IMG/VR virus record: IMGVR_UViG_3300032287_003113
Span: 1 to 64,000 of that record
Source of the DNA: a virus
DNA: 64,000 nucleotides
Direction: 5' to 3' (one strand)
Part shown: positions 1 to 64,000 of the stretch, in pieces
How positions within the stretch are numbered: the first letter of the stretch is position 1
How the letters are laid out: each line of letters starts with the position of its first letter
Notes under the pieces: generated by a model
What the model saw: only the letters and a program-made list of their open reading frames with translations
Told to the model about the DNA's origin: nothing
The model's database searches: none
Position numbers and translations under genes: made by a program

Positions 1-1612
1 CATTTGATAATCTAACTCCTGTTGGGAATGTTGTGGTACCAGTGTTGCTAAATGTCCAGGTGTATCCATTCTTGACAATGTTGGCAGCAATGTTGCCTGA
101 GTATGTGGGCAAGTATTCAGCCACATTGGCGTTGGCATAGGTGCCAGCCACTGTGCTCAAGATGTTCACCCCATTGGCAAAGTTGTATTGATTGGCATTG
201 ATGTTGCCTGCTGTGACATTACCTGTTATATAGGCGCCACGGTTGGCAACTAAATTGCCAGATGCACTGATGTTGCCTTCGTTGACCGCATTTCCAGCTG
301 TGGAAATTGAGCTAAATCCAGATATACTTGGTGCCGGACTAGCACCGGTTGTGATGAGTCCAAAAGATAGTTGCACATATTCGGCTCGTACATTACCTGA
401 GTATGTGGGCAGGTATTCAGCCACGTTGGCATTGGCATACACTTGTGTTTGTAATGTGGCAATACTTGTGGCTTGTGTGGCCGCATTGGAGAACAATGTG
501 GCAATGTTGGCTGACTGTACAGCGGCATTGGCATATAGATCTGTAACAGTAGGACTAGAGATAGCACCAACCTGTATATCATCATATACGGCATTGGTAA
601 AGTCGATAGTGGCGCCAGGCTGTGCTGTTACATTGCTAAACAGTCGCCAGTTGCCGGCACTGGCGTCACGTACCAAGCCGGTATGTTGTAATACAGCACC
701 CGCTGTGCGATGACCAACAAAACCTAGATCCAACGAGTCAGCTGGATTGCCATCTGCTATCTGTAGGATATTGTCATCAATGGTGTAAGTGGTTGTATTG
801 ATAATGGTGCTATTTCCGTTAACAATTAGATTGCCACCCACTGTCAAGTTACCGCTGGTTGACAATGATCCAATCACGCTGGATGACAGATATGTGTCGA
901 CATTGGCATTGGCATACACTTGTGTTTGTAATGTGGCAATACTTGTTGCCTGTGTGGCCGCATTGGCCACAGTACTGAAGGTTAGGTTACCATAAGTTTG
1001 ATATGCACCCAGGTTGGCATTGACGGTGTTGATACCGGTTGCTTGTGTTGCGGCGTTGGCATTGGCAAAAGTTTGATATGCACCCAAGTTGGCTGAGACA
1101 GTATTAACTTGTGTGTTTGCGTAGGTTTGACTGCCACCAATGTTGGCATTAACTGCATTGATGCTGGTGGCTTGTGTGGCCGCATTGGTATGCAATGTGC
1201 CAATATTGGCACCAATGTAAGATTCAACGTTGGCGTTGCCATAAGTTCCGGCGGCATTGGCAATGGCCTGAGCCTGTATGGCCGCATTTGATGTCAGACT
1301 GGTTATGGCCGCATTGGCCGCTGTGATGTTTGCGTTGATGTTGCCAATAATGCTGGATGTCAACAAGTGCAAGGCCACGTTGGCATTGCCGTAACTGCTG
1401 GTACCAAATGTGGCATTAGCATAGGTTCCTAGTGCTTGTAATTGTACATTGGTGGCCAGGGTGCTCATGCCACCCGGAGTTACGCCATCCTGTACACGTA
1501 CAGTACGCAATCCAGTGTCCACAACCAATTCACCCAATGGACCCACGTAGGTATTTGCCGCGGTGGTATTACCACGCTTCATTAAAATCTGTGATATATT
1601 GATACGTGCCAT
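1..1612 (-). CDS. Tail-fibre-like structural protein (partial, runs off left edge)
   Basis: The reverse strand is open from an ATG at 1612 to the left edge, about 537 codons without a stop. The first 55 residues (MARINISQILMKRG, then LGELVVDTGLRTVRVQDGV) resemble the N-terminal repeat of phage tail-fibre and tropism-determinant proteins. The middle is a low-complexity stretch dominated by Ala, Asn and Thr, with recurrent ANA and ATQATSI units. After it comes TVGGNLIVNGNSTIINT, a wording common in fibre-type proteins of marine T4-like phages. The start lies one base after the stop of the upstream gene. Role in host adsorption is inferred. The C-terminus, where receptor specificity normally lies, is outside the window. 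Confidence 0.8.
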   Translation of the reverse strand, partial: MARINISQILMKRGNTTAANTYVGPLGELVVDTGLRTVRVQDGVTPGGMSTLATNVQLQALGTYANATFGTSSYGNANVALHLLTSSIIGNINANITAANAAITSLTSNAAIQAQAIANAAGTYGNANVESYIGANIGTLHTNAATQATSINAVNANIGGSQTYANTQVNTVSANLGAYQTFANANAATQATGINTVNANLGAYQTYGNLTFSTVANAATQATSIATLQTQVYANANVDTYLSSSVIGSLSTSGNLTVGGNLIVNGNSTIINTTTYTIDDNILQIADGNPADSLDLGFVGHRTAGAVLQHTGLVRDASAGNWRLFSNVTAQPGATIDFTNAVYDDIQVGAISSPTVTDLYANAAVQSANIATLFSNAATQATSIATLQTQVYANANVAEYLPTYSGNVRAEYVQLSFGLITTGASPAPSISGFSSISTAGNAVNEGNISASGNLVANRGAYITGNVTAGNINANQYNFANGVNILSTVAGTYANANVAEYLPTYSGNIAANIVKNGYTWTFSNTGTTTFPTGVRLSN

Positions 1613-1613
1613 C

Positions 1614-2123
1614 TTAGATTGAACCGCCGTCTAGGGTGTAAGTGTCTGATTGTGCAGGTGGTGTTGAGTTGGCATAGTAAGCTGGTAACACTTCTAAATC
1701 CAACGGAACTCCATAATTGTCATCAATGTATACTGGACGTGTCACGTCTGTACTGGTAACTGTGGTACTGAATGCCAACTTGTAAAAACGCTGTTCTAGG
1801 CCGTTGATGGTGTTGGCATCAAAGGTAAATGTGCCACGTCCCAACTGGATATTTCCGCCCACATTGGCGCCAAACAACACAGGATAGCTTTTGACAGTCA
1901 ACTGATTGGTTGGATCTTGTATACTGGCAGTAACACTACTACCAGACAAATCAACTTTTTTCTGGTCTTGATTTCGTATGATAACTTGGATAGGATTGTC
2001 TACACCTTGGTAGACTTTGATTGGGCGGCTGTACACTTGGCGGTTCCTTGTTGTAAATATTGCGGGGTCAAAAACCTGCACCTCGGCAAGATTTGGATAT
2101 AAATATGCTTTGACAGTAATCAT
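1614..2123 (-). CDS. Structural protein next to tail fibre, unknown function
   Basis: 169 residues starting MITVKAYLYPN. No catalytic motif is visible. The middle (KVYQGVDNPIQVIIRNQDQ then VDLSGSSVTASI) has the beta-rich pattern of N-terminal domains of baseplate upper proteins (BppU type). That resemblance is by eye only. A late-promoter-like GATAAATA lies 20 bases upstream of the ATG, and the tail-fibre ORF starts one base after the stop, so the two are probably a late virion operon. A baseplate or fibre-attachment role is inferred from this. Confidence 0.65.
   Translation of the reverse strand: MITVKAYLYPNLAEVQVFDPAIFTTRNRQVYSRPIKVYQGVDNPIQVIIRNQDQKKVDLSGSSVTASIQDPTNQLTVKSYPVLFGANVGGNIQLGRGTFTFDANTINGLEQRFYKLAFSTTVTSTDVTRPVYIDDNYGVPLDLEVLPAYYANSTPPAQSDTYTLDGGSI
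2098..2105 (+). promoter_or_regulatory. Possible late promoter TATAAATA
   Basis: Exact match to the T4 late -10 sequence, on the plus strand inside the 5' end of the leftward gene. The next plus-strand gene begins 53 bases downstream (GTG at 2159). One site in AT-rich DNA could be chance. Confidence 0.35.
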
Positions 2124-2143
2124 TTATTTGCTCGTCTTTAACA

Positions 2144-2151
2144 TATTTATC
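2144..2151 (-). promoter_or_regulatory. Late promoter GATAAATA
   Basis: GATAAATA on the minus strand, 20 bases before the ATG of the structural gene at 2123. T4-type late promoters consist of only this -10 box. The virion-type genes downstream fit late expression. Confidence 0.55.
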
Positions 2152-2158
2152 GGACAAC

Positions 2159-2533
2159 GTGGAAGAACACTACAAGCAACTGCTCGCACAATACCCATAC
2201 CTAAGCCATATCACCTATGGCGGTAATGACTACATTGGCATCATACAAAATTCAGACGAAGTTATAACTACACTTTATGATTTTGGTCTACTCAAGGACA
2301 CTGAAGTCAAGAAGACCTTCTTGAGCCTGGGCGAAACATGGTGGTGGGAAAGCAACAGGCTCATGCCCATCAATGTGTTTTTAAAGCAAGATTGGAGTAT
2401 ATTCCGAGTGTGTCTACGTACCATGAACAGCAAGGACGTAGAAATCAAAATGGGCCCTTATGTGAGCCTGAAAGAAATGGCTACCAAACGTAGCAAACGC
2501 AAATCAATAACCCTAGTTCGTAAAGTTAGTTAA
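2159..2533 (+). CDS. Conserved-looking phage protein, unknown function
   Basis: 124 residues from a GTG start (MEEHYKQLLAQYPYLSHI). Contains a Trp-rich turn (GETWWWESNRLMPINVFLK) and a basic C-terminus (KRSKRKS). No signal peptide or membrane segment. It is transcribed divergently from the structural pair to its left and overlaps the 3' end of the convergent DnaE-like gene by 21 bases. I do not recognise a function. The compact globular composition and correct neighbour spacing argue that it is real. Confidence 0.6.
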   Translation: MEEHYKQLLAQYPYLSHITYGGNDYIGIIQNSDEVITTLYDFGLLKDTEVKKTFLSLGETWWWESNRLMPINVFLKQDWSIFRVCLRTMNSKDVEIKMGPYVSLKEMATKRSKRKSITLVRKVS

Positions 2534-3094
2534 CAAATTCATATTGACCACAACTAAATGGCTGTACGCACAACTGTGGCTCTTCTTGAACGCATATTGC
2601 CCATCATCTGTTTGATCCCAAATTGTTCGAGCAACTTCTGCCCAGGGCCGGCCTATCAAGTGACGCTTGGCCGGACGGATTATGGCCATAAACATCATTA
2701 GTCTGGGTATTGAGTTTACTGCTTCGGGCATTTGAATCAGAGTCTTATAGTGATTGCCAATGTGTATTAATCGTCCACAGAACTCAGGATCATACAATCT
2801 ATCCCACTCGGGTTCTTGAGTCATCAATTGCTGTAAATGTTCTTCATTCTTTATCTGCGTATATAATGATACGTTTAGGAAATCCAACTTTGTATAACCA
2901 CGTGCCTCTGCTGACTCATAATCAATGCTGGCACGCCCTGTAAAAGGATCCATGGGAATGTCTGTGACATAAACACCTGTGTTGTGTGCTACCCAGACGC
3001 CATCCCGGTTGATACTGGCAGGGGTATGTTTGAGCAATCGTAATGCTTGAGTACGATCCGCAAAGTCAATGTCAATGTCTGACTGAAACTTCAT
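2513..3094 (-). CDS. Miniature DnaE-like (C-family) DNA polymerase palm protein
   Basis: 193 residues from the ATG at 3094, which overlaps the preceding stop as ATGA. In order, the protein carries: SDIDIDFADR (residues about 5-14), matching the PDFDVDF motif of DnaE with its two catalytic Asp; HNTGVYVTDIP (about 36), like the DnaE HAGGVVIAP stretch; YTKLDFLNVS (about 66), like VKFDFLGL, which holds the third Asp; FMAIIRPAKRH, like VALFRPGP; and AFKKSHSCAYSH near the C-terminus, like GFNKSHSAAYAL. The order is right but the whole is under a fifth of a normal alpha subunit, with no PHP, finger or beta-binding domain. It could be an active minimal polymerase, a nucleotidyltransferase or a decoy. 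Homology is confident by motif order, function is not. Confidence 0.75.
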   Translation of the reverse strand: MKFQSDIDIDFADRTQALRLLKHTPASINRDGVWVAHNTGVYVTDIPMDPFTGRASIDYESAEARGYTKLDFLNVSLYTQIKNEEHLQQLMTQEPEWDRLYDPEFCGRLIHIGNHYKTLIQMPEAVNSIPRLMMFMAIIRPAKRHLIGRPWAEVARTIWDQTDDGQYAFKKSHSCAYSHLVVVNMNLLTNFTN

Positions 3095-3210
3095 AGTCCT
3101 GAGCCCGGTAATGCATTCAGCATGGATATTGGCATGTTTGTCACTGCAAAATAAAATGCTATGATTGCCAGTATACATAATGTCCAAAAGTAAATTTCGT
3201 CCCACTTCAT
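3091..3210 (-). CDS. Small single-pass membrane protein
   Basis: 39 residues. Starts MKWDEIYFWT and holds one hydrophobic segment (about residues 7-27, TLCILAIIAFYFAV). Both ends overlap neighbours as ATGA: its ATG overlaps the TGA of the zinc-finger gene and its TGA overlaps the ATG of the DnaE-like gene. This double coupling is the main evidence that so short an ORF is translated. No function recognised. It could anchor its partners at the inner membrane or act on host division or exclusion, but nothing in the sequence decides this. Confidence 0.6.
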   Translation of the reverse strand: MKWDEIYFWTLCILAIIAFYFAVTNMPISMLNALPGSGL

Positions 3211-3887
3211 AAGCCAGCCTTTGCTAATATATCTTTGACCCATTCGGTATCCGCCAGATAGTCTTTGAATTTGCGTTGCCAATGATCAGGATCAATCCAA
3301 GGTAGAATCATTCCTACTTGCTCCTCGGTAAGATTTTCCAAGCATTCCACCCCTGACTGGGCATTAAACACAATCCAAGGACTAATGCGGCCAGTAGCAA
3401 TATGATGACAGATACGATTGCTATTGCCATAGCGAAAATAATCACTAAAACCGTTTTTGAGTTCCGGATGGTCGTCTGCATAATCTTGCATTTCCTTTAG
3501 GGCACGTTCAAGTGCATCTTGTGTGGCTTCTCTGCGTAGGTACTCGTGCAAGTACTCAACATAAAAATCGTCTTTGAGCCATTGATCTATTTTCTTGTTG
3601 TTCTTCAACAGCCACTCCAAGAACGCCGGCGGATTAATGCCACGAATACCCACCATGTGCCTGCCCCATTTGACAAAAGCATTATAGTAAGGGCTCTTAA
3701 CAAAATCATCATAGCTCTTTAGCTTGGCACTACCTTGCGTTATTTCATAAAAACGCAAGTAAGCCCTGAGTCCCAGTTGCACACCAGTTTCCTTTTCTTG
3801 TTGCCAACGTCGCTTGGGTTCACACAGATGCACAGCCAAGGTACTTTCTTTGCTGAAATCTTTTTCGCAATAACGACACTTATACAT
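3207..3887 (-). CDS. Zinc-finger-containing conserved phage protein
   Basis: 226 residues. The N-terminus MYKCRYCEKDFSKESTLAVH continues to LC, giving a C-X2-C-X12-H-X-C finger of C2H2/C2HC type. The rest is a helical domain (ITQGSAKLKSYDDFVKSP, FVKWGRHMVGIRGINP). I recall near-identical N-termini in T4-like phages of aquatic bacteria, always unannotated. It overlaps the SGNH gene upstream by 8 bases and the small membrane gene downstream by ATGA. A nucleic-acid-binding role is inferred from the finger and the replication-type neighbourhood. Confidence 0.7.
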   Translation of the reverse strand: MYKCRYCEKDFSKESTLAVHLCEPKRRWQQEKETGVQLGLRAYLRFYEITQGSAKLKSYDDFVKSPYYNAFVKWGRHMVGIRGINPPAFLEWLLKNNKKIDQWLKDDFYVEYLHEYLRREATQDALERALKEMQDYADDHPELKNGFSDYFRYGNSNRICHHIATGRISPWIVFNAQSGVECLENLTEEQVGMILPWIDPDHWQRKFKDYLADTEWVKDILAKAGL

Positions 3888-4533
3888 TCTTTACGTAATC
3901 CACCAAATACCGAACTAGTATTATAACATCTTCGCTGTAGTGATGTCTAGCGTTGGCGGGTAAATCTAGATCTTTTTCAAAAGGTTTGCAACCATTTTGT
4001 TCTAGATATTCATTGCCAATAAACGAAAATGGAACAAATCCTGTTCCCAGATCTATGTTTTGATGGTGGCGCTCGCAAGTGTTAAAAATACAAAAGCCTA
4101 TACCTTTGTTTTTTAAGTAACCCGAAAACATACGCAGATCCAAATACAATTGATTTAAATACTGCATGCCAATGTCGTAACGATAACGATCCAGTATGTA
4201 ATCACCAATCATTTTGTGTTCCACTGTGCTGTCAAAGTCATTGACATCGCAAAAAGTGGCCTGCATGCCCTGGCGATTATAACTGACCCAATGTCCTTCT
4301 CTGGGTTTAGGTATGGTCAGAAACGGACTTTCTTGACGATCATAAAAGGTCAGGCCCAAGACAACAAAATCCACTGGATTTGTTTCTATGTAGTCCACAG
4401 TGGTGCGTATGATACGTCTATTACTGCTACCAGCTTTGGCTATGTTTACAGCTGAGCCGCCAAGCAGTTGACCAAACTGATTTTGATAGTGATAGCTGTC
4501 CATAAAACTACAGCCATTGATCAAAATGTTCAT
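3880..4533 (-). CDS. SGNH/GDSL-like hydrolase
   Basis: 217 residues from ATG 4533 (MNILINGCSFMDSYHYQN). GCSFMDS is a block I with Ser in the nucleophile position, VNIAKAGSSNRRI corresponds to block II (GxSN), and ARHHYSED near the C-terminus supplies a His as in block V. The family hydrolyses esters, for example acyl groups on polysaccharides. A second SGNH protein is encoded at 57792-58556 beside glycosyltransferase-like genes. Here the neighbours are replication-type genes. The start overlaps the upstream stop by 4 bases. Cytoplasmic, since no signal peptide is seen. Confidence 0.6.
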   Translation of the reverse strand: MNILINGCSFMDSYHYQNQFGQLLGGSAVNIAKAGSSNRRIIRTTVDYIETNPVDFVVLGLTFYDRQESPFLTIPKPREGHWVSYNRQGMQATFCDVNDFDSTVEHKMIGDYILDRYRYDIGMQYLNQLYLDLRMFSGYLKNKGIGFCIFNTCERHHQNIDLGTGFVPFSFIGNEYLEQNGCKPFEKDLDLPANARHHYSEDVIILVRYLVDYVKNV

Positions 4534-5000
4534 AGCTCTTTCTTGATATCTTTGTCTGCCCAGCCCATGCCTTTGGCGTAGGCTTTAAGATCATCTTTGT
4601 CGTTGAGTTCACTCATCAGCTTGAGATCATCTTCTTTCAAATGCGGATACAGTTCACGCAAAAACTTGATTGACTTGTTGTCGTTGGTTTTCTTTTTTGG
4701 GGCAATCCATTGATGATACTGATTGCCCATGCCTGGACTTACAGTTGTGGCCAGCAACCATTGTAGTTTTTTGTGTTGTGCGGTGTTTACATCAAAGAAA
4801 TGTTTGTTAAGACGCTCGTTACAACTCATCAAGTAGTAGGCCTGCAAGTCTGGGTTACCTGTCACAGTTGCGCCATAACGAATCATCAAGAACGGGCTAA
4901 ACTTTTTCTTTTCTTCGTCAGTTAAACTGTCGTAAAAGTTCCTGTCTTTGCGATCAAATGCAGACATTTCACTCTTGATGCTTAACTTATCTTCACTCAT
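4530..5000 (-). CDS. Clamp-loader small-subunit-like protein (gp62-like)
   Basis: 156 residues. The central part (FSPFLMIRYGATVTGNPDL, CNERLNKHFF, LQWLLATTVSPGMGNQYHQW, then IAPKKK) has the layout of the short clamp-loader A subunit of T4-like phages: an F-x-PF-x3-R segment, an N-rich helix and a terminal hydrophobic-W-KKK element. T4 gp62 is 187 residues, so this is on the short side. The partners gp44 and gp45 are not in the window. It overlaps the upstream gene by 8 bases. The assignment is from memory of pattern and could be wrong. Confidence 0.5.
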   Translation of the reverse strand: MSEDKLSIKSEMSAFDRKDRNFYDSLTDEEKKKFSPFLMIRYGATVTGNPDLQAYYLMSCNERLNKHFFDVNTAQHKKLQWLLATTVSPGMGNQYHQWIAPKKKTNDNKSIKFLRELYPHLKEDDLKLMSELNDKDDLKAYAKGMGWADKDIKKEL

Positions 5001-5277
5001 CTTGGGCTTTTTGATTGTTGCGACGTTCTTGGATGGTTAACTTTTCTTCGCCTTTGGTACGTTTGTTGTGTCTTGGATTACCGCATAGGGTACAATGTGC
5101 TTGTCCGCAATCCATTGCATGATGTTTGGCTAACCTATGCGGTTGTGCTTCGTCAATACGTTTTGAAGCTTCGCCAAAATTCTTGTGTGCTTTGATAATG
5201 TTAAGTTGCTTTTTAATTGCAGTCCACGCACGATGCATACGATCGCCGTGTTTGATTTTATCTTCTTCTTTGCTCAT
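4993..5277 (-). CDS. Small zinc-ribbon-like protein
   Basis: 94 residues, strongly basic. A compact Cys/His cluster, HHAMDCGQAHCTLCGNPR (residues about 52-69), is followed by LTIQERR. This is typical of small zinc-binding proteins found in bacteria and phages without a known role. A good ribosome site (AAGGAGA) lies upstream of the ATG at 5277. Nucleic-acid binding is possible but not shown. Confidence 0.65.
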   Translation of the reverse strand: MSKEEDKIKHGDRMHRAWTAIKKQLNIIKAHKNFGEASKRIDEAQPHRLAKHHAMDCGQAHCTLCGNPRHNKRTKGEEKLTIQERRNNQKAQDE

Positions 5278-5286
5278 ACTGTCTCC

Positions 5287-5562
5287 TTAAACTGGATGCC
5301 ACCCAGGCGGATCTTCGCCTCTTTGTAATTCATATATAACTATAACACGTTCTATAGCTTCTTGTAAAGCAGGATTTGTTTTGGCCGCATGATGTATCTG
5401 ATCCCATAAAGCAACACGCTGGGCTCTTGCATCTTTCTCTAACCTATCATAAGTCCAACCAATGGCTATTCTATCACCAGGATGGGCACCCGATTCTCTA
5501 GCGTAAGTTACACCATCTGCATGTTCGTAAATGTATGTGGCACCTGGTTTGAGTCTGCCCAT
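5287..5562 (-). CDS. Conserved phage protein, unknown function
   Basis: 91 residues beginning MGRLKPGATYIYEHADGV. The opening (a short beta-hairpin, then YARESG) and the all-helical rest are reminiscent of an unannotated family in T4-like marine phages. The ATG follows the upstream stop by a single base, and the downstream zinc-ribbon gene begins after 9 bases, so it is part of the same leftward operon. No catalytic motif recognised. Confidence 0.6.
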   Translation of the reverse strand: MGRLKPGATYIYEHADGVTYARESGAHPGDRIAIGWTYDRLEKDARAQRVALWDQIHHAAKTNPALQEAIERVIVIYELQRGEDPPGWHPV

Positions 5563-5563
5563 G

Positions 5564-6064
5564 TTACCATACTTTTCCGTAATCGACTACTTCACTTTGG
5601 CGGCTGATATCTTTGATAAAGAAAGCACACATGGGCTTTGGGCCTTCAGTCAAGGGAATAGCCAATAGTTGTCCAGGTTTGAGTTTGGGAAAATACCATT
5701 TGACGTCTTGATAAATGTCCACGATCTCTACAGGATGGAACTCGGGCATGTAACTGGTCAGGGGATTGAATGTAAACACGTTGAATCCGCGATCATTGAT
5801 GCTGGTCAATGGTACAACTTCCAGGTCGCCAAAGTCGGGTTCGCCTATTAGGATTTGCCAATCCACCGGCATGCGAATAGTGTTGTTGCCGATGCGTAGT
5901 ACTAGTGCAGGACTGTTAAACGATTCCAAAAAAATCAAAGGTATATAAAAGTAATCGGGATCTTTGGGATCACTGTTGTCCAGTACACAAAATCGTACTT
6001 CGTCTATCTCGTCTGGAATTGAATCCATTGAGTAACTGGTGTTGTCTAGGGTTAGTATTCTCAT
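5564..6064 (-). CDS. Conserved phage protein downstream of uvsW
   Basis: 166 residues from the ATG at 6064, chosen because it overlaps the uvsW stop as ATGA; an earlier in-frame start lies inside uvsW. The protein is beta-rich and acidic in the first half (MRILTLDNTSYSMDSIPDE), with VKWYFPKLKPGQLLAIPLT and a C-terminal FFIKDISRQ. No motif recognised. Coupling to uvsW suggests a role in late replication or recombination, but this is context only. Confidence 0.6.
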   Translation of the reverse strand: MRILTLDNTSYSMDSIPDEIDEVRFCVLDNSDPKDPDYFYIPLIFLESFNSPALVLRIGNNTIRMPVDWQILIGEPDFGDLEVVPLTSINDRGFNVFTFNPLTSYMPEFHPVEIVDIYQDVKWYFPKLKPGQLLAIPLTEGPKPMCAFFIKDISRQSEVVDYGKVW

Positions 6065-7518
6065 TGCCAATCGGCCTTCTCTAATGTAAATGGGTAGTTG
6101 GCTTCCTTGTAAAAAGCCTTGCGTCGTGTCAGGTGTCGCTTGGCAAATTTGCAAGTGCTGGTTATGTCCCAGATTTGGACGTGATCTTTGTCTTCCGCCT
6201 TGCGGATGCCACGACCGATCGACTGGATGACGCGAACAAAAGACTTACCGGGCTCAATAAGCACAAGATTAAATATCCTAGGGATATTAATGCCCACAGC
6301 AGCAACACCATAGGTAGCCACAATAATCTTATCACTGCTAATCGCAACTTCATCATATTCATCTTTCCTGTCTTTGGCTTTGGTGGCCCCCGACACAAAT
6401 ACTGCACGATCGCCTAGTCGTTCCACCAGTAATTTACCAGTGGCAATGCGATCTACTAGAACTAGCGTATTGCCGGTGCCGTTTACCCGAGCGACCAAAT
6501 CGGATATGTAATCCAATCTCTCGGATGTTTCTACTAGATATTTTAATTCTGTTTGATAATTTGTATACTCCACATGATCAACCAACTGTACTATATTTAC
6601 ATGACAGTTTGCAAGATGACCAGCTTCTTGAAGTTCACTTGCACTGAGCTTGCCCACCACATTACCTAGGCTACAGAAAATACTGACCGCGGCATAGTCT
6701 TCCTTGGGTATAGTGCCGGTCAGTCCCCAGCGGATGGGCACATGACTGAACACACCGGTCAGCAAGGTCTTCAATGCATCGGCCTTGGCCATGTGTACTT
6801 CGTCAACCATGATACATACCACATCTTCAATGAAGTCGCCGATGGTACATTCGGCTTCGTGATTCCGTGTGTTCTTTAATAAGATATTTAGACTTTGCCA
6901 AGTGCAAATGGTATGTGTCCGGCCAAATTCTTTACGGTCGCCAAAATACACACCCACATCTAGTCCTAGATTCCGATAATCATCTTCGGTCTGTGTGACC
7001 AAGCTCTTGTTAGGAACAATAATGATGCTACGTCCATAGGGCTCTATGCTCTTACTTAGGGCCGCAGTCATGATAGTTTTACCTGCTCCGGTGGCAATTT
7101 CTTGTATGCTTTGTGGATTGGTTAAAAAGTTATTCAAGATTTCTACTTGATAGTCACGCAACATAATGGGTTCACCGGCTCTAGGGTGTCCCGCAGGCCA
7201 TGCTGTGCCGGCAAAGGTATCTTCTGCAATTTGATCAAATGCAAATGAAGTTGAATATTCTCTAGTGTCTTCTACTTCAATATCGTAGCCTTGCTCTTCC
7301 AAGTAAGGCAAAATTTCTGGCAATAGATTAATATAAGTGCTACCGCCCAGCTGAAAAAACGCAACCTTGCCATCCCAGCGGCCAAGACGAACACTGGGTT
7401 GATACCTTGCCCCGGGAATTTCATATTTGAATTTATTAACGAGATTTTTACGTGTGGTCAAATCCAGTCCTTCTATTTTGACATTGACTTCATCACGTAT
7501 AATTAGTTTAGCTTGCAA
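6061..7518 (-). CDS. uvsW: UvsW-type RNA-DNA/DNA helicase
   Basis: 485 residues, close to T4 UvsW (about 500). An SF2 helicase with the N-terminal DNA-binding domain (RYQPSVRLGRWDGKVAFF), motif I EIATGAGKTIMTA, motif II IMVDEVHMAKA, motif III GLTGTIPK, and motif VI IQSIGRGIRKAED. In T4 it unwinds R-loops and branched DNA and ends origin-dependent replication. The reading frame opens at a TTG codon (7518), 16 bases inside the upstream gene. No ATG is available near the conserved N-terminus, so a weak, coupled TTG start is likely. Confidence 0.93.
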   Translation of the reverse strand: MQAKLIIRDEVNVKIEGLDLTTRKNLVNKFKYEIPGARYQPSVRLGRWDGKVAFFQLGGSTYINLLPEILPYLEEQGYDIEVEDTREYSTSFAFDQIAEDTFAGTAWPAGHPRAGEPIMLRDYQVEILNNFLTNPQSIQEIATGAGKTIMTAALSKSIEPYGRSIIIVPNKSLVTQTEDDYRNLGLDVGVYFGDRKEFGRTHTICTWQSLNILLKNTRNHEAECTIGDFIEDVVCIMVDEVHMAKADALKTLLTGVFSHVPIRWGLTGTIPKEDYAAVSIFCSLGNVVGKLSASELQEAGHLANCHVNIVQLVDHVEYTNYQTELKYLVETSERLDYISDLVARVNGTGNTLVLVDRIATGKLLVERLGDRAVFVSGATKAKDRKDEYDEVAISSDKIIVATYGVAAVGINIPRIFNLVLIEPGKSFVRVIQSIGRGIRKAEDKDHVQIWDITSTCKFAKRHLTRRKAFYKEANYPFTLEKADWQ

Positions 7519-8693
7519 ACTTCTGGCCCTTTAGTGTTTTTATTATACACATCTTTAGTGAAGTACACAACCTTTTCGGCGGCCTGTATCCACATCTGTC
7601 TGTCGCCACCATACAGCATACCAGCACCGCTGACCATGAGTGGAATACGTTCAACTGGTTGTTTGGGTATTTTACTGGTATAGACGATTTTGGTATTGCT
7701 GTCAATGATATTGTTCGCACTCTTGTTGGTAAAATTAACTATTTGGTCAGGAAAGAACTTTGTGAATTCCGCTAACAGTCTACCACTCAGGTCAGGTTCA
7801 TACACAAATATAGGAAATCTACAGGTAAGTTCTGCATAATCAATCAAGTCTTTGATCAAGTTACCAGAAGTACCGGTATCCACTTTGAGCTGACGGTTAG
7901 CACACAGACTCCAAAATCTGGTATTAAAGTTTCTAATTACATCTGTTTCTATGTCTTTGTGTACCGAATATCCCAGCACAGGAGCATGGTCGCACAAGGT
8001 AAGAATGTTGCTTAACGCAAATCCACCCAAAGAATCGGTCACATAATCTATCAAACTTGCTTCGGCATTGGCCACAGTTAGTCCTTGATTGGCATACTGC
8101 AATTCAATCTTGAAGTCTGTTTGTTCTGTTGCCAATACCAATTTCATCAGATCTTTGACGCTGACGTCAATGTTAAAATTGTGTTGTTGGGCAAATGCAT
8201 GAATCCAGTTCAAATTCCATTCAGTCAGTGCGGCTTCGTGTATTCTAGTGTCTCGATTGTATTTAAATTGCCCTTTGCTTTCTTTGGTGGCTGTTCTTAC
8301 TGTGTCTATCAATTCTGGATCGTAAGGAAATTTAAGTTTGATTGTGTCGGTTTCAACCCAGACTCGAGTACTGCGGTCAATTTCTCTGATGGGCAATCGG
8401 TATTGAGGTGTGCGGACCGGCTCTACATCAATGCCAAGTTTAAATAATTGTCGTTCGTATTTTAGCACCAAATCCGCGGCCAACCGGGCCTGCTTGTCAG
8501 TGTAGCCCTTTTTTTGTCCCAGTGTCTGTTCAGCCAAGCTGGGTACAATTTTCATATCGTATCTGGCCAGGCTAATCGGACTTTCGCTCACTGCGAAAAT
8601 ACTGTAGTTGCTTTTACCGTCGGGCTTGCGATAACCGGCAATGATTTCAATGTAGTCTTCCACGTGAGGATGTTTAAATAATGTCAGTGCCAT
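7503..8693 (-). CDS. HARP-like DNA-binding protein upstream of uvsW
   Basis: 396 residues from the ATG at 8693 (MALTLFKHPHVEDY). An upstream in-frame start would fall in the preceding terminator region and is rejected. Residues about 120-175 (IKLKFPYDPELIDTVRTA, then FKYNRDTRIHEAAL and LNWIHAFA) match the layout of the HARP/SMARCAL1 substrate-recognition domain, which precedes SF2 motors that remodel forks. No Walker motifs are visible. Its stop overlaps the uvsW start by 16 bases, so the two probably act together as split recognition and motor subunits. This pairing is inference. Confidence 0.55.
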   Translation of the reverse strand: MALTLFKHPHVEDYIEIIAGYRKPDGKSNYSIFAVSESPISLARYDMKIVPSLAEQTLGQKKGYTDKQARLAADLVLKYERQLFKLGIDVEPVRTPQYRLPIREIDRSTRVWVETDTIKLKFPYDPELIDTVRTATKESKGQFKYNRDTRIHEAALTEWNLNWIHAFAQQHNFNIDVSVKDLMKLVLATEQTDFKIELQYANQGLTVANAEASLIDYVTDSLGGFALSNILTLCDHAPVLGYSVHKDIETDVIRNFNTRFWSLCANRQLKVDTGTSGNLIKDLIDYAELTCRFPIFVYEPDLSGRLLAEFTKFFPDQIVNFTNKSANNIIDSNTKIVYTSKIPKQPVERIPLMVSGAGMLYGGDRQMWIQAAEKVVYFTKDVYNKNTKGPEVCKLN

Positions 8694-8736
8694 GTTGCTA
8701 TTGTAACATATATTTACAGCAAAATCAAATAAAAAA

Positions 8737-8762
8737 ATCCCCGAGCGATTAAACCCGGGGAT
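8737..8762 (-). terminator. Rho-independent terminator after the AAA+ gene
   Basis: On the minus strand a 7-bp stem (ATCCCCG / CGGGGAT) with a 12-base loop is followed by a run of seven T. It ends the transcript of the AAA+ ATPase gene at 8829-9875 and separates it from the HARP-like and uvsW genes. Confidence 0.85.
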
Positions 8763-8800
8763 TGTCAAACCATAACTCAGGAGCTAAAAAGAGTCATGGG

Positions 8801-8821
8801 CCACAGTCTAGGTGACTGTGG
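8801..8821. other. Perfect 8-bp stem, 5-base loop hairpin
   Basis: CCACAGTC, five bases, GACTGTGG. It sits between the AAA+ stop (8829) and the terminator. No T-run follows directly on either strand, so it may be an RNA stability or processing element of the 3' untranslated region rather than a terminator. Confidence 0.5.
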
Positions 8822-8828
8822 AAACCGT

Positions 8829-9875
8829 TTATGCTGCGGCCTTCATACAAGTTACTTCGGCCATGGCCTTCCATTTGAGTGGGAAACTCTTACGCAAGTC
8901 TGCAATCTTGATAGCCATACGCAGGCTCATTTCGCGGAACTTGTTCTTGTTGGACTCAAGGAACTCAATGATTTCATCTTGTTCACATTGAGCAAAATCG
9001 TACTCTGCAAACAACTCACCATCTTTGGCAATCTGCTTGATACGGAGTACCTTGTCACGCATGGTGTCAAGAGTCAAGTCAAGATAGTGACAACGACTTT
9101 GTAATGCATCCAAGTGATCACGCAACTTCTGGCTTTTCATTTGATCAAACTTAAGGTTGGTGATAAACACCACAGAGCCATTGAAGTTGAAGCTGTCTGG
9201 AATGCCTTCGCGACGCAACAAACTGCTATCACTCAACCACGAAATCTTACGCTTCTTACCCGAGTCCAAGGCGCCTTTGAGCAGGTTCAAGGCCACGTCA
9301 TCCAGCAAGATACTGTCACAGTCATCAAACACCAACATACAGTTGGCATCTGAATACTTGTAGAGTGTACTGTACAAACCTAGGGCAGTGGCTGAACCTT
9401 TGACAACTTCGGCACGGAGACGCTTGCCTGAGATCTGATCAAACAAACAGGCCTTTTCAACGATGCGTTCTACACCAAACGATTTACCAACGCCCGGAGG
9501 ACCTGATACGATCATGGCACGGATCTCGCCATTGGTGGCGGCCGTGGTCATTTCATCCAATATTTCAAAACGCTGACGGATACGCTCAATCACTTGTTCG
9601 TCACTTTCGGCTGCTGTTTCAAGTGCAACGGCTTCAGCCACAGGAGTGTTACCAGCTTCAACAAAATCTGCTTCTGTTACAAAATCGTAGTCACTCATGC
9701 CATCAACCTTGACACGGATTTCTTCTGGAAAGCCAGGAAACCGGCCACCATTTTTGACAGTGACATAGCCACCTTTGGCTGTGAATTTATATTGTTCTAC
9801 CAATTGGAATACCTGACCGCTCACATCTGTTGTGCGATATGCGCCAGATTTAATGCGAATAAATGATACTGACAT
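8829..9875 (-). CDS. AAA+ ATPase
   Basis: 348 residues. The N-terminal 100 residues are beta-rich (GGYVTVKNGGRFPGFPEE). The AAA+ core has Walker A VSGPPGVGKSFG (about 125), Walker B CMLVFDDCDSI and sensor 1 GSVVFITNLKFDQ, followed by a helical lid. An excellent ribosome site (AAGGAG, 6 bases from ATG 9875) and a consensus sigma70-type promoter at 9908-9936 give a monocistronic unit closed by the terminator at 8737. Possible roles include replication loading or protein remodelling. The family is common in aquatic T4-like phages without a defined job. Confidence 0.85.
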   Translation of the reverse strand: MSVSFIRIKSGAYRTTDVSGQVFQLVEQYKFTAKGGYVTVKNGGRFPGFPEEIRVKVDGMSDYDFVTEADFVEAGNTPVAEAVALETAAESDEQVIERIRQRFEILDEMTTAATNGEIRAMIVSGPPGVGKSFGVERIVEKACLFDQISGKRLRAEVVKGSATALGLYSTLYKYSDANCMLVFDDCDSILLDDVALNLLKGALDSGKKRKISWLSDSSLLRREGIPDSFNFNGSVVFITNLKFDQMKSQKLRDHLDALQSRCHYLDLTLDTMRDKVLRIKQIAKDGELFAEYDFAQCEQDEIIEFLESNKNKFREMSLRMAIKIADLRKSFPLKWKAMAEVTCMKAAA

Positions 9876-9907
9876 ACTTAGCTCCTTCTTATTAACTTAA
9901 TACAACT

Positions 9908-9936
9908 ATTATACATTAATGGGAATTATTGGTCAA
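9908..9936 (-). promoter_or_regulatory. Sigma70-type promoter for the AAA+ gene
   Basis: TTGACC, 17 bases, TATAAT. The -35 box overlaps the stop codon of the preceding small gene. It belongs to a recurring class in this window with TTGACC followed by an A/T-rich TAA-containing stretch. Confidence 0.85.
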
Positions 9937-10124
9937 CTGTTTACAGTAGCGTAAGGGCTGTATTGTTCCGTGTTGTCTTTATGCAACACTATATTTGTAC
10001 GGTCAGTGACCACTAACTTAGGGGCAGAATATTCCGTTTCCATACAGTTGATCCAATCAATGTATTCTGATTCAAAAGGAAATGCCTGTTCGTATTCGTT
10101 GATAATCATGTCTTTGAGTTTCAT
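9933..10124 (-). CDS. Small acidic protein, unknown
   Basis: 63 residues (MKLKDMIINEYEQAFPFESE). Its ATG overlaps the stop of the membrane-protein gene as ATGA, so it is the third cistron of a three-gene unit driven from 10813-10841. No motif recognised. Confidence 0.55.
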   Translation of the reverse strand: MKLKDMIINEYEQAFPFESEYIDWINCMETEYSAPKLVVTDRTNIVLHKDNTEQYSPYATVNS

Positions 10125-10342
10125 AATAGTTTTATTGTTAATCCAATTGAGTAAATCATTAATAATCCAAGATTGACTGTGATCATTGCACGGTCACGAA
10201 TCAATATGGCCCATATTAAAAATATGAAACTGCCTGCATTTAATACAATAGCCGAATATGGATATATTCCCAAACTGGCCAATACTGCACCCGATAATGT
10301 CACTGCGGTGGCAGTCCATTTTATTATATTAACGGTGTTCAT
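10121..10342 (-). CDS. Small membrane protein with two to three helices
   Basis: 73 residues, mostly hydrophobic. Segments at about 7-26 (WTATAVTLSGAVLASLGI), 29-47 (SAIVLNAGSFIFLIWAI) and 54-72 (ITVNLGLLMIYSIGL) are joined by a short basic loop (LIRDRA). Similar unannotated small proteins occur in other phages. The start overlaps the upstream stop by one base (TAATG). Insertion in the host inner membrane is the safe inference. Confidence 0.65.
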   Translation of the reverse strand: MNTVNIIKWTATAVTLSGAVLASLGIYPYSAIVLNAGSFIFLIWAILIRDRAMITVNLGLLMIYSIGLTIKLL

Positions 10343-10806
10343 TAATTAAAATATTGAAAGTACGTTTTTTCTGCTTCGATACGTCTTTTTTCAATTTGTT
10401 GAATTAATAATAGACTTGAATACAACTGAGTATTATCCACTCCATGCTCTTTGTATCCTTCCATTAACATTTCTAAATATCCATCGCTGGGATATTCGTC
10501 GGGTAAATCTCCGGTCATATAATATGTCATACATTCCACTGATTTACCATTATGTAATACACGAACCGTCTTCTTTAGATAATATGCAGGATAACCCTCT
10601 AGGGCATCTAATGCCAGTTCGCAATCAGGAGTAATTTCCCATAATACTCCCTGAGTAACAAACTCAGGATCAGTAATTATGTCCGCATGACGTGCAAAAC
10701 GGAATTCATGTCCCATTAATGTGGCTCGGCCCAAACTCTGAGCTTTGGGGCAACGACTAGCCATTTGGGAGGTGTTGGTATTCATACCATATGCGAAATA
10801 TTTCAT
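10342..10806 (-). CDS. Gamma-glutamylcyclotransferase-like protein (AIG2/GGCT family)
   Basis: 154 residues. It begins MKYFAYGMNTNTSQMASRCP, the YxxYGxN substrate loop of the family, and has LDALEGYPAYY, where the Glu is the expected catalytic acid. GGCT-like enzymes release pyroglutamate from gamma-glutamyl peptides or amines. The substrate here is unknown. The promoter's TATAAT ends only six bases before the ATG, so the mRNA is probably leaderless. First of three overlapping cistrons. Confidence 0.8.
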   Translation of the reverse strand: MKYFAYGMNTNTSQMASRCPKAQSLGRATLMGHEFRFARHADIITDPEFVTQGVLWEITPDCELALDALEGYPAYYLKKTVRVLHNGKSVECMTYYMTGDLPDEYPSDGYLEMLMEGYKEHGVDNTQLYSSLLLIQQIEKRRIEAEKTYFQYFN

Positions 10807-10812
10807 AATACA

Positions 10813-10841
10813 ATTATATATTAAAAGGATTTATTGGTCAA
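10813..10841 (-). promoter_or_regulatory. Sigma70-type promoter for the GGCT-like operon
   Basis: TTGACC, 17 bases, TATAAT, then six bases to the ATG at 10806. The predicted transcription start coincides with the start codon. Confidence 0.85.
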
Positions 10842-10845
10842 CAAA

Positions 10846-10865
10846 AAACCCGCTGTAGCGGGTTT
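10846..10865 (-). terminator. Terminator after groEL
   Basis: Nine-bp stem AAACCCGCT / AGCGGGTTT with a two-base loop, extended by T residues on the minus strand, 20 bases after the groEL stop. It abuts the next promoter. Confidence 0.85.
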
Positions 10866-10884
10866 GATGTTAGTACACACTAAC

Positions 10885-12507
<1,623 letters not shown>

Positions 12508-12804
12508 TTATTCTCCTTGAATAACAGCGAGGATATCTTCCTCTTTTAAAATTAATAGTTCTTCTCCGTCGACTTTGACAGTCTGTCCAGAAAATTTACC
12601 AAATAAGACTCGATCTTCGACAGCGACACCAAGTGCAGAAATCTCACCTGTGGTTGCATTGCGTTTACCTGGTCCAACAGCAAGTACTCGTCCTTGATCG
12701 GCTTTCTCTGTGGCTGCATCAGGAATAAAGATGCCGCCCTTGGTTACAGTTTCACTGTCAACACGGCGAACTACGACCCTATCAGATAGCGGTTTTAGAT
12801 TCAT
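12508..12804 (-). CDS. groS: Cochaperonin GroES
   Basis: 98 residues from the ATG at 12804 ([16 protein letters not shown]); an ATG immediately before it at 12807 is equally possible. The ribosome site AGGAGA lies just upstream. Motifs: the mobile loop region [26 protein letters not shown] and [14 protein letters not shown]. Unlike T4 gp31 this is a bacterial-type GroES. Two promoters precede it, one sigma70-like and one late-like, so expression may span the infection cycle. Confidence 0.97.
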
Positions 12805-12844
12805 CATAATCTCCTTTAAATGAAATGATATAAAATAGTTTTTT

Positions 12845-12873
12845 ATTGTACTACAAGATTGTGGCATTGTCAA
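12845..12873 (-). promoter_or_regulatory. Sigma70-type promoter for groES-groEL
   Basis: TTGACA, 17 bases, TACAAT; predicted start near 12838, giving a leader of about 35 bases. Confidence 0.75.
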
Positions 12874-12888
12874 CAACTACCACAAATT

Positions 12889-12896
12889 TATTTATA
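12889..12896 (-). promoter_or_regulatory. Late promoter TATAAATA upstream of groES
   Basis: Exact T4 late -10 sequence on the minus strand, upstream of the sigma70-type promoter and immediately before the convergent end of the glycan operon. Suggests a second, late wave of chaperonin synthesis. Confidence 0.5.
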
Positions 12897-12898
12897 CT

Positions 12899-13660
12899 TC
12901 AAAAATACTGGGCATTGGCTCTTGGGAAGAAACATTCGTTATTTTGTAGTGGTTTAATTTTGATAGTTTCTAGTACAGTTTGCTTGCCCAGGCCCATGGC
13001 CAGGCTGTAAACAAAGTTTTGGTTGGCCATAATTAGGTTAGCACCAGCCACAATGTTGGCCAGTTCTAAAAAGTTATTGACTGGATGATATGGGATGGCA
13101 ACTCCGGTTACCTGTACAAAATCCGCATGCTCTTCTTTGGTTCCTACAAAAATACCCAGCCGATCTAACACACCATCTTCGGCCATTTTTTTCCATGTAG
13201 CATCAGCGGCAGGGTCACGATAACGGAATGTACGGCTTACTACCATAGGTTTGGTTGTGACTGGATCTGCTTCTAGCCAAGGAGTATCATAATCTGCCAA
13301 GGTAAATGGCAAACCAAATGCTATGTGATATGCTTGTACATAGTTACCTTCAAACCCACGGAACAAGGTACCACGGAACCGATCTAGGTCCACCGCAGGT
13401 TCAGCATCGCCTTGGCGCCAGGTACCCACTGATTCGATATAACTCTGACGCTTGAGCAGGGGCTTTAACCATTCAAAGTCTTGTTCGGTAAAGCGACCCT
13501 TGTGTGCAGGATCTACTTCGTCGGGTCTATATCCATATTGGCTTACGCAATTTTCAATGTTGTTTAAGGCAACTAAAAATTGCCCCGATTCCATTTTTTT
13601 TACCACGCTTAGGCTGTAGATAAGGTCGCCTAGTGTACCTGAATGTCTGTATGTTTTCAT
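12899..13660 (-). CDS. Glycosyltransferase-family-9-like protein
   Basis: 253 residues. Opens MKTYRHSGTLGDLIYSLSVV, the GxxGDxI loop of GT9/heptosyltransferase-like proteins, and ends with a nucleotide-sugar half containing LELANIVAGANLIMANQNFV. It lacks a clear heptosyltransferase signature, so donor and acceptor are unknown. Last gene of the leftward glycan operon that begins at 17871. Its start overlaps the preceding GT9 gene as ATGA. Confidence 0.65.
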   Translation of the reverse strand: MKTYRHSGTLGDLIYSLSVVKKMESGQFLVALNNIENCVSQYGYRPDEVDPAHKGRFTEQDFEWLKPLLKRQSYIESVGTWRQGDAEPAVDLDRFRGTLFRGFEGNYVQAYHIAFGLPFTLADYDTPWLEADPVTTKPMVVSRTFRYRDPAADATWKKMAEDGVLDRLGIFVGTKEEHADFVQVTGVAIPYHPVNNFLELANIVAGANLIMANQNFVYSLAMGLGKQTVLETIKIKPLQNNECFFPRANAQYF

Positions 13661-14547
13661 AATTGTCCTAAAATAGCTGTAGCAATTTTTTCTGTGTCAA
13701 AGTTGTTGTTACAAGGTGTCTCACCTTTTTTACATACTAATTGGCGTACAGGACGGGCCTGGTCCCGATTACACCCGCGACAATCTTCCATGGTTGTAAT
13801 GGCTGTAGAATTATAGGCAGGTTCAAAACGTCGATATGGCATAATACATTCAGGATCCAAGTGTGTCAGCAAAGCGACAATATGAGTGCTACTTGCGGCA
13901 GCACATTGAAATGGCCCTGAATCTATGCCAACAAAACATTGTGCATGATCGCACAGATATTTCATTTGTTGACTATTGTATTTTGCACGGAGATCAACAA
14001 ACAGCGGATGATCAATGTAGTGATCTGTCGCCCCACCTACGCATACCACTTTGAAATCTGTGCGGGATTCAAACAATTGAGCATATACATCAAGCCATAT
14101 ATCCAAGGTAATGTTTTTGGCAGTCCAATGCCAGTTACGCATGTGAACCACAATGAACCGGTCTCCTATGTCTGTCAAGTCTGCGTCTACCGCTTGTTTA
14201 TCTTCATCAGTGGGAAATAACTCTACCGCCATGTTTTTATTTGTGTCCGCAAACACACGATAAAAGTAATTTTTTACATAGTGTTCTGTGGGATTGAGCT
14301 CGTAGGCATCATCAAGGTTGTAGTACAAGTCCCATCGACCTTTGACATCAGGAACTTGATCAACTGGGAACACATTGCGAACGTGCGGATTGTTGCGGTA
14401 AGGTTCTGCAAAGTCTGTGGCTATGTCAATGTTGGCATCGGCGCCATATCGACGTTTGAGTTCACGTACAACGCCTGTGGTCATGATGACATCGCCAATG
14501 GCGGCACGTCTCTGTACTAGGATGTTTATTGGTTTTTCAATCTTCAC
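13657..14547 (-). CDS. GT9 heptosyltransferase-like glycosyltransferase
   Basis: 296 residues. N-terminal RRAAIGDVIMTTGVVREL and C-terminal CFVGIDSGPFQCAAASST are the two GT9 signatures. A Cys-rich tail (DCRGCNRDQ, LVCKKGETPCNNN) is frequent in bacterial members. GT9 enzymes add heptose or related sugars to lipopolysaccharide. A phage copy could alter the host surface or decorate virions. It overlaps its upstream neighbour by 11 bases. Confidence 0.8.
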   Translation of the reverse strand: MKIEKPINILVQRRAAIGDVIMTTGVVRELKRRYGADANIDIATDFAEPYRNNPHVRNVFPVDQVPDVKGRWDLYYNLDDAYELNPTEHYVKNYFYRVFADTNKNMAVELFPTDEDKQAVDADLTDIGDRFIVVHMRNWHWTAKNITLDIWLDVYAQLFESRTDFKVVCVGGATDHYIDHPLFVDLRAKYNSQQMKYLCDHAQCFVGIDSGPFQCAAASSTHIVALLTHLDPECIMPYRRFEPAYNSTAITTMEDCRGCNRDQARPVRQLVCKKGETPCNNNFDTEKIATAILGQL

Positions 14548-14908
14548 TGGTATGGTCTTGTTTGATTTCTCGAACAGGGTCGTTGAGCTTGTCTGCTATT
14601 GAATTTTTGTATTGCACTCTATAATTGTTTAGGTCTCTTATGTCTAATGCACGTTTCCCAATTTCTGCTAGATCAGCACCGTCAATACGACATTTTTTAA
14701 AATCATCTTCCATGGCCCAAATACGTCGATGTATATCTTCTAATGCCGATAGCTCTGCTTGTATCAACTGTACATCCAATTTGGCTATTTGTGCAGAGTA
14801 GAAATCCAATTCAGCTGTGTTGGAGCCACGGGTTTTGTCGTATTTTACACGAGCTATGGTATATCTGTCAACCAGCTCAATCACAGGAAAACTAAACTCA
14901 GTCGTCAT
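14537..14908 (-). CDS. LPS-cluster-associated helical protein (DUF6165-like)
   Basis: 123 residues, all helical. The order IELVDRYTIARVKYDK, IHRRIWAMEDDFKK, AEIGKRALDIRDLNNYRVQ, KNSIAD fits a family of unknown function that travels with LPS and capsule glycosyltransferases (VDRxTI, IWxxED, ALxIRDxN). Here too it lies between a C-methyltransferase and GT9 genes, overlapping both by 11 bases. A scaffold or accessory role in glycan synthesis is inferred. Confidence 0.6.
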   Translation of the reverse strand: MTTEFSFPVIELVDRYTIARVKYDKTRGSNTAELDFYSAQIAKLDVQLIQAELSALEDIHRRIWAMEDDFKKCRIDGADLAEIGKRALDIRDLNNYRVQYKNSIADKLNDPVREIKQDHTSED

Positions 14909-16121
14909 TGAAATCGGTTTTTAATTTGGGAAAGTAACGCATAAATCCGTCGCCGGGCTGATTTCGTATTGCCTTGATCTTGTTTGTAATCTCTGTGTAA
15001 AAATTCCAGGCCAACGGAACAAATATGACTTTTTTATCTGCAGGCATCTGTTGAATGTAGTCACTGCTGACCACAGGTATTTCTGTGCCCGGGCAGTACA
15101 ATCCTTGTTTGAGAGGATTATCATCTATCACAACATCAAGATCAATGCCCGACGCATTGATCAAAGTCATGCCCTTGGCCGCAGCCCCATAGCCTATTAC
15201 TGTATAACCAAATCCGCGATACTCATCAATTTGATCTTTTAATCGTGTTAATAAATCTTTTACATTGGTAGACCAGGTGTGATATGTGTCTGGTTGATGT
15301 AGTCGTGTTTCTGTAGCCAATATGTTTTTTACTCTGTGCTCGTTGCGTGGTTGCTTGGCCAGCACAAAAATATAACTTGTACCGTGTATAGGAGTCTTGA
15401 CCACATCTATTAGATACATGCCGGCACGTTCAGCCAACTGCTTCATTGATTCAGCATTGTAATAACTGATATGTTCGTGATAGATTGTGTCAAATTCTCC
15501 GTTTACAACCATGTCGGCTTGACTTGTACTGATAAAAAGTCTGCCATCGGGTCGCAAATATTCTGCAGCCAACTTTAAATAACTCAAGGGATCAGGAATA
15601 TGACTAAAAGCATTTTGACTGGTAATTGCATCAAAACTGTCCTGACCCAACTGTTTAGCTGTTTCTGCGTTCCAGAATCCACACACCACTGAGTGGTTGG
15701 CACTGGATATAGGATACAAGTTTTCTGCAGGATCTATGCCCCAGGTTTGAAACTGTGCTTGACGGAATGCGTCAAGTTGACTGCCATCGTTACAGCCAAT
15801 GTCTAATACTGTGGTGGGCCAATAGCTAAATTGCTCACGCACAAACCAAGCATACCAAGCACTATACTCTCTCAGTGTGGCACTAGTACCTGATACGTAC
15901 AGATAGTGTTTGTAGATCAACTCAGGGTTTACTGCATGAGTCAATTGTAGGTGATCGCAAGACTCACAGCGATTGATACTTAATGGATAGCGTGATTCAT
16001 GTATGGTGGTACGGATTTCTCTAAAAGCGTTGGCTAGAGGTTGCGGCTCAAAATTCAAAGTGGGTGTCAGCACATGGTGACCACATGCTAGACATTCTGT
16101 TATAGGCTTAAATTTTTCCAT
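14898..16121 (-). CDS. NDP-sugar C-methyltransferase
   Basis: 407 residues. Three modules: an N-terminal zinc site (CLACGHH and CESCDHLQL), a class I SAM domain (VLDIGCNDGSQLDAF, then FDAITSQNAFSHI) and a C-terminal domain (FGYTVIGYGAAAKGMTL, VIDDNPLKQG, VFVPLAWNF-like). This architecture belongs to sugar C-methyltransferases of the TylC3 type, acting on 4-keto NDP-hexoses. The NDP-sugar dehydratase two genes upstream could supply such a keto-sugar. Confidence 0.85.
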   Translation of the reverse strand: MEKFKPITECLACGHHVLTPTLNFEPQPLANAFREIRTTIHESRYPLSINRCESCDHLQLTHAVNPELIYKHYLYVSGTSATLREYSAWYAWFVREQFSYWPTTVLDIGCNDGSQLDAFRQAQFQTWGIDPAENLYPISSANHSVVCGFWNAETAKQLGQDSFDAITSQNAFSHIPDPLSYLKLAAEYLRPDGRLFISTSQADMVVNGEFDTIYHEHISYYNAESMKQLAERAGMYLIDVVKTPIHGTSYIFVLAKQPRNEHRVKNILATETRLHQPDTYHTWSTNVKDLLTRLKDQIDEYRGFGYTVIGYGAAAKGMTLINASGIDLDVVIDDNPLKQGLYCPGTEIPVVSSDYIQQMPADKKVIFVPLAWNFYTEITNKIKAIRNQPGDGFMRYFPKLKTDFNDD

Positions 16122-16846
16122 TAGTTTTTAATTGCTGTACCGTTGGGTGCAATACAACCTTCTACGCCCAGGTTTTGTATTTCGTGTACATGCGGTTGTG
16201 GCAAAAATTTATACAACACATGCTCAATATCTACATATCCGCCTGCGGCTACACGTTGAGCAAAGAACACAAAACTGTCTTGATAAATCTGTATAGTTTC
16301 ATCAAGCCTGGCAACGGGCCACGACCATAAACGTGCCATGTACTGTAGCGGAACTGTGGTTACTTCTATGGGAAATTGACTTTTATACTTAGGACCAATG
16401 ATAAACTTGTCTGCTATGTCAGTTTGCTCATAGGTCTCTGGATCAAACATGTCATTCAATACGTAACGTCCAGACATTTTGTGTATACGATCAACACCTG
16501 CAAATTGACCAGAATCTTTTAGCATGGTCAATGCACGACTAAAACACATGATTTCTGTGCCATTTTTGACCACGTCCCAGTTGTCGCTGTCGTACATGTC
16601 TTGTACGTCTGGGTCTGTACTAAAATTAATCACTGTGTCACAGGATTTTGCCAACGCTATTAGTTGTTCTTCGGTTACCGGAGTACCACAACATTCCATG
16701 ATAAAGATCTTGGCTGTGGGTATTTTACTCTTAATACTCTTAACAGTATCTAGTGTCTGTTGCAATCGTTCTGCAGGAGTAAACACACCAAACTTACTAT
16801 TAACAGCACTTGTTACCACAAATGCATGTTTTATTTGCTGAGCCAT
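16121..16846 (-). CDS. Glycosyltransferase-like protein of the glycan operon
   Basis: 241 residues from the ATG at 16846, preceded by GGAGA. An upstream in-frame codon is rejected as it has no ribosome site. It begins with a Rossmann-like strand (QIKHAFVVTSAVNS) and has VDRIHKMSGRYVLND, wording seen in bacterial capsular glycosyltransferase-like proteins. No DxD motif is obvious (STDPDVQD is a candidate). Overlaps the SDR gene by 16 bases and the methyltransferase by one. Confidence 0.5.
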   Translation of the reverse strand: MAQQIKHAFVVTSAVNSKFGVFTPAERLQQTLDTVKSIKSKIPTAKIFIMECCGTPVTEEQLIALAKSCDTVINFSTDPDVQDMYDSDNWDVVKNGTEIMCFSRALTMLKDSGQFAGVDRIHKMSGRYVLNDMFDPETYEQTDIADKFIIGPKYKSQFPIEVTTVPLQYMARLWSWPVARLDETIQIYQDSFVFFAQRVAAGGYVDIEHVLYKFLPQPHVHEIQNLGVEGCIAPNGTAIKN

Positions 16847-17871
16847 CTGTGATTCTCCAAAGTCCATTTAGTCATTTCTGCGATGCGTTCGCTTAGTTTA
16901 ATCTTTGGCTCCCATCCCAGTTGTTTTAACAGGCCGCCATCTAGGGCGTAACGTAGATCATGTCCAGGTCTGCTTCCGTGGAAGTCGACCATTTCATAGT
17001 TTAATTCTCGGCCTTGTGCAGCCGCAACCATTTTAGCCAAGGTCAAGTTATCAATTTCTTCTGTGCCTACCAGGTTAAACTTGGGGCAATGAGCCCAACC
17101 ATAGTCTCCGGTGTGTTTGTAATTGTGTGGCAAGGTTTCAAGAATAAACATCAGGCCTTCGGCCACATCCTTGGCATGGATATACATGCGTGTGCCAGCT
17201 TCTGTACAATCTTCGTTGGCATGGATATACACTTTTTCGCCATCCCTGGCACGTTGGATGCACATGGGAATGAACTTCTCTGGATGTTGGCGTTCACCAA
17301 ACACGTTCATGGTGTGGGTTACCACGATAGGCATCTTGTAGGTGTTTTCATAAGCCACACAAAACTCTTCCGCGGCTGCTTTACTGGCTGAATACGGATT
17401 TGTTGAGTTATAACGATCATATTCTCGATAGCTGACTCCCGGAGGAGCAACACCAAAGATTTCGTCTGTGGAGAAATAAACAAAACGTTCCAGGTTGGGC
17501 AAGTGTTTACGAGTATAGTCTAACAGGTGTACTGTGCCAACCACGTTGTCTTGCACAAACTCCATGGGATATTGGATACTGCGATCCACGTGCGATCCTG
17601 CAGCCAAGTGTAACACAATGTCCACAGGACCAATGTCCTTGACAATCATTTCGTTGAGTTCGGCTTTGAGGTCGTGGAATACAATGCGTAGTCGCTGGCT
17701 TACTTTGACCGGATCATGGTCTTGTAGCATGTCGTGTAAACGATTTAGGTTACCTGAAATATCCAGGCGATCCAGACATACGATCCGCCAGTCGGTGTCG
17801 TTTAAAATTTTATCAATTACATGATGTGCGATGAATCCGGCACCGCCGGTGATTAATACTGTCTTTGACAT
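16831..17871 (-). CDS. NDP-sugar dehydratase/epimerase (extended SDR)
   Basis: 346 residues. Motifs: TGGAGFIAHHVIDK (NAD binding), DIVLHLAAGSHVDRSI, FVYFSTDEIFG, catalytic NPYSASKAAAEEF, and HTMNVFGERQHPEKFIP. These fit dTDP-glucose 4,6-dehydratase or CDP-glucose dehydratase type enzymes. First gene of a six-gene leftward glycan operon with a consensus promoter at 17894-17922. Likely makes a 4-keto-6-deoxy sugar for the methyltransferase. Confidence 0.85.
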   Translation of the reverse strand: MSKTVLITGGAGFIAHHVIDKILNDTDWRIVCLDRLDISGNLNRLHDMLQDHDPVKVSQRLRIVFHDLKAELNEMIVKDIGPVDIVLHLAAGSHVDRSIQYPMEFVQDNVVGTVHLLDYTRKHLPNLERFVYFSTDEIFGVAPPGVSYREYDRYNSTNPYSASKAAAEEFCVAYENTYKMPIVVTHTMNVFGERQHPEKFIPMCIQRARDGEKVYIHANEDCTEAGTRMYIHAKDVAEGLMFILETLPHNYKHTGDYGWAHCPKFNLVGTEEIDNLTLAKMVAAAQGRELNYEMVDFHGSRPGHDLRYALDGGLLKQLGWEPKIKLSERIAEMTKWTLENHRWLSK

Positions 17872-17893
17872 GTTGTTCCTAATTGAATTTTAT

Positions 17894-17922
17894 ATTATAT
17901 ACTAGTTGAAATGCAATGTCAA
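17894..17922 (-). promoter_or_regulatory. Sigma70-type promoter of the leftward glycan operon
   Basis: TTGACA, 17 bases, TATAAT, 22 bases before ATG 17871. The -35 box overlaps the stop codon of the upstream radical SAM gene. Confidence 0.85.
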
Positions 17923-18776
17923 GCACGACAAGCATCTGTACAGCTCTTACACAGGCTTTCATCTGTGTAATGTGGTAAAGCATTTAATTCTAACAAGCGT
18001 TGCATGGCCGGATTGGTCGGTAGATCCGCATAGTCTTGTTCGAGCAAATTGCCCATAACATGTTTTTTATCATAGTCCATACAGCACAGCAGTACTTCGC
18101 CGTTTGGTAACAGTACTCCCTGATTGTACAGATCGGTTTTGCTACATTTGACGGGATAGTTGTGTTTGGGACTGAACGCAATTGGTTGCTCTTTGACCGA
18201 CTCTGTATCCAAGGTACCAGCACGATCATGTGCAGCAATTGACCATGAGTGACTGACACCGACCCCGGGAAGATTTTGGATTGCAGGATGAACTCCGTGA
18301 TCGCTCATGGTCATGGCTTCGTAGTGTATGCCAGCGGCTTGTACCACAGCAGTTACACCAGCAAATGCATAGTTCCATTCTTCACTGGGTTTCCAACCTT
18401 TCATGTTGCCTTGGTCGTCGGGGAAGTGTATTTTGACAATATCCACCTGACTGGCATAGTTGATCAACAACTCGCCCATGCGGTGCACAGTTGCTTCGTC
18501 CCAGTTGTACAATGTGGTAAAAATTGCTGCTCTAAATCCCTGTTGCATGGCATATTCAAACATGTCGGTGCAGTTGGGATTTACCCAGGGTTCTGCTTGT
18601 CCCGAAAAGTCCAGTCGCACATGAGTGGGTATTTTGTCTACTATGGTTTTAAAGTCTGCCAGCGTCATGTATTTTACATCATCGCCGTAGGCATCTCGTA
18701 AACTGTCCTGCGGACAGTAGTTGCACATCAATGGGCAACCAATCATTGTGGTAATTTCTAAGGTGTATGCGTTCAT
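17919..18776 (-). CDS. Radical SAM/SPASM protein in the glycan island
   Basis: 285 residues. TMIGCPLMCNYCPQDS holds the CxxxCxxC cluster for the [4Fe-4S]-SAM centre, and the partial barrel has LDFSGQAEPW. The C-terminus (VLLPNGEVLLCCMDYD, GNLLEQ, CKSCTDAC) is a SPASM-type auxiliary cluster region. In sugar clusters such enzymes can dehydrate, epimerise or deaminate sugars; other SPASM enzymes modify peptides. The substrate is unknown. Its start overlaps the GT17 gene as ATGA. Confidence 0.85.
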   Translation of the reverse strand: MNAYTLEITTMIGCPLMCNYCPQDSLRDAYGDDVKYMTLADFKTIVDKIPTHVRLDFSGQAEPWVNPNCTDMFEYAMQQGFRAAIFTTLYNWDEATVHRMGELLINYASQVDIVKIHFPDDQGNMKGWKPSEEWNYAFAGVTAVVQAAGIHYEAMTMSDHGVHPAIQNLPGVGVSHSWSIAAHDRAGTLDTESVKEQPIAFSPKHNYPVKCSKTDLYNQGVLLPNGEVLLCCMDYDKKHVMGNLLEQDYADLPTNPAMQRLLELNALPHYTDESLCKSCTDACRA

Positions 18777-19642
18777 CTGATTGTGTATGGAAACTCTGGT
18801 AATAGGGCTCTGGCCTGTGTGACTGGATTATTTAAAATGTACTGTTGATATTTATTCTGATTGTCGCACAGGTATTTTGGAAAGTAGTTGTCCAACTCTA
18901 CAATTTCATAACTGTCGTCGCTGTCTTGTTTCCAACTGGTGCGTTTGGCGATGCTGGCTTCGGGGTCTATTTGTGCCAAAAATTCTGGTGTGTTTACTTC
19001 CTGATGGCTAAAACTCTGGGCTTTGTCTATCAAATAGTCTCTATCACCCATGTAACCAAAATGCCACCCGGCATGTTCTACCACTTCACATCCATTGTTA
19101 CTAAACTGATATTCACTGCCAAAAAAACTAAAACGCATGTCTCTTAGGCTGTTGGCTGTGATATCTTTGAGCACACGGCATCTAGCAGCCATGCCCCAAA
19201 TGTTATATCTATCGGGACTGAGCTTCATATAATTAAATTTAAAATTAAATATGGGCATACGCATAGCAAACAGAGTCTGATCACTACGACGCATATAATC
19301 AACAGCCTGTGTTCGCGGTATTTCATCAACATCCGAAATGATAATGATATCGTTGTCATCGGCCTTGGTTAACCCGCGAACAATGGCATTTCGTTGAAAG
19401 TGTTCGTTGTCCCAGGGATTGGCACTGGCCGGCATATCGGTCACTTGTACATAGATCACTTTGTCCAAATAGGGCTTAAAGCGGTCTGTATGATCGTACA
19501 AGTTGAATGGTTTGGCTCGATTTGTAAAGGTTTGGTTAGATTCAACAATGACAAAGTGGTCTACTTTGTCGTATAATTCACTTAAACGCAGTTCCAGTAG
19601 GTCAAGCTCATTGTAAAATGTAAAGCAATCATATATTTTCAT
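18773..19642 (-). CDS. GT17-type N-acetylglucosaminyltransferase-like protein
   Basis: 289 residues from the ATG at 19642 (MKIYDCFTFYNELDLLELRL), the diagnostic opening of the GT17 (MGAT3-like) family. Further matches: DHFVIVESNQTFTN, IIIISDVDEIPR (acidic metal site) and HAGWHFGYMG. The upstream in-frame ATG is rejected as it lies over the promoter. Probably transfers GlcNAc or a related sugar to a phage or host glycan. Cytoplasmic. Confidence 0.85.
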   Translation of the reverse strand: MKIYDCFTFYNELDLLELRLSELYDKVDHFVIVESNQTFTNRAKPFNLYDHTDRFKPYLDKVIYVQVTDMPASANPWDNEHFQRNAIVRGLTKADDNDIIIISDVDEIPRTQAVDYMRRSDQTLFAMRMPIFNFKFNYMKLSPDRYNIWGMAARCRVLKDITANSLRDMRFSFFGSEYQFSNNGCEVVEHAGWHFGYMGDRDYLIDKAQSFSHQEVNTPEFLAQIDPEASIAKRTSWKQDSDDSYEIVELDNYFPKYLCDNQNKYQQYILNNPVTQARALLPEFPYTIR

Positions 19643-19648
19643 AGCTGT

Positions 19649-19678
19649 ATTTAAGCATAATAAATACCTTACTGTCAA
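19649..19678 (-). promoter_or_regulatory. Probable sigma70-type promoter for the GT17 gene
   Basis: TTGACA, 18 bases, TTAAAT. The -10 box is weak. Overlaps the divergent late-type site at 19659-19666. Confidence 0.5.
19659..19666 (+). promoter_or_regulatory. Late promoter AATAAATA for the rightward glycan operon
   Basis: AATAAATA 27 bases before the ATG at 19694, which also has an AAGGA ribosome site. The divergent arrangement places an early-type and a late-type signal in the same 50 bases. Confidence 0.5.
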
Positions 19679-19693
19679 ATTTTCAAGGATCAT

Positions 19694-20335
19694 ATGTACG
19701 CTGTCGCAAGTATCAACACACTAGACTATCAAGATTTAGCCGATTTAACTGATGCACCCAAACAGGAATACTGTGATCTACACGGATACGAATTCCATGT
19801 ACTCAAGGAAACACGGTACAGTCCTATTATGGGCTTTAACAAAATCCACTATGTATTAGACATTTTTAAACAACGCCCTGATATCGAGTGGTTGTTGTTT
19901 AGTGAATGCGATGCCATGATTACCAACATGACTATCCGAATGGAAGATCGGATTGATAACGATTATCATTTTATTGTACCCGTAGATAGATTAAACATCA
20001 ACTCAGGCAACTTCTTGGCTCGTAACAGTGAAGAAGGTCGTGCTTACTTACAAATGATTGTGGACTTGGAAGAAAGCTATAAAGACGTTGAGTGGGCCGA
20101 ACAACAGGTTATCATTGACACAGTATCAGACCTGTCTGCTATTGTTAAAATTGTTCCACAGCGTTACATGAACAGCTATGAACCGCAGATTTATGATTAC
20201 TGCGATGCACGTTTTGATATCATGGGTAACTCAGGCGCTTGGGAACCCGGAGATTGGATTGTACACTGGCCCGGCACATATAAACCGGCTCGTATTGAAC
20301 GAGCAACTGAATTAAGCAAACAAATTGTTAGATGA
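19694..20335 (+). CDS. GT34-like galactosyltransferase (GMA12/MNN10 type)
   Basis: 213 residues. Pattern typical of the family: YCDLHGYEFHVLKE near the N-terminus, FNKIHYVLDIFKQ, WLLFSECDAMITN (the DxD-equivalent is ECDA), LNINSGNFLARNSE and DWIVHWPGT near the C-terminus. Family members transfer galactose or xylose. First gene of the rightward seven-gene glycan operon, coupled to the next by ATGA. Confidence 0.75.
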   Translation: MYAVASINTLDYQDLADLTDAPKQEYCDLHGYEFHVLKETRYSPIMGFNKIHYVLDIFKQRPDIEWLLFSECDAMITNMTIRMEDRIDNDYHFIVPVDRLNINSGNFLARNSEEGRAYLQMIVDLEESYKDVEWAEQQVIIDTVSDLSAIVKIVPQRYMNSYEPQIYDYCDARFDIMGNSGAWEPGDWIVHWPGTYKPARIERATELSKQIVR

Positions 20336-21147
20336 TGGAACACATTTTTAAACTGCCGCCTATCAGGCAAGCCTACAGCAACGATTATACACAGTATGGT
20401 CGTCCGGGTGTGATTGGTTATTGGTTTGAAATGGATCATCCCTATGAAGGGCATAGAGATTTTAGTCAAACCCTAGATATCTATCTCAATGACTACAACT
20501 GGAGTAAAATATTAAAACCCGGTACTACTATTGTAGACATTGGTGCACACAGTGGAGATACTGCTGTACCCATGATGGCCATGAGTGGCTATTGTGTACT
20601 GACTGTAGAATGTAATCCTACCATATATCCTTGGTTGGAGTTTGCCTGCAACATGAATCGCCATCTGGGCAAGTTTGTGGTTGCCAGTGAAGCTGTGACC
20701 ACAGAAGATAACGTCACAGTAACATTCAGTGATCACAACAACGGTATGTGTAACGGAGGCCTAGTAAATCATAACTGGGGCATCGGCGCTGGATCAGGTT
20801 CTATTGATGTGCCGGGTATCCGGTTAGAAACCCTGTGTCGTAGATATTTAAATGCGGAAGAAATTGCCCGCATTGATCTTATCAAGGTTGACACCGAGGG
20901 TCATGATTTTGTAATATTAGACAGTAGCCGTGAGTTTATTGACAGCTTACGTCCAAAGTTGTTTGTAGAGTGGTTTAGTGGCTTTGGTGCAGATGAAGTC
21001 CGGCGTATGTTTGATATTGTTGCCAGCATGGACTATGTTCCGTTATATCCAAAAACATTCGAGACAGCTGATCCAGCTCGACCCAGCGAAGATTTGTTGT
21101 TGATACACAGTACAAAATTACAAGAGTTTTTACAAGAAGTACGATAA
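20332..21147 (+). CDS. FkbM-type methyltransferase
   Basis: 271 residues. A class I SAM fold: GTTIVDIGAHSGDTAVPMMA (motif I), CVLTVECNPTIYPWL (motif II), and LIKVDTEGHDFVIL with the family's D-x-EG signature. FkbM enzymes O-methylate sugars or other hydroxyls. Two adjacent ATGs (20332 and 20335) overlap the previous stop. Another FkbM protein lies two genes downstream, so at least two hydroxyls may be methylated. Confidence 0.85.
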   Translation: MMEHIFKLPPIRQAYSNDYTQYGRPGVIGYWFEMDHPYEGHRDFSQTLDIYLNDYNWSKILKPGTTIVDIGAHSGDTAVPMMAMSGYCVLTVECNPTIYPWLEFACNMNRHLGKFVVASEAVTTEDNVTVTFSDHNNGMCNGGLVNHNWGIGAGSGSIDVPGIRLETLCRRYLNAEEIARIDLIKVDTEGHDFVILDSSREFIDSLRPKLFVEWFSGFGADEVRRMFDIVASMDYVPLYPKTFETADPARPSEDLLLIHSTKLQEFLQEVR

Positions 21148-21983
21148 TGAAAATTTTAATCACCGGCACCACAGGATTTTTAGGACGCAGCCTGGCCGAC
21201 TATTTTGGTACCACTCACGAGGTCATTGAACACACCAGAACCAGTGTTAGACTCAGTGGAGCCATTTACATACACAAGCCCGATCTAATTATTCATTGTG
21301 CTGGCGAAATATACAAAACTGACGTTATGTATGATACCAATGTTGGCATGGTCAACGAAATACTGGAAAGTGTGCGTGAATACTGTCCTGGTTGCCGAGT
21401 TATACAGATAGGCAGTAGTGCCGAATATGGCCCAATGAATCGTGCTACATCAGAAACAGATCCAATCAATCCAGTGGACGTGTATCAAGCCACCAAGGGT
21501 GCTGCTACACTATTATGTCAAGCCTATGCCCGACAGTACGGGCTTAAAACCATGGTAGCAAGAATATACTCAGGTTATGGCATACACGAAAGACCACACA
21601 GGTTATTTCCCACACTATATCGTGCGTTTTTCAATGATGAGCCAATGACCTTGTATCAAGGCTATCACGACTTTATCTACATTGAAGACTTTGTACGTGC
21701 CATAGATCAAGTCAAAGATTTTGTTTGGGAACCAGGTGAAATCATAAACTTTGGCTCCGGTCGACAGCACAGCAATTTTGAAGTACTAGAAGCCTGGGAA
21801 CGAATTACTGGTCGTACAGCACCAGTAGAAAAACGTGATCAACTCAGCAAAGCCTACGAAAGCACAGTATGGGTGTGTGACAACACCAAGCTACGCATCA
21901 GGTGCGGATTTCAATTGCAATATGACCTAGAAGCAGGCATACAAGATTTTATAAAGAAAATGCAAAATGTTAAAACAAATTAA
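21147..21983 (+). CDS. NAD-dependent epimerase/reductase (extended SDR)
   Basis: 278 residues. TGTTGFLGRSLADYF, LIIHCAGEIYKTD, VIQIGSSAEYGPM, catalytic DVYQATKGAATLL and YHDFIYIEDFVRAID. Typical of GDP- or UDP-sugar epimerases and reductases. The start overlaps the upstream stop as TAATG, and its 3' end overlaps the next FkbM gene by 17 bases. Substrate unknown. Confidence 0.85.
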   Translation: MKILITGTTGFLGRSLADYFGTTHEVIEHTRTSVRLSGAIYIHKPDLIIHCAGEIYKTDVMYDTNVGMVNEILESVREYCPGCRVIQIGSSAEYGPMNRATSETDPINPVDVYQATKGAATLLCQAYARQYGLKTMVARIYSGYGIHERPHRLFPTLYRAFFNDEPMTLYQGYHDFIYIEDFVRAIDQVKDFVWEPGEIINFGSGRQHSNFEVLEAWERITGRTAPVEKRDQLSKAYESTVWVCDNTKLRIRCGFQLQYDLEAGIQDFIKKMQNVKTN

Positions 21984-22677
21984 AACAACAAAAGATAGAA
22001 TTCACAATATTGAAACCGACGATGCAGAAATTGTTGATTGGTTTGATCGTCCAGACGTGACCATGACTGACTGCATTCTAGATCAGCTCAACAATGAACG
22101 TCTATACGATCCGGTACTGGCCAACAAAGAAAATTTAATCATGCTCGATGTTGGGGCAAACATAGGACTGTTTAGTTTGTATGCTCAGGACAGCGCCAAA
22201 CAGATCATTTGCCTAGAGCCAACTCCTAACACACTTGGCATTTTAGAAAAACTCACAGCCGGCATTGACTGTATTAAAATAGCACCTGTTGCTCTCAGCG
22301 ACAGTGATGGAGAAATTATATTTTACATCAATGAAAACCCCACAATCAATTCCGTGGTAAATCAAGTTGGTACAGAAGTTCGAGTACAAGCTCGCACCAT
22401 TGAAACTGTGCTACGAGAGCAGGCTCTTGACTGGGTGGACTTTGTCAAATGCGATATTGAAGGCTCAGAAATGTTGGCCATTACTGAAGCCACAATTGAT
22501 CCAGTCAAGGACAAGATTGGTAGTTGGTTCATTGAAGTGCATCAAACCAATGGCAACACTGGTGCACCATGGCCTGGAAACTTGGAAGATAACAGACAGC
22601 AACTACTTGCTGTTTTACGCAATGCTGGATACTCAGCAGAACCAATTATTCACGATCAAATATTTGCATGGAAATGA
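21967..22677 (+). CDS. FkbM-type methyltransferase
   Basis: 236 residues. IMLDVGANIGLFSLYA, QIICLEPTPNTLGIL, VDFVKCDIEGSEMLAI are the three FkbM signatures. Shorter than its neighbour and not a close duplicate, so probably of different specificity. Overlaps the SDR upstream and is coupled to the transketolase gene as ATGA. Confidence 0.85.
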   Translation: MLKQIKTTKDRIHNIETDDAEIVDWFDRPDVTMTDCILDQLNNERLYDPVLANKENLIMLDVGANIGLFSLYAQDSAKQIICLEPTPNTLGILEKLTAGIDCIKIAPVALSDSDGEIIFYINENPTINSVVNQVGTEVRVQARTIETVLREQALDWVDFVKCDIEGSEMLAITEATIDPVKDKIGSWFIEVHQTNGNTGAPWPGNLEDNRQQLLAVLRNAGYSAEPIIHDQIFAWK

Positions 22678-23288
22678 CACCTTTACAACGCAGAGTAGTT
22701 GACATTACATATCAGGAAAGACTGAGTCATCTCAGTTCAACCTTGAGTGCTTTGCCTATCATTGAAGAAATTTATGCTGAACGCCAAGCGGATGAAGTAT
22801 TCATCCTGAGCAACGGTCATGCTGGATTGGCCCTGTATGTTGTGTTAGAAAAATATTACGGAGTAGATCCTGTTGCCTTGTTACATAAACACGGTATACA
22901 CCCAGGTAAAGATTTAGAAAATCATTTGTACTGTAGTACAGGCAGTTTGGGGTCAGGATTACCTATTGCTGTAGGACACGCACTGGCTACTCCACACAAG
23001 AAGGTCTACTGTATGATTTCAGACGGCGAGTGTGCCGAAGGTAGTATTTGGGAAAGTTTACGTTTTATTAACGAGCATCCGGTTGATAATTTAGAAGTGT
23101 ATGTGAATGTCAACGGACTGGGTGCATACGATAGCATTGACTCTGCGTACCTAATTCAACGCTTACAATGTTTTTTACCACGCATCCGCATCAAACAAAG
23201 TGATCCACTGAGATGGTCATTTGCCCAAGATTTGCTGACACACTACTATGTATTAAATGAAGAAAATTATCAGGAGATCGTCAGATGA
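22674..23288 (+). CDS. Transketolase-like N-terminal (TPP-binding) subunit
   Basis: 204 residues from ATG 22674, chosen for its ATGA overlap; another in-frame ATG is six bases earlier. FILSNGHAGLALYVVLEKYYG, STGSLGSGLPIAVGHALA and MISDGECAEGSIWESLRF (the TPP/Mg site) are transketolase N-half motifs, and LEVYVNVNGLGAYD the following strand. Split transketolases occur in sugar clusters, where they transfer or remove two-carbon units. Partner is the next gene. Confidence 0.85.
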   Translation: MTPLQRRVVDITYQERLSHLSSTLSALPIIEEIYAERQADEVFILSNGHAGLALYVVLEKYYGVDPVALLHKHGIHPGKDLENHLYCSTGSLGSGLPIAVGHALATPHKKVYCMISDGECAEGSIWESLRFINEHPVDNLEVYVNVNGLGAYDSIDSAYLIQRLQCFLPRIRIKQSDPLRWSFAQDLLTHYYVLNEENYQEIVR

Positions 23289-23767
23289 GAAAAGAATGTG
23301 CTCAGTTACTCCTGGAAGAAATGAGTGTGAACGATCGCATACGTGTGGTCACTGCCGACTTGGGTTTTGGTATCTTAGATCATATCCGTAATGCATACCC
23401 GGATCGTTTTTATAACGTGGGTGCTGCAGAACAACTGATGATTGGTGTGGCTGTGGGCATGGCCGAGAATGGATTGATTCCTGTGTGTTATTCAATGAGT
23501 AGTTTCTTGTTGTATCGTCCATTTGAATTCTTACGTAATTATGTTGACTACGAAGGCATCAATGTCAAACTGTTAGGATCAGGTCGCAACAAAGATTATA
23601 GTCATGATGGAATTAGCCATTGGGCACACGATGATGAAAAAGTATTACAGGCATTGCCAAACATTGAAATGTACAAGCCAGGTAGTTTAGAAGAACTTGA
23701 TATGAATTTTGATCAATGGATCAACAGCACCAAACCTGGCTACTTAAACTTAACGAGAAAAATATGA
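23285..23767 (+). CDS. Transketolase-like C-terminal (pyrimidine-binding) subunit
   Basis: 160 residues. RIRVVTADLGFGI, YPDRFYNVGAAEQLMIGVA (the Glu that activates TPP), VGMAENGLIPVCYSMSSF and SHDGISHWAHDDEKVLQAL are standard. The usual third, C-terminal domain of full transketolase is missing, as in other split forms. ATG overlaps the upstream stop. Together with its partner it forms an alpha2-beta2-type enzyme in inference. Confidence 0.85.
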   Translation: MRKECAQLLLEEMSVNDRIRVVTADLGFGILDHIRNAYPDRFYNVGAAEQLMIGVAVGMAENGLIPVCYSMSSFLLYRPFEFLRNYVDYEGINVKLLGSGRNKDYSHDGISHWAHDDEKVLQALPNIEMYKPGSLEELDMNFDQWINSTKPGYLNLTRKI

Positions 23768-24708
23768 AACGTGTAGTATATGTAACCGGATGTTTGGGAT
23801 TGATAGGCAGTCACGTGACTCGTGCTTGTTTAAATAAAGGATGGTATGTTCGCGGAGTAGACAGCGTGACCTATGCGGCCACTGCCAACATAGATGAATT
23901 TTTTGATTATGAAAATTTTACGTTTGAAGAGTCGGATATCAACGATATTGAACGCCTATACAACTGTGATTACATTATTAATACAGCCGCAGAAACACAC
24001 GTGGACAACTCAATACTTTCCAGTGATGTGTTCCTAAAGAGCAACATCAATGGTGTACACCATTTGCTAGAACTCATCAAAGAGGCCAAACACAAGCCAA
24101 CTCTGCTACACTTTAGCACAGACGAAGTTTACGGCGATCTAGTTGACGGTTTTCACCAAGAAACTGACCTGCTCAAGCCAAGTAATCCTTATAGTGCTAC
24201 CAAGGCAGCCGCAGATCAATTGATACTGGCTTGGGCTCGTACATTCAATGTGCCTTATGTGATTGTGCGTCCAACCAACAACTATGGTATTGGACAATAC
24301 ATTGAAAAATTTATTCCTACCAGCATCAAGGCACTGAGCTTGGGTCGTCCTATTCCCTTACACGATGCTGGTTTACCCAAGCGTACCTGGCTACACGCAA
24401 GTGACACAGCCGAAGCCATTATTACTTTAATCGAAGCCGGTGTGCAAAACGATATCTTTAACATTTCAGGCAACTACGAAGAACAAAACATTGTGGTTGC
24501 TAAAAAGATTATCGACATGTACTACTTGGGTGGATGTAAAGGATTGTATGATGAGCATCTCGATACAGGTATCAAGCGTCAAGGACAGGATGTGCGTTAT
24601 GCAATTGATGACGCCAAAATAAAAGCCCTGGGTTGGATGCCCCGGGCCAATTTTGATACAGAACTACGAGCAATAGTGGATCACTACGCTAAAAACTTCG
24701 TCTGGTAA
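23764..24708 (+). CDS. dTDP-glucose 4,6-dehydratase-like SDR
   Basis: 314 residues from ATG 23764, at the stop of the transketolase gene; an upstream in-frame start lies inside that gene. VVYVTGCLGLIGSHVTRACL, NTAAETHVDNSI, LLHFSTDEVYGDLVDG, catalytic NPYSATKAAADQLI and RPTNNYGIGQYIEKFIP are RmlB-type signatures. TWLHASDTAEAI supports nucleotide-sugar binding. Third extended SDR of the island. Last gene of the rightward operon. Confidence 0.88.
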   Translation: MKRVVYVTGCLGLIGSHVTRACLNKGWYVRGVDSVTYAATANIDEFFDYENFTFEESDINDIERLYNCDYIINTAAETHVDNSILSSDVFLKSNINGVHHLLELIKEAKHKPTLLHFSTDEVYGDLVDGFHQETDLLKPSNPYSATKAAADQLILAWARTFNVPYVIVRPTNNYGIGQYIEKFIPTSIKALSLGRPIPLHDAGLPKRTWLHASDTAEAIITLIEAGVQNDIFNISGNYEEQNIVVAKKIIDMYYLGGCKGLYDEHLDTGIKRQGQDVRYAIDDAKIKALGWMPRANFDTELRAIVDHYAKNFVW

Positions 24709-24870
24709 TTACTCTGCTTCATTGGAACTAACACGTTCACCAAGATACTGTTTGACAACACGAACCAATTTGCGTTCAGTATCATAAACAAACTCTTTGG
24801 CTTCTTCTTCGGTATTGACTACCAAAATAAAACCATTTGCCGCACGGCGAATTTCAAGTGATTCAAACAT
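24709..24870 (-). CDS. Small acidic protein with its own promoter
   Basis: 53 residues, too short for a standard ORF cut-off (MFESLEIRRAANGFILVV, then EEEAKEFVYDTERKL). Reads as a compact alpha/beta protein. Its promoter at 24902-24930 is one of the clear sigma70-type sites, and its stop abuts the end of the convergent RmlB-like gene. Short leader of about 25 bases. A family of similar very small proteins exists in T4-like phages without function. Confidence 0.75.
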   Translation of the reverse strand: MFESLEIRRAANGFILVVNTEEEAKEFVYDTERKLVRVVKQYLGERVSSNEAE

Positions 24871-24901
24871 ATACTACTCCAATAAGGGTTGACTAGTAGC
24901 T

Positions 24902-24930
24902 AGTATAGCACGGTTGCCATTAAAGGTCAA
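24902..24930 (-). promoter_or_regulatory. Sigma70-type promoter
   Basis: TTGACC, 17 bases, TATACT; same TTGACC class as at 9908 and 10813. Drives the 53-residue ORF. Confidence 0.8.
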
Positions 24931-24939
24931 TGCCTTTGG

Positions 24940-25116
24940 TTATCTGCCGCGACCGGCGGATTTTTTGGCTGGTTTGTTTGTGCTGACTTGACCGCCGTGT
25001 TTGGCGGCTTGTACATGTGCTGTTTTGGTTCCGGGCACTCGTGGATTGGCTGCTACAGCCTTGGCGGCGTTGGCCATGTTGATAAAAGGATTTTTGGATT
25101 TTTTAGTGTCTGTCAT
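24940..25116 (-). CDS. Small, strongly basic protein
   Basis: 58 residues (MTDTKKSKNPFINMANAAK; ends KPAKKSAGRGR), rich in Lys, Ala, Gly and Asn with almost no acidic residues. It lies two bases downstream of the outer-membrane-like gene's stop, so it is probably its second cistron. Nucleic-acid or ribosome binding is suggested by charge only. Confidence 0.6.
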   Translation of the reverse strand: MTDTKKSKNPFINMANAAKAVAANPRVPGTKTAHVQAAKHGGQVSTNKPAKKSAGRGR

Positions 25117-25118
25117 AA

Positions 25119-25607
25119 TTAGAAAGTGTATTTAAAATTCATTCCGGTATAAGTTGCTTTGTCGTAAGTTCCTTGTTGCCATAAAAATGTGCTTATACAA
25201 GCACTAAATTTGGTTTCATCAAATCTTCTGCATACTTGTCCGAATACCATTGCTTTGGTTTCGTGGTTCCATCTAGATGTTTGATACCCGGTTGAAATCT
25301 GTGGTGTCAAGTGTATACTCCAGTTGTTTTTTGACCATACATCAAATGTGGACACAAGACTTTTAGCAGTTCTTCCCATACTGTTATTGTTTACTTTGAC
25401 TCCGATGGCAATGCCATCTGTAAAATAATATCCAACACCAACACCAAAATTCATGTTGTCTCCACCAAAGGAAGCACGAGTGGTCTCTTTTTCCCAGTGG
25501 TACCCAGGACCAATTGCTTGAATATACATATCGCCCTTGTTGCCGGCTGATGCCAAATTGGAAATTGTTAGAGCACTCAAAAACAGCAAAAAATAAATTT
25601 TTTTCAT
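25119..25607 (-). CDS. Secreted outer-membrane-barrel-like protein
   Basis: 162 residues from ATG 25607. A classic signal peptide (MKKIYFLLFLSALTISNLAS, cleavage after ASA) is followed by alternating strands (NFGVGVGYYFTDGIAIGVKV, WSIHLTPQISTGY) and a C-terminal aromatic (MNFKYTF), the signature of an outer-membrane beta barrel. Four Cys are present. A phage-borne porin-like protein could block superinfection or change host permeability. Sigma70-type promoter at 25638. Confidence 0.75.
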   Translation of the reverse strand: MKKIYFLLFLSALTISNLASAGNKGDMYIQAIGPGYHWEKETTRASFGGDNMNFGVGVGYYFTDGIAIGVKVNNNSMGRTAKSLVSTFDVWSKNNWSIHLTPQISTGYQTSRWNHETKAMVFGQVCRRFDETKFSACISTFLWQQGTYDKATYTGMNFKYTF

Positions 25608-25637
25608 TTTATATCTCAATTAGTTTATCGAGTTTAA

Positions 25638-25666
25638 ATTATACATTAAAATTTATTATAGGTCAA
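25638..25666 (-). promoter_or_regulatory. Sigma70-type promoter for the OMP-like gene
   Basis: TTGACC, 17 bases, TATAAT. Lies between tRNA-Thr and the gene. Confidence 0.85.
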
Positions 25667-25670
25667 CCTA

Positions 25671-25744
25671 TGGTGCCCCTTGACAGAATCGAACTGCCAA
25701 TTGATGATTACAAATCAACTGTTATACCATTTAACTAAAGGGGC
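25671..25744 (-). tRNA. tRNA-Thr (UGU)
   Basis: Acceptor GCCCCTT / AAGGGGC, discriminator A and encoded CCA. D arm GTTA...TAAC, anticodon loop TTTGTAA (anticodon UGU), T arm GGCAG TTCGATT CTGTC. The anticodon stem has one T-T mismatch. Confidence 0.9.
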
Positions 25745-25769
25745 CGTATAAAACTGTATTTTACTTGTT

Positions 25770-26297
25770 TTAGTTGGCTTTGTCAATGAGATCGGTTAAA
25801 ACAGCGTTACCCGATACTTTTCTGTATCTGTGCGATTGACTTTTAAGTATCTCCAATGGAGCACTTTCTTTAAAAGGGTTGTGCCAAATACGTTCTGGTT
25901 CGCCGTTGTTAATAATAATCACATATTGCCAGTATCTGGCCAAATCAAATGTTTCTTTTTTGTACTTATAATGTTCTGCCAATGCTTGTACAAATGCCAT
26001 GTCTCTGTCAGGTAGCCCTATTAAGGTTGGTGCTCTCTTTTCAATGTGCGGCCCTATTAACCAATCCGTTGAGTCAACTACATAAATTTTGTCAATGCCT
26101 AATTCTTTAAACTGAGCGTAGTTACTTGTAAAACTGTCTAGTTGTAACCCTGAACACATTGTACGAAAATTTGTTAAAGAAAAAACAATCACACGGAGAT
26201 TGGCAAACAGATCATCATAATCAAATGTTGCTATCTGATTATGATGAAATGTTTTAAATGTTAGTTGTTTAAGTGTTTGTTGAAACAGTGAGTTCAC
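25770..26297 (-). CDS. Peroxiredoxin-like (Prx5/AhpC-TSA fold) protein
   Basis: 175 residues. VIVFSLTNFRTMCSGLQLDS resembles the peroxidatic loop of peroxiredoxin 5 (PGAFTPTCS), with a single Cys, followed by FKELGIDKIYVVDSTDW and TLIGLPDRDMAFVQALA. The usual P-x3-T/S-x2-C context is altered (R-T-M-C), so peroxidase activity is uncertain. It follows the DctP-like gene by three bases. May be a redox enzyme or a derived thioredoxin-fold protein. Confidence 0.65.
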   Translation of the reverse strand: MNSLFQQTLKQLTFKTFHHNQIATFDYDDLFANLRVIVFSLTNFRTMCSGLQLDSFTSNYAQFKELGIDKIYVVDSTDWLIGPHIEKRAPTLIGLPDRDMAFVQALAEHYKYKKETFDLARYWQYVIIINNGEPERIWHNPFKESAPLEILKSQSHRYRKVSGNAVLTDLIDKAN

Positions 26298-26300
26298 AAA

Positions 26301-27287
26301 TTATGCTTTGATAATTCCGTCGATTAGGCCTGGATAGAAGAAGTCGCGATACTTGTCGTATAGCGGAGCAACAGCTTGTTTGAATTTATCTGTATCTTCT
26401 TTGTTTAGTTCTGTGTAAGTTACGCCAATGTCGCTGTGATCTTTTTTAGCAGCAAACGCTTCAGCTTCCTCAACTGACCACTTGCGTTCTAGGCGACTAG
26501 CGTATTTGCATGCTTCGCTAAACTTGGCTTGTTCATCTTCGCTTAATGTAGCTAAGAATTTGTTGCCAATAATAATACTAGTCAAGAACAAATTGTGTTT
26601 GGTGTTGACCATGTACCTCTTGCTTGTATTCTTGAACTGTGCTAGGTAACGTGGAATAGTTGTTTCGAGAGCATCGGCACCAATGCCTTCTTGTTTGAAA
26701 AAGTCTGGGTCAAGATATAGATCTCGCATTGAAAAAACTTGCGGAATAGCACCAATGGCTTCGCAAGTGTCAACAGTTACAGGATTATTTGTTGTGGCGA
26801 ACCCAATACCGCTTAGACTATCTAAATCGCTGATTGGTTTTTCGCTAACGATACAGCGGAATCCACCTGAATATGTAAACTCCATACCTATAGCTGGACT
26901 TTTGTCTTTTAGGCCGTCTAACATCTTACGACCAATTGGGCCTTCTAGTACACGTTTTGCATGATCGTGATCTTGGAAAATAAACGGCATTTCCAATGCC
27001 AAAAACTCCGGGCTATGCCAACGAGCTAAATCAACAACATGCATTTGACTCATTTGAATATCGCCGGAGTCAATTAACATCATTGGGTCAGCTTTAAAAT
27101 ATAATGATGAATCTCTCATTTTTTTGTCAGGATATTTGTTGCTGTATTCTTTTAAAGTAAAAATTTCTACTTCAAATTTGCCGTCGGTTAATTCGGCAAT
27201 TTTTTCTTTAAATGCTTCGGCTGTGCGTAGGAACAAATTTATAGGTTCGTGTGCGATTAACCAGGTGATTTTTTTCTTTTGATTCAT
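26301..27287 (-). CDS. TRAP-transporter DctP-like solute receptor without signal peptide
   Basis: 328 residues from ATG 27287, preceded by TTGGAGAA. Family motifs: LALEMPFIFQDHDHAKRVLE, GMEFTYSGGFRCIV, and GADALETTIPRY. The N-terminus MNQKKKITWLIAHEPINL goes straight into the mature domain with no signal peptide, and no upstream start is available. Related to the split gene at 40446-41401. With no DctQM permease nearby, transport is doubtful. A cytoplasmic ligand-binding or ligand-withholding role is possible. Confidence 0.85.
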   Translation of the reverse strand: MNQKKKITWLIAHEPINLFLRTAEAFKEKIAELTDGKFEVEIFTLKEYSNKYPDKKMRDSSLYFKADPMMLIDSGDIQMSQMHVVDLARWHSPEFLALEMPFIFQDHDHAKRVLEGPIGRKMLDGLKDKSPAIGMEFTYSGGFRCIVSEKPISDLDSLSGIGFATTNNPVTVDTCEAIGAIPQVFSMRDLYLDPDFFKQEGIGADALETTIPRYLAQFKNTSKRYMVNTKHNLFLTSIIIGNKFLATLSEDEQAKFSEACKYASRLERKWSVEEAEAFAAKKDHSDIGVTYTELNKEDTDKFKQAVAPLYDKYRDFFYPGLIDGIIKA

Positions 27288-27316
27288 GGGATTCTCCAAT
27301 AGGATTTTGTATTATA

Positions 27317-27324
27317 TATTTATA
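27317..27324 (-). promoter_or_regulatory. Late promoter TATAAATA for the DctP-like gene
   Basis: Exact T4 late box 29 bases before ATG 27287, with a ribosome site between. Confidence 0.6.
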
Positions 27325-27340
27325 CTTGCGCCTAGGATTC

Positions 27341-27591
27341 AATAAGTTTGGGCACATTAAAATCTGCTTTTCGACTGTGGACCACAATGCCAACGGGTCG
27401 CTATCCCGCATTAAATGGCTTGCTCTCCCGAGCATTTTTCATGGAATCTCGATCGCTGTTGCTGTTTTAAAATTGCTTGTACCCTCGGGAGTACCCGATT
27501 TAACATGCCATGCCACGGGGCCAATACTACCTACTGCAACAGGACTACCACAAGTATCAGATGGTCGCCACACCATGTGCCCAAACTTATT
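27341..27591. repeat. 17-bp perfect inverted repeat flanking 217 bp without intact genes
   Basis: Left arm 27341-27357 (AATAAGTTTGGGCACAT), right arm 27575-27591 (its exact complement). The enclosed 217 bp holds no full gene. One minus-strand frame reads 45 codons with structural-protein-like composition (GSPVAVGSIGPVAWH) to a stop. The arms could be recombination sites, an old invertible cassette or ends of a decayed insertion. Confidence 0.7.
27440..27581 (-). pseudogene. Possible remnant of a structural gene
   Basis: A frame of about 45 codons (MVWRPSDTCGSPVAVGS, then KSGTPEGTSNFKTA) stays open upstream into the right arm of the inverted repeat but is stopped after EIP. Gly/Thr/Pro-rich wording resembles fibre or capsid decoration proteins. 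Lies in an otherwise empty 340-bp gap. Low certainty. Confidence 0.3.
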
Positions 27592-27624
27592 AACTCGTAT
27601 ACTAGTATACACTATATGTCTATG

Positions 27625-28008
27625 TTATGCAACCCAGCCCTGTCCGGAAATTGCATGGAACCAGGGATAAAATGAGCTGGGGATATCAAACTGCCATGTA
27701 CCTTCCTGATCAATCCATGCTGTTGGTGGCTGTGCCAAATGTTGATATCGTGGTAATACTTCTGTGCCGTTTACCGTTAATAGTTTGATCTCCACTGCAC
27801 CGCCGTTTGCGTCTACCACTGTACATTTTAAGTTTATAGGGCTAAACAAATCTATACTATAGTTAGTGTCTAGGTCCGTTATCAAATGTCCATTGAGACG
27901 CATACGATAATGTATGTTGCCGTGGGCAACTATGACCAATCGTACTTGCAATTGATCCGAGGTTTTAATATCCAATACGTCGGAGAAAGTGTTTATATCT
28001 TGGTGCAT
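27625..28008 (-). CDS. Beta-rich protein coupled to a radical SAM gene
   Basis: 127 residues (MHQDINTFSDVLDIKTSD). Alternating hydrophobic strands (QVRLVIVAHGNIHYRMRLNG, CTVVDANGGAVEIKLL) and an aromatic C-terminus (SFYPWFHAISGQGW). Its first 44 bases overlap the 3' end of the radical SAM gene in another frame. A carbohydrate-binding or jelly-roll fold is possible. It may be the partner or substrate of that enzyme, which is speculation from overlap alone. Confidence 0.5.
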   Translation of the reverse strand: MHQDINTFSDVLDIKTSDQLQVRLVIVAHGNIHYRMRLNGHLITDLDTNYSIDLFSPINLKCTVVDANGGAVEIKLLTVNGTEVLPRYQHLAQPPTAWIDQEGTWQFDIPSSFYPWFHAISGQGWVA

Positions 28009-29260
28009 AATCTAGTATCGTGTTGTTCCTGATTGTTTCAAAACTTTTTAAGAAACTGACTAATTCTTTCAGTGATTCCTCTGCATCTGCAGGCGGGGTG
28101 TATGTTTTAACAAACTCCAGGTACTCAGTGGCCAACTGTGCAATAATCTCGTGACTTAAATCACTTCTGCGAGTATTCACTTGCGGAGTATACGATCCTA
28201 ATCGATCAACCACAGCCTGTAACTTTGCAACGGTTTCTTGTCTGATATCGTCTGGCATCAGTTCCATACGCAAACAACGTGGTTGGTGCAATATGTTACA
28301 GCTCTCGGCGATAATGTTGTGTTCGATCATGAACTCAAAAACTTGGTCCAGTTCGCTGATAGTAAACAAGTTAGGAGTGATACGTAGTTCTAGTTTTAAT
28401 CCGGGATTACGATCACGCAAGGCCACAAACTTGAGAATGTTTGCCAAGATCTGATCAGTAGGTCCTGGATAACGCACATAATCGTTTAATGACGTAACTG
28501 ACTCTATACTGATACCTAGATGAAACTCTTGGAATCTAGGTATCAATTGTTCTATACGTTCATCGTATATTGTGCCGTTGGTAGTTGTGCCAACTATTAG
28601 ATCTTGTCCATCCAAGTGCTCGCAAATGTCGTAGAAGGCTTGATTATATAATGTTTCTCCACCCAGGAAGTGTATGTAACGTATGTATGGAAACGATTTT
28701 AACTCTGCAACAAAGCGATTGACTGTTGCTGAATCTTCAGTCCAAGACTGATACGGCTTGGGTTCAGCAAATAATCGACTATCCAGCTTGTTTAATTTTT
28801 TATAGTCTGCAACAAGACGTGAGCTTGCTGTGGGGTCGCACATGATACAGGCACTATTACAAGTATTACCTAGGTCTATTTGTAAATCTGTTGGAAAATG
28901 TGGGCTGGCACCCGCATGACTGTTGCTGTATTCAAATACAGGCAAGTGTGGGCTAGAACGAAAGGTTAATGGAAACTCTGCAAGACCAATAGCACTTTTG
29001 TTTAGTTGTCTAACACGACCCGAAAGTTTTCCAAACTGATCTTGGTAGTAACAAGGCTCACACTCTTTGGGTTTGTTGCCGGCTAATAGTTGTTGACGCA
29101 GGTCTCTCATGGGCCCACTGTTGTAAAAATCCATCAGCGAAGTTGTGCGTATGTTGAAGTCGGTAGCACCGTTTTTGCTCCAGCGACACACATCATAACT
29201 ACCATCGTAAGTTAATCTAATGTGGAACCAGGGACTTGAACAGAATGTGTTTTTTAACAT
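27965..29260 (-). CDS. Radical SAM protein with N-terminal twitch-like domain
   Basis: 431 residues. Begins MLKNTFCSSPWFHIRLTYDG, with KECEPCYYQDQ at about residue 66: Cys pattern of a displaced SPASM/twitch auxiliary cluster. The core has DLGNTCNSACIMCDPTASS (CxxxCxxC) and YIHFLGGETLYN (GGE). The C-terminal 100 residues are helical. Members of this layout are common in uncultivated aquatic phages and have no known substrate. Five other radical SAM proteins are encoded in the window. Confidence 0.85.
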   Translation of the reverse strand: MLKNTFCSSPWFHIRLTYDGSYDVCRWSKNGATDFNIRTTSLMDFYNSGPMRDLRQQLLAGNKPKECEPCYYQDQFGKLSGRVRQLNKSAIGLAEFPLTFRSSPHLPVFEYSNSHAGASPHFPTDLQIDLGNTCNSACIMCDPTASSRLVADYKKLNKLDSRLFAEPKPYQSWTEDSATVNRFVAELKSFPYIRYIHFLGGETLYNQAFYDICEHLDGQDLIVGTTTNGTIYDERIEQLIPRFQEFHLGISIESVTSLNDYVRYPGPTDQILANILKFVALRDRNPGLKLELRITPNLFTISELDQVFEFMIEHNIIAESCNILHQPRCLRMELMPDDIRQETVAKLQAVVDRLGSYTPQVNTRRSDLSHEIIAQLATEYLEFVKTYTPPADAEESLKELVSFLKSFETIRNNTILDYAPRYKHFLRRIGY

Positions 29261-29275
29261 ATATTTGGCGGAGAG

Positions 29276-29355
29276 TCAGGGATTCGAACCCTGGATAATA
29301 TTGCTACTATGCCGGTTTAGTAGACCGGTGCCTTCAGCCGCTCGGCCAACTCTCC
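29276..29355 (-). tRNA. tRNA-Ser with unusual ACU anticodon
   Basis: Acceptor GGAGAGT / ACTCTCC, discriminator G, encoded CCA. Type II with a long variable arm. D arm GCC...GGC. Anticodon stem CCGGT / ACCGG encloses CTACTAA, so the anticodon reads ACU (codon AGU) where GCU is the normal form. Confidence 0.85.
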
Positions 29356-29362
29356 ATAAATA
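29355..29362 (+). promoter_or_regulatory. Late promoter CATAAATA
   Basis: 20 bases before ATG 29383, abutting the 5' end of the divergent tRNA-Ser. Confidence 0.5.
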
Positions 29363-29382
29363 CTTTTTTATAAAGGCAAAAC

Positions 29383-29658
29383 ATGAAAAAATTAATATTT
29401 CTATTGGCAACATTCTTTTATGTTTCTGCCATGGCTTTTACTACTCAAAAACCTGTTGACTGTTTTGGAACACCTGAAGTTACCAAAATGCTACGAGAAG
29501 AATTCAACGAAGTCATCATATTTGACAGTATCAACAACCTGACCGGCAAAAGCAGAATTTCTTTGTTTGTAAATTCTAAAACTGGAACATGGACCTTGGT
29601 TGAATACGACAACGACAATGCCTGCATTTTAGGTGCTGGTCAAAGTCGTTCCACCTGA
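29383..29658 (+). CDS. Small exported protein
   Basis: 91 residues. Signal peptide MKKLIFLLATFFYVSAMA, then a short domain with two Cys (VDCFGTPEV and DNACILGAG) that could pair. GTWTLVEYDNDNACILGAGQ is a wording shared by small exported proteins in bacteria and phages. Probably periplasmic, of unknown role. The 3' end overlaps the convergent dCMP deaminase gene by 19 bases. A ribosome site (AAAGG) precedes the ATG. Confidence 0.75.
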   Translation: MKKLIFLLATFFYVSAMAFTTQKPVDCFGTPEVTKMLREEFNEVIIFDSINNLTGKSRISLFVNSKTGTWTLVEYDNDNACILGAGQSRST

Positions 29659-30080
29659 CTGACTTCCACGCCCGACTTAGTTAAAAAATCAACGCCGGTG
29701 GTATCTCTGTAGGCTGTGCCAAACCACACCCGAGCTATACCACTTTGATATATCAGTTTGGCACAGTCTAAGCAAGGGCTGTGAGTAACAAATAGATCAG
29801 CACCATGCCCAGACTCATTGCTACGTGCCAGTTTTGCGATAGCATTTGTTTCAGCATGGAGAACTTCTGGTTTGGTTTTAAGTTCATGATGTCCATCCTC
29901 TCTAAGTTCTATTATTTCTTCGCAGTCATTGTCCCAACCGGCGGGCATGCCATTATAACCAATACTGATGATCCTATCATCCTTGACCACAATAGCACCC
30001 ACATGCAATCTACGAGCGTGACTGAGTTCAGCAAATGTTCTTGCTGTTTGCATGTAGGCTTGTACTAACTTGTCTTTCAT
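29640..30080 (-). CDS. dCMP deaminase
   Basis: 146 residues. Zinc site VLHAETNAIAKLA (HAE) and THSPCLDCAKLIYQSGI (PCxxC), with SIGYNGMPAGWDNDCEE upstream, which is the deoxycytidylate deaminase pattern. Produces dUMP for dTMP synthesis, a standard T4-phage nucleotide function. Shorter than T4 Cd (193). ATG overlaps the stop of the omega-like gene as ATGA. Confidence 0.92.
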   Translation of the reverse strand: MKDKLVQAYMQTARTFAELSHARRLHVGAIVVKDDRIISIGYNGMPAGWDNDCEEIIELREDGHHELKTKPEVLHAETNAIAKLARSNESGHGADLFVTHSPCLDCAKLIYQSGIARVWFGTAYRDTTGVDFLTKSGVEVSQVERL

Positions 30081-30295
30081 TTTACCTTGGCCAGATAATC
30101 GACTACATTTAAGTGGCCTTTTTGTGCTTCCAACAATGCGTCCACTGCTGTGACATGAGCTCCGGATTCTCTAGCACGGATTTTAAGTTCACGCACCCGC
30201 TGGGCGGCTGCAACAACTAGGTCAAACCGGCCAACACCTGTTTTGTCAATACATTTTTCAACATCTACTTCTGATGCACGAGTTTCTTTTCTCAT
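30077..30295 (-). CDS. rpoZ: RNA polymerase omega subunit homologue
   Basis: 72 residues. VDVEKCIDKTGVGRFDLVVA then AAQRVRELK is the omega core (host form: VEDCLDKV...NRFELVLLAAKRARQL). The C-terminal part (TAVDALLEAQKGHLNVVDYL) matches the second helix region. A phage copy could bind host RNA polymerase in place of RpoZ and help switch promoter use or replace an omega lost in infection. Coupled to dCMP deaminase. Confidence 0.75.
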   Translation of the reverse strand: MRKETRASEVDVEKCIDKTGVGRFDLVVAAAQRVRELKIRARESGAHVTAVDALLEAQKGHLNVVDYLAKVK

Positions 30296-30303
30296 TTTTT
30301 GCC

Positions 30304-31383
30304 TTAGTTTAAAAAATAATCATTTAGAATGGTTGTGTCTACTTTAAAGTTCTCTTTTATTATAACACGTTTATCTATATCTTGCAAGATCTTTATCAGA
30401 TTACCGTAAGCTGAGTTAGCCACTTTTTGGAAGTGTAGTCTATTATGGTAGCTTGGTGCAGGATTGCCTGCTGTGAGCAAACTCTTAACTAGATGGTCTG
30501 CACGTTCTTGTGGATATGGTACACTATCGTAGGTTTCATCTATAGTATCGCCGAAGGTTTCAAATCCTAACTCTCGGATCTTGGCCAGGCTATGTTGTCC
30601 ACCGTAGACCACAAACGGGTGACCTAGCATTAGACTCTTGTAGGTCTTTTCGGTTGGGAACCATTCGTTCTGTGTGGTTTCACTGGCTATGCTTATCGTG
30701 GTATTGTAGTAGTGACTAGGATAGTAGGCATAGAAACGAAAGTCCGGATGTACAAATGGATCAGGCCAATCTTGATCTGGTCCAAAGCCGTCTGCACTTT
30801 TACCTGACCTATGACTCCATATACTGGCATCAAGTAGCCCGGCTGTTTTAAATAATTCAAAGAATCGTTCTCTATTGGTGCGCCATTCTCCATTTAAGAA
30901 CAGGAACCGGTGCGTCTTTACTGCTGTGTCAATTTGATTGCATGTGTACTCTAATCTGGCACGATTAAACTCATTGTTGATAATCCACGCAAAGAACTCG
31001 GGCATGTTATAGTTCTTTGCATAACCGTCAATATCCCAATCGCCACACTTGATTAAGTATCCATCAATATTTTTTGCTTGCAGTTGCTCTGCGGTTGGGC
31101 AAAAACTTGCCGATAAGGTTGCATAGCTTTCACTTGGATAATAAAATACAATCTTGTTGTTGTGTCCTGCGGCACGATCAATTATGGCTTGAGCAATATC
31201 GTGTCCGGGATCACCACAGGCTGTCTCCATAACAAAGCAGTCTGTGACAATGGTAGCACCGTCAGGTATTGCACTCACATCAGACTCCACGTAATCCACA
31301 CCGTGCAGAGACAGAGTAGCACGTAATAAATCCGCTTGTTTTTCGGCTGGACGTTTGAGTGGATGTAATATTAGATATAACAT
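30304..31383 (-). CDS. Glycosyltransferase-like protein, phage paralogue family member 1
   Basis: 359 residues. The C-terminal third carries WFPTEKTYKSLMLGHPFVVY, then GGQHSLAKIRELGFETF and IDETYDS, the nucleotide-sugar-binding half of fucosyltransferase/exostosin-like GT-B enzymes (E-K-x-x-x-P). The N-terminal half is a degenerate Rossmann domain. Two further members lie at 56821-57822 and 58549-59577. Acceptor unknown. Eight bases separate it from the omega-like gene. Confidence 0.6.
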   Translation of the reverse strand: MLYLILHPLKRPAEKQADLLRATLSLHGVDYVESDVSAIPDGATIVTDCFVMETACGDPGHDIAQAIIDRAAGHNNKIVFYYPSESYATLSASFCPTAEQLQAKNIDGYLIKCGDWDIDGYAKNYNMPEFFAWIINNEFNRARLEYTCNQIDTAVKTHRFLFLNGEWRTNRERFFELFKTAGLLDASIWSHRSGKSADGFGPDQDWPDPFVHPDFRFYAYYPSHYYNTTISIASETTQNEWFPTEKTYKSLMLGHPFVVYGGQHSLAKIRELGFETFGDTIDETYDSVPYPQERADHLVKSLLTAGNPAPSYHNRLHFQKVANSAYGNLIKILQDIDKRVIIKENFKVDTTILNDYFLN

Positions 31384-31391
31384 GGATTTTT

Positions 31392-31399
31392 CATAAATA
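31392..31399 (+). promoter_or_regulatory. Late promoter CATAAATA
   Basis: 33 bases before ATG 31433 of the oxygenase-like gene, in the short divergent gap. Confidence 0.5.
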
Positions 31400-31432
31400 T
31401 TTAATCAAACATTCCCCGTTGGAAAATATTAT

Positions 31433-32062
31433 ATGAAAAATCTTGTCTACTATCCAGATTTGCCCTCAATTCCTGAACACCTGTTGGTTGATGTTGAAAA
31501 AATAGTGTTAGAACGTATTGCCAATGATCCGCCACATCCAAATCCGTTGTGTCAAAGAGAAATGGCTGTTTCTCGCGGTGAAGAAAAAATTGTAGGTGGG
31601 CGATATCGCGGAGACGAAGCAGATGAACCACTACAATCTTGGGTTAGAGAAAATATTGGTGATGATCTAGCACCAAAAGCACGAGTACGGATTGCCAGCC
31701 ACGGGGAACAAGGAAATTTAAGTGTTCCACACAGTGATGCTTCTAGAGATTGGAGTCTGTTATATCTTGTCAATTTAGGTGGTGACAACGTGGAAACAAT
31801 TTTTTGGCAAGAAAAAAATCAACCAGTGAGACGACCAAATGCAACTTTTCCTCCTAGCTATGATGATTTGATTGAACTAGAACGTGTGACATTCCCTAGT
31901 CATACTTGGGTCATGCTTGACTCATTGGTTTTACACAGCATAGAAAACATGGAAAGTTTGCGTATAGCAGTACAGGTAGGATTCAAAGACGGTAGCACAA
32001 CTCTACAAAAAATTTGGCCTGAAAGAGATTGGTCTGAACTACAAGTGCCATATTCTAATTAA
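31433..32062 (+). CDS. 2-oxoglutarate/Fe(II) oxygenase-like protein
   Basis: 209 residues. VPHSDASRDWSLLYLVNLGG contains an HxD iron-binding pair, and MLDSLVLHSIENMESLRIAV supplies the distal His and the Arg for 2-oxoglutarate. This spacing is typical of the double-stranded beta-helix hydroxylases. Convergent with the next leftward operon, two bases apart. Substrate unknown. Weak overall similarity makes cupin an alternative. Confidence 0.6.
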   Translation: MKNLVYYPDLPSIPEHLLVDVEKIVLERIANDPPHPNPLCQREMAVSRGEEKIVGGRYRGDEADEPLQSWVRENIGDDLAPKARVRIASHGEQGNLSVPHSDASRDWSLLYLVNLGGDNVETIFWQEKNQPVRRPNATFPPSYDDLIELERVTFPSHTWVMLDSLVLHSIENMESLRIAVQVGFKDGSTTLQKIWPERDWSELQVPYSN

Positions 32063-32064
32063 TT

Positions 32065-32286
32065 TTAAACAGCACCATTCTTTATTGTCAATAACATAGT
32101 TTCGTAGCTGGCATTAAATGCATGAATTGTTGTTGAGCAACAGGCCAAATAAGTTTGATTTTTTATTTCTTGACTGTTGCTAGCCACAAAACAATGTTGT
32201 CCAAACGCCGCAGGATAAAATTGCACAGTTGAATTTGTTTCAATATCAAATTTAATTGTTTGTCCAGGTTCCAGTATCAACTCCAT
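32065..32286 (-). CDS. Small beta-rich protein (cupin-like?)
   Basis: 73 residues from ATG 32286 (MELILEPGQTIKFDIETNST), overlapping the upstream oxygenase gene by 10 bases. The pattern EPGQTIKFDI and a Cys-rich middle (YLACCSTTIHAF) suggest a mini-barrel, but no metal site is complete. Unknown. Confidence 0.45.
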   Translation of the reverse strand: MELILEPGQTIKFDIETNSTVQFYPAAFGQHCFVASNSQEIKNQTYLACCSTTIHAFNASYETMLLTIKNGAV

Positions 32287-33008
32287 ATTTTGCACCCTAG
32301 ATGTTGATTTTTTTGTGCATCAAAATTCATAATAAGAGTGTATCGTGGAAGATTGCTAAGATTGGCAGTATGATGCGGAATCCCCCAATCCCAGGTAAAC
32401 GCTTGCCCTTGTTTCCAAAAGCCAAAATTATGATTTCCAATGATAAAATATTGTCCGGGAACATGGTCTTCTAAAAATACTACCAACCTACGTTCTCCAG
32501 GATCTCGATAAGGATCTGTTTGATCTGTTGTGTTATTGTAAACATGATCTATGTGGTCCATGGTAACATCGCCTGGACGTTGGATAGCTACACGTAACAT
32601 AACATTGAGCATGTGATTACCGTGACTTTTTATAATCTTGACTCCCAATTGCTGTTCAACTGTGGCAACAATGTCAGGGCACTGGTCTGTGTCAATATAA
32701 TGACTGGTAAACCAAGGACGGCTTTTATCAAATATTTTACCTGTCAAATCCGGCAATGCTTTATCAAAGTCTGCTTGTAAAATTGGATTGTTAAATTTTT
32801 TAGAAGAGTCTGAATAAAAATTTCCATCAAATGTCTTTGATCTTGTTGATTTCGTTTTTAACTCCAACAGAGCCTGACAAACATCTGCTGACAAAGTACG
32901 ATCAATGTGTATATAGTCTGATCCATGTTGCGATGGCTTATTGATATCGAAATGCCAATGTCCTTTGTTAAAATGCACAATTGATCTTGGTGTAAGTTTA
33001 ACGGTCAT
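32277..33008 (-). CDS. 2-oxoglutarate/Fe(II)-dependent oxygenase
   Basis: 243 residues. VTMDHIDHVYNN holds the HxD pair, TWDWGIPHHTANLSNLPRYT holds the distal His and the 2-oxoglutarate Arg, and RRLVVFLEDHVPGQYF lies between as in aspartyl/asparaginyl hydroxylase-type enzymes. Located between the Bug receptor (33012) and the small beta-rich ORF. Could hydroxylate a protein, peptide or sugar. One of two oxygenases in 2 kb. Confidence 0.75.
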   Translation of the reverse strand: MTVKLTPRSIVHFNKGHWHFDINKPSQHGSDYIHIDRTLSADVCQALLELKTKSTRSKTFDGNFYSDSSKKFNNPILQADFDKALPDLTGKIFDKSRPWFTSHYIDTDQCPDIVATVEQQLGVKIIKSHGNHMLNVMLRVAIQRPGDVTMDHIDHVYNNTTDQTDPYRDPGERRLVVFLEDHVPGQYFIIGNHNFGFWKQGQAFTWDWGIPHHTANLSNLPRYTLIMNFDAQKNQHLGCKIWS

Positions 33009-33011
33009 GAT

Positions 33012-33959
33012 TTATTTTTGACCCAATGGTAGCCAAATTTTTCTTAGACGTTCTATGTGTCGATTAAATCCTGCAGTGGTTGTTTCGTCTGGATTTGAAA
33101 AAATAAAATTTTCATTATGATAGAGTTTTACTTCATCAGTTTCTAATGCCCGGCTAAACGTTGTTTGATACCAAGACACAATTTCAGGCGGTGTACCAGG
33201 AGGCAACATCAGTGCCCATGCTGCAAAAATATCAATGCCTTTTCCTTTGATCCTCAATGGTTCTACCATTGGTAGTTTGGCCAGTTTTTTATCTCCAGTA
33301 ATAGCAATAATTTTTACTTTACCAGCTTCTATCAACGGACGGGCAACACTAATTGGCATGATGCCAAATTCAATATTAGATTCCGATGCTACACCGGTCA
33401 CAGCTTGCAACGGACCTTGAAAGTTTACATGGCCGACTAAATTTTTATTTGCTTCTCCGTTGAGTATAATATATTCAAGCGCCAAGCGATGTACTGGACT
33501 ACCTACTGCAACATTAACTGGTTTTCCAGGACTTTTTATATATGATAAAAATTCAACAGGTGTATTTACACGACTACCGGGGTGTGCCACTATCGCTAAT
33601 GGACTTTTTGCCATGCCCATCACATTGGTAAAACTGTTGTATTCCCAACGCTTCAGATCTTTTTGCCAGATATCATTGCCTATGTAGGTTGCAAAATAAC
33701 TGGGAACACTGATGGTGTATCCATCAGGTGCAGCTTCATACAATGCATTACTGGCCAACACAGTATCTGCACCAGGTTTGTGTTCTATTATATATTGAAA
33801 GGTTGGATGACTTTTCTGTACTTGCGTGGCCAGCAATCGAAACTGAATTTCGTTGCCGCTGCCGGGAGCGAATCCAATTATTACTCTCACGGGTTTGGTG
33901 GGTTCCCATGCCCAGGCCATGATAGGAACCATAAGAAAAACAAACAATAATTTTTTCAT
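33012..33959 (-). CDS. Bug/TctC-type periplasmic solute receptor
   Basis: 315 residues. Signal peptide MKKLLFVFLMVPIMAWA, then EPTKPVRVIIGFAPGSGNEI, the Bug hallmark (xxxxPGG-like loop), YIIEHKPGADTVLASNAL, and VAVGSPVHRLALE. Bug proteins bind carboxylates or amides for tripartite tricarboxylate transporters and are numerous in Burkholderiales. No TctA/TctB permease is encoded here, so it would have to serve a host system, act as a sensor, or sequester ligand. Confidence 0.9.
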   Translation of the reverse strand: MKKLLFVFLMVPIMAWAWEPTKPVRVIIGFAPGSGNEIQFRLLATQVQKSHPTFQYIIEHKPGADTVLASNALYEAAPDGYTISVPSYFATYIGNDIWQKDLKRWEYNSFTNVMGMAKSPLAIVAHPGSRVNTPVEFLSYIKSPGKPVNVAVGSPVHRLALEYIILNGEANKNLVGHVNFQGPLQAVTGVASESNIEFGIMPISVARPLIEAGKVKIIAITGDKKLAKLPMVEPLRIKGKGIDIFAAWALMLPPGTPPEIVSWYQTTFSRALETDEVKLYHNENFIFSNPDETTTAGFNRHIERLRKIWLPLGQK

Positions 33960-33981
33960 TTTTTCTCCGATTAATTGATTT

Positions 33982-34530
33982 TTACAACAAAAACAAATTT
34001 GATATTTCAGTCGGTAACCAAGGTGTGTTCATACGTTCTGGATGCCAAACTACACCTGCAATACGTTGATCGATCCAAGCTTCGCAGTGACCACTGCTGT
34101 CATACACTAGTCCAGTTGCAGTTGAATGTAGTTGTGCAATAGCCTGGGTGTGATACGAATTTACTGTGTGTTCTTGTCCAAAATATTCAACGGCGTGTTC
34201 TGTGTCCATGTGACCTTCACATGCATTAACCTGTCCGCCCAGTGCATCTGTAAGTAAAAATGCGCCATGACAAACTCCCAAAATTGGTTTCTGTTGTTTC
34301 ATCACAGCAGTGGCCAATTTAAATTCAACAGTTCGTCTGATTGCACTATCGTCACCGCCGGTGATAATCAAACAGTCGTGACCGTCGGCTAATTGTTCAA
34401 AATCTTGATCGAGTCTATTGGGAATAAAAGAAAGCGTGTGATTTTTTAAATAACGATACCAACCGTGTTCTATGCTATCGTATGCCCTACCTTTGTGATA
34501 CAGAACTCTTTGTGTAAGAGCTATCTTCAA
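33982..34530 (-). CDS. Class I glutamine amidotransferase-like protein
   Basis: 182 residues. LIITGGDDSAIRRTVE, nucleophile PILGVCHGAFLLTDALGG, and catalytic IAGVVWHPERMNT (His-Pro-Glu) give the complete Cys-His-Glu triad of the gamma-glutamyl hydrolase/C26 type. Could release ammonia for an amidation reaction. PP-loop proteins lie 1.4-4 kb to the right, which makes an amidotransferase pairing possible but unproven. Two bases after the diiron gene. Confidence 0.85.
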   Translation of the reverse strand: MKIALTQRVLYHKGRAYDSIEHGWYRYLKNHTLSFIPNRLDQDFEQLADGHDCLIITGGDDSAIRRTVEFKLATAVMKQQKPILGVCHGAFLLTDALGGQVNACEGHMDTEHAVEYFGQEHTVNSYHTQAIAQLHSTATGLVYDSSGHCEAWIDQRIAGVVWHPERMNTPWLPTEISNLFLL

Positions 34531-34531
34531 A

Positions 34532-35242
34532 TTACCAACCGTAGGCTTCTGCTGCTAATTCACGAGCGCCAGGACTATCGCAAGTATTGCCAACAATAAT
34601 GTCGTATAACTCTTTACGCATTTTAGCAGCCATGGCCAAAGCACGTTCAGCAACTTCTGGGTTTTCGTCTTGCAACCGTTCTAAACGAAGTGCACCAATG
34701 TTGGCATGGAATGCTTCATCTTTGCCAATGCGATTGTATTTTTCAGCAACAAAAGAATCATAGGCACCAATTTCACTCATTGTTAACCAGCTGGTACTGG
34801 CACGACCTTCGGCAATTATTTGATAAACAGCCAAGGCCACTTCGTCTTGGGCAGTTTCGTACGATTTCATTGTGGCAGCACCTTTGTCGTTGGCTTTGCG
34901 ACTAAATTCACGATCTAAATATTCTTGAGTGTTGACTTCTGCACCGGTAATGTGCTCTAACACTTCCTTGACCAAACGGAAGTGTGTCGCTTCATCTTGA
35001 GCTTGTTTGGCCAACAGCAACATTTCTTCAGCAGGAGCTGAAGTTGGAAGATTGGCAATTGCTTCAGCGACACCGACCATGTTCATGTATTCATTGGCTA
35101 AACGACCTTGGAAATGCAACAGGTATTCTTCTTTTGTGCGTGCCGGATCGTTGAACCAATGGCGAATGTTCATTTTGCTTGCTTCAAATAATGGCTTGTT
35201 TTCTTCTTGTATTTTTAGTACTAGTTCTTTGCCGGTCAGCAT
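34532..35242 (-). CDS. Ferritin-like diiron protein
   Basis: 236 residues, all helical. Paired metal motifs: GRLANEYMNMVGV with QAQDEATHFRLVKEV (ExxH), and TAQDEVALAVYQII with IGKDEAFHANIGAL (ExxH), the four-helix diiron pattern of ferritin-like oxygenases such as PaaA/PaaC or MiaE relatives. A late-type site at 35273 precedes it. An oxygenase, aldehyde-deformylating or peroxide-consuming role are all possible. Confidence 0.8.
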   Translation of the reverse strand: MLTGKELVLKIQEENKPLFEASKMNIRHWFNDPARTKEEYLLHFQGRLANEYMNMVGVAEAIANLPTSAPAEEMLLLAKQAQDEATHFRLVKEVLEHITGAEVNTQEYLDREFSRKANDKGAATMKSYETAQDEVALAVYQIIAEGRASTSWLTMSEIGAYDSFVAEKYNRIGKDEAFHANIGALRLERLQDENPEVAERALAMAAKMRKELYDIIVGNTCDSPGARELAAEAYGW

Positions 35243-35272
35243 AGGAATCTCTCCAAATTAATTCAGTATATG

Positions 35273-35280
35273 TATTTATG
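35273..35280 (-). promoter_or_regulatory. Late promoter CATAAATA for the diiron-GATase operon
   Basis: 30 bases before ATG 35242. A divergent copy lies at 35301-35308. Confidence 0.5.
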
Positions 35281-35300
35281 TTTATTTGCAATTTATAAAA

Positions 35301-35308
35301 CATAAATA
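35301..35308 (+). promoter_or_regulatory. Late promoter CATAAATA with minimal leader
   Basis: Only nine bases separate the box from ATG 35318, so transcription would begin at or next to the start codon. Confidence 0.5.
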
Positions 35309-35317
35309 GTTTACTCA

Positions 35318-35911
35318 ATGGATAAAAAATGGTTTTTTTACGGCTGTGCTGACAATGAGTTTACTGTTACGTATGCTCTGTATGAGCACACTTCTGACTG
35401 TTTTTTTCTAGTAGATACAGACGAAAAATCCATGAAAGATTTGGCTTTTTTGTTTTCCAGTAGATATCAACTAACAATTTGCCAGCTTAACACCGCACAC
35501 AATTATTTACCTGAGCTAATAGACAATACAGTATGTGTAAATTGGACTTTGACCAACAAACAAGACATTCCTATCGCTAGATTTCCACGTCCACATATGA
35601 TTGTTTCCGCAGAAGGCCTGGTTGAAAAATCGAATAACAATTTGCCATGGAATTACAACAACGAACAAAATTACTTGATGGCTGCAAAACATTGGTTGTC
35701 CCACCCTGCACTCAAAGGATATCCTACTGCTCTTGCTCACTGGGGTGATTTTTACCACACTTCTTCAATGGTGCCAGGAGCACCATTTGAAAATCGATTT
35801 GTATATACATTGTCCCAAATTAAAAAAATAATTTATCAAGAATTCGATCTACCAACTGCTCACCAAAAAATTAATCAACTGTTGACGACATATGAATTTG
35901 ATATACATTAA
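35318..35911 (+). CDS. Unknown protein coupled to a PP-loop gene
   Basis: 197 residues (MDKKWFFYGCADNEFTVTYA). A Rossmann-like alternation is seen in the first half (DCFFLVDTDEKSMKDLAFL), with conserved-looking RFPRPHMIVSAEGLVEKS. Ends 20 bases inside the next gene. No motif recognised. Given the overlap it probably works with the PP-loop protein. Confidence 0.6.
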   Translation: MDKKWFFYGCADNEFTVTYALYEHTSDCFFLVDTDEKSMKDLAFLFSSRYQLTICQLNTAHNYLPELIDNTVCVNWTLTNKQDIPIARFPRPHMIVSAEGLVEKSNNNLPWNYNNEQNYLMAAKHWLSHPALKGYPTALAHWGDFYHTSSMVPGAPFENRFVYTLSQIKKIIYQEFDLPTAHQKINQLLTTYEFDIH

Positions 35912-37043
35912 TAGCAGAGTCGATTTGACTGCATACGAAAAACAGCTAGGCATTCAGTTCTGTCAAGAGTTTACAAACTATCAAACTATTTCTCAACAGC
36001 TATGGTATGAACAACATTTCCCACACAATCGTTCTGGAGTTGATCCAATTTGGAGTCTTCAAACCCCCAAAAAATACCAACTGTGTTTGCCCTCCTTTTG
36101 TCATAACAAAACATTTGAGGATATCACAGATCAACGTGCAATCGAATTAATCAATCGTTGCCAACAAAAAAATCAACCCATGTTTATTACGTGGTCGGGC
36201 GGGATTGACAGTACTTTGATAGTTGCTGCATTATTTAAACATGCCGATCGAGAATATCTAAAACAGATAACTGTGCTAATGAACAATTCCAGTTATTATG
36301 AGAATCCTGTATTTTTTGATCGTATAATTTCTCCTTATTTTTCCTACAACAATATTGATCATGCAATTTGTCATTGGAAAGATTCTGTTGTTGTTAGCGG
36401 ACAACCGGCAGATCAAATGTGGATTCACGCAGATATTGTCAAACTTGAAAATCGCTTTCCAGGGGCCGGAGATATTGACCCACACACTGATCCGGATTTG
36501 CTATTGGATTTTCTTTCAAAAAAAAGCAATAAGAATCATGCTGAATGGTTTTATTGGCTAGTTTTAAATACTGCTGCCGAAGCAAAAATTTCAATTGTTA
36601 GCTATAGAGATTTTTTCTGGTGGGCAAATTTTAATTTTTACACCGTGGGAAACTGTTTAAAATCATACCTGGCTGAAGCTGAATGTTTCAACAACGAACA
36701 GTTTTTATTGTATCAGCAAAATTACATACCCTGGTTCTTGACAGACGACTACCAATTTTGGAGCATACACAATAACAATACTGGAGTTAAAATGTTGCAG
36801 GGCCTAGGAAGCTACAAATTGGTTGCAAAAAAATATATACTGGAAGTAGATAATAATCAATACTACTATCATTACAAATACAAAACAGGCAGTCCCAACC
36901 AGCATTTGTTTGCACAGAAAAAAACTACCGAAGATAAAATTAAAAAAGTTTTTGCGTTATATGATGATGGATCTGCTGTTATGTCAGATGATTCCAAGTC
37001 AATTGGTCAATTAATTTTGAACAATATCAATCTTTATCATTGA
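35892..37043 (+). CDS. PP-loop ATP pyrophosphatase, asparagine-synthase-like
   Basis: 383 residues. FITWSGGIDSTLIVAALFKH is a complete PP-loop (SGGxDS), followed by LKQITVLMNNSSYYENP, which is the Rossmann strand pattern of asparagine synthase and related ligases. The C-terminal half is aromatic-rich (FWWANFNFYTVGNC). No N-terminal glutaminase domain. May adenylate a carboxyl or carbonyl for amidation or thiolation. Paralogue-like proteins at 37067 and 42449 share only the core. Confidence 0.75.
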   Translation: MNLIYINSRVDLTAYEKQLGIQFCQEFTNYQTISQQLWYEQHFPHNRSGVDPIWSLQTPKKYQLCLPSFCHNKTFEDITDQRAIELINRCQQKNQPMFITWSGGIDSTLIVAALFKHADREYLKQITVLMNNSSYYENPVFFDRIISPYFSYNNIDHAICHWKDSVVVSGQPADQMWIHADIVKLENRFPGAGDIDPHTDPDLLLDFLSKKSNKNHAEWFYWLVLNTAAEAKISIVSYRDFFWWANFNFYTVGNCLKSYLAEAECFNNEQFLLYQQNYIPWFLTDDYQFWSIHNNNTGVKMLQGLGSYKLVAKKYILEVDNNQYYYHYKYKTGSPNQHLFAQKKTTEDKIKKVFALYDDGSAVMSDDSKSIGQLILNNINLYH

Positions 37044-37049
37044 TCAAAT

Positions 37050-37057
37050 AATAAATA
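37050..37057 (+). promoter_or_regulatory. Late promoter AATAAATA with minimal leader
   Basis: Nine bases before ATG 37067. Confidence 0.5.
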
Positions 37058-37066
37058 CCTATTCCC

Positions 37067-38362
37067 ATGCAAAACAAAATAGAACATACCTCCGTTGCCG
37101 GTGTTAACTTTGAACCTAATAAAAAACTGGGCTACTATTTGGTCGACAACCAAATCTATTACAACAAATATCATGCGTTATTAAACGCATCTAAACAGAA
37201 ACAATCTATAAAATGGTTCTTTAACGAAGATGTGTTTGTACGTTACCCGTGGCACATTGAACCAGAAGAATCTTTAGATGAGTTGTATCGTCAAAGAGCA
37301 CAACAACTTAGAGATGAATATGATTATATTCGAGTGGAGTCCTCGGGTGGGTCTGATAGCACTACAGTTATTTTTAGTTTTCTACTTAATAACATACCAC
37401 TAGACGAAGTGGTATTTCGATATCCCAAAGGTGGAGACAAGGATGTAGTAGGAAATGCTCGAGACCTACGCAGTGAAAATACTCTAAGCGAATGGGAGTT
37501 TGCAGCAAAACCGTTGCTAGATTGGATTGCTACAAACTATCCTGGTGTTAAAATTACTGTGTATGATTACGCAGGAACTTTAGTGCGTGAAGCCGAAGAG
37601 AAGGATGAAAGTTGGGTGTTCCGTACTAGACACTATTTACAACCCGGTCACATAAACAAATACCAAGCCATAGCCATAGACGACCATAAACGGTTAGTTG
37701 AAAAGAACCTGCGGATTTGTGTGTTATGGGGTGTTGATAAACCTAAAATTACTGTCAAAGACGGAAAGTTTTTTTTATATTTTCATGACGGGCAAGCCAG
37801 TCATAGCGATCAAGCGATAGGCGAATACACCAACATAACCAATGAATTTTTTTATTGGAGCCCTGACGCCTGCAAATTATTGGCCAAACAAGCACATTCA
37901 ATAAAAAACTGGTTTGAAATGCCCGCCCACTATAATATGCAAAACGTATTACATTGGCCCAATTCAAACTTTAGTGGTAGAACTATCTACGAACAAATTG
38001 TTAAAAGTGTAATTTATTCTAAATACGATTTGCAAACATTTCAAACCAATAAGCCAACTAACAATATTTGGAACGAAATGGATTATTGGTTCCATCACAA
38101 TTTTAAAGATACTCAAGCATATCGTGTATGGGAATCTGGTATTGACTATTTGATCTCTACCTTGGATCCTGCATTTGTTGAAAACCTACACGGTCGACCG
38201 ACCAATATCATGATGTTTGAAACCCCAATGTATTATTTTGGAGATAGCAATATACCTAATTTGGCCTTGCCGTTCACTCCCGGGGCAGATCTTAAAGAGA
38301 AAAGAGTCGATTCTTCTAAGCAACATAGACACGTGATCAACGGACGCCTGGTAATTTATTAA
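37067..38362 (+). CDS. PP-loop protein with intact SGGSDS
   Basis: 431 residues. YDYIRVESSGGSDSTTVIFS is the PP-loop, then NNIPLDEVVFRYPKGGDKD, TLSEWEFAAKPLLDWIATNYP and RICVLWGVDKPKITVKDGKF. The same blocks occur in the minus-strand gene at 42449-43636, which is clearly a paralogue. Family seen in large aquatic phages without function. The shared VLWGVDKPK block may bind the second substrate. Confidence 0.8.
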   Translation: MQNKIEHTSVAGVNFEPNKKLGYYLVDNQIYYNKYHALLNASKQKQSIKWFFNEDVFVRYPWHIEPEESLDELYRQRAQQLRDEYDYIRVESSGGSDSTTVIFSFLLNNIPLDEVVFRYPKGGDKDVVGNARDLRSENTLSEWEFAAKPLLDWIATNYPGVKITVYDYAGTLVREAEEKDESWVFRTRHYLQPGHINKYQAIAIDDHKRLVEKNLRICVLWGVDKPKITVKDGKFFLYFHDGQASHSDQAIGEYTNITNEFFYWSPDACKLLAKQAHSIKNWFEMPAHYNMQNVLHWPNSNFSGRTIYEQIVKSVIYSKYDLQTFQTNKPTNNIWNEMDYWFHHNFKDTQAYRVWESGIDYLISTLDPAFVENLHGRPTNIMMFETPMYYFGDSNIPNLALPFTPGADLKEKRVDSSKQHRHVINGRLVIY

Positions 38363-38363
38363 T

Positions 38364-38439
38364 TGGTGCCCTGGGTAGGATTCGAACCCACAATGTCCGC
38401 TCGGTAAAGCGGTGACTATACCATTTTGTCTACCAGGGT
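38364..38439 (-). tRNA. Aberrant tRNA, probably Val (UAC), with abnormal anticodon loop
   Basis: Encoded CCA, good T arm (GTGGG TTCGAAT CCTAC) and D arm (GAC...GTC). The acceptor pairs except A1-C72. The anticodon region CACCGCTTTACCGAGCGG can form a 4-5-bp stem only with an 8-base loop (TTTACCGA) or a 6-base loop (TTACCG). Read as a Val-type loop the anticodon is UAC. Either decayed or a noncanonical decoder. Confidence 0.6.
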
Positions 38440-38441
38440 GT

Positions 38442-38516
38442 TGGTTGCGGGGGACAGATTCGAACTGTCGATCTCCAGGTTATGAGCCTGACGGGTTGCC
38501 TCTTCCCTACCCCGCG
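38442..38516 (-). tRNA. Initiator-like tRNA-fMet (CAU)
   Basis: CGCGGGG / CCCCGCA leaves the C1-A72 mismatch diagnostic of bacterial initiator tRNA. Anticodon stem-loop TCAGG CTCATAA CCTGG keeps two of the three G-C pairs expected in initiators. T arm GACAG TTCGAAT CTGTC, encoded CCA. Confidence 0.88.
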
Positions 38517-38521
38517 ATAAA

Positions 38522-39124
38522 CTACATTGCAGGACCGTTGCCGTTCCTAAATCCTATTTCACCGCCTTCAGCTTCGATACGCTTGACGACATCTTCGAAC
38601 AAGATAGGTGCAAAATCAGTTTGTTCCACACACACGCAATGATAACGGACATCAATCCATTGCCTTACTCCGCGGGTCATAAACTCGTGTGTGGTTTGTG
38701 CTGTTTTCATCACACGATTGGCGTGAGTGTGTCCGTGGATGTTGACACCAAAACGACCCAGGCTTTCCTCATGGATAGGGATATGACTGAGTATCATTCC
38801 GTTCATCACATGGTAAGCACGAAGCTCACGGAAGTGTTCACGATAGTCGGTGTCCTTGAAGATATCGTGGTTACCGCGGATAAGAACCTTGTCTCCGTTG
38901 AGCCTACGCATGATAGCAAGACTCTTGCGGCTCATAACAACATCGCCCAAGTGATACACTTTGTCGTTGGGCCTTACACGCTCGTTCCAGGCTGCGACCA
39001 TGAACTCGTCCATTTCCGCTGGATCGGTCCAAGGACGTAGTTTGGTCACACCATCGTTGCGTGTGAAGCGACATACACCTGCGTGTCCAAAATGCGTGTC
39101 GCTGACTAAAAATACTGCTGGCAT
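38522..39124 (-). CDS. Calcineurin-like metallophosphoesterase
   Basis: 200 residues. VFLVSDTHFGHAGVCRF (DxH), VYHLGDVVMSRKSL (GD), VLIRGNHDIFKD (GNHD), ILSHIPIHEE and NIHGHTHANRVM (GHxH) are the five metal motifs in order. Close to the short phage phosphoesterases that act on phosphodiesters or nucleotides. It sits between two tRNA groups, likely in the same tRNA-rich transcript, which hints at RNA end processing as one possibility. Confidence 0.88.
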   Translation of the reverse strand: MPAVFLVSDTHFGHAGVCRFTRNDGVTKLRPWTDPAEMDEFMVAAWNERVRPNDKVYHLGDVVMSRKSLAIMRRLNGDKVLIRGNHDIFKDTDYREHFRELRAYHVMNGMILSHIPIHEESLGRFGVNIHGHTHANRVMKTAQTTHEFMTRGVRQWIDVRYHCVCVEQTDFAPILFEDVVKRIEAEGGEIGFRNGNGPAM

Positions 39125-39147
39125 ACGTGCTTCCTTTCTTTAAAATT

Positions 39148-39225
39148 TGGAAGTGAGGGTCGGATTTGAACCGACGGTTTTAGGGATTTGCAGTCCCTTG
39201 CATTGGGCCACTCTGCCACCTCACT
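39148..39225 (-). tRNA. tRNA-Cys (GCA)
   Basis: Acceptor AGTGAGG / CCTCACT, discriminator U73 (the Cys identity base), CCA encoded. Anticodon stem-loop AGGGA CTGCAAA TCCCT. Confidence 0.93.
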
Positions 39226-39233
39226 ACTGTTAC

Positions 39234-39307
39234 TGGAGCGGGATATCGGAATCGAACCGATGACGAAAGATTGGAAATCTTTAGTTTTGCCCCTAAACTA
39301 ATCCCGC
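39234..39307 (-). tRNA. tRNA-Gly (UCC)
   Basis: Acceptor GCGGGAT / ATCCCGC, CCA encoded. Anticodon stem-loop AAAGA TTTCCAA TCTTT; T arm ATCGG TTCGATT CCGAT. Confidence 0.93.
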
Positions 39308-39322
39308 TTAGGATTTACCACT

Positions 39323-39396
39323 TGGCGGGTCGCAAAGGAATCGAACCTCTACCCGCGGTTTTGGAGACCGCTGTTCTGCCACTAAACTAGCAACCC
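39323..39396 (-). tRNA. tRNA-Trp (CCA)
   Basis: Acceptor GGGTTGC / GCGACCC, G73, CCA encoded. Anticodon stem-loop GCGGT CTCCAAA ACCGC. Confidence 0.93.
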
Positions 39397-39403
39397 ATAA
39401 TAC

Positions 39404-39479
39404 TGGCGCTCCCGACCGGATTCGAACCGGTGTACTCGCCGTGAAAGGGCGATGTCCTAGGCCTCTAGACGACGGGAGC
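39404..39479 (-). tRNA. tRNA-Glu (UUC)
   Basis: Acceptor GCTCCCG / CGGGAGC, G73, CCA encoded. Anticodon stem-loop TCGCC CTTTCAC GGCGA; T arm ACCGG TTCGAAT CCGGT. Confidence 0.93.
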
Positions 39480-39485
39480 CTAACT

Positions 39486-39569
39486 TGGTGGAGAATACTG
39501 GGATCGAACCAGTCGTGCCATAGGCGCCGGATTTACAGTCCAGTGCATCACCATTGATGCTTCTTCTCC
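39486..39569 (-). tRNA. tRNA-Tyr (GUA)
   Basis: Type II with a long variable arm. Anticodon stem-loop CTGGA CTGTAAA TCCGG; T arm ACTGG TTCGATC CCAGT; A73 and CCA encoded. Confidence 0.93.
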
Positions 39570-39575
39570 AAAACT

Positions 39576-39652
39576 TGGCGGAGTAGACGGGACTCGAACC
39601 CGCGACCCTCGGCGTGACAGGCCGATATTCTAACCAACTGAACTACCACTCC
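39576..39652 (-). tRNA. tRNA-Asp (GUC)
   Basis: Acceptor GGAGTGG / CTACTCC, G73, CCA encoded. Anticodon stem-loop TCGGC CTGTCAC GCCGA. First of a six-tRNA run transcribed from 39662-39690. Confidence 0.93.
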
Positions 39653-39661
39653 AATACTACT

Positions 39662-39690
39662 ATTATACATTAAACGGATTTAATGGTCGG
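39662..39690 (-). promoter_or_regulatory. Sigma70-type promoter of the tRNA cluster
   Basis: CCGACC, 17 bases, TATAAT; -35 variant of the TTGACC class. Ten bases upstream of tRNA-Asp. Confidence 0.75.
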
Positions 39691-39693
39691 TAC

Positions 39694-39928
39694 TCACTGC
39701 TTATCGTAGATTGTTTGCCCAAAAAACGTACCGGTCATTTTCATAACCTCAATCCACTTATCAGCGTGGGGGGTATTTCGACCCCCTTGCAGAATTCTTT
39801 ACTGTTGCAAGTTCTGCCAACGCTTTTATTTGTGCTTCTACTCTTGCTAACTTTGCTTCTAGTAACGCCGCTTTATCTTCCGGTGAGAGGACAAAATGCG
39901 AAAACTCTTTTTTAATTTTGCGTTCCAT
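39694..39928 (-). CDS. Small coiled protein with a likely frameshift at a six-C run
   Basis: From ATG 39928 (ribosome site AAAGGAG) the frame gives 55 residues (MERKIKKEFSHFVLSPEDKA, then a helical segment) and stops at 39761 right after KYPPR. If the C6 run at about 39768-39773 is read one base differently, the frame continues HADKWIEVMKMTGTFFGQTI to a stop at 39694, just before the tRNA promoter. The tail looks like genuine protein. Either a sequencing or mutation indel or a programmed shift. Confidence 0.55.
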
Positions 39929-39949
39929 TTGCTTCTCCTTTATAAACAA

Positions 39950-39980
39950 AAAACCCCGGAGTGTTTAATTCCAGGGTTTT
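39950..39980 (-). terminator. Terminator after the 35-codon ORF
   Basis: Stem AAAACCCTGGA / TCCGGGGTTTT with one mismatch and a nine-base loop, followed by TT on the minus strand. Confidence 0.75.
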
Positions 39981-40005
39981 GGTTAAAATACGGTAATATG
40001 TATGT

Positions 40006-40104
40006 CTATCCAACACCCTTCAAGTGCTCTAAATTGCGATCAAGCCAACGGCCTAGCACACACAGCACTACGGTCGCATAAATTTCATGAAGGTAATTTT
40101 TCAT
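40006..40104 (-). CDS. Very small protein with its own promoter and terminator
   Basis: 32 residues from ATG 40104 (MKNYLHEIYATVVLCVLGRW), one partly hydrophobic helix. Framed by a consensus promoter (40114-40142) and a terminator (39950-39980), which argues for a real transcript. The promoter would start RNA about three bases before this ATG; an earlier in-frame ATG at 40113 would not be transcribed. Confidence 0.5.
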   Translation of the reverse strand: MKNYLHEIYATVVLCVLGRWLDRNLEHLKGVG

Positions 40105-40113
40105 TGTTTTCAT

Positions 40114-40142
40114 ATTATACAATTATTTATCTTTATTGTCAA
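40114..40142 (-). promoter_or_regulatory. Sigma70-type promoter
   Basis: TTGACA, 17 bases, TATAAT. Confidence 0.85.
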
Positions 40143-40145
40143 CCT

Positions 40146-40442
40146 CTAGGCTGACATAATAGCGATAGTGCTTTTAACAAACCTATATTTGGCAACAAAG
40201 GCATTGATAAAACTGATCCATTCTTCGGCGGCAGATTGATCAGTGAACAGCCTAGTCGATATCAATGATGAACCTTTGCTCTCAACCATCGTATCTGCGG
40301 ACATTTTGCCAACAGCAATCATTTCCGCAGTCTTTGCATCTAATTCGGCTAACGCTACAGAATCATTTTCATTTCTATCGTTTGGATTCGAGTTAATATA
40401 ATTATCTCTTTGCCAGGTAATTTTAACTTTTTTTGTGTACAT
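40146..40442 (-). CDS. Unknown small protein
   Basis: 98 residues (MYTKKVKITWQRDNYINSNP). Ends with helices (AAEEWISFINAFVAKYRFVK) in a pattern of small alpha/beta phage proteins with an antibiotic-monooxygenase-like ferredoxin fold; that is a guess from layout. Starts three bases after the end of the split DctP-like gene, so it is its operon partner. Confidence 0.55.
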   Translation of the reverse strand: MYTKKVKITWQRDNYINSNPNDRNENDSVALAELDAKTAEMIAVGKMSADTMVESKGSSLISTRLFTDQSAAEEWISFINAFVAKYRFVKSTIAIMSA

Positions 40443-40445
40443 ATT

Positions 40446-40934
40446 TTAAGCCTTTTTAATCTTGTCAATCAAACCAGGTGAAAATGTTGGTTCAAACTTT
40501 TCATAAACTGCTTGAGCTTTATGTTTCCACTCAGCTGTTTCTTCTTTGGAAAGTTCAATAACATCAATACCATCAGCAACCAATTGCTGTTTGGCATCTT
40601 CACCATCCTGGATCGTGACTTCACGTTCTCTACGTCCTGCTTTGATAGCAGCATCCTTGATCACGGCTTGAACCTCGGGACTCAATGTCTTCCAGAAGTC
40701 GTCACGCATGATCATGGTTGTCAAAAACAAACTGTGCTTTGAGTCAATCACGCTTTTGGTAACGTCATTCTGCTTCAAGGGATAGATACGACTGTAAACA
40801 GTTTCTCCACCTTCGCAATCACCTTCGATAATGTGGGCACGAGTGTCTTCGGTTTCACAAACAAACACGTCAACACCGCCCAAGACCTTGAATGTCTCTT
40901 GTGCTACTGGATTACGATTGGTTCTTAGCTTCAT
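40446..40934 (-). CDS. DctP-like receptor, C-terminal half of a split gene
   Basis: 162 residues. MKLRTNRNPVAQETFKVLGG picks up where the N-terminal half stops, and SLFLTTMIMRDDFWKTLSP and FSPGLIDKIKKA align with LFLTSIIIGNKFLATLS and FYPGLIDGIIKA of the intact homologue at 26301. ATG overlaps the preceding stop as ATGA, one base back in frame. Either a coupled two-chain receptor or a frameshifted gene. Confidence 0.8.
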   Translation of the reverse strand: MKLRTNRNPVAQETFKVLGGVDVFVCETEDTRAHIIEGDCEGGETVYSRIYPLKQNDVTKSVIDSKHSLFLTTMIMRDDFWKTLSPEVQAVIKDAAIKAGRREREVTIQDGEDAKQQLVADGIDVIELSKEETAEWKHKAQAVYEKFEPTFSPGLIDKIKKA

Positions 40935-41401
40935 TTCTTGCCTAGATCATCTAGACCAGAGACTGGTTTGTCAACAATAATGTTACGGAAACCGCCTGAG
41001 TAAGTGAATGCCATACCGCGAACATTGGACTTTTCAGTGATCTTTTCTAATAGACCTTCGCCAACTTCACCCTCTAGCACACGAGTTGCATGATCGTGAT
41101 CTTCAAAAATAAATGGCATTTCTAAGGCCAACATATCGTGCTCAATATCTTCAGCCAACCATGTGGTGTACATTTGGCTCATTTCAATCTTGCCCTGTTC
41201 CATTAGGTCCAGTAGATCGTGTTTGGTAACCAACACACCGTCGTTGTACTTCATGCTGTACTCGCTTAGTGTCATAACTTCAACTTCGATCTTTTCTGCA
41301 CTTTGAGCTTCGTTTACAAAACGCTGAAAGTCTTCTGCTGCACGTACAAATAGGCTTAGTGGCTCGTGAGCAATTACCCAACGAATTTTAGTAGTTTTCA
41401 T
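40931..41401 (-). CDS. DctP-like receptor, N-terminal half of a split gene
   Basis: 156 residues. IRWVIAHEPLSLFVRAAEDF, MLALEMPFIFEDHDHATRVL and MAFTYSGGFRNII match the intact homologue's WLIAHEPINLF, LALEMPFIFQDHDHA and EFTYSGGFRCI. No signal peptide; ribosome site AAAGGAAA before ATG 41401. Ends GLDDLGKK-stop exactly where the homologue crosses between lobes. Confidence 0.8.
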   Translation of the reverse strand: MKTTKIRWVIAHEPLSLFVRAAEDFQRFVNEAQSAEKIEVEVMTLSEYSMKYNDGVLVTKHDLLDLMEQGKIEMSQMYTTWLAEDIEHDMLALEMPFIFEDHDHATRVLEGEVGEGLLEKITEKSNVRGMAFTYSGGFRNIIVDKPVSGLDDLGKK

Positions 41402-41526
41402 GTGTATTTCCTTTATATATAAATTAAGGCGGCGTTCCGGTGTAACACACCAGTAAAAGGGTAGTTACCCTAGGCGTCTGACGTCAACTGAATGTCGGCG
41501 TTGCTACAATTATTTAGCTTTTCTTG
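41402..41526. other. Intergenic 125 bp, no gene seen
   Basis: Contains a short GGGTA/TACCC hairpin and an AT-rich TTTATATATAAA palindrome just before the DctP ribosome site. No consensus promoter or terminator recognised. Confidence 0.4.
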
Positions 41527-42438
41527 TTATTTGTCCAGTTTAACTGTAGCACTCAAACGGCGCCATAGTACCAGCTGACTGTTGTACCAGTTGTCTAGCT
41601 CAGAATCTGGAATTTGATTGTTAGGAATACAAGTATCTGCGGCATTGGCATCACGTACACTTTTGCTACGTGCAGCTTCTACAAAAATCTTGCGAATTTC
41701 ACGAAACTTTTCTTCAGGAAATTTGCGTGGAATAAAGATCTGTTGCGAGCTACTCATGTCTGCAATTGCCGGTGCAAATCCTTGATTTTTCAACAAGGGA
41801 ATACCTTTAATACTTTCTTTGCCGGTCATGCCCAACCAATAAACCCGTTTGGTAGCGTCTGGCTTTGTGTACTGCTCGCTATCGCCAATGAATCCCACAG
41901 CAAAATCAGTTTGCCCACCCAAGACATTTAACAATGCTTCGTTGGTGCTTTTAAACGGAACAATCTGCATGTTTGGATATTGTGCAGCCACTTGCAAGGC
42001 TACCAGGTGCGTGGTTGCCCCAAGTCCACTGATACCAATGTTTAACTTGGCGTTTCGAGGAACATCCTTCCATGTTTTATACTTTGTGCTTGTGATAACA
42101 AACGGTGCAATACACATGGGCATTAGGCTTCTAAAGTCGGCCATGTTATGACTTTCCGTTGGAAACAGGTTGGGACGGATAAATCCTGCCGAACTGTTGA
42201 TCCAGATTGAGTTGGGAGTGTTTAACACATGGTTGGCTGCAACTGTGCCGCCTGCGCCAGGTTTAGCTTCAAAGATGAATGTGTATTTGTTTTGTAACTT
42301 GTTACTTTCGTCGGCTAGTGTGCGATAGAAGTTTGCTGCAATGTCAGCTGGAGACCAAGAATAATACATAACAATGTTTTCTTTGGCTGTTGCTGTTAAT
42401 GTAAATGTGGCTAGTAGTGCAACCAATAGTTTTTTCAT
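41527..42438 (-). CDS. Bug/TctC-type periplasmic solute receptor
   Basis: 303 residues from ATG 42438, which follows AAGGAAA; a longer in-frame start is rejected because it would bury the signal peptide. Signal peptide MKKLLVALLATFTLTATA, then IVMYYSWSPADIAANFYRTL, FIFEAKPGAGGTVAANHVLN (Bug hallmark) and LNIGISGLGATTHLVALQV. Second Bug receptor of the window, not a close duplicate of that at 33012, so ligands may differ. Confidence 0.9.
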   Translation of the reverse strand: MKKLLVALLATFTLTATAKENIVMYYSWSPADIAANFYRTLADESNKLQNKYTFIFEAKPGAGGTVAANHVLNTPNSIWINSSAGFIRPNLFPTESHNMADFRSLMPMCIAPFVITSTKYKTWKDVPRNAKLNIGISGLGATTHLVALQVAAQYPNMQIVPFKSTNEALLNVLGGQTDFAVGFIGDSEQYTKPDATKRVYWLGMTGKESIKGIPLLKNQGFAPAIADMSSSQQIFIPRKFPEEKFREIRKIFVEAARSKSVRDANAADTCIPNNQIPDSELDNWYNSQLVLWRRLSATVKLDK

Positions 42439-42448
42439 TTGATTTTCC

Positions 42449-43636
42449 TTAAAATTTATAGTGTACGTTACGACCAGAGTCTTGATATACTGCATCGCCC
42501 AAGTAATAAAATGGACTGATAAATCCCACAAAGCCCACTGCTCGACCCATTTCGTAATTGAAATACTTGGCGTCAATCGAATCGGTTAATAATTTATGCC
42601 CAGCTTGCCATGCTCGGTAAGCATGAGTATCCTGAAAGTTTGTGTAAAACCAATAGTCCATTTCGTTATAAAAACTGTTGGTGGGCTTGCTGGTTTGGAA
42701 CGTTGTAGGATCGTAGTCGGGATAAATCAGGGGTTTAACAATGTGTTCGAATGTGGTACGTTGTGCAAAACTGTAGTTGGGCCAACGTACCAAGTGCTGT
42801 AGATATTTATTTGATTCTTGGTTGAACCAGTTTTTTATTGTGTGTGCTTGTTTGTTGACCAGGTCTGGCAAGTCTGGCGCCCAAAAGAAATACACATTGG
42901 CAATGTTGGTGTAGTGTTTGATGTCAGGGTTGGCAGCATTGGCCTGTATGTCCATGAAGTACAGATACCACTTTGAATCTCGGATACAGACCTTGGGCTT
43001 GTCAACACCCCATAACATACATATTCGCTTACCAGAGTCTAGCAATAGTTTATGTTCGTGTACTGCATCAACTGTGTGTTTGAACGGATGCCCGGGTTGG
43101 AAATAGTCTCTAGTTTTAAACACCCATGACTCATCATGTTCACTGGCCAGCATGTCCTCACTGTAGTCGTGTACTGTAATTTTGACTTGAGGATAGTTGG
43201 TAGCAATCCATTCTAGTGTAGGTCTGGCAGCATACTCCCATTCACTCAGTGTGTTCTCCGGTTTGGTGTTGAATGGATCTGCTGATACATTCTTTTCACC
43301 TGTTTTGGGATAACGAAATACCACTTCGTCTAACGGAATGTTATTGAGTAAAAACGAATACAATACTGTGTTGCCATCAGCACCGCCACTTAGTTCTAAA
43401 CGAATGTAATCGTATTCATCTCTAATTTGCTGTGCCCGTTGCCGATACAACTGTTGTAGATCAGTTTCAGGTTCTGTTAGCCAATCATGTGCGTCAAATA
43501 CTGTGCGGTTAAAATGCCACTCAGGAAAGACGTTGGTTTTTGTACCCGCAATTAGGGCTTCTACCTTGCTGTAGTATCGGGTATCTCCAACTTGGTAAAA
43601 GCCTAATTTAGGATTTTGTTCAATGGTGTACTGCAT
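42449..43636 (-). CDS. PP-loop paralogue with degenerate loop
   Basis: 395 residues from ATG 43636. Aligns block for block with the protein at 37067 (IRDEYDYIRLELSGGADGNT, NIPLDEVVFRYPK, RICMLWGVDKPKV, NEMDYWFYTNFQDTHAYR), but SGGSDSTT has become SGGADGNT, losing the second Ser. Pyrophosphatase activity may be reduced or lost. Could be a regulatory subunit or a substrate-specific variant. Lies next to the Bug receptor. Confidence 0.75.
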   Translation of the reverse strand: MQYTIEQNPKLGFYQVGDTRYYSKVEALIAGTKTNVFPEWHFNRTVFDAHDWLTEPETDLQQLYRQRAQQIRDEYDYIRLELSGGADGNTVLYSFLLNNIPLDEVVFRYPKTGEKNVSADPFNTKPENTLSEWEYAARPTLEWIATNYPQVKITVHDYSEDMLASEHDESWVFKTRDYFQPGHPFKHTVDAVHEHKLLLDSGKRICMLWGVDKPKVCIRDSKWYLYFMDIQANAANPDIKHYTNIANVYFFWAPDLPDLVNKQAHTIKNWFNQESNKYLQHLVRWPNYSFAQRTTFEHIVKPLIYPDYDPTTFQTSKPTNSFYNEMDYWFYTNFQDTHAYRAWQAGHKLLTDSIDAKYFNYEMGRAVGFVGFISPFYYLGDAVYQDSGRNVHYKF

Positions 43637-43647
43637 CAATTGTAGAA

Positions 43648-44154
43648 TTAACTGTTCAAAACTTTGGCAACACTATTCATAACACTAGCAATACGTCCGA
43701 TGTCACGTAGGTTTTCTACTGTGTATCCTTCTTGCTTGAGTGTTTCATAGTGTGCTTTCACACAGAAGTGGCACTTGCCAACAATACTAGCTGCCAGGCT
43801 AAATGCTTCAAAGTTTGACTTGGTAGTTCCGCCATGACTAGCAATAGCGTTCATGCGTAACTGTGCTGGCAGGCCTTTAAGAGCAGGATCGTCAGCCATT
43901 TCAACATATGGATACCACACATTGTTTTGTGCCATAATACTTGCGGCAGTCATTGCTGACTCTGCATGCACCGGTGCGTCTGCTAAAATCAAACTGACTA
44001 GTTTGCCGTTGCCTGTTGCGGCCAATGCGGCTACAGCACAACCCATAGCCACATCCGCATCCAATGTGCTACGCACTAGAACAGCATCAAGATTTAACTT
44101 GGTGTCCTTTGCGTAGTCTGGCAACGCTTCTTTGACGGCGTCGTTGAAAGCCAT
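43648..44154 (-). CDS. ahpD: AhpD-like alkylhydroperoxidase (CMD family)
   Basis: 168 residues. IVGKCHFCVKAHYETLKQEG carries the CxxCxxxH active site, and the helical surroundings fit AhpD. AhpD reduces AhpC in bacteria that lack AhpF. ATG overlaps the ahpC stop by one base, so the pair is a compact peroxide-defence unit. Confidence 0.9.
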   Translation of the reverse strand: MAFNDAVKEALPDYAKDTKLNLDAVLVRSTLDADVAMGCAVAALAATGNGKLVSLILADAPVHAESAMTAASIMAQNNVWYPYVEMADDPALKGLPAQLRMNAIASHGGTTKSNFEAFSLAASIVGKCHFCVKAHYETLKQEGYTVENLRDIGRIASVMNSVAKVLNS

Positions 44155-44693
44155 TATAGTGTTTCTCCGCCCACTGTACGATTACATGCACACAGTTCGC
44201 CAGTTTGTAACGCATCTAATACACGCAATGTTTCTTCTGGTGAGCGACCAACATTCAAGTTGTTGACAGTAACGTGTTGGATAACGTTGTCTGGATCAAC
44301 AATGAATGTGGCGCGAAGTGCGGCACCTGCTGGCGCATAGAAGCAACCTAATTGTTCGATCAAGCTCAACTCACCACGCTGTGTGTCAGCAAACTGGGTG
44401 TGAGTAATTTTCTTCAAATCCGCATGTGCGTTTTGCCATGCTACCTTGCAGAACTCATTGTCTGTGCTACCTGTTAGCAGGACTGCATCACGATCTGCAA
44501 AGTCACCTGCTAGTTTATCGTATGCAACAATTTCTGTTGGGCATACGAATGTGAAGTCTTTTGGATAGTAAACAATTACTTTCCACTTGCCTTCAAATGA
44601 TTTTTCTGTAATATCAAAGAAAGCGTCTTCTGGTTGTCCTGGCTTAACGCCTGTGACTGTAAATGCTTCTAATTTATGTCCTACTGTTTTCAT
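44154..44693 (-). CDS. ahpC: Alkyl hydroperoxide reductase AhpC (peroxiredoxin)
   Basis: 179 residues. VIVYYPKDFTFVCPTEIVAY contains the peroxidatic Cys, and TGELCACNRTVGGETL the resolving Cys region. DNEFCKVAWQNAHADLKKI gives the typical middle. Removes hydrogen and organic peroxides. A late addition to a phage genome, probably taken from a bacterial host. Upstream are two tRNAs. Confidence 0.95.
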   Translation of the reverse strand: MKTVGHKLEAFTVTGVKPGQPEDAFFDITEKSFEGKWKVIVYYPKDFTFVCPTEIVAYDKLAGDFADRDAVLLTGSTDNEFCKVAWQNAHADLKKITHTQFADTQRGELSLIEQLGCFYAPAGAALRATFIVDPDNVIQHVTVNNLNVGRSPEETLRVLDALQTGELCACNRTVGGETL

Positions 44694-44727
44694 ACTATTC
44701 TCCTTAATTTAATTTTTGAATTTGTGT

Positions 44728-44812
44728 TGGTGCCCCAAGCGAGACTTGAACTCGCACACCTTGCGGTACCGGCTTCTAAGACCGGCGTGTCTGCCAATTC
44801 CACCATCGGGGC
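44728..44812 (-). tRNA. tRNA-Leu (UAG)
   Basis: Type II. Acceptor GCCCCGA / TTGGGGC, A73, CCA encoded. Anticodon stem-loop CCGGT CTTAGAA GCCGG; T arm GCGAG TTCAAGT CTCGC. Confidence 0.92.
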
Positions 44813-44817
44813 ATGTT

Positions 44818-44895
<78 letters not shown>

Positions 44896-44903
44896 ATGCT
44901 TGT

Positions 44904-44932
44904 ATTATATACTAATTGTGATTAAAGGTCAA
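44904..44932 (-). promoter_or_regulatory. Sigma70-type promoter for the Met-Leu tRNA pair
   Basis: TTGACC, 17 bases, TATAAT, nine bases before the first tRNA. May also read on into ahpC-ahpD. Confidence 0.85.
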
Positions 44933-44937
44933 ACGAT

Positions 44938-46668
44938 TTAACGGCGCAGTCTGACCGGTTCTGCAGCAGTTCTGCGTTGTCTTGGCGCAGGTGTTGTTGA
45001 ATCAATTTCTGGTTCTTCTACGTCTGGCTCAATATCGGAACCAGCTGGTGTTGGCATTGCTGGTGCAACCGGTTCTGGTATTGCCTTAGCGGGTATTTTT
45101 GTTGGAGCAACTTTTTGTTGCGGTGCTGGTGTTGCTTGAACTTGTGGCGTTTCTAATTTTTGAACATCAGCAAGATCTTTTAAAAGACCACCGATTTCAA
45201 CTACGTTTCTAGCTGCACCATCTTGCAAATAAGAACGCATTTGTACAAACATACTTTTATCATTGTTGACTCGTTTGGCTTTTTGATCTTTTGGATAGCC
45301 ATAAACTAATAATTTATAATTGGTTTTTTCTACATCGAGCACAGGAACTAGATCATAGGACTCTAATGCTTTGTACAACTCTGTACCAAATTGTAATTCT
45401 GTATAGGCTTTTTTTGCACTGGGACTAATAACTACAACTCTAATATCCTCACCCAAGGTAGCATGGTGTACAACTCCTTTGGTGACTTCTGTTACAAAGT
45501 CGTACTCGCTCTTGGTATTATCGCCTTTGAGACGACGATTAATTTCCTTATACACCCAAGTATAAACAGCTTTAAGTGCTGTATAGTTATAATTCATTGC
45601 TGTTTGAATTGCTGCCGAGCGTTCGGCTTGAGACATCTTAACATATTCTGGGTTTGGCTGAGTCTTGTCTGCTTTGCCATCTGGGCCGGGTAGGTATTGT
45701 GTTGGGGGAGCTTTTTTAAATTTTTTACGGAACTCGTCCGGCAAATCAAAATTAACTACACTTCTAAAGAATTTATCAACGTGATCAAATTCGTATCCAC
45801 TTACTGCACCAATATGTTTTACTGTTGCGGTTTTAATACTTAACAGTCGTTCTTTCTTTCCACCAAGAGCGATCCATAAATCTGCCTTGGTACTGTGTTG
45901 AGCTTCAGCCGTAGCGCCATCGGCAGTGACTTCAATGACATCGTTTGCATTTGCCTGTCGTATTTTTTCTATAGCGGTAAAAACATTCGACGAATCGTTT
46001 ACATAAGTTGCACAATCTTCGTACAACCTGTATATTTCAGTTGAGTTTTCAAATTTAATAAACTCTTGAGGTTGTTTAGCCGACATCTCTAATGCACGAT
46101 AATCATTGCGACTTAAAACAATACGTAATTGTAATTTTTTACCAAATGATTTTGTAAGATAGTTACCTTCTGTTATTTTTTGCACAGTTTTAAATACATC
46201 CTGGCCTTGCAACTGTTTAGTGGGATTTTCAAATTTGGTAATGACCGCACAACTCATAATACCTTCTGCAACGTTACCTTTGTTCCACCATTTACTATTT
46301 GATTCTTCGCCTTCAGCACCAATTTTTTGTTTTATATCTTTGGTTTTTTCAATTTGATTTAATTTATATGCGTCACCAGCGGAATCTATCATGCGGAATG
46401 CTTGCATTTGAGATATTTGGTTTGGCGTTGCTGTTTCTTTTGGATCTGTGCCGGTTGGGTTCCAAATATTTTCTAGTTGTTTGGCAACAGGGGCAGGAAA
46501 TGTTACATCAATAATCTCATCGGGGATACCTTTACCTTTTTTAATTCTCAAGGTAACTGGCTGTTTATTTTTAATAAGATTGATTAGGTTCCGCCAATAA
46601 TTAGGATTTCGTGATTCAAAATTTTCTAAATTTATTGCGGCTTCGGGTAAAATTTGTTTGTATCTCAT
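44938..46668 (-). CDS. Large phage protein with nuclease-like central region, unknown
   Basis: 576 residues from ATG 46668. STKADLWIALGGKKERLLSI, then KT at about residue 265-286 resembles the core strands of PD-(D/E)XK nucleases (D...S-x-K), preceded by GATAEAQHS. The last 80 residues are Pro/Ala/Thr-rich and end in basic RQRRTAAEPVRLRR, as in packaged or head-associated proteins. Late-type site eight bases before ATG. A virion-delivered nuclease is one reading; a structural protein is another. Confidence 0.55.
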   Translation of the reverse strand: MRYKQILPEAAINLENFESRNPNYWRNLINLIKNKQPVTLRIKKGKGIPDEIIDVTFPAPVAKQLENIWNPTGTDPKETATPNQISQMQAFRMIDSAGDAYKLNQIEKTKDIKQKIGAEGEESNSKWWNKGNVAEGIMSCAVITKFENPTKQLQGQDVFKTVQKITEGNYLTKSFGKKLQLRIVLSRNDYRALEMSAKQPQEFIKFENSTEIYRLYEDCATYVNDSSNVFTAIEKIRQANANDVIEVTADGATAEAQHSTKADLWIALGGKKERLLSIKTATVKHIGAVSGYEFDHVDKFFRSVVNFDLPDEFRKKFKKAPPTQYLPGPDGKADKTQPNPEYVKMSQAERSAAIQTAMNYNYTALKAVYTWVYKEINRRLKGDNTKSEYDFVTEVTKGVVHHATLGEDIRVVVISPSAKKAYTELQFGTELYKALESYDLVPVLDVEKTNYKLLVYGYPKDQKAKRVNNDKSMFVQMRSYLQDGAARNVVEIGGLLKDLADVQKLETPQVQATPAPQQKVAPTKIPAKAIPEPVAPAMPTPAGSDIEPDVEEPEIDSTTPAPRQRRTAAEPVRLRR

Positions 46669-46675
46669 AGTGTAG

Positions 46676-46683
46676 TATTTATC
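46676..46683 (-). promoter_or_regulatory. Late promoter GATAAATA with minimal leader
   Basis: Seven bases before ATG 46668. Confidence 0.55.
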
Positions 46684-47437
46684 TACGCTCGATATCTTGT
46701 TCCACACAGGCTGTGCCGTACTGTATTTCCACCAGTTTGCAAGGCTCTTTAAATGGATTTGTTAGCTGGTGCCATTCGCCGACTCCCACCCTATAGGTAT
46801 CGTGTGTATGTAGATGTTTAGGTGGTAATGAATATCCATTTTCCATAGCAGAATTTACTACAGCTTGTCCACTGGTAACTAACCAATATTCTGCACGTAG
46901 CTGATGGCGTTGCATACTTAGGCTTTGCCCCGGCTCTACTGTGAGTTCCTTGACTTTGGTGCCTGCAACTTCGTGTAGCACACGATAATATCCCCAAGGA
47001 CGCTGGGTTTTAGGTGCTTTCCACTCCTCAAGGATCCAACTACTGCTGTTGGCTTTGTTTTCGCCACCAACACCAAATGCAAATTCAATGTTGGTATCTT
47101 GCACATCCATCTCAGGGATATTATCTTTTGTTCTATCGCCACCATTGGCAAAAATCAAGGTTGCTGCAGGATAGTGTGCTCTGACCTGTTGGATAAAATG
47201 TCGAGCTGATCCATCTTCATCATCAAAGGTGTAAACTTCATCTATCATGGCAAGATTGTTGACAACGCACAAGCGTTCGTTCCAAGGCATGAATGCACGA
47301 CCTTTCTTGCGTTCCAACCATTCGTCGCTGTTTAGGCCAACAATAAGCATATCGCCTAGAGATCGGGCTGCTTTGAAATAAGCGATATGTCCAGAGTGTA
47401 CAGGATCAAACCCGCCGGTTGCCATTACTATTTTCAT
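46679..47437 (-). CDS. Nucleotidyltransferase-cupin fusion (HldE-like + mannose-6-P isomerase type II)
   Basis: 252 residues. N-terminal half: TGGFDPVHSGHIAYFKAARS (HxGH), IVGLNSDEWLERKKGRAFMP, the cytidylyltransferase-like fold of heptose-1-phosphate adenylyltransferase. C-terminal half (from about residue 145): RPWGYYRVLHE, PGQSLSMQRHQLRAEYWLV and HLHTHDTYRVGVGEWHQLTN, a PMI-type cupin with its His/Glu metal ligands. Likely interconverts and activates a sugar phosphate for glycan synthesis. Confidence 0.85.
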   Translation of the reverse strand: MKIVMATGGFDPVHSGHIAYFKAARSLGDMLIVGLNSDEWLERKKGRAFMPWNERLCVVNNLAMIDEVYTFDDEDGSARHFIQQVRAHYPAATLIFANGGDRTKDNIPEMDVQDTNIEFAFGVGGENKANSSSWILEEWKAPKTQRPWGYYRVLHEVAGTKVKELTVEPGQSLSMQRHQLRAEYWLVTSGQAVVNSAMENGYSLPPKHLHTHDTYRVGVGEWHQLTNPFKEPCKLVEIQYGTACVEQDIERR

Positions 47438-48192
47438 CAGTCTGTGATCTTGTAGTAGTCTTTGTCTAGCCAGGTCACAACTAAATCTTCCAGTCTAGCA
47501 TAGCCGTGCTGGCTTACGCTGTTGATTAAGCTGTCGTTGATGAGATTGCGTTCAGCCAAATCGTACCAGGTGGCCTGTTGTGTCAAGGGCTCGTGGCCGC
47601 TGGCATATACTGCTGCATACAACCAAGGCGTGCCACGTTTACGATAAAAATATGCATCTCTGCAATCAAATCCCGAGATGGCCAACATGTAAATTAGATT
47701 TAAAATATTGTAATTGTAATATTGGTGACTATGTTGTTCAACCACTAAACTGCTGTTTTTCACATAGGTGCCCTGAGGTACTGTCAAGATCAGCATGCCA
47801 TTTTCTTGCAAGGTTTCTTTCCATATCCGCAAACACTTGAATGGATCTAGAGCATATTGAAAACTATCGTGTGCCCAGATTAGATCCACTTGTCTGGGTA
47901 CTACCCGTTCTTCGAAATTTCGCTCAATCGGTATCAAGTTTGGGTTACGGGCTAATATGTCAGGATCAATCTTGTTCAAATCTTGGTCTATGGCATATAC
48001 TGTGTAATTTCTAGGCTCGGCCGGTTCATCTCTGGTCATAAGGCTGGCCCACCATTCGGCATCAAGGCCGGCTCCACAACCCATGTCTGCTACACTGGTC
48101 AAACTATCAAGAAAACTGTCGTAGCCGTACAACAAGTTTAATACTTCTAAACTGTGTTCGTGACTTAGGTAGGGATTTTTAAATAGACCCAT
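47437..48192 (-). CDS. SAM-dependent methyltransferase
   Basis: 251 residues. SVADMGCGAGLDAEWWASL (motif I), YTVYAIDQDLNKIDP (motif II) and QVDLIWAHDSFQYALDP (post II) with ENGMLILTVPQGTY. Class I methyltransferase; acceptor unknown. Overlaps the preceding ORF by 14 bases and the fusion gene by one. Sixth from last in the uvsX operon. Confidence 0.82.
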   Translation of the reverse strand: MGLFKNPYLSHEHSLEVLNLLYGYDSFLDSLTSVADMGCGAGLDAEWWASLMTRDEPAEPRNYTVYAIDQDLNKIDPDILARNPNLIPIERNFEERVVPRQVDLIWAHDSFQYALDPFKCLRIWKETLQENGMLILTVPQGTYVKNSSLVVEQHSHQYYNYNILNLIYMLAISGFDCRDAYFYRKRGTPWLYAAVYASGHEPLTQQATWYDLAERNLINDSLINSVSQHGYARLEDLVVTWLDKDYYKITD

Positions 48193-48433
48193 GTTGTAGA
48201 ATTTCCATCACCAATTTTTCTTTTAATTGCGTGAGTCTAAATTCCAATTGATGGCATGCTTCGGCTACTTCGGCATCTGTGCCCCAACCACGCTGTGTAT
48301 TTAGATGGTATGCAAATTTTGCTACTGTGTCTTTTTCTAACTGTATATTTACAGCATCGTGCTTAGGTTTGGCTTGACAACAAAGTTCAAACTCTCGCAA
48401 CAACTCATCGGCACGTTGACGCCAATCCGTCAT
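48179..48433 (-). CDS. Small helical protein
   Basis: 84 residues (MTDWRQRADELLREFELCCQ), two long helices and a possible coiled coil (RLTQLKEKLVMEILQHG). Coupled to both neighbours, ATGA upstream. No function recognised. Confidence 0.55.
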   Translation of the reverse strand: MTDWRQRADELLREFELCCQAKPKHDAVNIQLEKDTVAKFAYHLNTQRGWGTDAEVAEACHQLEFRLTQLKEKLVMEILQHGSI

Positions 48434-48882
48434 ACCACAATGTCTTCCATTCCGGCTGTGCGTAGTCTGACCACATGTCCCAACATGAAGTTCTTTGACT
48501 CAATGCCTTTCATGACGCCCAGCCAGCGATTGCGTAACAAGGCTACTTCATTGATAATAGTTTCCATGTCGACCACTTCATCCTCGGCTTCGGCATACTT
48601 TTCGGCATCTCTTGATGTTAATGCTCTAGCATAGGCTTCTAAATACTTTTTATAATGACGTTGGCGGATTTTACGTAATTGTATGTTAAGAAATTCTAGC
48701 ACAGCTTCAATCTCTTGCAGTTGATTAAATCTGTGTTCAGTCATGCCTGGCAAGTCGGACAACTCTTTTTCTACGCGACCACGTATTTTAATTTCTGTTT
48801 TGGCTGACGTCATCTCGCCTTCGTAGTAGTCGATGAATTCAGGAATAACGCTTAGGTCAGCTACAATTCGATTATAAAACAT
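48430..48882 (-). CDS. Helical protein of the uvsX operon (possible UvsY analogue)
   Basis: 150 residues from ATG 48882. Nearly all helix: LQEIEAVLEFLNIQLRKIRQ, YKKYLEAYARALTSRDAEKY, then LLRNRWLGVMKGIESKNFML. I recall a similar unannotated protein in aquatic T4-like phages. Size (T4 UvsY is 137), helicity and closeness to uvsX make a recombination mediator plausible, but no direct motif supports it. Confidence 0.5.
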   Translation of the reverse strand: MFYNRIVADLSVIPEFIDYYEGEMTSAKTEIKIRGRVEKELSDLPGMTEHRFNQLQEIEAVLEFLNIQLRKIRQRHYKKYLEAYARALTSRDAEKYAEAEDEVVDMETIINEVALLRNRWLGVMKGIESKNFMLGHVVRLRTAGMEDIVV

Positions 48883-50119
48883 CAAGGACTCCGGTTAGCC
48901 AAGGAAAAGTTTCACGCCAGTTGGTGTTGCGTCTACGATCAAGTTCGTCAAGATAAGTACGCAACTTGTTGATTTCGGTGGGATTTTTTTTGGTACTAGC
49001 AATTTGTTGTCTAACACCTTGCATATACTTACGTGCTTCCTGTTGTTGCCAAGTGTCTGCAGGCATAACTTCTAGCACCTGTGCAAAGTACGGATCTAGC
49101 AGTTCGGAATCAAAGATGTCTGGGTTCATGTAAGTGGGTGTGTTTGCGGTTATCAAATGATGCCCTATTTCTCTATGTGGTCTAAATGTGTTTATGTAAT
49201 TGATCAATGCTGGCATGGTAGGCACAGCCAATGCAGTGACCACTTGGTTTATGTTCAAAGTTATCCAACGTTGATTGACCAAATATTCAAAATTCTTTTT
49301 CCATTTTTCTAAATCCAAGCCCGATCTAATATACTCTTGTTCTGGACCCCAACAATCTATACTGGCAGTCACTTCAAAACGTTTGATCTTGCGTTCAGCA
49401 ACCAAATGTTTGATACGTTCTACATGCTCTTGCAATCGTTTATTATCGATCATCAAGTTACTTACTACATTAAATTCCAAATCTTTGTTACTATGATTAT
49501 ACAGGAAATCCAAACAAGTGTCAAATTGTGCTTGATAAAATGGTTCTCCGCCCAACACATGAAATCTGCGTACAGTCAAATAATTATCGTCTAGCCAGGC
49601 CCATAACTGTTCAGTCAGCAGGGCCTTGTCTGGATGCGGCCGATATTGGTTGTCAATTACAACACCGCCCAATTCAAATCTGCCGTGTTGATCATTTTCG
49701 TGTTTGATGCGACTGCTAAACCCATCGTGGCAATATATACATCGTAGATTACAGGTATTGTCAAAATATACTTCTACAATTCTAGGGGTGACCATGATGG
49801 CCTCAGGATCTGTGTCTAGTTCTGGCGGTGTTAGGTCTGGTATTGCCAGGTGTAGCATACGATCACTACTACCACCCGCACGTTCTATTTTTTCACAGTA
49901 ATCGCAACCACCTGAGGGCCATGCACCCAACAACATGGTTTGCCGATCTTGTAATTTTTTAGCAGTATTATGAAACTGATCAAACGATTCAGTTGATAGC
50001 GAACTTTTTTCTACTCTATGACAACTGTTGGTAGTTCCTTCGTACAAATAGATACTGCTCCAGGTCCATTTGAGCTGGCATGCAGTCGCTGTCTGTATTG
50101 GAAAATACTTGTGTTGCAT
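48872..50119 (-). CDS. Radical SAM protein (twitch type)
   Basis: 415 residues. Core VYFDNTCNLRCIYCHDGFSS (CxxxCxxC) at about 122 and FHVLGGEPFYQAQFD (GGE). N-terminal Cys at CHRVEKSS and GGCDYCEKIER form a displaced auxiliary site. Helical C-terminus with TNWRETFPWLTGVLDVL. Substrate unknown. Overlaps the upstream 77-residue ORF by one base (TAATG) and the downstream gene by 11. Confidence 0.88.
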   Translation of the reverse strand: MQHKYFPIQTATACQLKWTWSSIYLYEGTTNSCHRVEKSSLSTESFDQFHNTAKKLQDRQTMLLGAWPSGGCDYCEKIERAGGSSDRMLHLAIPDLTPPELDTDPEAIMVTPRIVEVYFDNTCNLRCIYCHDGFSSRIKHENDQHGRFELGGVVIDNQYRPHPDKALLTEQLWAWLDDNYLTVRRFHVLGGEPFYQAQFDTCLDFLYNHSNKDLEFNVVSNLMIDNKRLQEHVERIKHLVAERKIKRFEVTASIDCWGPEQEYIRSGLDLEKWKKNFEYLVNQRWITLNINQVVTALAVPTMPALINYINTFRPHREIGHHLITANTPTYMNPDIFDSELLDPYFAQVLEVMPADTWQQQEARKYMQGVRQQIASTKKNPTEINKLRTYLDELDRRRNTNWRETFPWLTGVLDVL

Positions 50120-50352
50120 TACCAGTTGGAATCTTCGCCTTCGTCATCATCTTGTTCGTCATCGGCGGTGTATTCTTTGAGAGCTTTTTTCAAGGTGCTG
50201 TCTGTTGTACCAAACTCCTTGAGTTCTTGATCTCCTAGCATATCTACCATGACACTCATTAGGTTATCGGCACACTCTTGACGGTCCTTTGCAGGAACAT
50301 ACTGTTTCATAATGGTATATAGTTCGCTTAAAACTTCTGTATCGATGGTCAT
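50119..50352 (-). CDS. Small acidic protein between two radical SAM genes
   Basis: 77 residues (MTIDTEVLSELYTIMKQYVP, C-terminus DDEQDDDEGEDSNW). Resembles an unannotated small acidic protein of aquatic T4-like phages. Its position, overlapping one radical SAM gene as ATGA and the next as TAATG, raises the question whether it is a partner or a modified substrate. It lacks a leader-peptide-like split or Cys-rich core. Confidence 0.65.
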   Translation of the reverse strand: MTIDTEVLSELYTIMKQYVPAKDRQECADNLMSVMVDMLGDQELKEFGTTDSTLKKALKEYTADDEQDDDEGEDSNW

Positions 50353-51485
50353 ACTTTTTCCTCTTTGTTAATCCACGTTGTAAAATTTTCTGGAAATACG
50401 TCTAACAAAAGTGATCTGCGATGAGCAAATTCTGTTAGATAATGCTTTAACTTGGTTTTTTGTTCCATTGTTGATTCTACTGCTAAAGTTTCTTTGATTT
50501 CTTGGTCATGATATTTATATTCAATTTGACATAACTGTGTCTTGGACTCAGGATCTAACACACTGGCACTTAGATATGCAGGATCGTTGCAGGGATTTAA
50601 CAAATCTTTGTCAGTTGAATATTCCCGTTGAAAATCATCGAATCCATGCACAGTTAAATTACTCAACACACTACAAAATCTATAGTCAAACTGTGCGGCT
50701 ATCAAATCCAAGTTACGTCTAAACTGATCCCAGGTATTACCATGCCTGTTAAATTCGTATAATGCACCTGTGTTTTCTGCACTGACAGTAAATGTAGTGC
50801 TTTTAGGTAACTGTGACAATATCTGTGTTAATCGCTTGGTATTAACTCCTAGGCCTGTAAAAATATCAACGGATCCTGTTAGTCCTGTTACCAACTCTGT
50901 TAGTCCATTGTATAAAAATGGCTCGCCACCGGTAATTTCTATTTGCTTGACTGTTTTAAATCTTTTTATTTCTGACAAAATAGTTTGGTAACTATCGCTG
51001 GCTTTTATAGCAGGTTGTCCTAGTTGTAACACAATTCTATCGTTGGCTGTGATTTGATATCTTGGCTCATCAAAATATGCACCGTGATCTTTAACATCAC
51101 GTAACCAAGCAGTACTGTACTGTTTACAGCAATAACTACAGGTTAGATTGCAATCGCTACCAACATTGATGTGTAACACTTGAGGACCAGCATAGATATC
51201 TGTGTGTGTTCTTTCTCCAGAATTCATCAGAGTACGTCGGCTGGGCAATCCACGACGTTCAGCTGACCAACAAGTATCTTCGCAACTTGCCACAGGCTCG
51301 TTGTTTAACATTGCTTGTCGTTCTTGTATTAGTACGGGCGTGTTAAACAACTGTCCTGGGTTATTTCTAAGCCAGGACAAGTCAATCTTGGTAGCTGTAG
51401 CAGCACAGCACGAATTCATAGTTCTTCGTTCAGGCTCTACAGTTAACCACCAAAATTTTTGCGAGCAATAATTACTCTGCGACAT
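50349..51485 (-). CDS. Radical SAM protein (twitch type)
   Basis: 378 residues from ATG 51485, 14 bases inside the uvsX end. INVGSDCNLTCSYCCKQYST (CxxxCxxC), IEITGGEPFLYNGLTEL (GGE). N-terminal NYCSQKFWWLTVEPERRTMN then SCCAA and ASCEDTCWSAER give a Cys-rich auxiliary domain before the barrel. Similar in layout to the neighbours but not a close copy. Confidence 0.88.
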   Translation of the reverse strand: MSQSNYCSQKFWWLTVEPERRTMNSCCAATATKIDLSWLRNNPGQLFNTPVLIQERQAMLNNEPVASCEDTCWSAERRGLPSRRTLMNSGERTHTDIYAGPQVLHINVGSDCNLTCSYCCKQYSTAWLRDVKDHGAYFDEPRYQITANDRIVLQLGQPAIKASDSYQTILSEIKRFKTVKQIEITGGEPFLYNGLTELVTGLTGSVDIFTGLGVNTKRLTQILSQLPKSTTFTVSAENTGALYEFNRHGNTWDQFRRNLDLIAAQFDYRFCSVLSNLTVHGFDDFQREYSTDKDLLNPCNDPAYLSASVLDPESKTQLCQIEYKYHDQEIKETLAVESTMEQKTKLKHYLTEFAHRRSLLLDVFPENFTTWINKEEKV

Positions 51486-52593
51486 CAACCTCTTTTTTAG
51501 ACTTCTTTGGCTTGTCTTCAACCACTGCGTCTAATTCAGCTTCTAGTTCTTCAATGTCCACTGACTTCTGATGTGGATTGGCAACAAAATCTACCATGGC
51601 CTTGTCCAAGCATGAATCTTCGTTGCGTTCCCATGCCTTGCGAAACTTCTTGATAATTTCACCTGTAGCCAGTGTATACACCAGGCTGTTGCCTTCTTTC
51701 TTCAGCAAGTCTTTGCCTTCAAATAGGTCAACCAAACCCGAGTAAGGATTCATACCTTCTTCGTACGGAATCTTGACCTGAACAGATTCAAATGGTTTGG
51801 CATAGCGTGTTTTCATGATCTTGCAAGCGGCACGGATGCCTTTTACTTCTGAAATCTTGTTGCCATCCTCATCTTCTTTGAGTTTTAACTTACGCATAGC
51901 TACAACAATAGAGCTTGCATAGATAAAACCTTGTCCTCCTGATATTTTGTCGTCCGGATCAAACATGTCCTGTGACGCATAAGTGTGTGCTGTTGTTACT
52001 AGGCCAATATTCAAGCTACCAAACATGTTTACGCAATTACGTACCAGGGCGGCCAGTGCCTTGGGCTTACGACCCATGTCACCTTTCATGTCCCCTGCTT
52101 CGAATTGATTTACATCCGTGGGGGTAAGTAGCATACCCAACGAATCTACTACAAATAGTACTTTGGGACGTTGATCTTCTGGTAGTGTTTTGTATTCTTT
52201 GACAAACTCCGAGATCATCTTGCCCACATCATCGATCATGGCCATGTTTAGTTTGAGTAACTTGTCCTCACTGGTATCTACATTTAATGCATGTAGCCAT
52301 TTCTCGTCGAGTGCGTTTTCGCTATCAACCAGGATCACATAAATGCCTTGCTTTTGTGCATTGGCTACCAAGTTGCCCGAACAAATAAAACTTTTACCTG
52401 CGCCAGACTCGCCAGCAAACACAGTAACTTTACCTAGTGGAACACCTTTGTTAAAGTCTCCTGAAATTAGATAGTTGAGAGCATAGTTATTTGTACTGAT
52501 CCAATCTGTGGGATCGGTAAAGCCAACGCTGATACCGTCAATACTTTTGGTAATGCTCTTGCGAAATTTTGATACGTCAAATGGTTTAGCCAT
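51472..52593 (-). CDS. uvsX: UvsX recombinase (RecA/Rad51 family)
   Basis: 373 residues (T4: 391). VTVFAGESGAGKSFICSGN (Walker A), VILVDSENALDEKWL, RPKVLFVVDSLGMLLTPTD (Walker B) and DKISGGQGFIYASSIVVAMR. Acidic C-terminal tail (IEELEAELDAVVEDKPKKSK). Carries out strand invasion for recombination-dependent replication. Overlaps radical SAM genes on both sides (8 bases upstream, 14 downstream), an unusual setting. Ribosome site AAGGAAA upstream. Confidence 0.96.
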   Translation of the reverse strand: MAKPFDVSKFRKSITKSIDGISVGFTDPTDWISTNNYALNYLISGDFNKGVPLGKVTVFAGESGAGKSFICSGNLVANAQKQGIYVILVDSENALDEKWLHALNVDTSEDKLLKLNMAMIDDVGKMISEFVKEYKTLPEDQRPKVLFVVDSLGMLLTPTDVNQFEAGDMKGDMGRKPKALAALVRNCVNMFGSLNIGLVTTAHTYASQDMFDPDDKISGGQGFIYASSIVVAMRKLKLKEDEDGNKISEVKGIRAACKIMKTRYAKPFESVQVKIPYEEGMNPYSGLVDLFEGKDLLKKEGNSLVYTLATGEIIKKFRKAWERNEDSCLDKAMVDFVANPHQKSVDIEELEAELDAVVEDKPKKSKKEVDVAE

Positions 52594-53740
52594 GATAGTT
52601 TTCCTTGATGTTATATAAATCTTTAAATATTTTACTGCTGTCTACTTTACGTCTTTGATCCAATGTATATAGCTCTGCCATTGAACCTAAGAAATCTTTT
52701 TCGAATGGTTGCTCAATGTAATGTAGCATGTTACGGTAACTATCTTCTAATAGATAGCCCGGGCTTTCATTGATCCTAGCTTCCAAAGTGCTCTTAACTG
52801 ATTGTAACACAGAGTCTGGCAAATGTCTAATGTTTAGGTATTCTGGCTCTAATAGTGCACCAATCACAAATGCATTATTATGGAATCCCTGTGCTTTTAG
52901 GAGATCCACACAACCAAATATGCTTTGGTAGTTTAATAGGAAGTGTAGCATATTAAACGTAATTTTATGATCAAGTGAGTTTATGTGTTTTAAATTGTCT
53001 TGGAAATCTTGCCAACGACCACCGTGTCTAACGTACTCAAACTCATCTTCCGTAGTTTCTACACTCACTGTCCAGTGTACATTACGAAACTCACATATAC
53101 GCTCAAATACTCGGGTATCTACTTTACTTAGATTTGTGTTGATACGTAAGTTTACATCAGGATCTAACAGGTCTAGCAACTCTAAGTTTTCCCGCATCAG
53201 CAGAGGCTCGCCGCCAGCTAGATAAACATGCTCAAGTTGATCGGCACGGTCAAATATATACTGTTTAAAATTGGCACGTTGTTCTTGTGTCGGTGTTTGT
53301 TGTTTGATATCCAATTCATCTGCCCAACGGCTGCTAAACTCTGGATTACAATATACACAAGCAAAGTTACACAAGTTGGTCCAACGTACATCAATGGTTT
53401 TTAAATCAAAGTTTCCAGCACGATATGTATCCAAGCTGACATTTTTTAATTCTCGTATGTAAAACTTACGATCGCTGATAATATCAAATCCTTTTTTACC
53501 ATGCTCTAAATCATAGCATGTGCGGCACGAAGGTACCGCAACATCTGATACAATTTTATTTTGTATCAGTACATTGGTGTTGCCATGTACTACTTGTTCT
53601 ATTGGAGTGTCTTTGATATTGCCAATAGTACCAGCACTACGAATACAATTTTTGACTGTACCATCAAATCCGTTGTACATGAGGCCAGTCCAAGGTATAG
53701 GACAAAAATATGGATTAGTTAATACGTCCTTGGGTGTCAT
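52586..53740 (-). CDS. Radical SAM protein with N-terminal twitch domain
   Basis: 384 residues. N-terminus PYFCPIPWTGLMYNGFDGTV, KNCIRSAGTIGNI and VPSCRTCYDLEHGKK is a complete twitch/SPASM-like half. Core VRWTNLCNFACVYCNPEFSS and HVYLAGGEPLLM. Runs into uvsX with an 8-base overlap and starts on the SDR-like stop (ATGA). Confidence 0.9.
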   Translation of the reverse strand: MTPKDVLTNPYFCPIPWTGLMYNGFDGTVKNCIRSAGTIGNIKDTPIEQVVHGNTNVLIQNKIVSDVAVPSCRTCYDLEHGKKGFDIISDRKFYIRELKNVSLDTYRAGNFDLKTIDVRWTNLCNFACVYCNPEFSSRWADELDIKQQTPTQEQRANFKQYIFDRADQLEHVYLAGGEPLLMRENLELLDLLDPDVNLRINTNLSKVDTRVFERICEFRNVHWTVSVETTEDEFEYVRHGGRWQDFQDNLKHINSLDHKITFNMLHFLLNYQSIFGCVDLLKAQGFHNNAFVIGALLEPEYLNIRHLPDSVLQSVKSTLEARINESPGYLLEDSYRNMLHYIEQPFEKDFLGSMAELYTLDQRRKVDSSKIFKDLYNIKENYHG

Positions 53741-54228
53741 GTCAATGAGATGTCCGGTATAATAAATCCGTTAGCTTCTGCTGTAGAAAAAAGTTTAACT
53801 AGTGTACGTGCCCATTCTGCTGGATTGATTACTTTACCTGGACGCACCAAAGTTATATTTGGACCGGCGGCATTCATATAACGCAATTGATGTACTGCTT
53901 GTTCTAGTGCAACCTTTTGCAATCGATATTGATCCATGCCTTCTATAACACTAACTGGTTGCTGTGCCATCATTGTGCTAATAACAATAATATGCTTTTG
54001 CGTATTATTCCAGCGACGATACACTTCAAACAACAATTCAGTTTGTGCAAAACCTGCTTGTGCATTGTTAATAAACACATCGCACGGCTCAATCAAGCTG
54101 GCAATCTTGGGAGTGTTGCGTATGTTGTTACCTTCGCGAGTGCTCAAACCAACAATCTCGTTGCCATAGTATGCTTCGGCCAGAGCTTGACCAATGCCTG
54201 CTGTGTGTCCTGTGATTGCTATTTTCAT
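53737..54228 (-). CDS. Short-chain dehydrogenase-like protein
   Basis: 163 residues. ITGHTAGIGQALAEAYYG (NAD(P) loop), DVFINNAQAGFAQTELL (NNA), and YRLQKVALEQAV in the YxxxK position. Shorter than classical SDRs (about 250) with the substrate loop trimmed. Same small family as the protein at 63197. Coupled by ATGA at both ends to radical SAM genes, so probably in one pathway. Confidence 0.75.
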   Translation of the reverse strand: MKIAITGHTAGIGQALAEAYYGNEIVGLSTREGNNIRNTPKIASLIEPCDVFINNAQAGFAQTELLFEVYRRWNNTQKHIIVISTMMAQQPVSVIEGMDQYRLQKVALEQAVHQLRYMNAAGPNITLVRPGKVINPAEWARTLVKLFSTAEANGFIIPDISLT

Positions 54229-55109
54229 TCGATACCCCGTAATTGTTTTTGTTGTTGTATATATGCTTGTACTTGTTCTTGATTCTTATTATTGACATCT
54301 AATTCTTTGGGCTCTTTTAAATAAGCATAGCCATGATCGATTCCGTGTTCCTCGGCAAACTTTTTTATATTGGGCAAATCGTGCAAGTTCAACACACTAA
54401 CTGTGGTCCACAAGTTTAGTTTCACAGGCATGGTTTTATATCGCATTAAGTTTTGATAAAATGTCGCCCACTTGATAGGCCAACGCACATATTCAAACAC
54501 TGAACCGATACCATCACAACTCGCTGTGACCGTGACTTCTATGCCACGGCCGGCAATCTCTGTTAGCTCTTCTAACACCACGTTACAATTGGTATTAAGT
54601 CTCAGTGTACGCAAGTTCGAAGGCAAGTTGGCCAATAGTCTTCGATAGTTTTTGCTATAACTGGGTTCGCCGCCGTTGATATCCAAATGCACAATACGAT
54701 CTTGTGGCAAATCCCAAAAACGATTACTGTTATCTATTATAGTAAAAGTGCCACTGGTCAACGCACCTATCCTGGTGCTACATTCAGGACTGCAAGTCAG
54801 ACAAGCGGCATTGCATACATTGTCTAATACTCCGCCTACTTGTAAATAATCCCTCTGCGTTTCTAGGGCATCCACAGCAATGGCGTGTATTCTTATACTG
54901 CTAGGCGACTCTTGCTCGACTTCTTGACAACGTCGACATTCTACCGGCCACTCACCTTGTTCAAACTGTTCACGTATTTTACGCAACCAGCGACTGTTAT
55001 TCATTTCTTCAAGGCTATCAAACTGTGCAGGATTGACCATGTGACCACAGCGGCTTACTGTGCCATTGGGGTTAAAGCGAACAAAGTGATCTAGTCTAGG
55101 ACATTGCAT
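54225..55109 (-). CDS. Radical SAM protein with N-terminal twitch domain
   Basis: 294 residues, the shortest of the set. MQCPRLDHFVRFNPNGTVSR and WPVECRRCQEVEQES form the twitch half; GGVLDNVCNAACLTCSPECS is the radical SAM cluster and HLDINGGEPSYSKNYR the GGE strand. The helical C-terminal domain of its neighbours is missing. Overlaps the sulfotransferase gene by 19 bases. Confidence 0.88.
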   Translation of the reverse strand: MQCPRLDHFVRFNPNGTVSRCGHMVNPAQFDSLEEMNNSRWLRKIREQFEQGEWPVECRRCQEVEQESPSSIRIHAIAVDALETQRDYLQVGGVLDNVCNAACLTCSPECSTRIGALTSGTFTIIDNSNRFWDLPQDRIVHLDINGGEPSYSKNYRRLLANLPSNLRTLRLNTNCNVVLEELTEIAGRGIEVTVTASCDGIGSVFEYVRWPIKWATFYQNLMRYKTMPVKLNLWTTVSVLNLHDLPNIKKFAEEHGIDHGYAYLKEPKELDVNNKNQEQVQAYIQQQKQLRGIE

Positions 55110-55702
55110 ATTTGAATGCTCCGATCAATAACTTCATCGTACAAAGCATGATGATTGTCTTGAACGAATCTAACGATTTGTTTGAGTGGAACTGTTTGTC
55201 CCATAAAATCTTCGTAAAGTATTTTATCTAATTGTAGATAATATTTTAATTTTTGATTGGTGCCGAAATAGTCTATCAGCGTTCGATCTCGTGCCAGCAC
55301 ATTCCATGTGTGTTCTGTGGCCGTGTGTAATTCTTCTATGGGTCTAAAGTACATCCAAGCATCGGTAAACTTTTGCAGATTGACGATCCAATGGAACTGC
55401 AAACTAAAATGACTGTTTAAAAACAAATACTGGTCGATCATGGTCAGTGCAGTTGCACGATCAAGGTGTGGATTTTGTCTTAGGTATGTTTGCACTCCGC
55501 TGACATAGCGTTCAAAAGGTTCACGTAAAAATATTTCAACTGTACGCAACTCCCGCATTTCAAAGTAATTGAGTTTTCTAGGGTTGGCAGCAAGTAAACT
55601 ACTGCTACCATTTTTAAAAATAGGATAGACATAGCGATCGGTCCCTACTTCAAGGATCTCGCATTGGTCTGGAAAGAGTATGGGGTCTAGATAAGACAGC
55701 AT
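55091..55702 (-). CDS. Sulfotransferase-like protein
   Basis: 203 residues from ATG 55702, just downstream of the gp32 terminator. YVYPIFKNGSSSLLAANPRK is the PAPS 5'-phosphosulfate loop, and VEIFLREPFERYVSGVQTYL the 3'-phosphate loop. C-terminal half helical. Would transfer sulfate to a sugar or a protein Tyr. First gene of the eleven-gene operon containing uvsX and four radical SAM genes. Confidence 0.75.
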   Translation of the reverse strand: MLSYLDPILFPDQCEILEVGTDRYVYPIFKNGSSSLLAANPRKLNYFEMRELRTVEIFLREPFERYVSGVQTYLRQNPHLDRATALTMIDQYLFLNSHFSLQFHWIVNLQKFTDAWMYFRPIEELHTATEHTWNVLARDRTLIDYFGTNQKLKYYLQLDKILYEDFMGQTVPLKQIVRFVQDNHHALYDEVIDRSIQICNVLD

Positions 55703-55709
55703 AGGAAAT

Positions 55710-55730
55710 GTGGGGGACCGTCTCCCCCAC
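55710..55730 (-). terminator. Terminator after gene 32
   Basis: Perfect 8-bp stem GTGGGGGA / TCCCCCAC with a five-base loop, 14 bases after the gp32 stop. Only a short T-stretch follows, so some read-through into the sulfotransferase operon is likely; no separate promoter is seen there. Confidence 0.7.
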
Positions 55731-55744
55731 TGACACAAGCAATA

Positions 55745-56719
55745 TTACTGTTTCTGACGGTTACGAATCATTGCCAAAATGTCTTCAGCACGTTGGCTGG
55801 ATGGTTTGGCTTCTGCAGCCGGAGTTGCTATCGGTGCAGTTGGAGCAGGTACATCATCTTCTTCCGCTGGTTCTGCCGCCACAGCTGGTGCTGGTGCACT
55901 TTCTGCGGCTGGTGCAACGTTAGGAACATCCAAGCCATATGGCTTGTAGTAAGCACCCCAACGATCTGGATCGTATGGTTGGCCATCTACTGATGCTTCA
56001 AACATTTCTTTGAGAACCTTGAGCTCTACTTCGCTGGGTTTCTTAGGCAAGAAGTCTGACAAGTTGAACAGGCCATGCTCATCAATTGCGGCTTGTTCTT
56101 CTGCTGTCAATGCTGACTCTTTGCGGCTCCACTTAGAAGTTGAGTAGTCTGCGTAGCCACCTTTGCTTGTTTTAACGATTTGGAAATCCAAACCACGTTG
56201 CAAGTCTGTTGGCAATTCTTCCATTTCTGGATCCATCAATGCAGCCTTGATGATGTTAAAAATCTGTGGGCTGATTGTAAAGCGACGGATTGGGTTGGCT
56301 GGAACCTTGTCGTCACTCAGTGCGTTTTCACGTACAAAGCCTTGGAACACATAAGATTTTTTCTTCCAGTACTTGCGACCCATTTCCTCTAGGCTAGGAT
56401 CTTTGAACCACGGACGAACTTCTGCCAAGATTGGGCAAGCTTCGCCGTACATTTCCATACATGGAACTTGTACAACCACAGGCTTACTATCTGCTTGACC
56501 TTTGACACCAGCAAATGGTAGTCGGATCATTGCACGTTCAGCCCAAAAGAAGCTGTTCTTGGTGTTGCCGTCTGGGAGGAATCTAATGCGTGTTGTGGAA
56601 CCTTCTGCGATGTTCCAGTGTGGATAGATAGCGTTGTCGCCACCTGATTGTCTGTTACCGCCTTTGTTGCCTTCTGATGCTTGGAGCTTTGCTCTGATTT
56701 CTGCTAATGTTGTAGCCAT
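55745..56719 (-). CDS. 32: gp32-type single-strand DNA-binding protein
   Basis: 324 residues (T4: 301). Basic N-terminal LAST-like stretch (TTLAEIRAKLQASEGNKGG), core with WNIAEGSTTRIRFLPDGNT, PCMEMYGEACPILAEVRPWF (partial zinc-site Cys) and KYWKKKSYVFQGFV. The C-terminal 90 residues are Ala/Pro/Glu-rich and acidic, as in gp32, for partner recruitment. Coats replicating DNA. Own promoter at 56784-56813; ribosome site AAAGGAAA. Confidence 0.92.
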   Translation of the reverse strand: MATTLAEIRAKLQASEGNKGGNRQSGGDNAIYPHWNIAEGSTTRIRFLPDGNTKNSFFWAERAMIRLPFAGVKGQADSKPVVVQVPCMEMYGEACPILAEVRPWFKDPSLEEMGRKYWKKKSYVFQGFVRENALSDDKVPANPIRRFTISPQIFNIIKAALMDPEMEELPTDLQRGLDFQIVKTSKGGYADYSTSKWSRKESALTAEEQAAIDEHGLFNLSDFLPKKPSEVELKVLKEMFEASVDGQPYDPDRWGAYYKPYGLDVPNVAPAAESAPAPAVAAEPAEEDDVPAPTAPIATPAAEAKPSSQRAEDILAMIRNRQKQ

Positions 56720-56783
56720 GATAATTTCCTTTTATAAAATGTGCCATAATATTTTTACTGCTTTGCCATGTTGCACATACCGT

Positions 56784-56813
56784 AGTATATGCTAATATAT
56801 TTAGTCCTGTCAA
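56784..56813 (-). promoter_or_regulatory. Sigma70-type promoter of gene 32
   Basis: TTGACA, 18 bases, TATACT. Long leader of about 55 bases could hold the gp32 autoregulation site. Confidence 0.7.
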
Positions 56814-56820
56814 ATGTTTT

Positions 56821-57822
56821 TTAAGACTTTTTTACAGTTTGGATATATTTGTTGTAGAGCTCGCAATTTTTGGATGCCAATTGATACAATGCGTCCATAT
56901 GTTGTTGCCTACTAGGACTAGTATACAACACTTGTAGGCTATGCGTCAACCTTTTTATTCGATCATATGGATGTTGGGCTTGATCATATGATTCATCGAT
57001 AATGCTATCAAATGTTTGGAATCCCATGTTGCGTAATCTAGCCAAACTGCCTTCGCCGCTGACCAATACAAATGGTTTTCCGGTTGCCAAACAGTTGGCA
57101 GTCTTTTCAGTAAACCAAAAATCACTGATGCTGTCTGTTTCGCTTATGATTTCGATTTGGTATCGATTCCATACGTTGTTGTAGTTGCGACAAGCATCAT
57201 ACCAATCAATCATGCCCATGAAATGGGTACTGTTTAAATCTCGATCAAAAGTTTTTTGTTCGAGCCAGGCCAATTCTTTGGTGTACTGATTGTTAAAGTG
57301 TTTTAATGAGTCTTGTATAAAAGAAACTTTGGGTTGAAATGTTATGTAAGTATCATCGGGAAATGCTTGATCTAATTCATATGCCAAGCGAAATCTATTT
57401 AAATTGTATCGGCCAAGCAAACTGCCCACAAACTTTGCGTTGCTAATATTGCGGTCAAATTCCTTAGGCAAGTATTGATTGACACTGACAAAGATGCCCA
57501 AAGACAAACAATCAATTTTAAAATTGCTATCAGGATCAGGATCGTGTGTTTCTATTGTTATTTTATTGTGTGGTATACCAACCTTGTTGCAGAGAAATTC
57601 AATAAACTGACCAAATCCGCTAAAATCAAAATTTTCCCCATCCCATAATCTAATTAATACTTGTTGTCCAGTATACTGTTGCCCAAGTATGTCTAATAGT
57701 ATGTCTTTTCTGGTGATAGAATAATCTTTATGTACAAAAAATTGTCCAAGTATTAAAATGTCTGTATCGGTTACGGTAACTGCTTGTTCTATCATATTTG
57801 TTTTAGCAAGTAGTTGGCCCAA
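56821..57822 (-). CDS. Glycosyltransferase-like protein, phage paralogue family member 2
   Basis: 333 residues. DFWFTEKTANCLATGKPFVL, then GSLARLRNMGFQTFDSIIDE and SYDQAQHPYDRIKRL correspond block by block with the C-terminal half of the 30304 protein. The N-terminal half has strands DTDILILGQFFVHKD and QVLIRLWDGENFD. Likely a GT-B-type enzyme. Overlaps the SGNH gene by 31 bases. Confidence 0.6.
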   Translation of the reverse strand: MGQLLAKTNMIEQAVTVTDTDILILGQFFVHKDYSITRKDILLDILGQQYTGQQVLIRLWDGENFDFSGFGQFIEFLCNKVGIPHNKITIETHDPDPDSNFKIDCLSLGIFVSVNQYLPKEFDRNISNAKFVGSLLGRYNLNRFRLAYELDQAFPDDTYITFQPKVSFIQDSLKHFNNQYTKELAWLEQKTFDRDLNSTHFMGMIDWYDACRNYNNVWNRYQIEIISETDSISDFWFTEKTANCLATGKPFVLVSGEGSLARLRNMGFQTFDSIIDESYDQAQHPYDRIKRLTHSLQVLYTSPSRQQHMDALYQLASKNCELYNKYIQTVKKS

Positions 57823-58556
57823 AGTTCATGACCATACTCTGTGGGATGACGGCTATCTTCTTTGTAAGTGTATTTGCAGGCGTCTAAAATATCAACTCTA
57901 GCCAATGCTTGATCAATCACAGCTGGAGTATCCGGATAGGTGTAATTGTAGTTTAGTTGTTTGATGTGCTCGCTGACCACTATGTGTGTGTCGTTTTGTA
58001 TGCGATTGTTGGTTATAACTTCTAGCCAATTGCGATCACACACGTTTAATTTTGTTGGGCGACTATCAGTAAAGTTGTGTGCTACAACAAATTTTATACT
58101 GGGATATTTTTTTTCCAGTTGCTCAATGTCACTGTAAGTACGATCTAACATTGCAATCAGATTGTTGTGTAATGTATCTAGTTCAGGTTTTAGCCAATTT
58201 ATTTCTTCGTGGCGTCCCGATTCTGTTAGAGTGATAATGCACACGGTATTTTTGCCATGCACATGTCTTGACAACAGTTGTGCCAACCAGGCGCACATCA
58301 TATGGTTACTAATGCCTGGCAAGGCCAAATTGATCCAATCTGCTCCAATTTCTTCTGCTATTAACCCGCCATACACATGGCATAATCTATGTTCTGGGTC
58401 ATCGCGGCCATCACGTACTCGTGTTTGGCCTAGGCTATCTCCGTATGTCCAACTATCGCCTACAGTTATAAGTAGTTGTTCGCTGTCAACACAACGATAA
58501 TGATACGGATTATTGACCTGGGACCATTTGGGAATATCAACTATAGTATTAAACAT
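57792..58556 (-). CDS. SGNH/GDSL hydrolase-like protein
   Basis: 254 residues. LLITVGDSWTYGDSLG (block I, GDSx), WINLALPGISNHMMCAWLAQ (block II, GxSN), FVVAHNFTDSR and KEDSRHPTEYGHELWANYL (DxxHP block V) give a complete catalytic set. Probably an O-acyl esterase or transferase acting on a glycan, given glycosyltransferase-like genes on both sides. Confidence 0.8.
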   Translation of the reverse strand: MFNTIVDIPKWSQVNNPYHYRCVDSEQLLITVGDSWTYGDSLGQTRVRDGRDDPEHRLCHVYGGLIAEEIGADWINLALPGISNHMMCAWLAQLLSRHVHGKNTVCIITLTESGRHEEINWLKPELDTLHNNLIAMLDRTYSDIEQLEKKYPSIKFVVAHNFTDSRPTKLNVCDRNWLEVITNNRIQNDTHIVVSEHIKQLNYNYTYPDTPAVIDQALARVDILDACKYTYKEDSRHPTEYGHELWANYLLKQI

Positions 58557-59577
58557 AGCTGGTTAAATCTAATTCATACAATCTTTTCCACTGATCGTAT
58601 GCATACTTCCTAAAATGATTTTTGTTGTATTGACAACGACCAAAATATTTTTGTTGATATTCTTGTGCAGGATTACCAACAGCATTTATAGCGGCAATAG
58701 CCACTTGAGCATATTGATACTGTCTACGTGGGTCGCCGGTGTTTTCATCAATAGTGGTATAGTTAAATACATCATCAAACACATCAAATCCCTGTTGCTT
58801 AAGGTGTTTACGTAAAGGTGCTTGTCCGTAGACAAAAAATGGTCGCATGCCAAGTATGGGCTTGAATGTTTTTTCACTGGCAAAAAAATTCTTGGGATAA
58901 TAGTTGTTGAATTCTGTTTCAGTAACCAAACATAACAAACTATTTTGCCAAATATTCATATCGCCTAGGCTAAAAATATCGTTGCGTATTTTATGACTGA
59001 CCCAAGTTTCGTCAGCGCCAAGTTGGCCGTATTCATCGTGTATGCCCTGTACATCGTCAAATGTTTCGTTTAATGTTATGGCACGATCACCCGGCAAGCC
59101 AAGACTTACAAATCCTTGTTGTTGTAGGCCAGCGGCCAACAATTCATTTACCAACGACACTCTGTGCGGATGTGGTTTGCGATTCAAGCATATAAACTTA
59201 CGAGCTGTGTCCATAACAGGAACATGATATTCTTCGTAGTTTTGAAAATACAAATCACACACCATGGCCCAGAAGTCCAAACGATATTGGTCAGCATTGC
59301 CCAATATAAGATACGGGCGACCCGATTGTTCAATGGTTCTAAATATTCTAGGCACAGCAGGATCTACAAAATTATGACAGATAATAAAATCAGGGTCAGC
59401 GGCTTCAATTTTTTTGGCTATGTCATTTTCGTGTAGCCAGGTAGGATTGATAAACATCACACGTTCGCAACCAAGCTGTTGTTGTGCTTTGTTTTCTAGT
59501 ATGTTACGTATTAGTTGTTCAACTCGGCCGGCTTTCCATGCATAGGGAAACCCGTTGGTATCTTTGATAATTTGCAT
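58549..59577 (-). CDS. Glycosyltransferase-like protein, phage paralogue family member 3
   Basis: 342 residues. YYPKNFFASEKTFKPILGMR, PFFVYGQAPLRKHLKQQGFD and DDVFNYTTIDENT follow the same plan as the other two members, including the ExK in the sugar-nucleotide site. N-terminal GCERVMFINPTWLHENDIAK, DFIICHNFVDPAVPRI. Ends 8 bases inside the SGNH gene. Confidence 0.6.
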   Translation of the reverse strand: MQIIKDTNGFPYAWKAGRVEQLIRNILENKAQQQLGCERVMFINPTWLHENDIAKKIEAADPDFIICHNFVDPAVPRIFRTIEQSGRPYLILGNADQYRLDFWAMVCDLYFQNYEEYHVPVMDTARKFICLNRKPHPHRVSLVNELLAAGLQQQGFVSLGLPGDRAITLNETFDDVQGIHDEYGQLGADETWVSHKIRNDIFSLGDMNIWQNSLLCLVTETEFNNYYPKNFFASEKTFKPILGMRPFFVYGQAPLRKHLKQQGFDVFDDVFNYTTIDENTGDPRRQYQYAQVAIAAINAVGNPAQEYQQKYFGRCQYNKNHFRKYAYDQWKRLYELDLTSYV

Positions 59578-59599
59578 TTTGGATAACTTGTTTAATAAG

Positions 59600-61069
59600 T
59601 TATTTACGAATTCCTGCTAGACTACGAATAAAATCTAGGTCGGTGTTTTCCATGGTCATGTTGCTGACGTTTGGATGATCGGGTTGTGATCCGTATTGAT
59701 CTTGAGGATCGGCTTGTCTTGGACTCACTGGCAATGCCTGAGCTGTTTGTGCCGCATCTGCGTTGTTACGACCAAACTCAATTTGATTCAACAATGCGGG
59801 CATGTTGTCATTGATCCAGGTTTTGATCAAGGGTCTTGCATCAGCATCGGGCCCTTGACTGTCTGCCAAGTGATACACAGCATCATACAAGTCATCATCA
59901 CCAATGAGCGGTTGCAATGCAGATACTGCATCAACTCCGTCTATGCCAACAGGCACACTGGATTGCAACAATGCTTTTAATGCCAAAACTTTGTCTTTGT
60001 TGTCAGGGGTAGCCCAAGTGCCTTCTGTGACTGTGTCGGCCCATTCTTCCAGTTCTGCACCCAACTGCTCGGCCGATTCTGACTTGTATTTTTTGTAGGC
60101 TTTGAACACGATAGGAAGTGCTTCTGTAAAACGATCATCATAGATTTTTTTAACAAAACGTTCACGCAAGGCATCCACATCTACTTCGTCTTCGATAATG
60201 GTGTTTTCTGCTTGCCAATTTTCAAAGTAGCTACGATAGCCGCGTGCTCCACGCATTTGACGTAGTGTACGTTTTAATTCATCGTAATGATGAACAGCAG
60301 ATTTAGTCATGTCCATTGTTTCTTTATCTTCAAATTGACGATGTTTAGTGCTGCGAACAAAATGTCGCATGTCGGCCATTTCTTTTACAATACCGTTGAT
60401 GTGTTCAGCTATTTGATCATACATGGTGCCGCCGGCATTTAAATGTTCTGCCAAGGCATAGGCACCATGTAGGTTTGTATGGTCCAGTAAGAAGCGTTCG
60501 CCGCGGTCAGTTTCTAAGAAGATTTCTTGTATGCGTCGTGCCCGAGCACCATGTATATCGTCGTTTACTTTGTCTTTGTGACGGATTAAAATTTTGGTTG
60601 CGCCTTTGTCAGCAAAGCTGTTGTAAGGACGTCCCGGAGTTCCGTATAATCTGCTTTCGGTTACAGCAACATCTTTGCTCGAGAATGTGTCATCTGCTTT
60701 GCTTTGTTGTTTAACGTCTTTGAGATCTAGGTTAGATTTGTTAATATCACGTGTGTCAAATGTCAGCAAGTTACGCTTGGCAAACTTGCGTAGGCCGCGT
60801 AAAAATCCATACCATTCTTTGCGTTGTTCTCTATCCATCTCGCCTGAGATGTTCTGTCCAAAATATACTTTCAATGTGGTTTCATCAATAAGACTGATTG
60901 TCACTGTGCCAAATTCTGCACCATCTTCGCCGGTATAGGTAAAGTTAAAAAAACGAGCCTTAGAAGGGTCTGAGCTAGCCTTGGCTTTTTCGTCGCCCAG
61001 CGTTACGTTGCTGAAGCGTGAGCGAATTTTGTCAAATAGTGCAGAGGAGATTGATTCAATTTCTTTCAT
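59600..61069 (-). CDS. Conserved phage protein before terminase, probably structural
   Basis: 489 residues. N-terminal domain VTISLIDETTLKVYFGQNIS (beta) and REQRKEWYGFLRGLRKFAKR; conserved-looking SRLYGTPGRPYNSFADKGAT, HGARARRIQEIFLETDRGER and LLDHTNLHGAYALAEHLNAG; acidic Gln/Pro-rich linker and terminal MENTDLDFIRSLAGIRK. Similar large unannotated proteins occur near terminase in aquatic T4-like phages. A late-type site with a five-base gap precedes it. A virion or packaging role is inferred. Confidence 0.65.
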   Translation of the reverse strand: MKEIESISSALFDKIRSRFSNVTLGDEKAKASSDPSKARFFNFTYTGEDGAEFGTVTISLIDETTLKVYFGQNISGEMDREQRKEWYGFLRGLRKFAKRNLLTFDTRDINKSNLDLKDVKQQSKADDTFSSKDVAVTESRLYGTPGRPYNSFADKGATKILIRHKDKVNDDIHGARARRIQEIFLETDRGERFLLDHTNLHGAYALAEHLNAGGTMYDQIAEHINGIVKEMADMRHFVRSTKHRQFEDKETMDMTKSAVHHYDELKRTLRQMRGARGYRSYFENWQAENTIIEDEVDVDALRERFVKKIYDDRFTEALPIVFKAYKKYKSESAEQLGAELEEWADTVTEGTWATPDNKDKVLALKALLQSSVPVGIDGVDAVSALQPLIGDDDLYDAVYHLADSQGPDADARPLIKTWINDNMPALLNQIEFGRNNADAAQTAQALPVSPRQADPQDQYGSQPDHPNVSNMTMENTDLDFIRSLAGIRK

Positions 61070-61074
61070 AGTTA

Positions 61075-61082
61075 TATTTATC
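61075..61082 (-). promoter_or_regulatory. Late promoter GATAAATA with minimal leader
   Basis: Five bases before ATG 61069; overlaps the terminase stop codon. Confidence 0.55.
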
Positions 61083-62643
61083 AGATCATGATAAAGGGCA
61101 TGGGCACTATAAACTCGTTGCTGTCTTTGATTTCAGCATCCAGATTTGCATCATAGTTTTGTAGGGTTTGCATCATGCGTAGGGCTAGTAAAGTTGACAT
61201 AACTAGGTCGTCGGTTTCACCTATTTTGGCTGCAAAACTATTGCCATGAGCAACAAAGGTTTTTAACTCTGATATCAGAGCTTTACTAGCAATAATCATA
61301 CGGCGGGTTTCTACTAGACTCTTGAGCTTGGAACAAGCAGTTAATTTTGATTTGTTGGTAGTGTTAAATCCTTTGCGGAATCTGCGTACATTGCCGGCTC
61401 GGGCAGTTTCACTTAGGAATACCCCACGTATGTTTTCTTCGCCAATTTCTTCGATCACGACCAATGCGGCTTCGCCTAAGGTGTTGTTCTCTACGCTGTA
61501 GTAAACATTGTTTGGTGATCCGCTGGCATCAGATATATACTGACAAATTTCTTGCAAGATACGTACCTGACGCTGTATAGGAGTTTTGTTATCACGCCAC
61601 TCGGCCACTTGTTTAAGTCCAGGCATTTCAAATACTTGTAAGGCCGCAGGATCTCCACCGGTACCTAAACTGGGATCAAGTGCTACAAAGTAAGTGTGAT
61701 CTCGTTCAGGACGTTTGTACCAACGCACTTGGCCCTGTCGTTCAAACGGATCGATGCCCGACATCTCAGCCAGGTGCAAGGGATTGATTAAGGTCTCATC
61801 AAAGATAATAAATTCACATTCCATCTCACGACGGAAACGTTCTTCACCCAGTTGTGCTCGCATGTTTGCAGCCCAGGCTTCATCTCGTTCAGGATGTTCT
61901 TCCCATTTGCTACGGAATGCTTTGAATCCGTTGACACCCACTTCTGTTTCATTGCCGTTGATGTCAATGCACTTGTTGGCGCCACGCCAGATCTGTGCAA
62001 ATTGATCTTCGTCACTGTTTGGTGTGCTTGTGATAATACATTTACCACCAGTGGCCAAGGTAGGAGTAATGGAAGTCCAAAAGTCTGCGGCAATGGTGGG
62101 GCGAACAAACGCAAACTCGTCGCAGTATAGGAGTGATATACTCATGCCTCGTCCGGTGTTTTCTGTTGTGGTTTGACTTACTATGCGGCTACCATTTTCA
62201 AAGTCTAAGCTACCTTTGTTGTAACTGGTTACACCGGCTCGGATATAATCCGGACAGTTTTCATAAGCATAACGGACACGTTGCATGATCTCTTGAGCAC
62301 CTAGGTACTTGTGAGCAGCTACCAAGATGGTTGTATCTGGCACAAACATGGCATACCATAGCAAGTAGCCAGCGGCCGTGGTCGATTTGCCCGTTTGTCT
62401 TGGCATTAGGCTTATACTGAATCTATAATGATGATAAGACTCAATCAATCGTTCTTGGTATTCAAAAGGATGATATTGTATGGCACCGCGGGTAGGGTGT
62501 TGTATAAAGAAATAGTTCTTCATAAAGTAATCTGGGCCTGTTACAGGATCAGCACAGCGGGCTAACTCTAAGATCTGTTGCTCAGTGTAAGACATCCGTT
62601 TGTACGGTGCCTTGATAATTGCAGTCTCTAACTCTTTACTCAT
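61081..62643 (-). CDS. 17: Large terminase subunit (gp17 type)
   Basis: 520 residues from ATG 62643. ATPase: SLMPRQTGKSTTAAGYL (Walker A), LLYCDEFAFVRP (Walker B), CIITSTPNSDEDQ (motif III). Nuclease: FVALDPSLGTGGDPAAL (first Asp), YYSVENNTLGEAALVVIEE and KIGETDDLVMSTLLALRM (last Asp). Packages DNA into proheads. T4 gp17 is 610, so this is on the short side, as in other aquatic relatives. Divergent from the HNH gene with 13 bases between starts. Confidence 0.95.
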   Translation of the reverse strand: MSKELETAIIKAPYKRMSYTEQQILELARCADPVTGPDYFMKNYFFIQHPTRGAIQYHPFEYQERLIESYHHYRFSISLMPRQTGKSTTAAGYLLWYAMFVPDTTILVAAHKYLGAQEIMQRVRYAYENCPDYIRAGVTSYNKGSLDFENGSRIVSQTTTENTGRGMSISLLYCDEFAFVRPTIAADFWTSITPTLATGGKCIITSTPNSDEDQFAQIWRGANKCIDINGNETEVGVNGFKAFRSKWEEHPERDEAWAANMRAQLGEERFRREMECEFIIFDETLINPLHLAEMSGIDPFERQGQVRWYKRPERDHTYFVALDPSLGTGGDPAALQVFEMPGLKQVAEWRDNKTPIQRQVRILQEICQYISDASGSPNNVYYSVENNTLGEAALVVIEEIGEENIRGVFLSETARAGNVRRFRKGFNTTNKSKLTACSKLKSLVETRRMIIASKALISELKTFVAHGNSFAAKIGETDDLVMSTLLALRMMQTLQNYDANLDAEIKDSNEFIVPMPFIMI

Positions 62644-62656
62644 ATAAGTATATTTA

Positions 62657-63184
62657 ATGTCAGATACATTGTTACTCAATCAAAATTACCAACCAATTAG
62701 TGTGCTACCCCTTAGTGTTATCAATTGGCAACACGCAATCAAACTCATGTACCTGGGTCGTGTTCATGTGTTGGAAACCTATCCCAATTGGATAGTACAC
62801 TCAGAACGCCTGGCTCTAAATGTGCCCAGTGTTTGTGTGACCCGAGACTACTTTCACTACAAACAGGCTGTTAAATTCAGCAGATATAATCTTTACATGC
62901 GAGACTTATTCAAGTGTCAATATTGTGATGATGTGTTTGACTACGAAGATCTGACCATTGATCATGTGAAACCTCGTAGCCTGGGTGGCAAAACAGTCTG
63001 GGAAAATTGTGTTACCAGTTGTAAAACTTGTAATCATGCCAAAGGCAGTCATTTGCTATTGCCCAAGGTAAAACCGTACAAACCAGATTATTATAGTCTA
63101 GTTGGACAATGGAAGAAAATGCCGTTTACAGTTAAACAAGATTCGTGGAATCAATACTTGGGGTTAGATAAGCGAGTAGCTTAA
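62657..63184 (+). CDS. HNH endonuclease
   Basis: 175 residues. FKCQYCDDVFDYEDLTIDHV, KPRSLGGKTVWENCVTSCKT and CNHAKGSH form a complete zinc-ribbon HNH nuclease with N-terminal strand VLETYPNWIVHSERLAL. A free-standing enzyme next to the terminase, where HNH proteins often assist packaging; a homing role is the alternative. Confidence 0.9.
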   Translation: MSDTLLLNQNYQPISVLPLSVINWQHAIKLMYLGRVHVLETYPNWIVHSERLALNVPSVCVTRDYFHYKQAVKFSRYNLYMRDLFKCQYCDDVFDYEDLTIDHVKPRSLGGKTVWENCVTSCKTCNHAKGSHLLLPKVKPYKPDYYSLVGQWKKMPFTVKQDSWNQYLGLDKRVA

Positions 63185-63196
63185 AGGAAAATAAAA

Positions 63197-63754
63197 ATGA
63201 AAATAGCCATTACCGGACATACCCTGGGAATTGGAAAAGCCTTGGCAGAAGTATATCAACAACACGGACATGCTGTAGTTGGGTTTAGTCGATCCACAGG
63301 TCACGACATTTCGACTATTGATGGTCGCACACGTATTATTACAGAATCAGCCGATTGTGATTTATTTTTCAACAATGCTCATGCCGACTTTTCACAATGT
63401 GATTTATTATTTGAGTTATGGATGTCTTGGAAAAATCAAAAAAAATATATTGTAAACATTTCATCTGCTCACAGCGTAAAATGGGTATATTTTTTAAAAG
63501 ATCAGGTCAGTGATATCAAGTATTGTAGCGTTAAAAAAGCACTAGAGGAATCTGCAGAATTTTTGTGGAACCAATTGGATTGGCCCGCAGTATCAATCGT
63601 TTCTCCGTGTCGTACAGATACTCCCAGAGTAGCACATAGAGATTGGAGTAACAAAGTTGATCCGACGGAATTTGCTAACCTGGTATATACCACGTTGATT
63701 CAGAATAATTTTAGAGTGCAGAGATTAAGCCTGGCCAACAGACCCATCGATTAG
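63197..63754 (+). CDS. Short-chain dehydrogenase-like protein
   Basis: 185 residues. AITGHTLGIGKALAEVYQQH, CDLFFNNAHADFSQCDLLFE (NNA) and YCSVKKALEESAEFLWN (YxxxK shifted by one residue), closely parallel to the protein at 53737. VSIVSPCRTDTP follows as in SDRs. A ribosome site (AAAGGAAA) lies upstream. Its stop overlaps the convergent partial gene by four bases. Substrate unknown. Confidence 0.72.
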   Translation: MKIAITGHTLGIGKALAEVYQQHGHAVVGFSRSTGHDISTIDGRTRIITESADCDLFFNNAHADFSQCDLLFELWMSWKNQKKYIVNISSAHSVKWVYFLKDQVSDIKYCSVKKALEESAEFLWNQLDWPAVSIVSPCRTDTPRVAHRDWSNKVDPTEFANLVYTTLIQNNFRVQRLSLANRPID

Positions 63755-64000
63755 TTGTTGTTAGGGAAACTTCTGGGACGATACTCAGGATGTTTGGTTA
63801 GATATTCTTCTACCTTGTCACGCAGGCTACCTGTCATATAAGGCAAACTAAAATTAATCAAGAACCATAGATCAGTTCCAGGCATGACATGATATTCTTT
63901 TAATAGGTCATTGCGTTCTTTGGCGGTATAACTGATGTTACTGCCCACAGGACTCTGTATGCCTGCTTCGGCAGCTTGTGGTACTGTGTTATGACCGGTG
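63751..64000 (-). CDS. C-terminal part of a phage protein (partial, runs off right edge)
   Basis: The minus frame is open from the right edge to a stop at 63751, at least 82 codons. It includes TVPQAAEAGIQSPVGSNISY, NDLLKEYHVMPGTDLWFLIN and VEEYLTKHPEYRPRSFPNNN. A GTG inside it (63948) could be mistaken for the start, but the frame continues upstream. Composition suggests a virion or packaging protein. Function not recognised. Confidence 0.65.
   Translation of the reverse strand, partial: TGHNTVPQAAEAGIQSPVGSNISYTAKERNDLLKEYHVMPGTDLWFLINFSLPYMTGSLRDKVEEYLTKHPEYRPRSFPNNN

What the first reader, a model, noticed from the sequence alone, without database searches (positions are those of the whole stretch)
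29276..29355. tRNA-Ser with an ACU anticodon
The stem CCGGT/ACCGG leaves CTACTAA, so position 34 is A. Bacterial Ser tRNAs for AGY codons normally have GCU. An A34 would need conversion to inosine or would read AGU mainly. It may be a tuning to AGU-rich phage codons.
Basis: seen in the sequence. Interest (0 to 1): 0.55.

Follow-up and report, generated by a model that had tools for sequence, protein, structure and literature searches.

The report
Phage serine tRNA with A34 anticodon
A large phage carries an intact serine tRNA whose anticodon begins with an unusual A, so it should read mainly the single codon AGU; close relatives and many other phages carry this kind of tRNA, while cellular genomes seldom do.

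Summary
The tRNA is real: 29266-29355, minus strand, tRNA-Ser, loop CTACTAA, anticodon ACU. It is not a read error: three close relatives carry it upstream of the same radical SAM gene, and stems vary with compensation while the anticodon arm does not. It belongs to a recurrent phage class: in scans allowing A or G at position 34, 21 A34 against 204 G34 serine tRNAs (unevenly, 0 of 46 in one scan); in one exact-pattern scan of about 85,000 cellular genomes, 14 loci in 12 genomes. Best reading: an auxiliary tRNA with unmodified A34 that reads AGU, while the host's GCU tRNA reads AGC. A published E. coli test of an ACU anticodon found AGU reading, no AGC reading and no inosine. Inosine is therefore not supported. 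AGU tuning is moderately supported: AGU is the phage's commonest serine codon, but the tree-controlled test was inconclusive. Unexpected: A34 goes with a changed anticodon stem (G30-C40, U31-A39). Such tRNAs already sit in isolates, one annotated tRNA-Ser(act); four paper searches found no description of the phage class.

The parts
29266..29355 (-). tRNA-Ser(ACU) gene, 3' CCA encoded
   Evidence: ARAGORN, Rfam RF00005 56.2 bits, sequence, fold, compensatory changes in relatives
29312..29328 (-). anticodon arm CCGGT-CTACTAA-ACCGG; base 34 = A at 29321, anticodon ACU 29319-29321
   Evidence: read (alignment columns 28-44; column 35 = base 34)
27965..29260 (-). radical SAM/SPASM protein (431 aa) directly downstream, same strand; synteny marker, no link to the tRNA's function shown
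   Evidence: Pfam PF04055 and PF13186; NCBIfam twitch-domain radical SAM 231 bits, cut-off 170
29640..30080 (-). dCMP-deaminase-type protein, not TadA
   Evidence: phrog_174 dCMP deaminase; NCBIfam TadA model only 34.3 bits against a cut-off of 150

Best explanation
A functional auxiliary phage tRNA-Ser with unmodified A34. It should be charged by the host SerRS, which does not read the anticodon, escape TadA because its loop is UACU and not UACG, and pair A34 with U3 to read AGU, the phage's commonest serine codon, while the host's GCU tRNA goes on reading AGC and AGU. A phage can afford this because it only adds to the host's set; a cell whose sole AGY tRNA had A34 would lose AGC. Shown here: intact, conserved tRNA; serine identity elements; recurrence in phages; AGU as top serine codon. 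Inferred: charging, lack of editing in the real host, decoding, benefit.
For: Intact tRNA, anticodon arm invariant in 4 sequences, 5 pairs with compensatory changes. All seven bacterial serine identity elements listed in passages of PMC9976931 are present, and that review says serine identity is independent of the anticodon while G34 is a listed bacterial determinant for Phe, Tyr, Cys, His, Asn and Asp. A34 is correspondingly rare in those six families: 14 A34 against 697 G34, versus 21 against 204 for AGY-serine (Fisher p 4e-6). ACU in E. coli: AGU 9.4%, AGC and AGA below detection, AGG 0.36%, no inosine. TadA motif UACG. AGU is the top serine codon in the window and 3 of 3 further stretches, and in 51 of 79 A34 loci against 45 of 159 G34 loci. 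In 8 of the 12 cellular genomes that hold Ser-ACU a Ser-GCU was also seen.
Against: No expression, charging, modification or decoding data. The cited experiment used a tyrosine tRNA body in E. coli. Close relatives only: 41 of 44 loci with the neighbouring gene show no Ser-ACU, among them those at 45-59% identity. One of three scans had 0 A34 among 46 G34 loci. Codon comparisons pool related contigs; on a tree only 4 supported pairs remain and say nothing. In the window itself AGU is not in excess of other NNU codons. The synthetase argument is imperfect: the same review lists G34 for bacterial Thr, yet 14 A34 against 25 G34 Thr tRNAs occur in these loci.
Confidence: 0.72

Rival explanations
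1. Drift: a redundant phage tRNA-Ser whose base 34 is free to change because the host reads AGY anyway; A34 has no benefit.
For: SerRS does not check the anticodon; the gene is absent at 45-59% identity relatives; the codon test on a tree is inconclusive.
Against: 72 distinct Ser-ACU sequences with 38 arms in the pooled loci; the stem near the loop changes with base 34; AGU is the top codon more often in A34 loci; stems kept by compensation.
Confidence: 0.15
2. A34 is edited to inosine by the host TadA, giving a tRNA that reads AGU and AGC (and might misread AGA).
For: The loop differs from that of tRNA-Arg(ACG), CTACGAA (recalled), only at base 36.
Against: TadA motif UACG with no TadA effect at other sites; ACU tRNA not edited in E. 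coli; no TadA seen in the record: the two PF00383 matches are dCMP-deaminase-like and RibD-like. The host's own TadA is untested.
Confidence: 0.05
3. A34 protects the tRNA from a host nuclease that cuts the GCU anticodon.
For: Phage tRNAs with anticodon-loop changes against VapC-type nucleases are described (PMC10264068, passages).
Against: The same passages call tRNA-Ser(gct) not targeted in mycobacteria; no GCU nuclease was looked for here; the nuclease idea does not by itself predict the link to AGU use.
Confidence: 0.06

Closest known systems
tRNA-Ser(act) of Rhizobium phage RHph_TM30 (MN988521)
   Same: Same anticodon, annotated tRNA-Ser(act); 81% identity over the tRNA
   Different: Sits in a tRNA cluster with a different anticodon-stem sequence; other phage family
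Ser-ACU tRNAs of Salmonella phage Munch, Erwinia phage Hallingskeid and Xanthomonas phage XaC1
   Same: ARAGORN calls act in these 3 of 8 isolate loci fetched
   Different: The record annotation says only tRNA-Ser; the other 5 loci hold Ser-UGA or Ser-GCU
Bacterial tRNA-Ser(GCU)
   Same: Reads AGY serine codons; with the arm masked, Ser-ACU bodies are nearer GCU in about 49 of 73
   Different: G34 and mostly C30-G40, C31-G39 stem pairs
tRNA-Arg(ACG) with I34, the TadA substrate
   Same: A34, C35 and loop ends alike
   Different: U36 in place of G36; published ACU tRNA not edited
tRNA-Ser(ACU) listed for chlorovirus ATCV-1 (table in PMC4810235, passage)
   Same: Virus-encoded serine tRNA with the same anticodon
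   Different: Virus of a eukaryotic alga, where decoding enzymes differ; not examined here

Membership tests
tRNA (RF00005) | Covariance-model score over the gathering score, cloverleaf | tested here: met
   56.2 against 29 bits; 104 of 104 cells of the cloverleaf pair in 4 sequences
Bacterial tRNA-Ser | G73, C72, G2-C71, R4-Y69, C11-G24, large variable arm, G30-C40 (list in PMC9976931) | tested here: met
   Read from the sequence against the list
Bacterial tRNA-Ser | Charged with serine by the host SerRS | not testable with these tools
   Needs a charging assay; host unknown
Canonical AGY-serine tRNA (GCU) | G34 | tested here: not met
   A34
TadA-edited A34 (I34) tRNA | UACG motif in the anticodon loop | tested here: not met
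   UACU; motif
TadA-edited A34 (I34) tRNA | Inosine found at base 34 | not testable with these tools
   Needs tRNA sequencing; an ACU tRNA in E. coli showed none
Codon-compensating phage tRNA | Cognate codon frequent in the phage and rarer in the host | tested here: inconclusive
   AGU is the top serine codon in the phage; host unknown

The most novel reading that the evidence does not exclude
Phages maintain a natural class of serine tRNAs with unmodified A34 that has arisen several times, each time with a re-tuned anticodon stem (G30-C40, U31-A39), to give Watson-Crick reading of AGU on top of the host's GCU tRNA; it would be the exception to the rule that unmodified A34 is all but absent, allowed because SerRS is the one synthetase of an NNY pair that ignores base 34.
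Probability: 0.4. Interest if true: 0.7.

Novelty: new variant of a known kind. Interest (0 to 1): 0.5.

Why it matters
Reviews of wobble ask why unmodified A34 tRNAs are all but absent (PMC11066159, section 4.3). A recurrent phage class offers natural cases with which to test whether A34 is kept out by decoding, by editing or by synthetase recognition. It also gives a rare sharp prediction for what a phage tRNA is for: AGU and not AGC.

Tried and rejected
Read error and pseudogene: rejected. Chance pattern match: of 120 viral rows with the CTACTAA pattern, 99 are Ser-act, 17 give no tRNA and 4 another tRNA; of 98 cellular rows, 14 are Ser-act, 83 give none and 1 is Asn.

Origin by anticodon switch from Ser-UGA: with only the anticodon masked, 43 of 73 Ser-ACU tRNAs were nearest a UGA tRNA and 23 a GCU tRNA, but with the whole arm masked only about 24 of 73 were nearer UGA than size-matched GCU. 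So the likeness lies in the arm: 29 of 72 arms are identical to some UGA arm, against 4.2 (size-matched) or 8 (all) for GCU. A swap of the arm and parallel tuning cannot be told apart.

A phage TadA: not seen; one family search only, and the record may be a fragment. Prophage origin of the Polynucleobacter copies: 10 neighbouring ORFs of two loci gave mixed, mostly unknown phage-family matches; undecided. Codon use on a tree: 4 supported pairs, inconclusive. A-box co-occurrence: Arg-UCU is no commoner with Ser-ACU (20 of 101 against 50 of 205); Arg-ACG is rarer (4 of 101 against 53 of 205), but A34 loci hold fewer tRNAs (6.3 against 9.9 each).

Rows dropped: 5 loci with both anticodons, and loci with under 30 AGY codons (77 of 101 and 132 of 205 kept) or under 60 serine codons (79 and 159 kept); in the trees, tRNAs outside 80-100 bases, with the anticodon not found in place, or duplicate.

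Full report
What is there. The window lies in a 219,879-base virus record. ARAGORN and Rfam both find a tRNA-Ser at 29266-29355, minus strand, anticodon ACU. Loop CTACTAA sits on stem CCGGT/ACCGG; the variable arm is long; CCA is encoded. It is one of 12 tRNAs that the Rfam search finds in the record, all within the window. It ends 5 bases before a radical SAM gene on the same strand.

It is conserved. A search with the radical SAM protein returned 44 loci; the three at 89-99% identity (L566, L567, L568) have Ser-act just upstream, and 41 have none; L597 has a Ser-GCU elsewhere in a large tRNA array. Among the window, L567, L568 and L011, all 26 cloverleaf pairs hold in all 4 sequences, 5 pairs change on both sides, and the anticodon arm is invariant. 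That excludes a simple read error and argues for function, though with few, closely related sequences.

It is a recurrent phage feature. The exact pattern CTACTAA-N(20,45)-GGTTCGAATCC gave 120 rows in viral contigs (a capped list); 99 are Ser-act. The same pattern in the GTDB-species genome collection gave 98 rows, 14 of them Ser-act, in 12 genomes; 6 of the 14 loci are Polynucleobacter. In the 6 betaproteobacterial genomes a Ser-GCU also matched, and 2 further loci have one close by; in the other 4 none was seen with this pattern. Three capped scans that allow A or G at base 34 gave, as Ser tRNAs: 14 A and 95 G (three of the 14 rows were not displayed and are inferred from scan order), 7 A and 63 G, and 0 A and 46 G. 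Together 21 of 225, 9%. In the same loci the six other two-codon NNY families have 14 A34 against 697 G34 (Fisher p 4e-6); these ARAGORN calls were not checked one by one, and related contigs are not independent. Of 9 isolate phage loci fetched, 4 carry Ser-ACU: RHph_TM30, Munch, Hallingskeid, XaC1.

How it probably works. Passages of PMC9976931 list the bacterial serine identity elements, all present here, say that serine identity does not depend on the anticodon, and list G34 as a determinant for Phe, Tyr, Cys, His, Asn and Asp. So serine is the NNY pair in which A34 should not cost charging; this is my inference, and bacterial Thr, also listed with G34, does not fit it well (14 A34 against 25 G34). 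PMC11066159 (abstract, passages, section 3.2 and part of section 4 seen) tested an orthogonal tRNA with an ACU anticodon in E. coli: AGU reassigned at 9.4%, AGC and AGA below detection, AGG 0.36%, no inosine. Its loop is said to equal that of E. coli tRNA-Arg2 apart from the anticodon, hence by inference CUACUAA as here. TadA edits UACG (PMC13170351, passages). The tRNA should therefore add AGU reading only, with the host's GCU tRNA left to read AGC.

Does it fit demand? By mechanical ORFs of 100 aa or more, AGU is the commonest serine codon in the window (367 of 1026) and in three other stretches (37-39% of serine codons). Its share of AGY is 0.587 in the window, equal to other NNU/NNC pairs, and 0.626 against 0.544 in the three stretches. 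Across viral loci AGU is the top serine codon in 51 of 79 with Ser-ACU against 45 of 159 with Ser-GCU, and the AGU share of serine stays higher when NNU use is matched (0.31 against 0.25, p 0.006). The AGY-only difference is small (regression 0.048, s.e. 0.014). On a tree 4 supported pairs remain, which cannot decide.

An unexpected regularity. Ser-ACU tRNAs mostly have G30-C40 (65 of 73) and U31-A39 (48 of 73); Ser-GCU tRNAs mostly C30-G40 (121 of 183) and C31-G39 (133 of 183); Ser-UGA tRNAs resemble the ACU type (85 and 75 of 92). With the arm left out the bodies of Ser-ACU are nearer GCU. On arm-free trees, 8 supported independent pairs differ in base 34; G30-C40 goes with A34 in 6.2 and against in 0.0 (FastTree, median p 0.03) or 5.7 and 0.5 (IQ-TREE quick, p 0.06); U31-A39 5.9 and 0.2 (p 0.03) or 4.9 and 0.0 (p 0.06). 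Scoring 31-39 as 'not C-G' is weaker (p 0.125 and 0.25), and the outer pairs 27-43, 28-42 and 29-41 show no significant link. Thr and Leu show a similar G34 to C31-G39 tendency in small samples; Arg(ACG) does not follow it. [quoted passage not shown] G30-C40 is also a serine identity element, which could explain that pair otherwise. With many comparisons and few pairs this is suggestive.

How often it arose. On a tree with base 34 masked, 73 ACU and 182 GCU tRNAs need at least 18 changes (shuffled labels 63), 30-34 on arm-free trees. Few branches are well supported; 6 separate clades with 95% support and 11 with 80% hold both types. So: inherited within groups, but gained or lost more than once.

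Known or new. Single cases are in databases and a review table lists tRNA-Ser(ACU) for a chlorovirus. Four searches of the held open-access library found no paper on phage Ser(ACU) (none; only that review). Subscription papers are not held.

Noticed in passing
39489-39569 (-): A 12th tRNA, found by Rfam (37.3 bits) and missed by ARAGORN; the loop CTGTAAA and long variable arm suggest tRNA-Tyr(GUA).
   Followed up: partly
38364-38439 (-): A tRNA that ARAGORN cannot name: stem CCGCT/AGCGG leaves a 6-base loop TTACCG; Rfam 41.2 bits. Possibly defective, or with an altered loop.
   Followed up: no
viral loci: In phage Ser, Thr and Leu tRNAs the stem pair 31-39 tends to follow base 34 (C-G with G34, A-U types with A34 or U34); Arg does not.
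   Followed up: partly
L124, L187, L205, L206, L214, L219: Polynucleobacter genomes carry an accessory Ser-ACU, in some beside Gly-CCC and Thr-CGU, as well as a Ser-GCU; one genome has three copies.
   Followed up: partly
L621 166-1236 (-) (record 218165-219235): A 356-aa ORF with a RibD-like deaminase domain at its N-terminus and a lysine-rich tail.
   Followed up: no
26301-27299 (-) and 10885-12504 (-): The phage encodes a DctP-type solute-binding protein and a GroEL.
   Followed up: no
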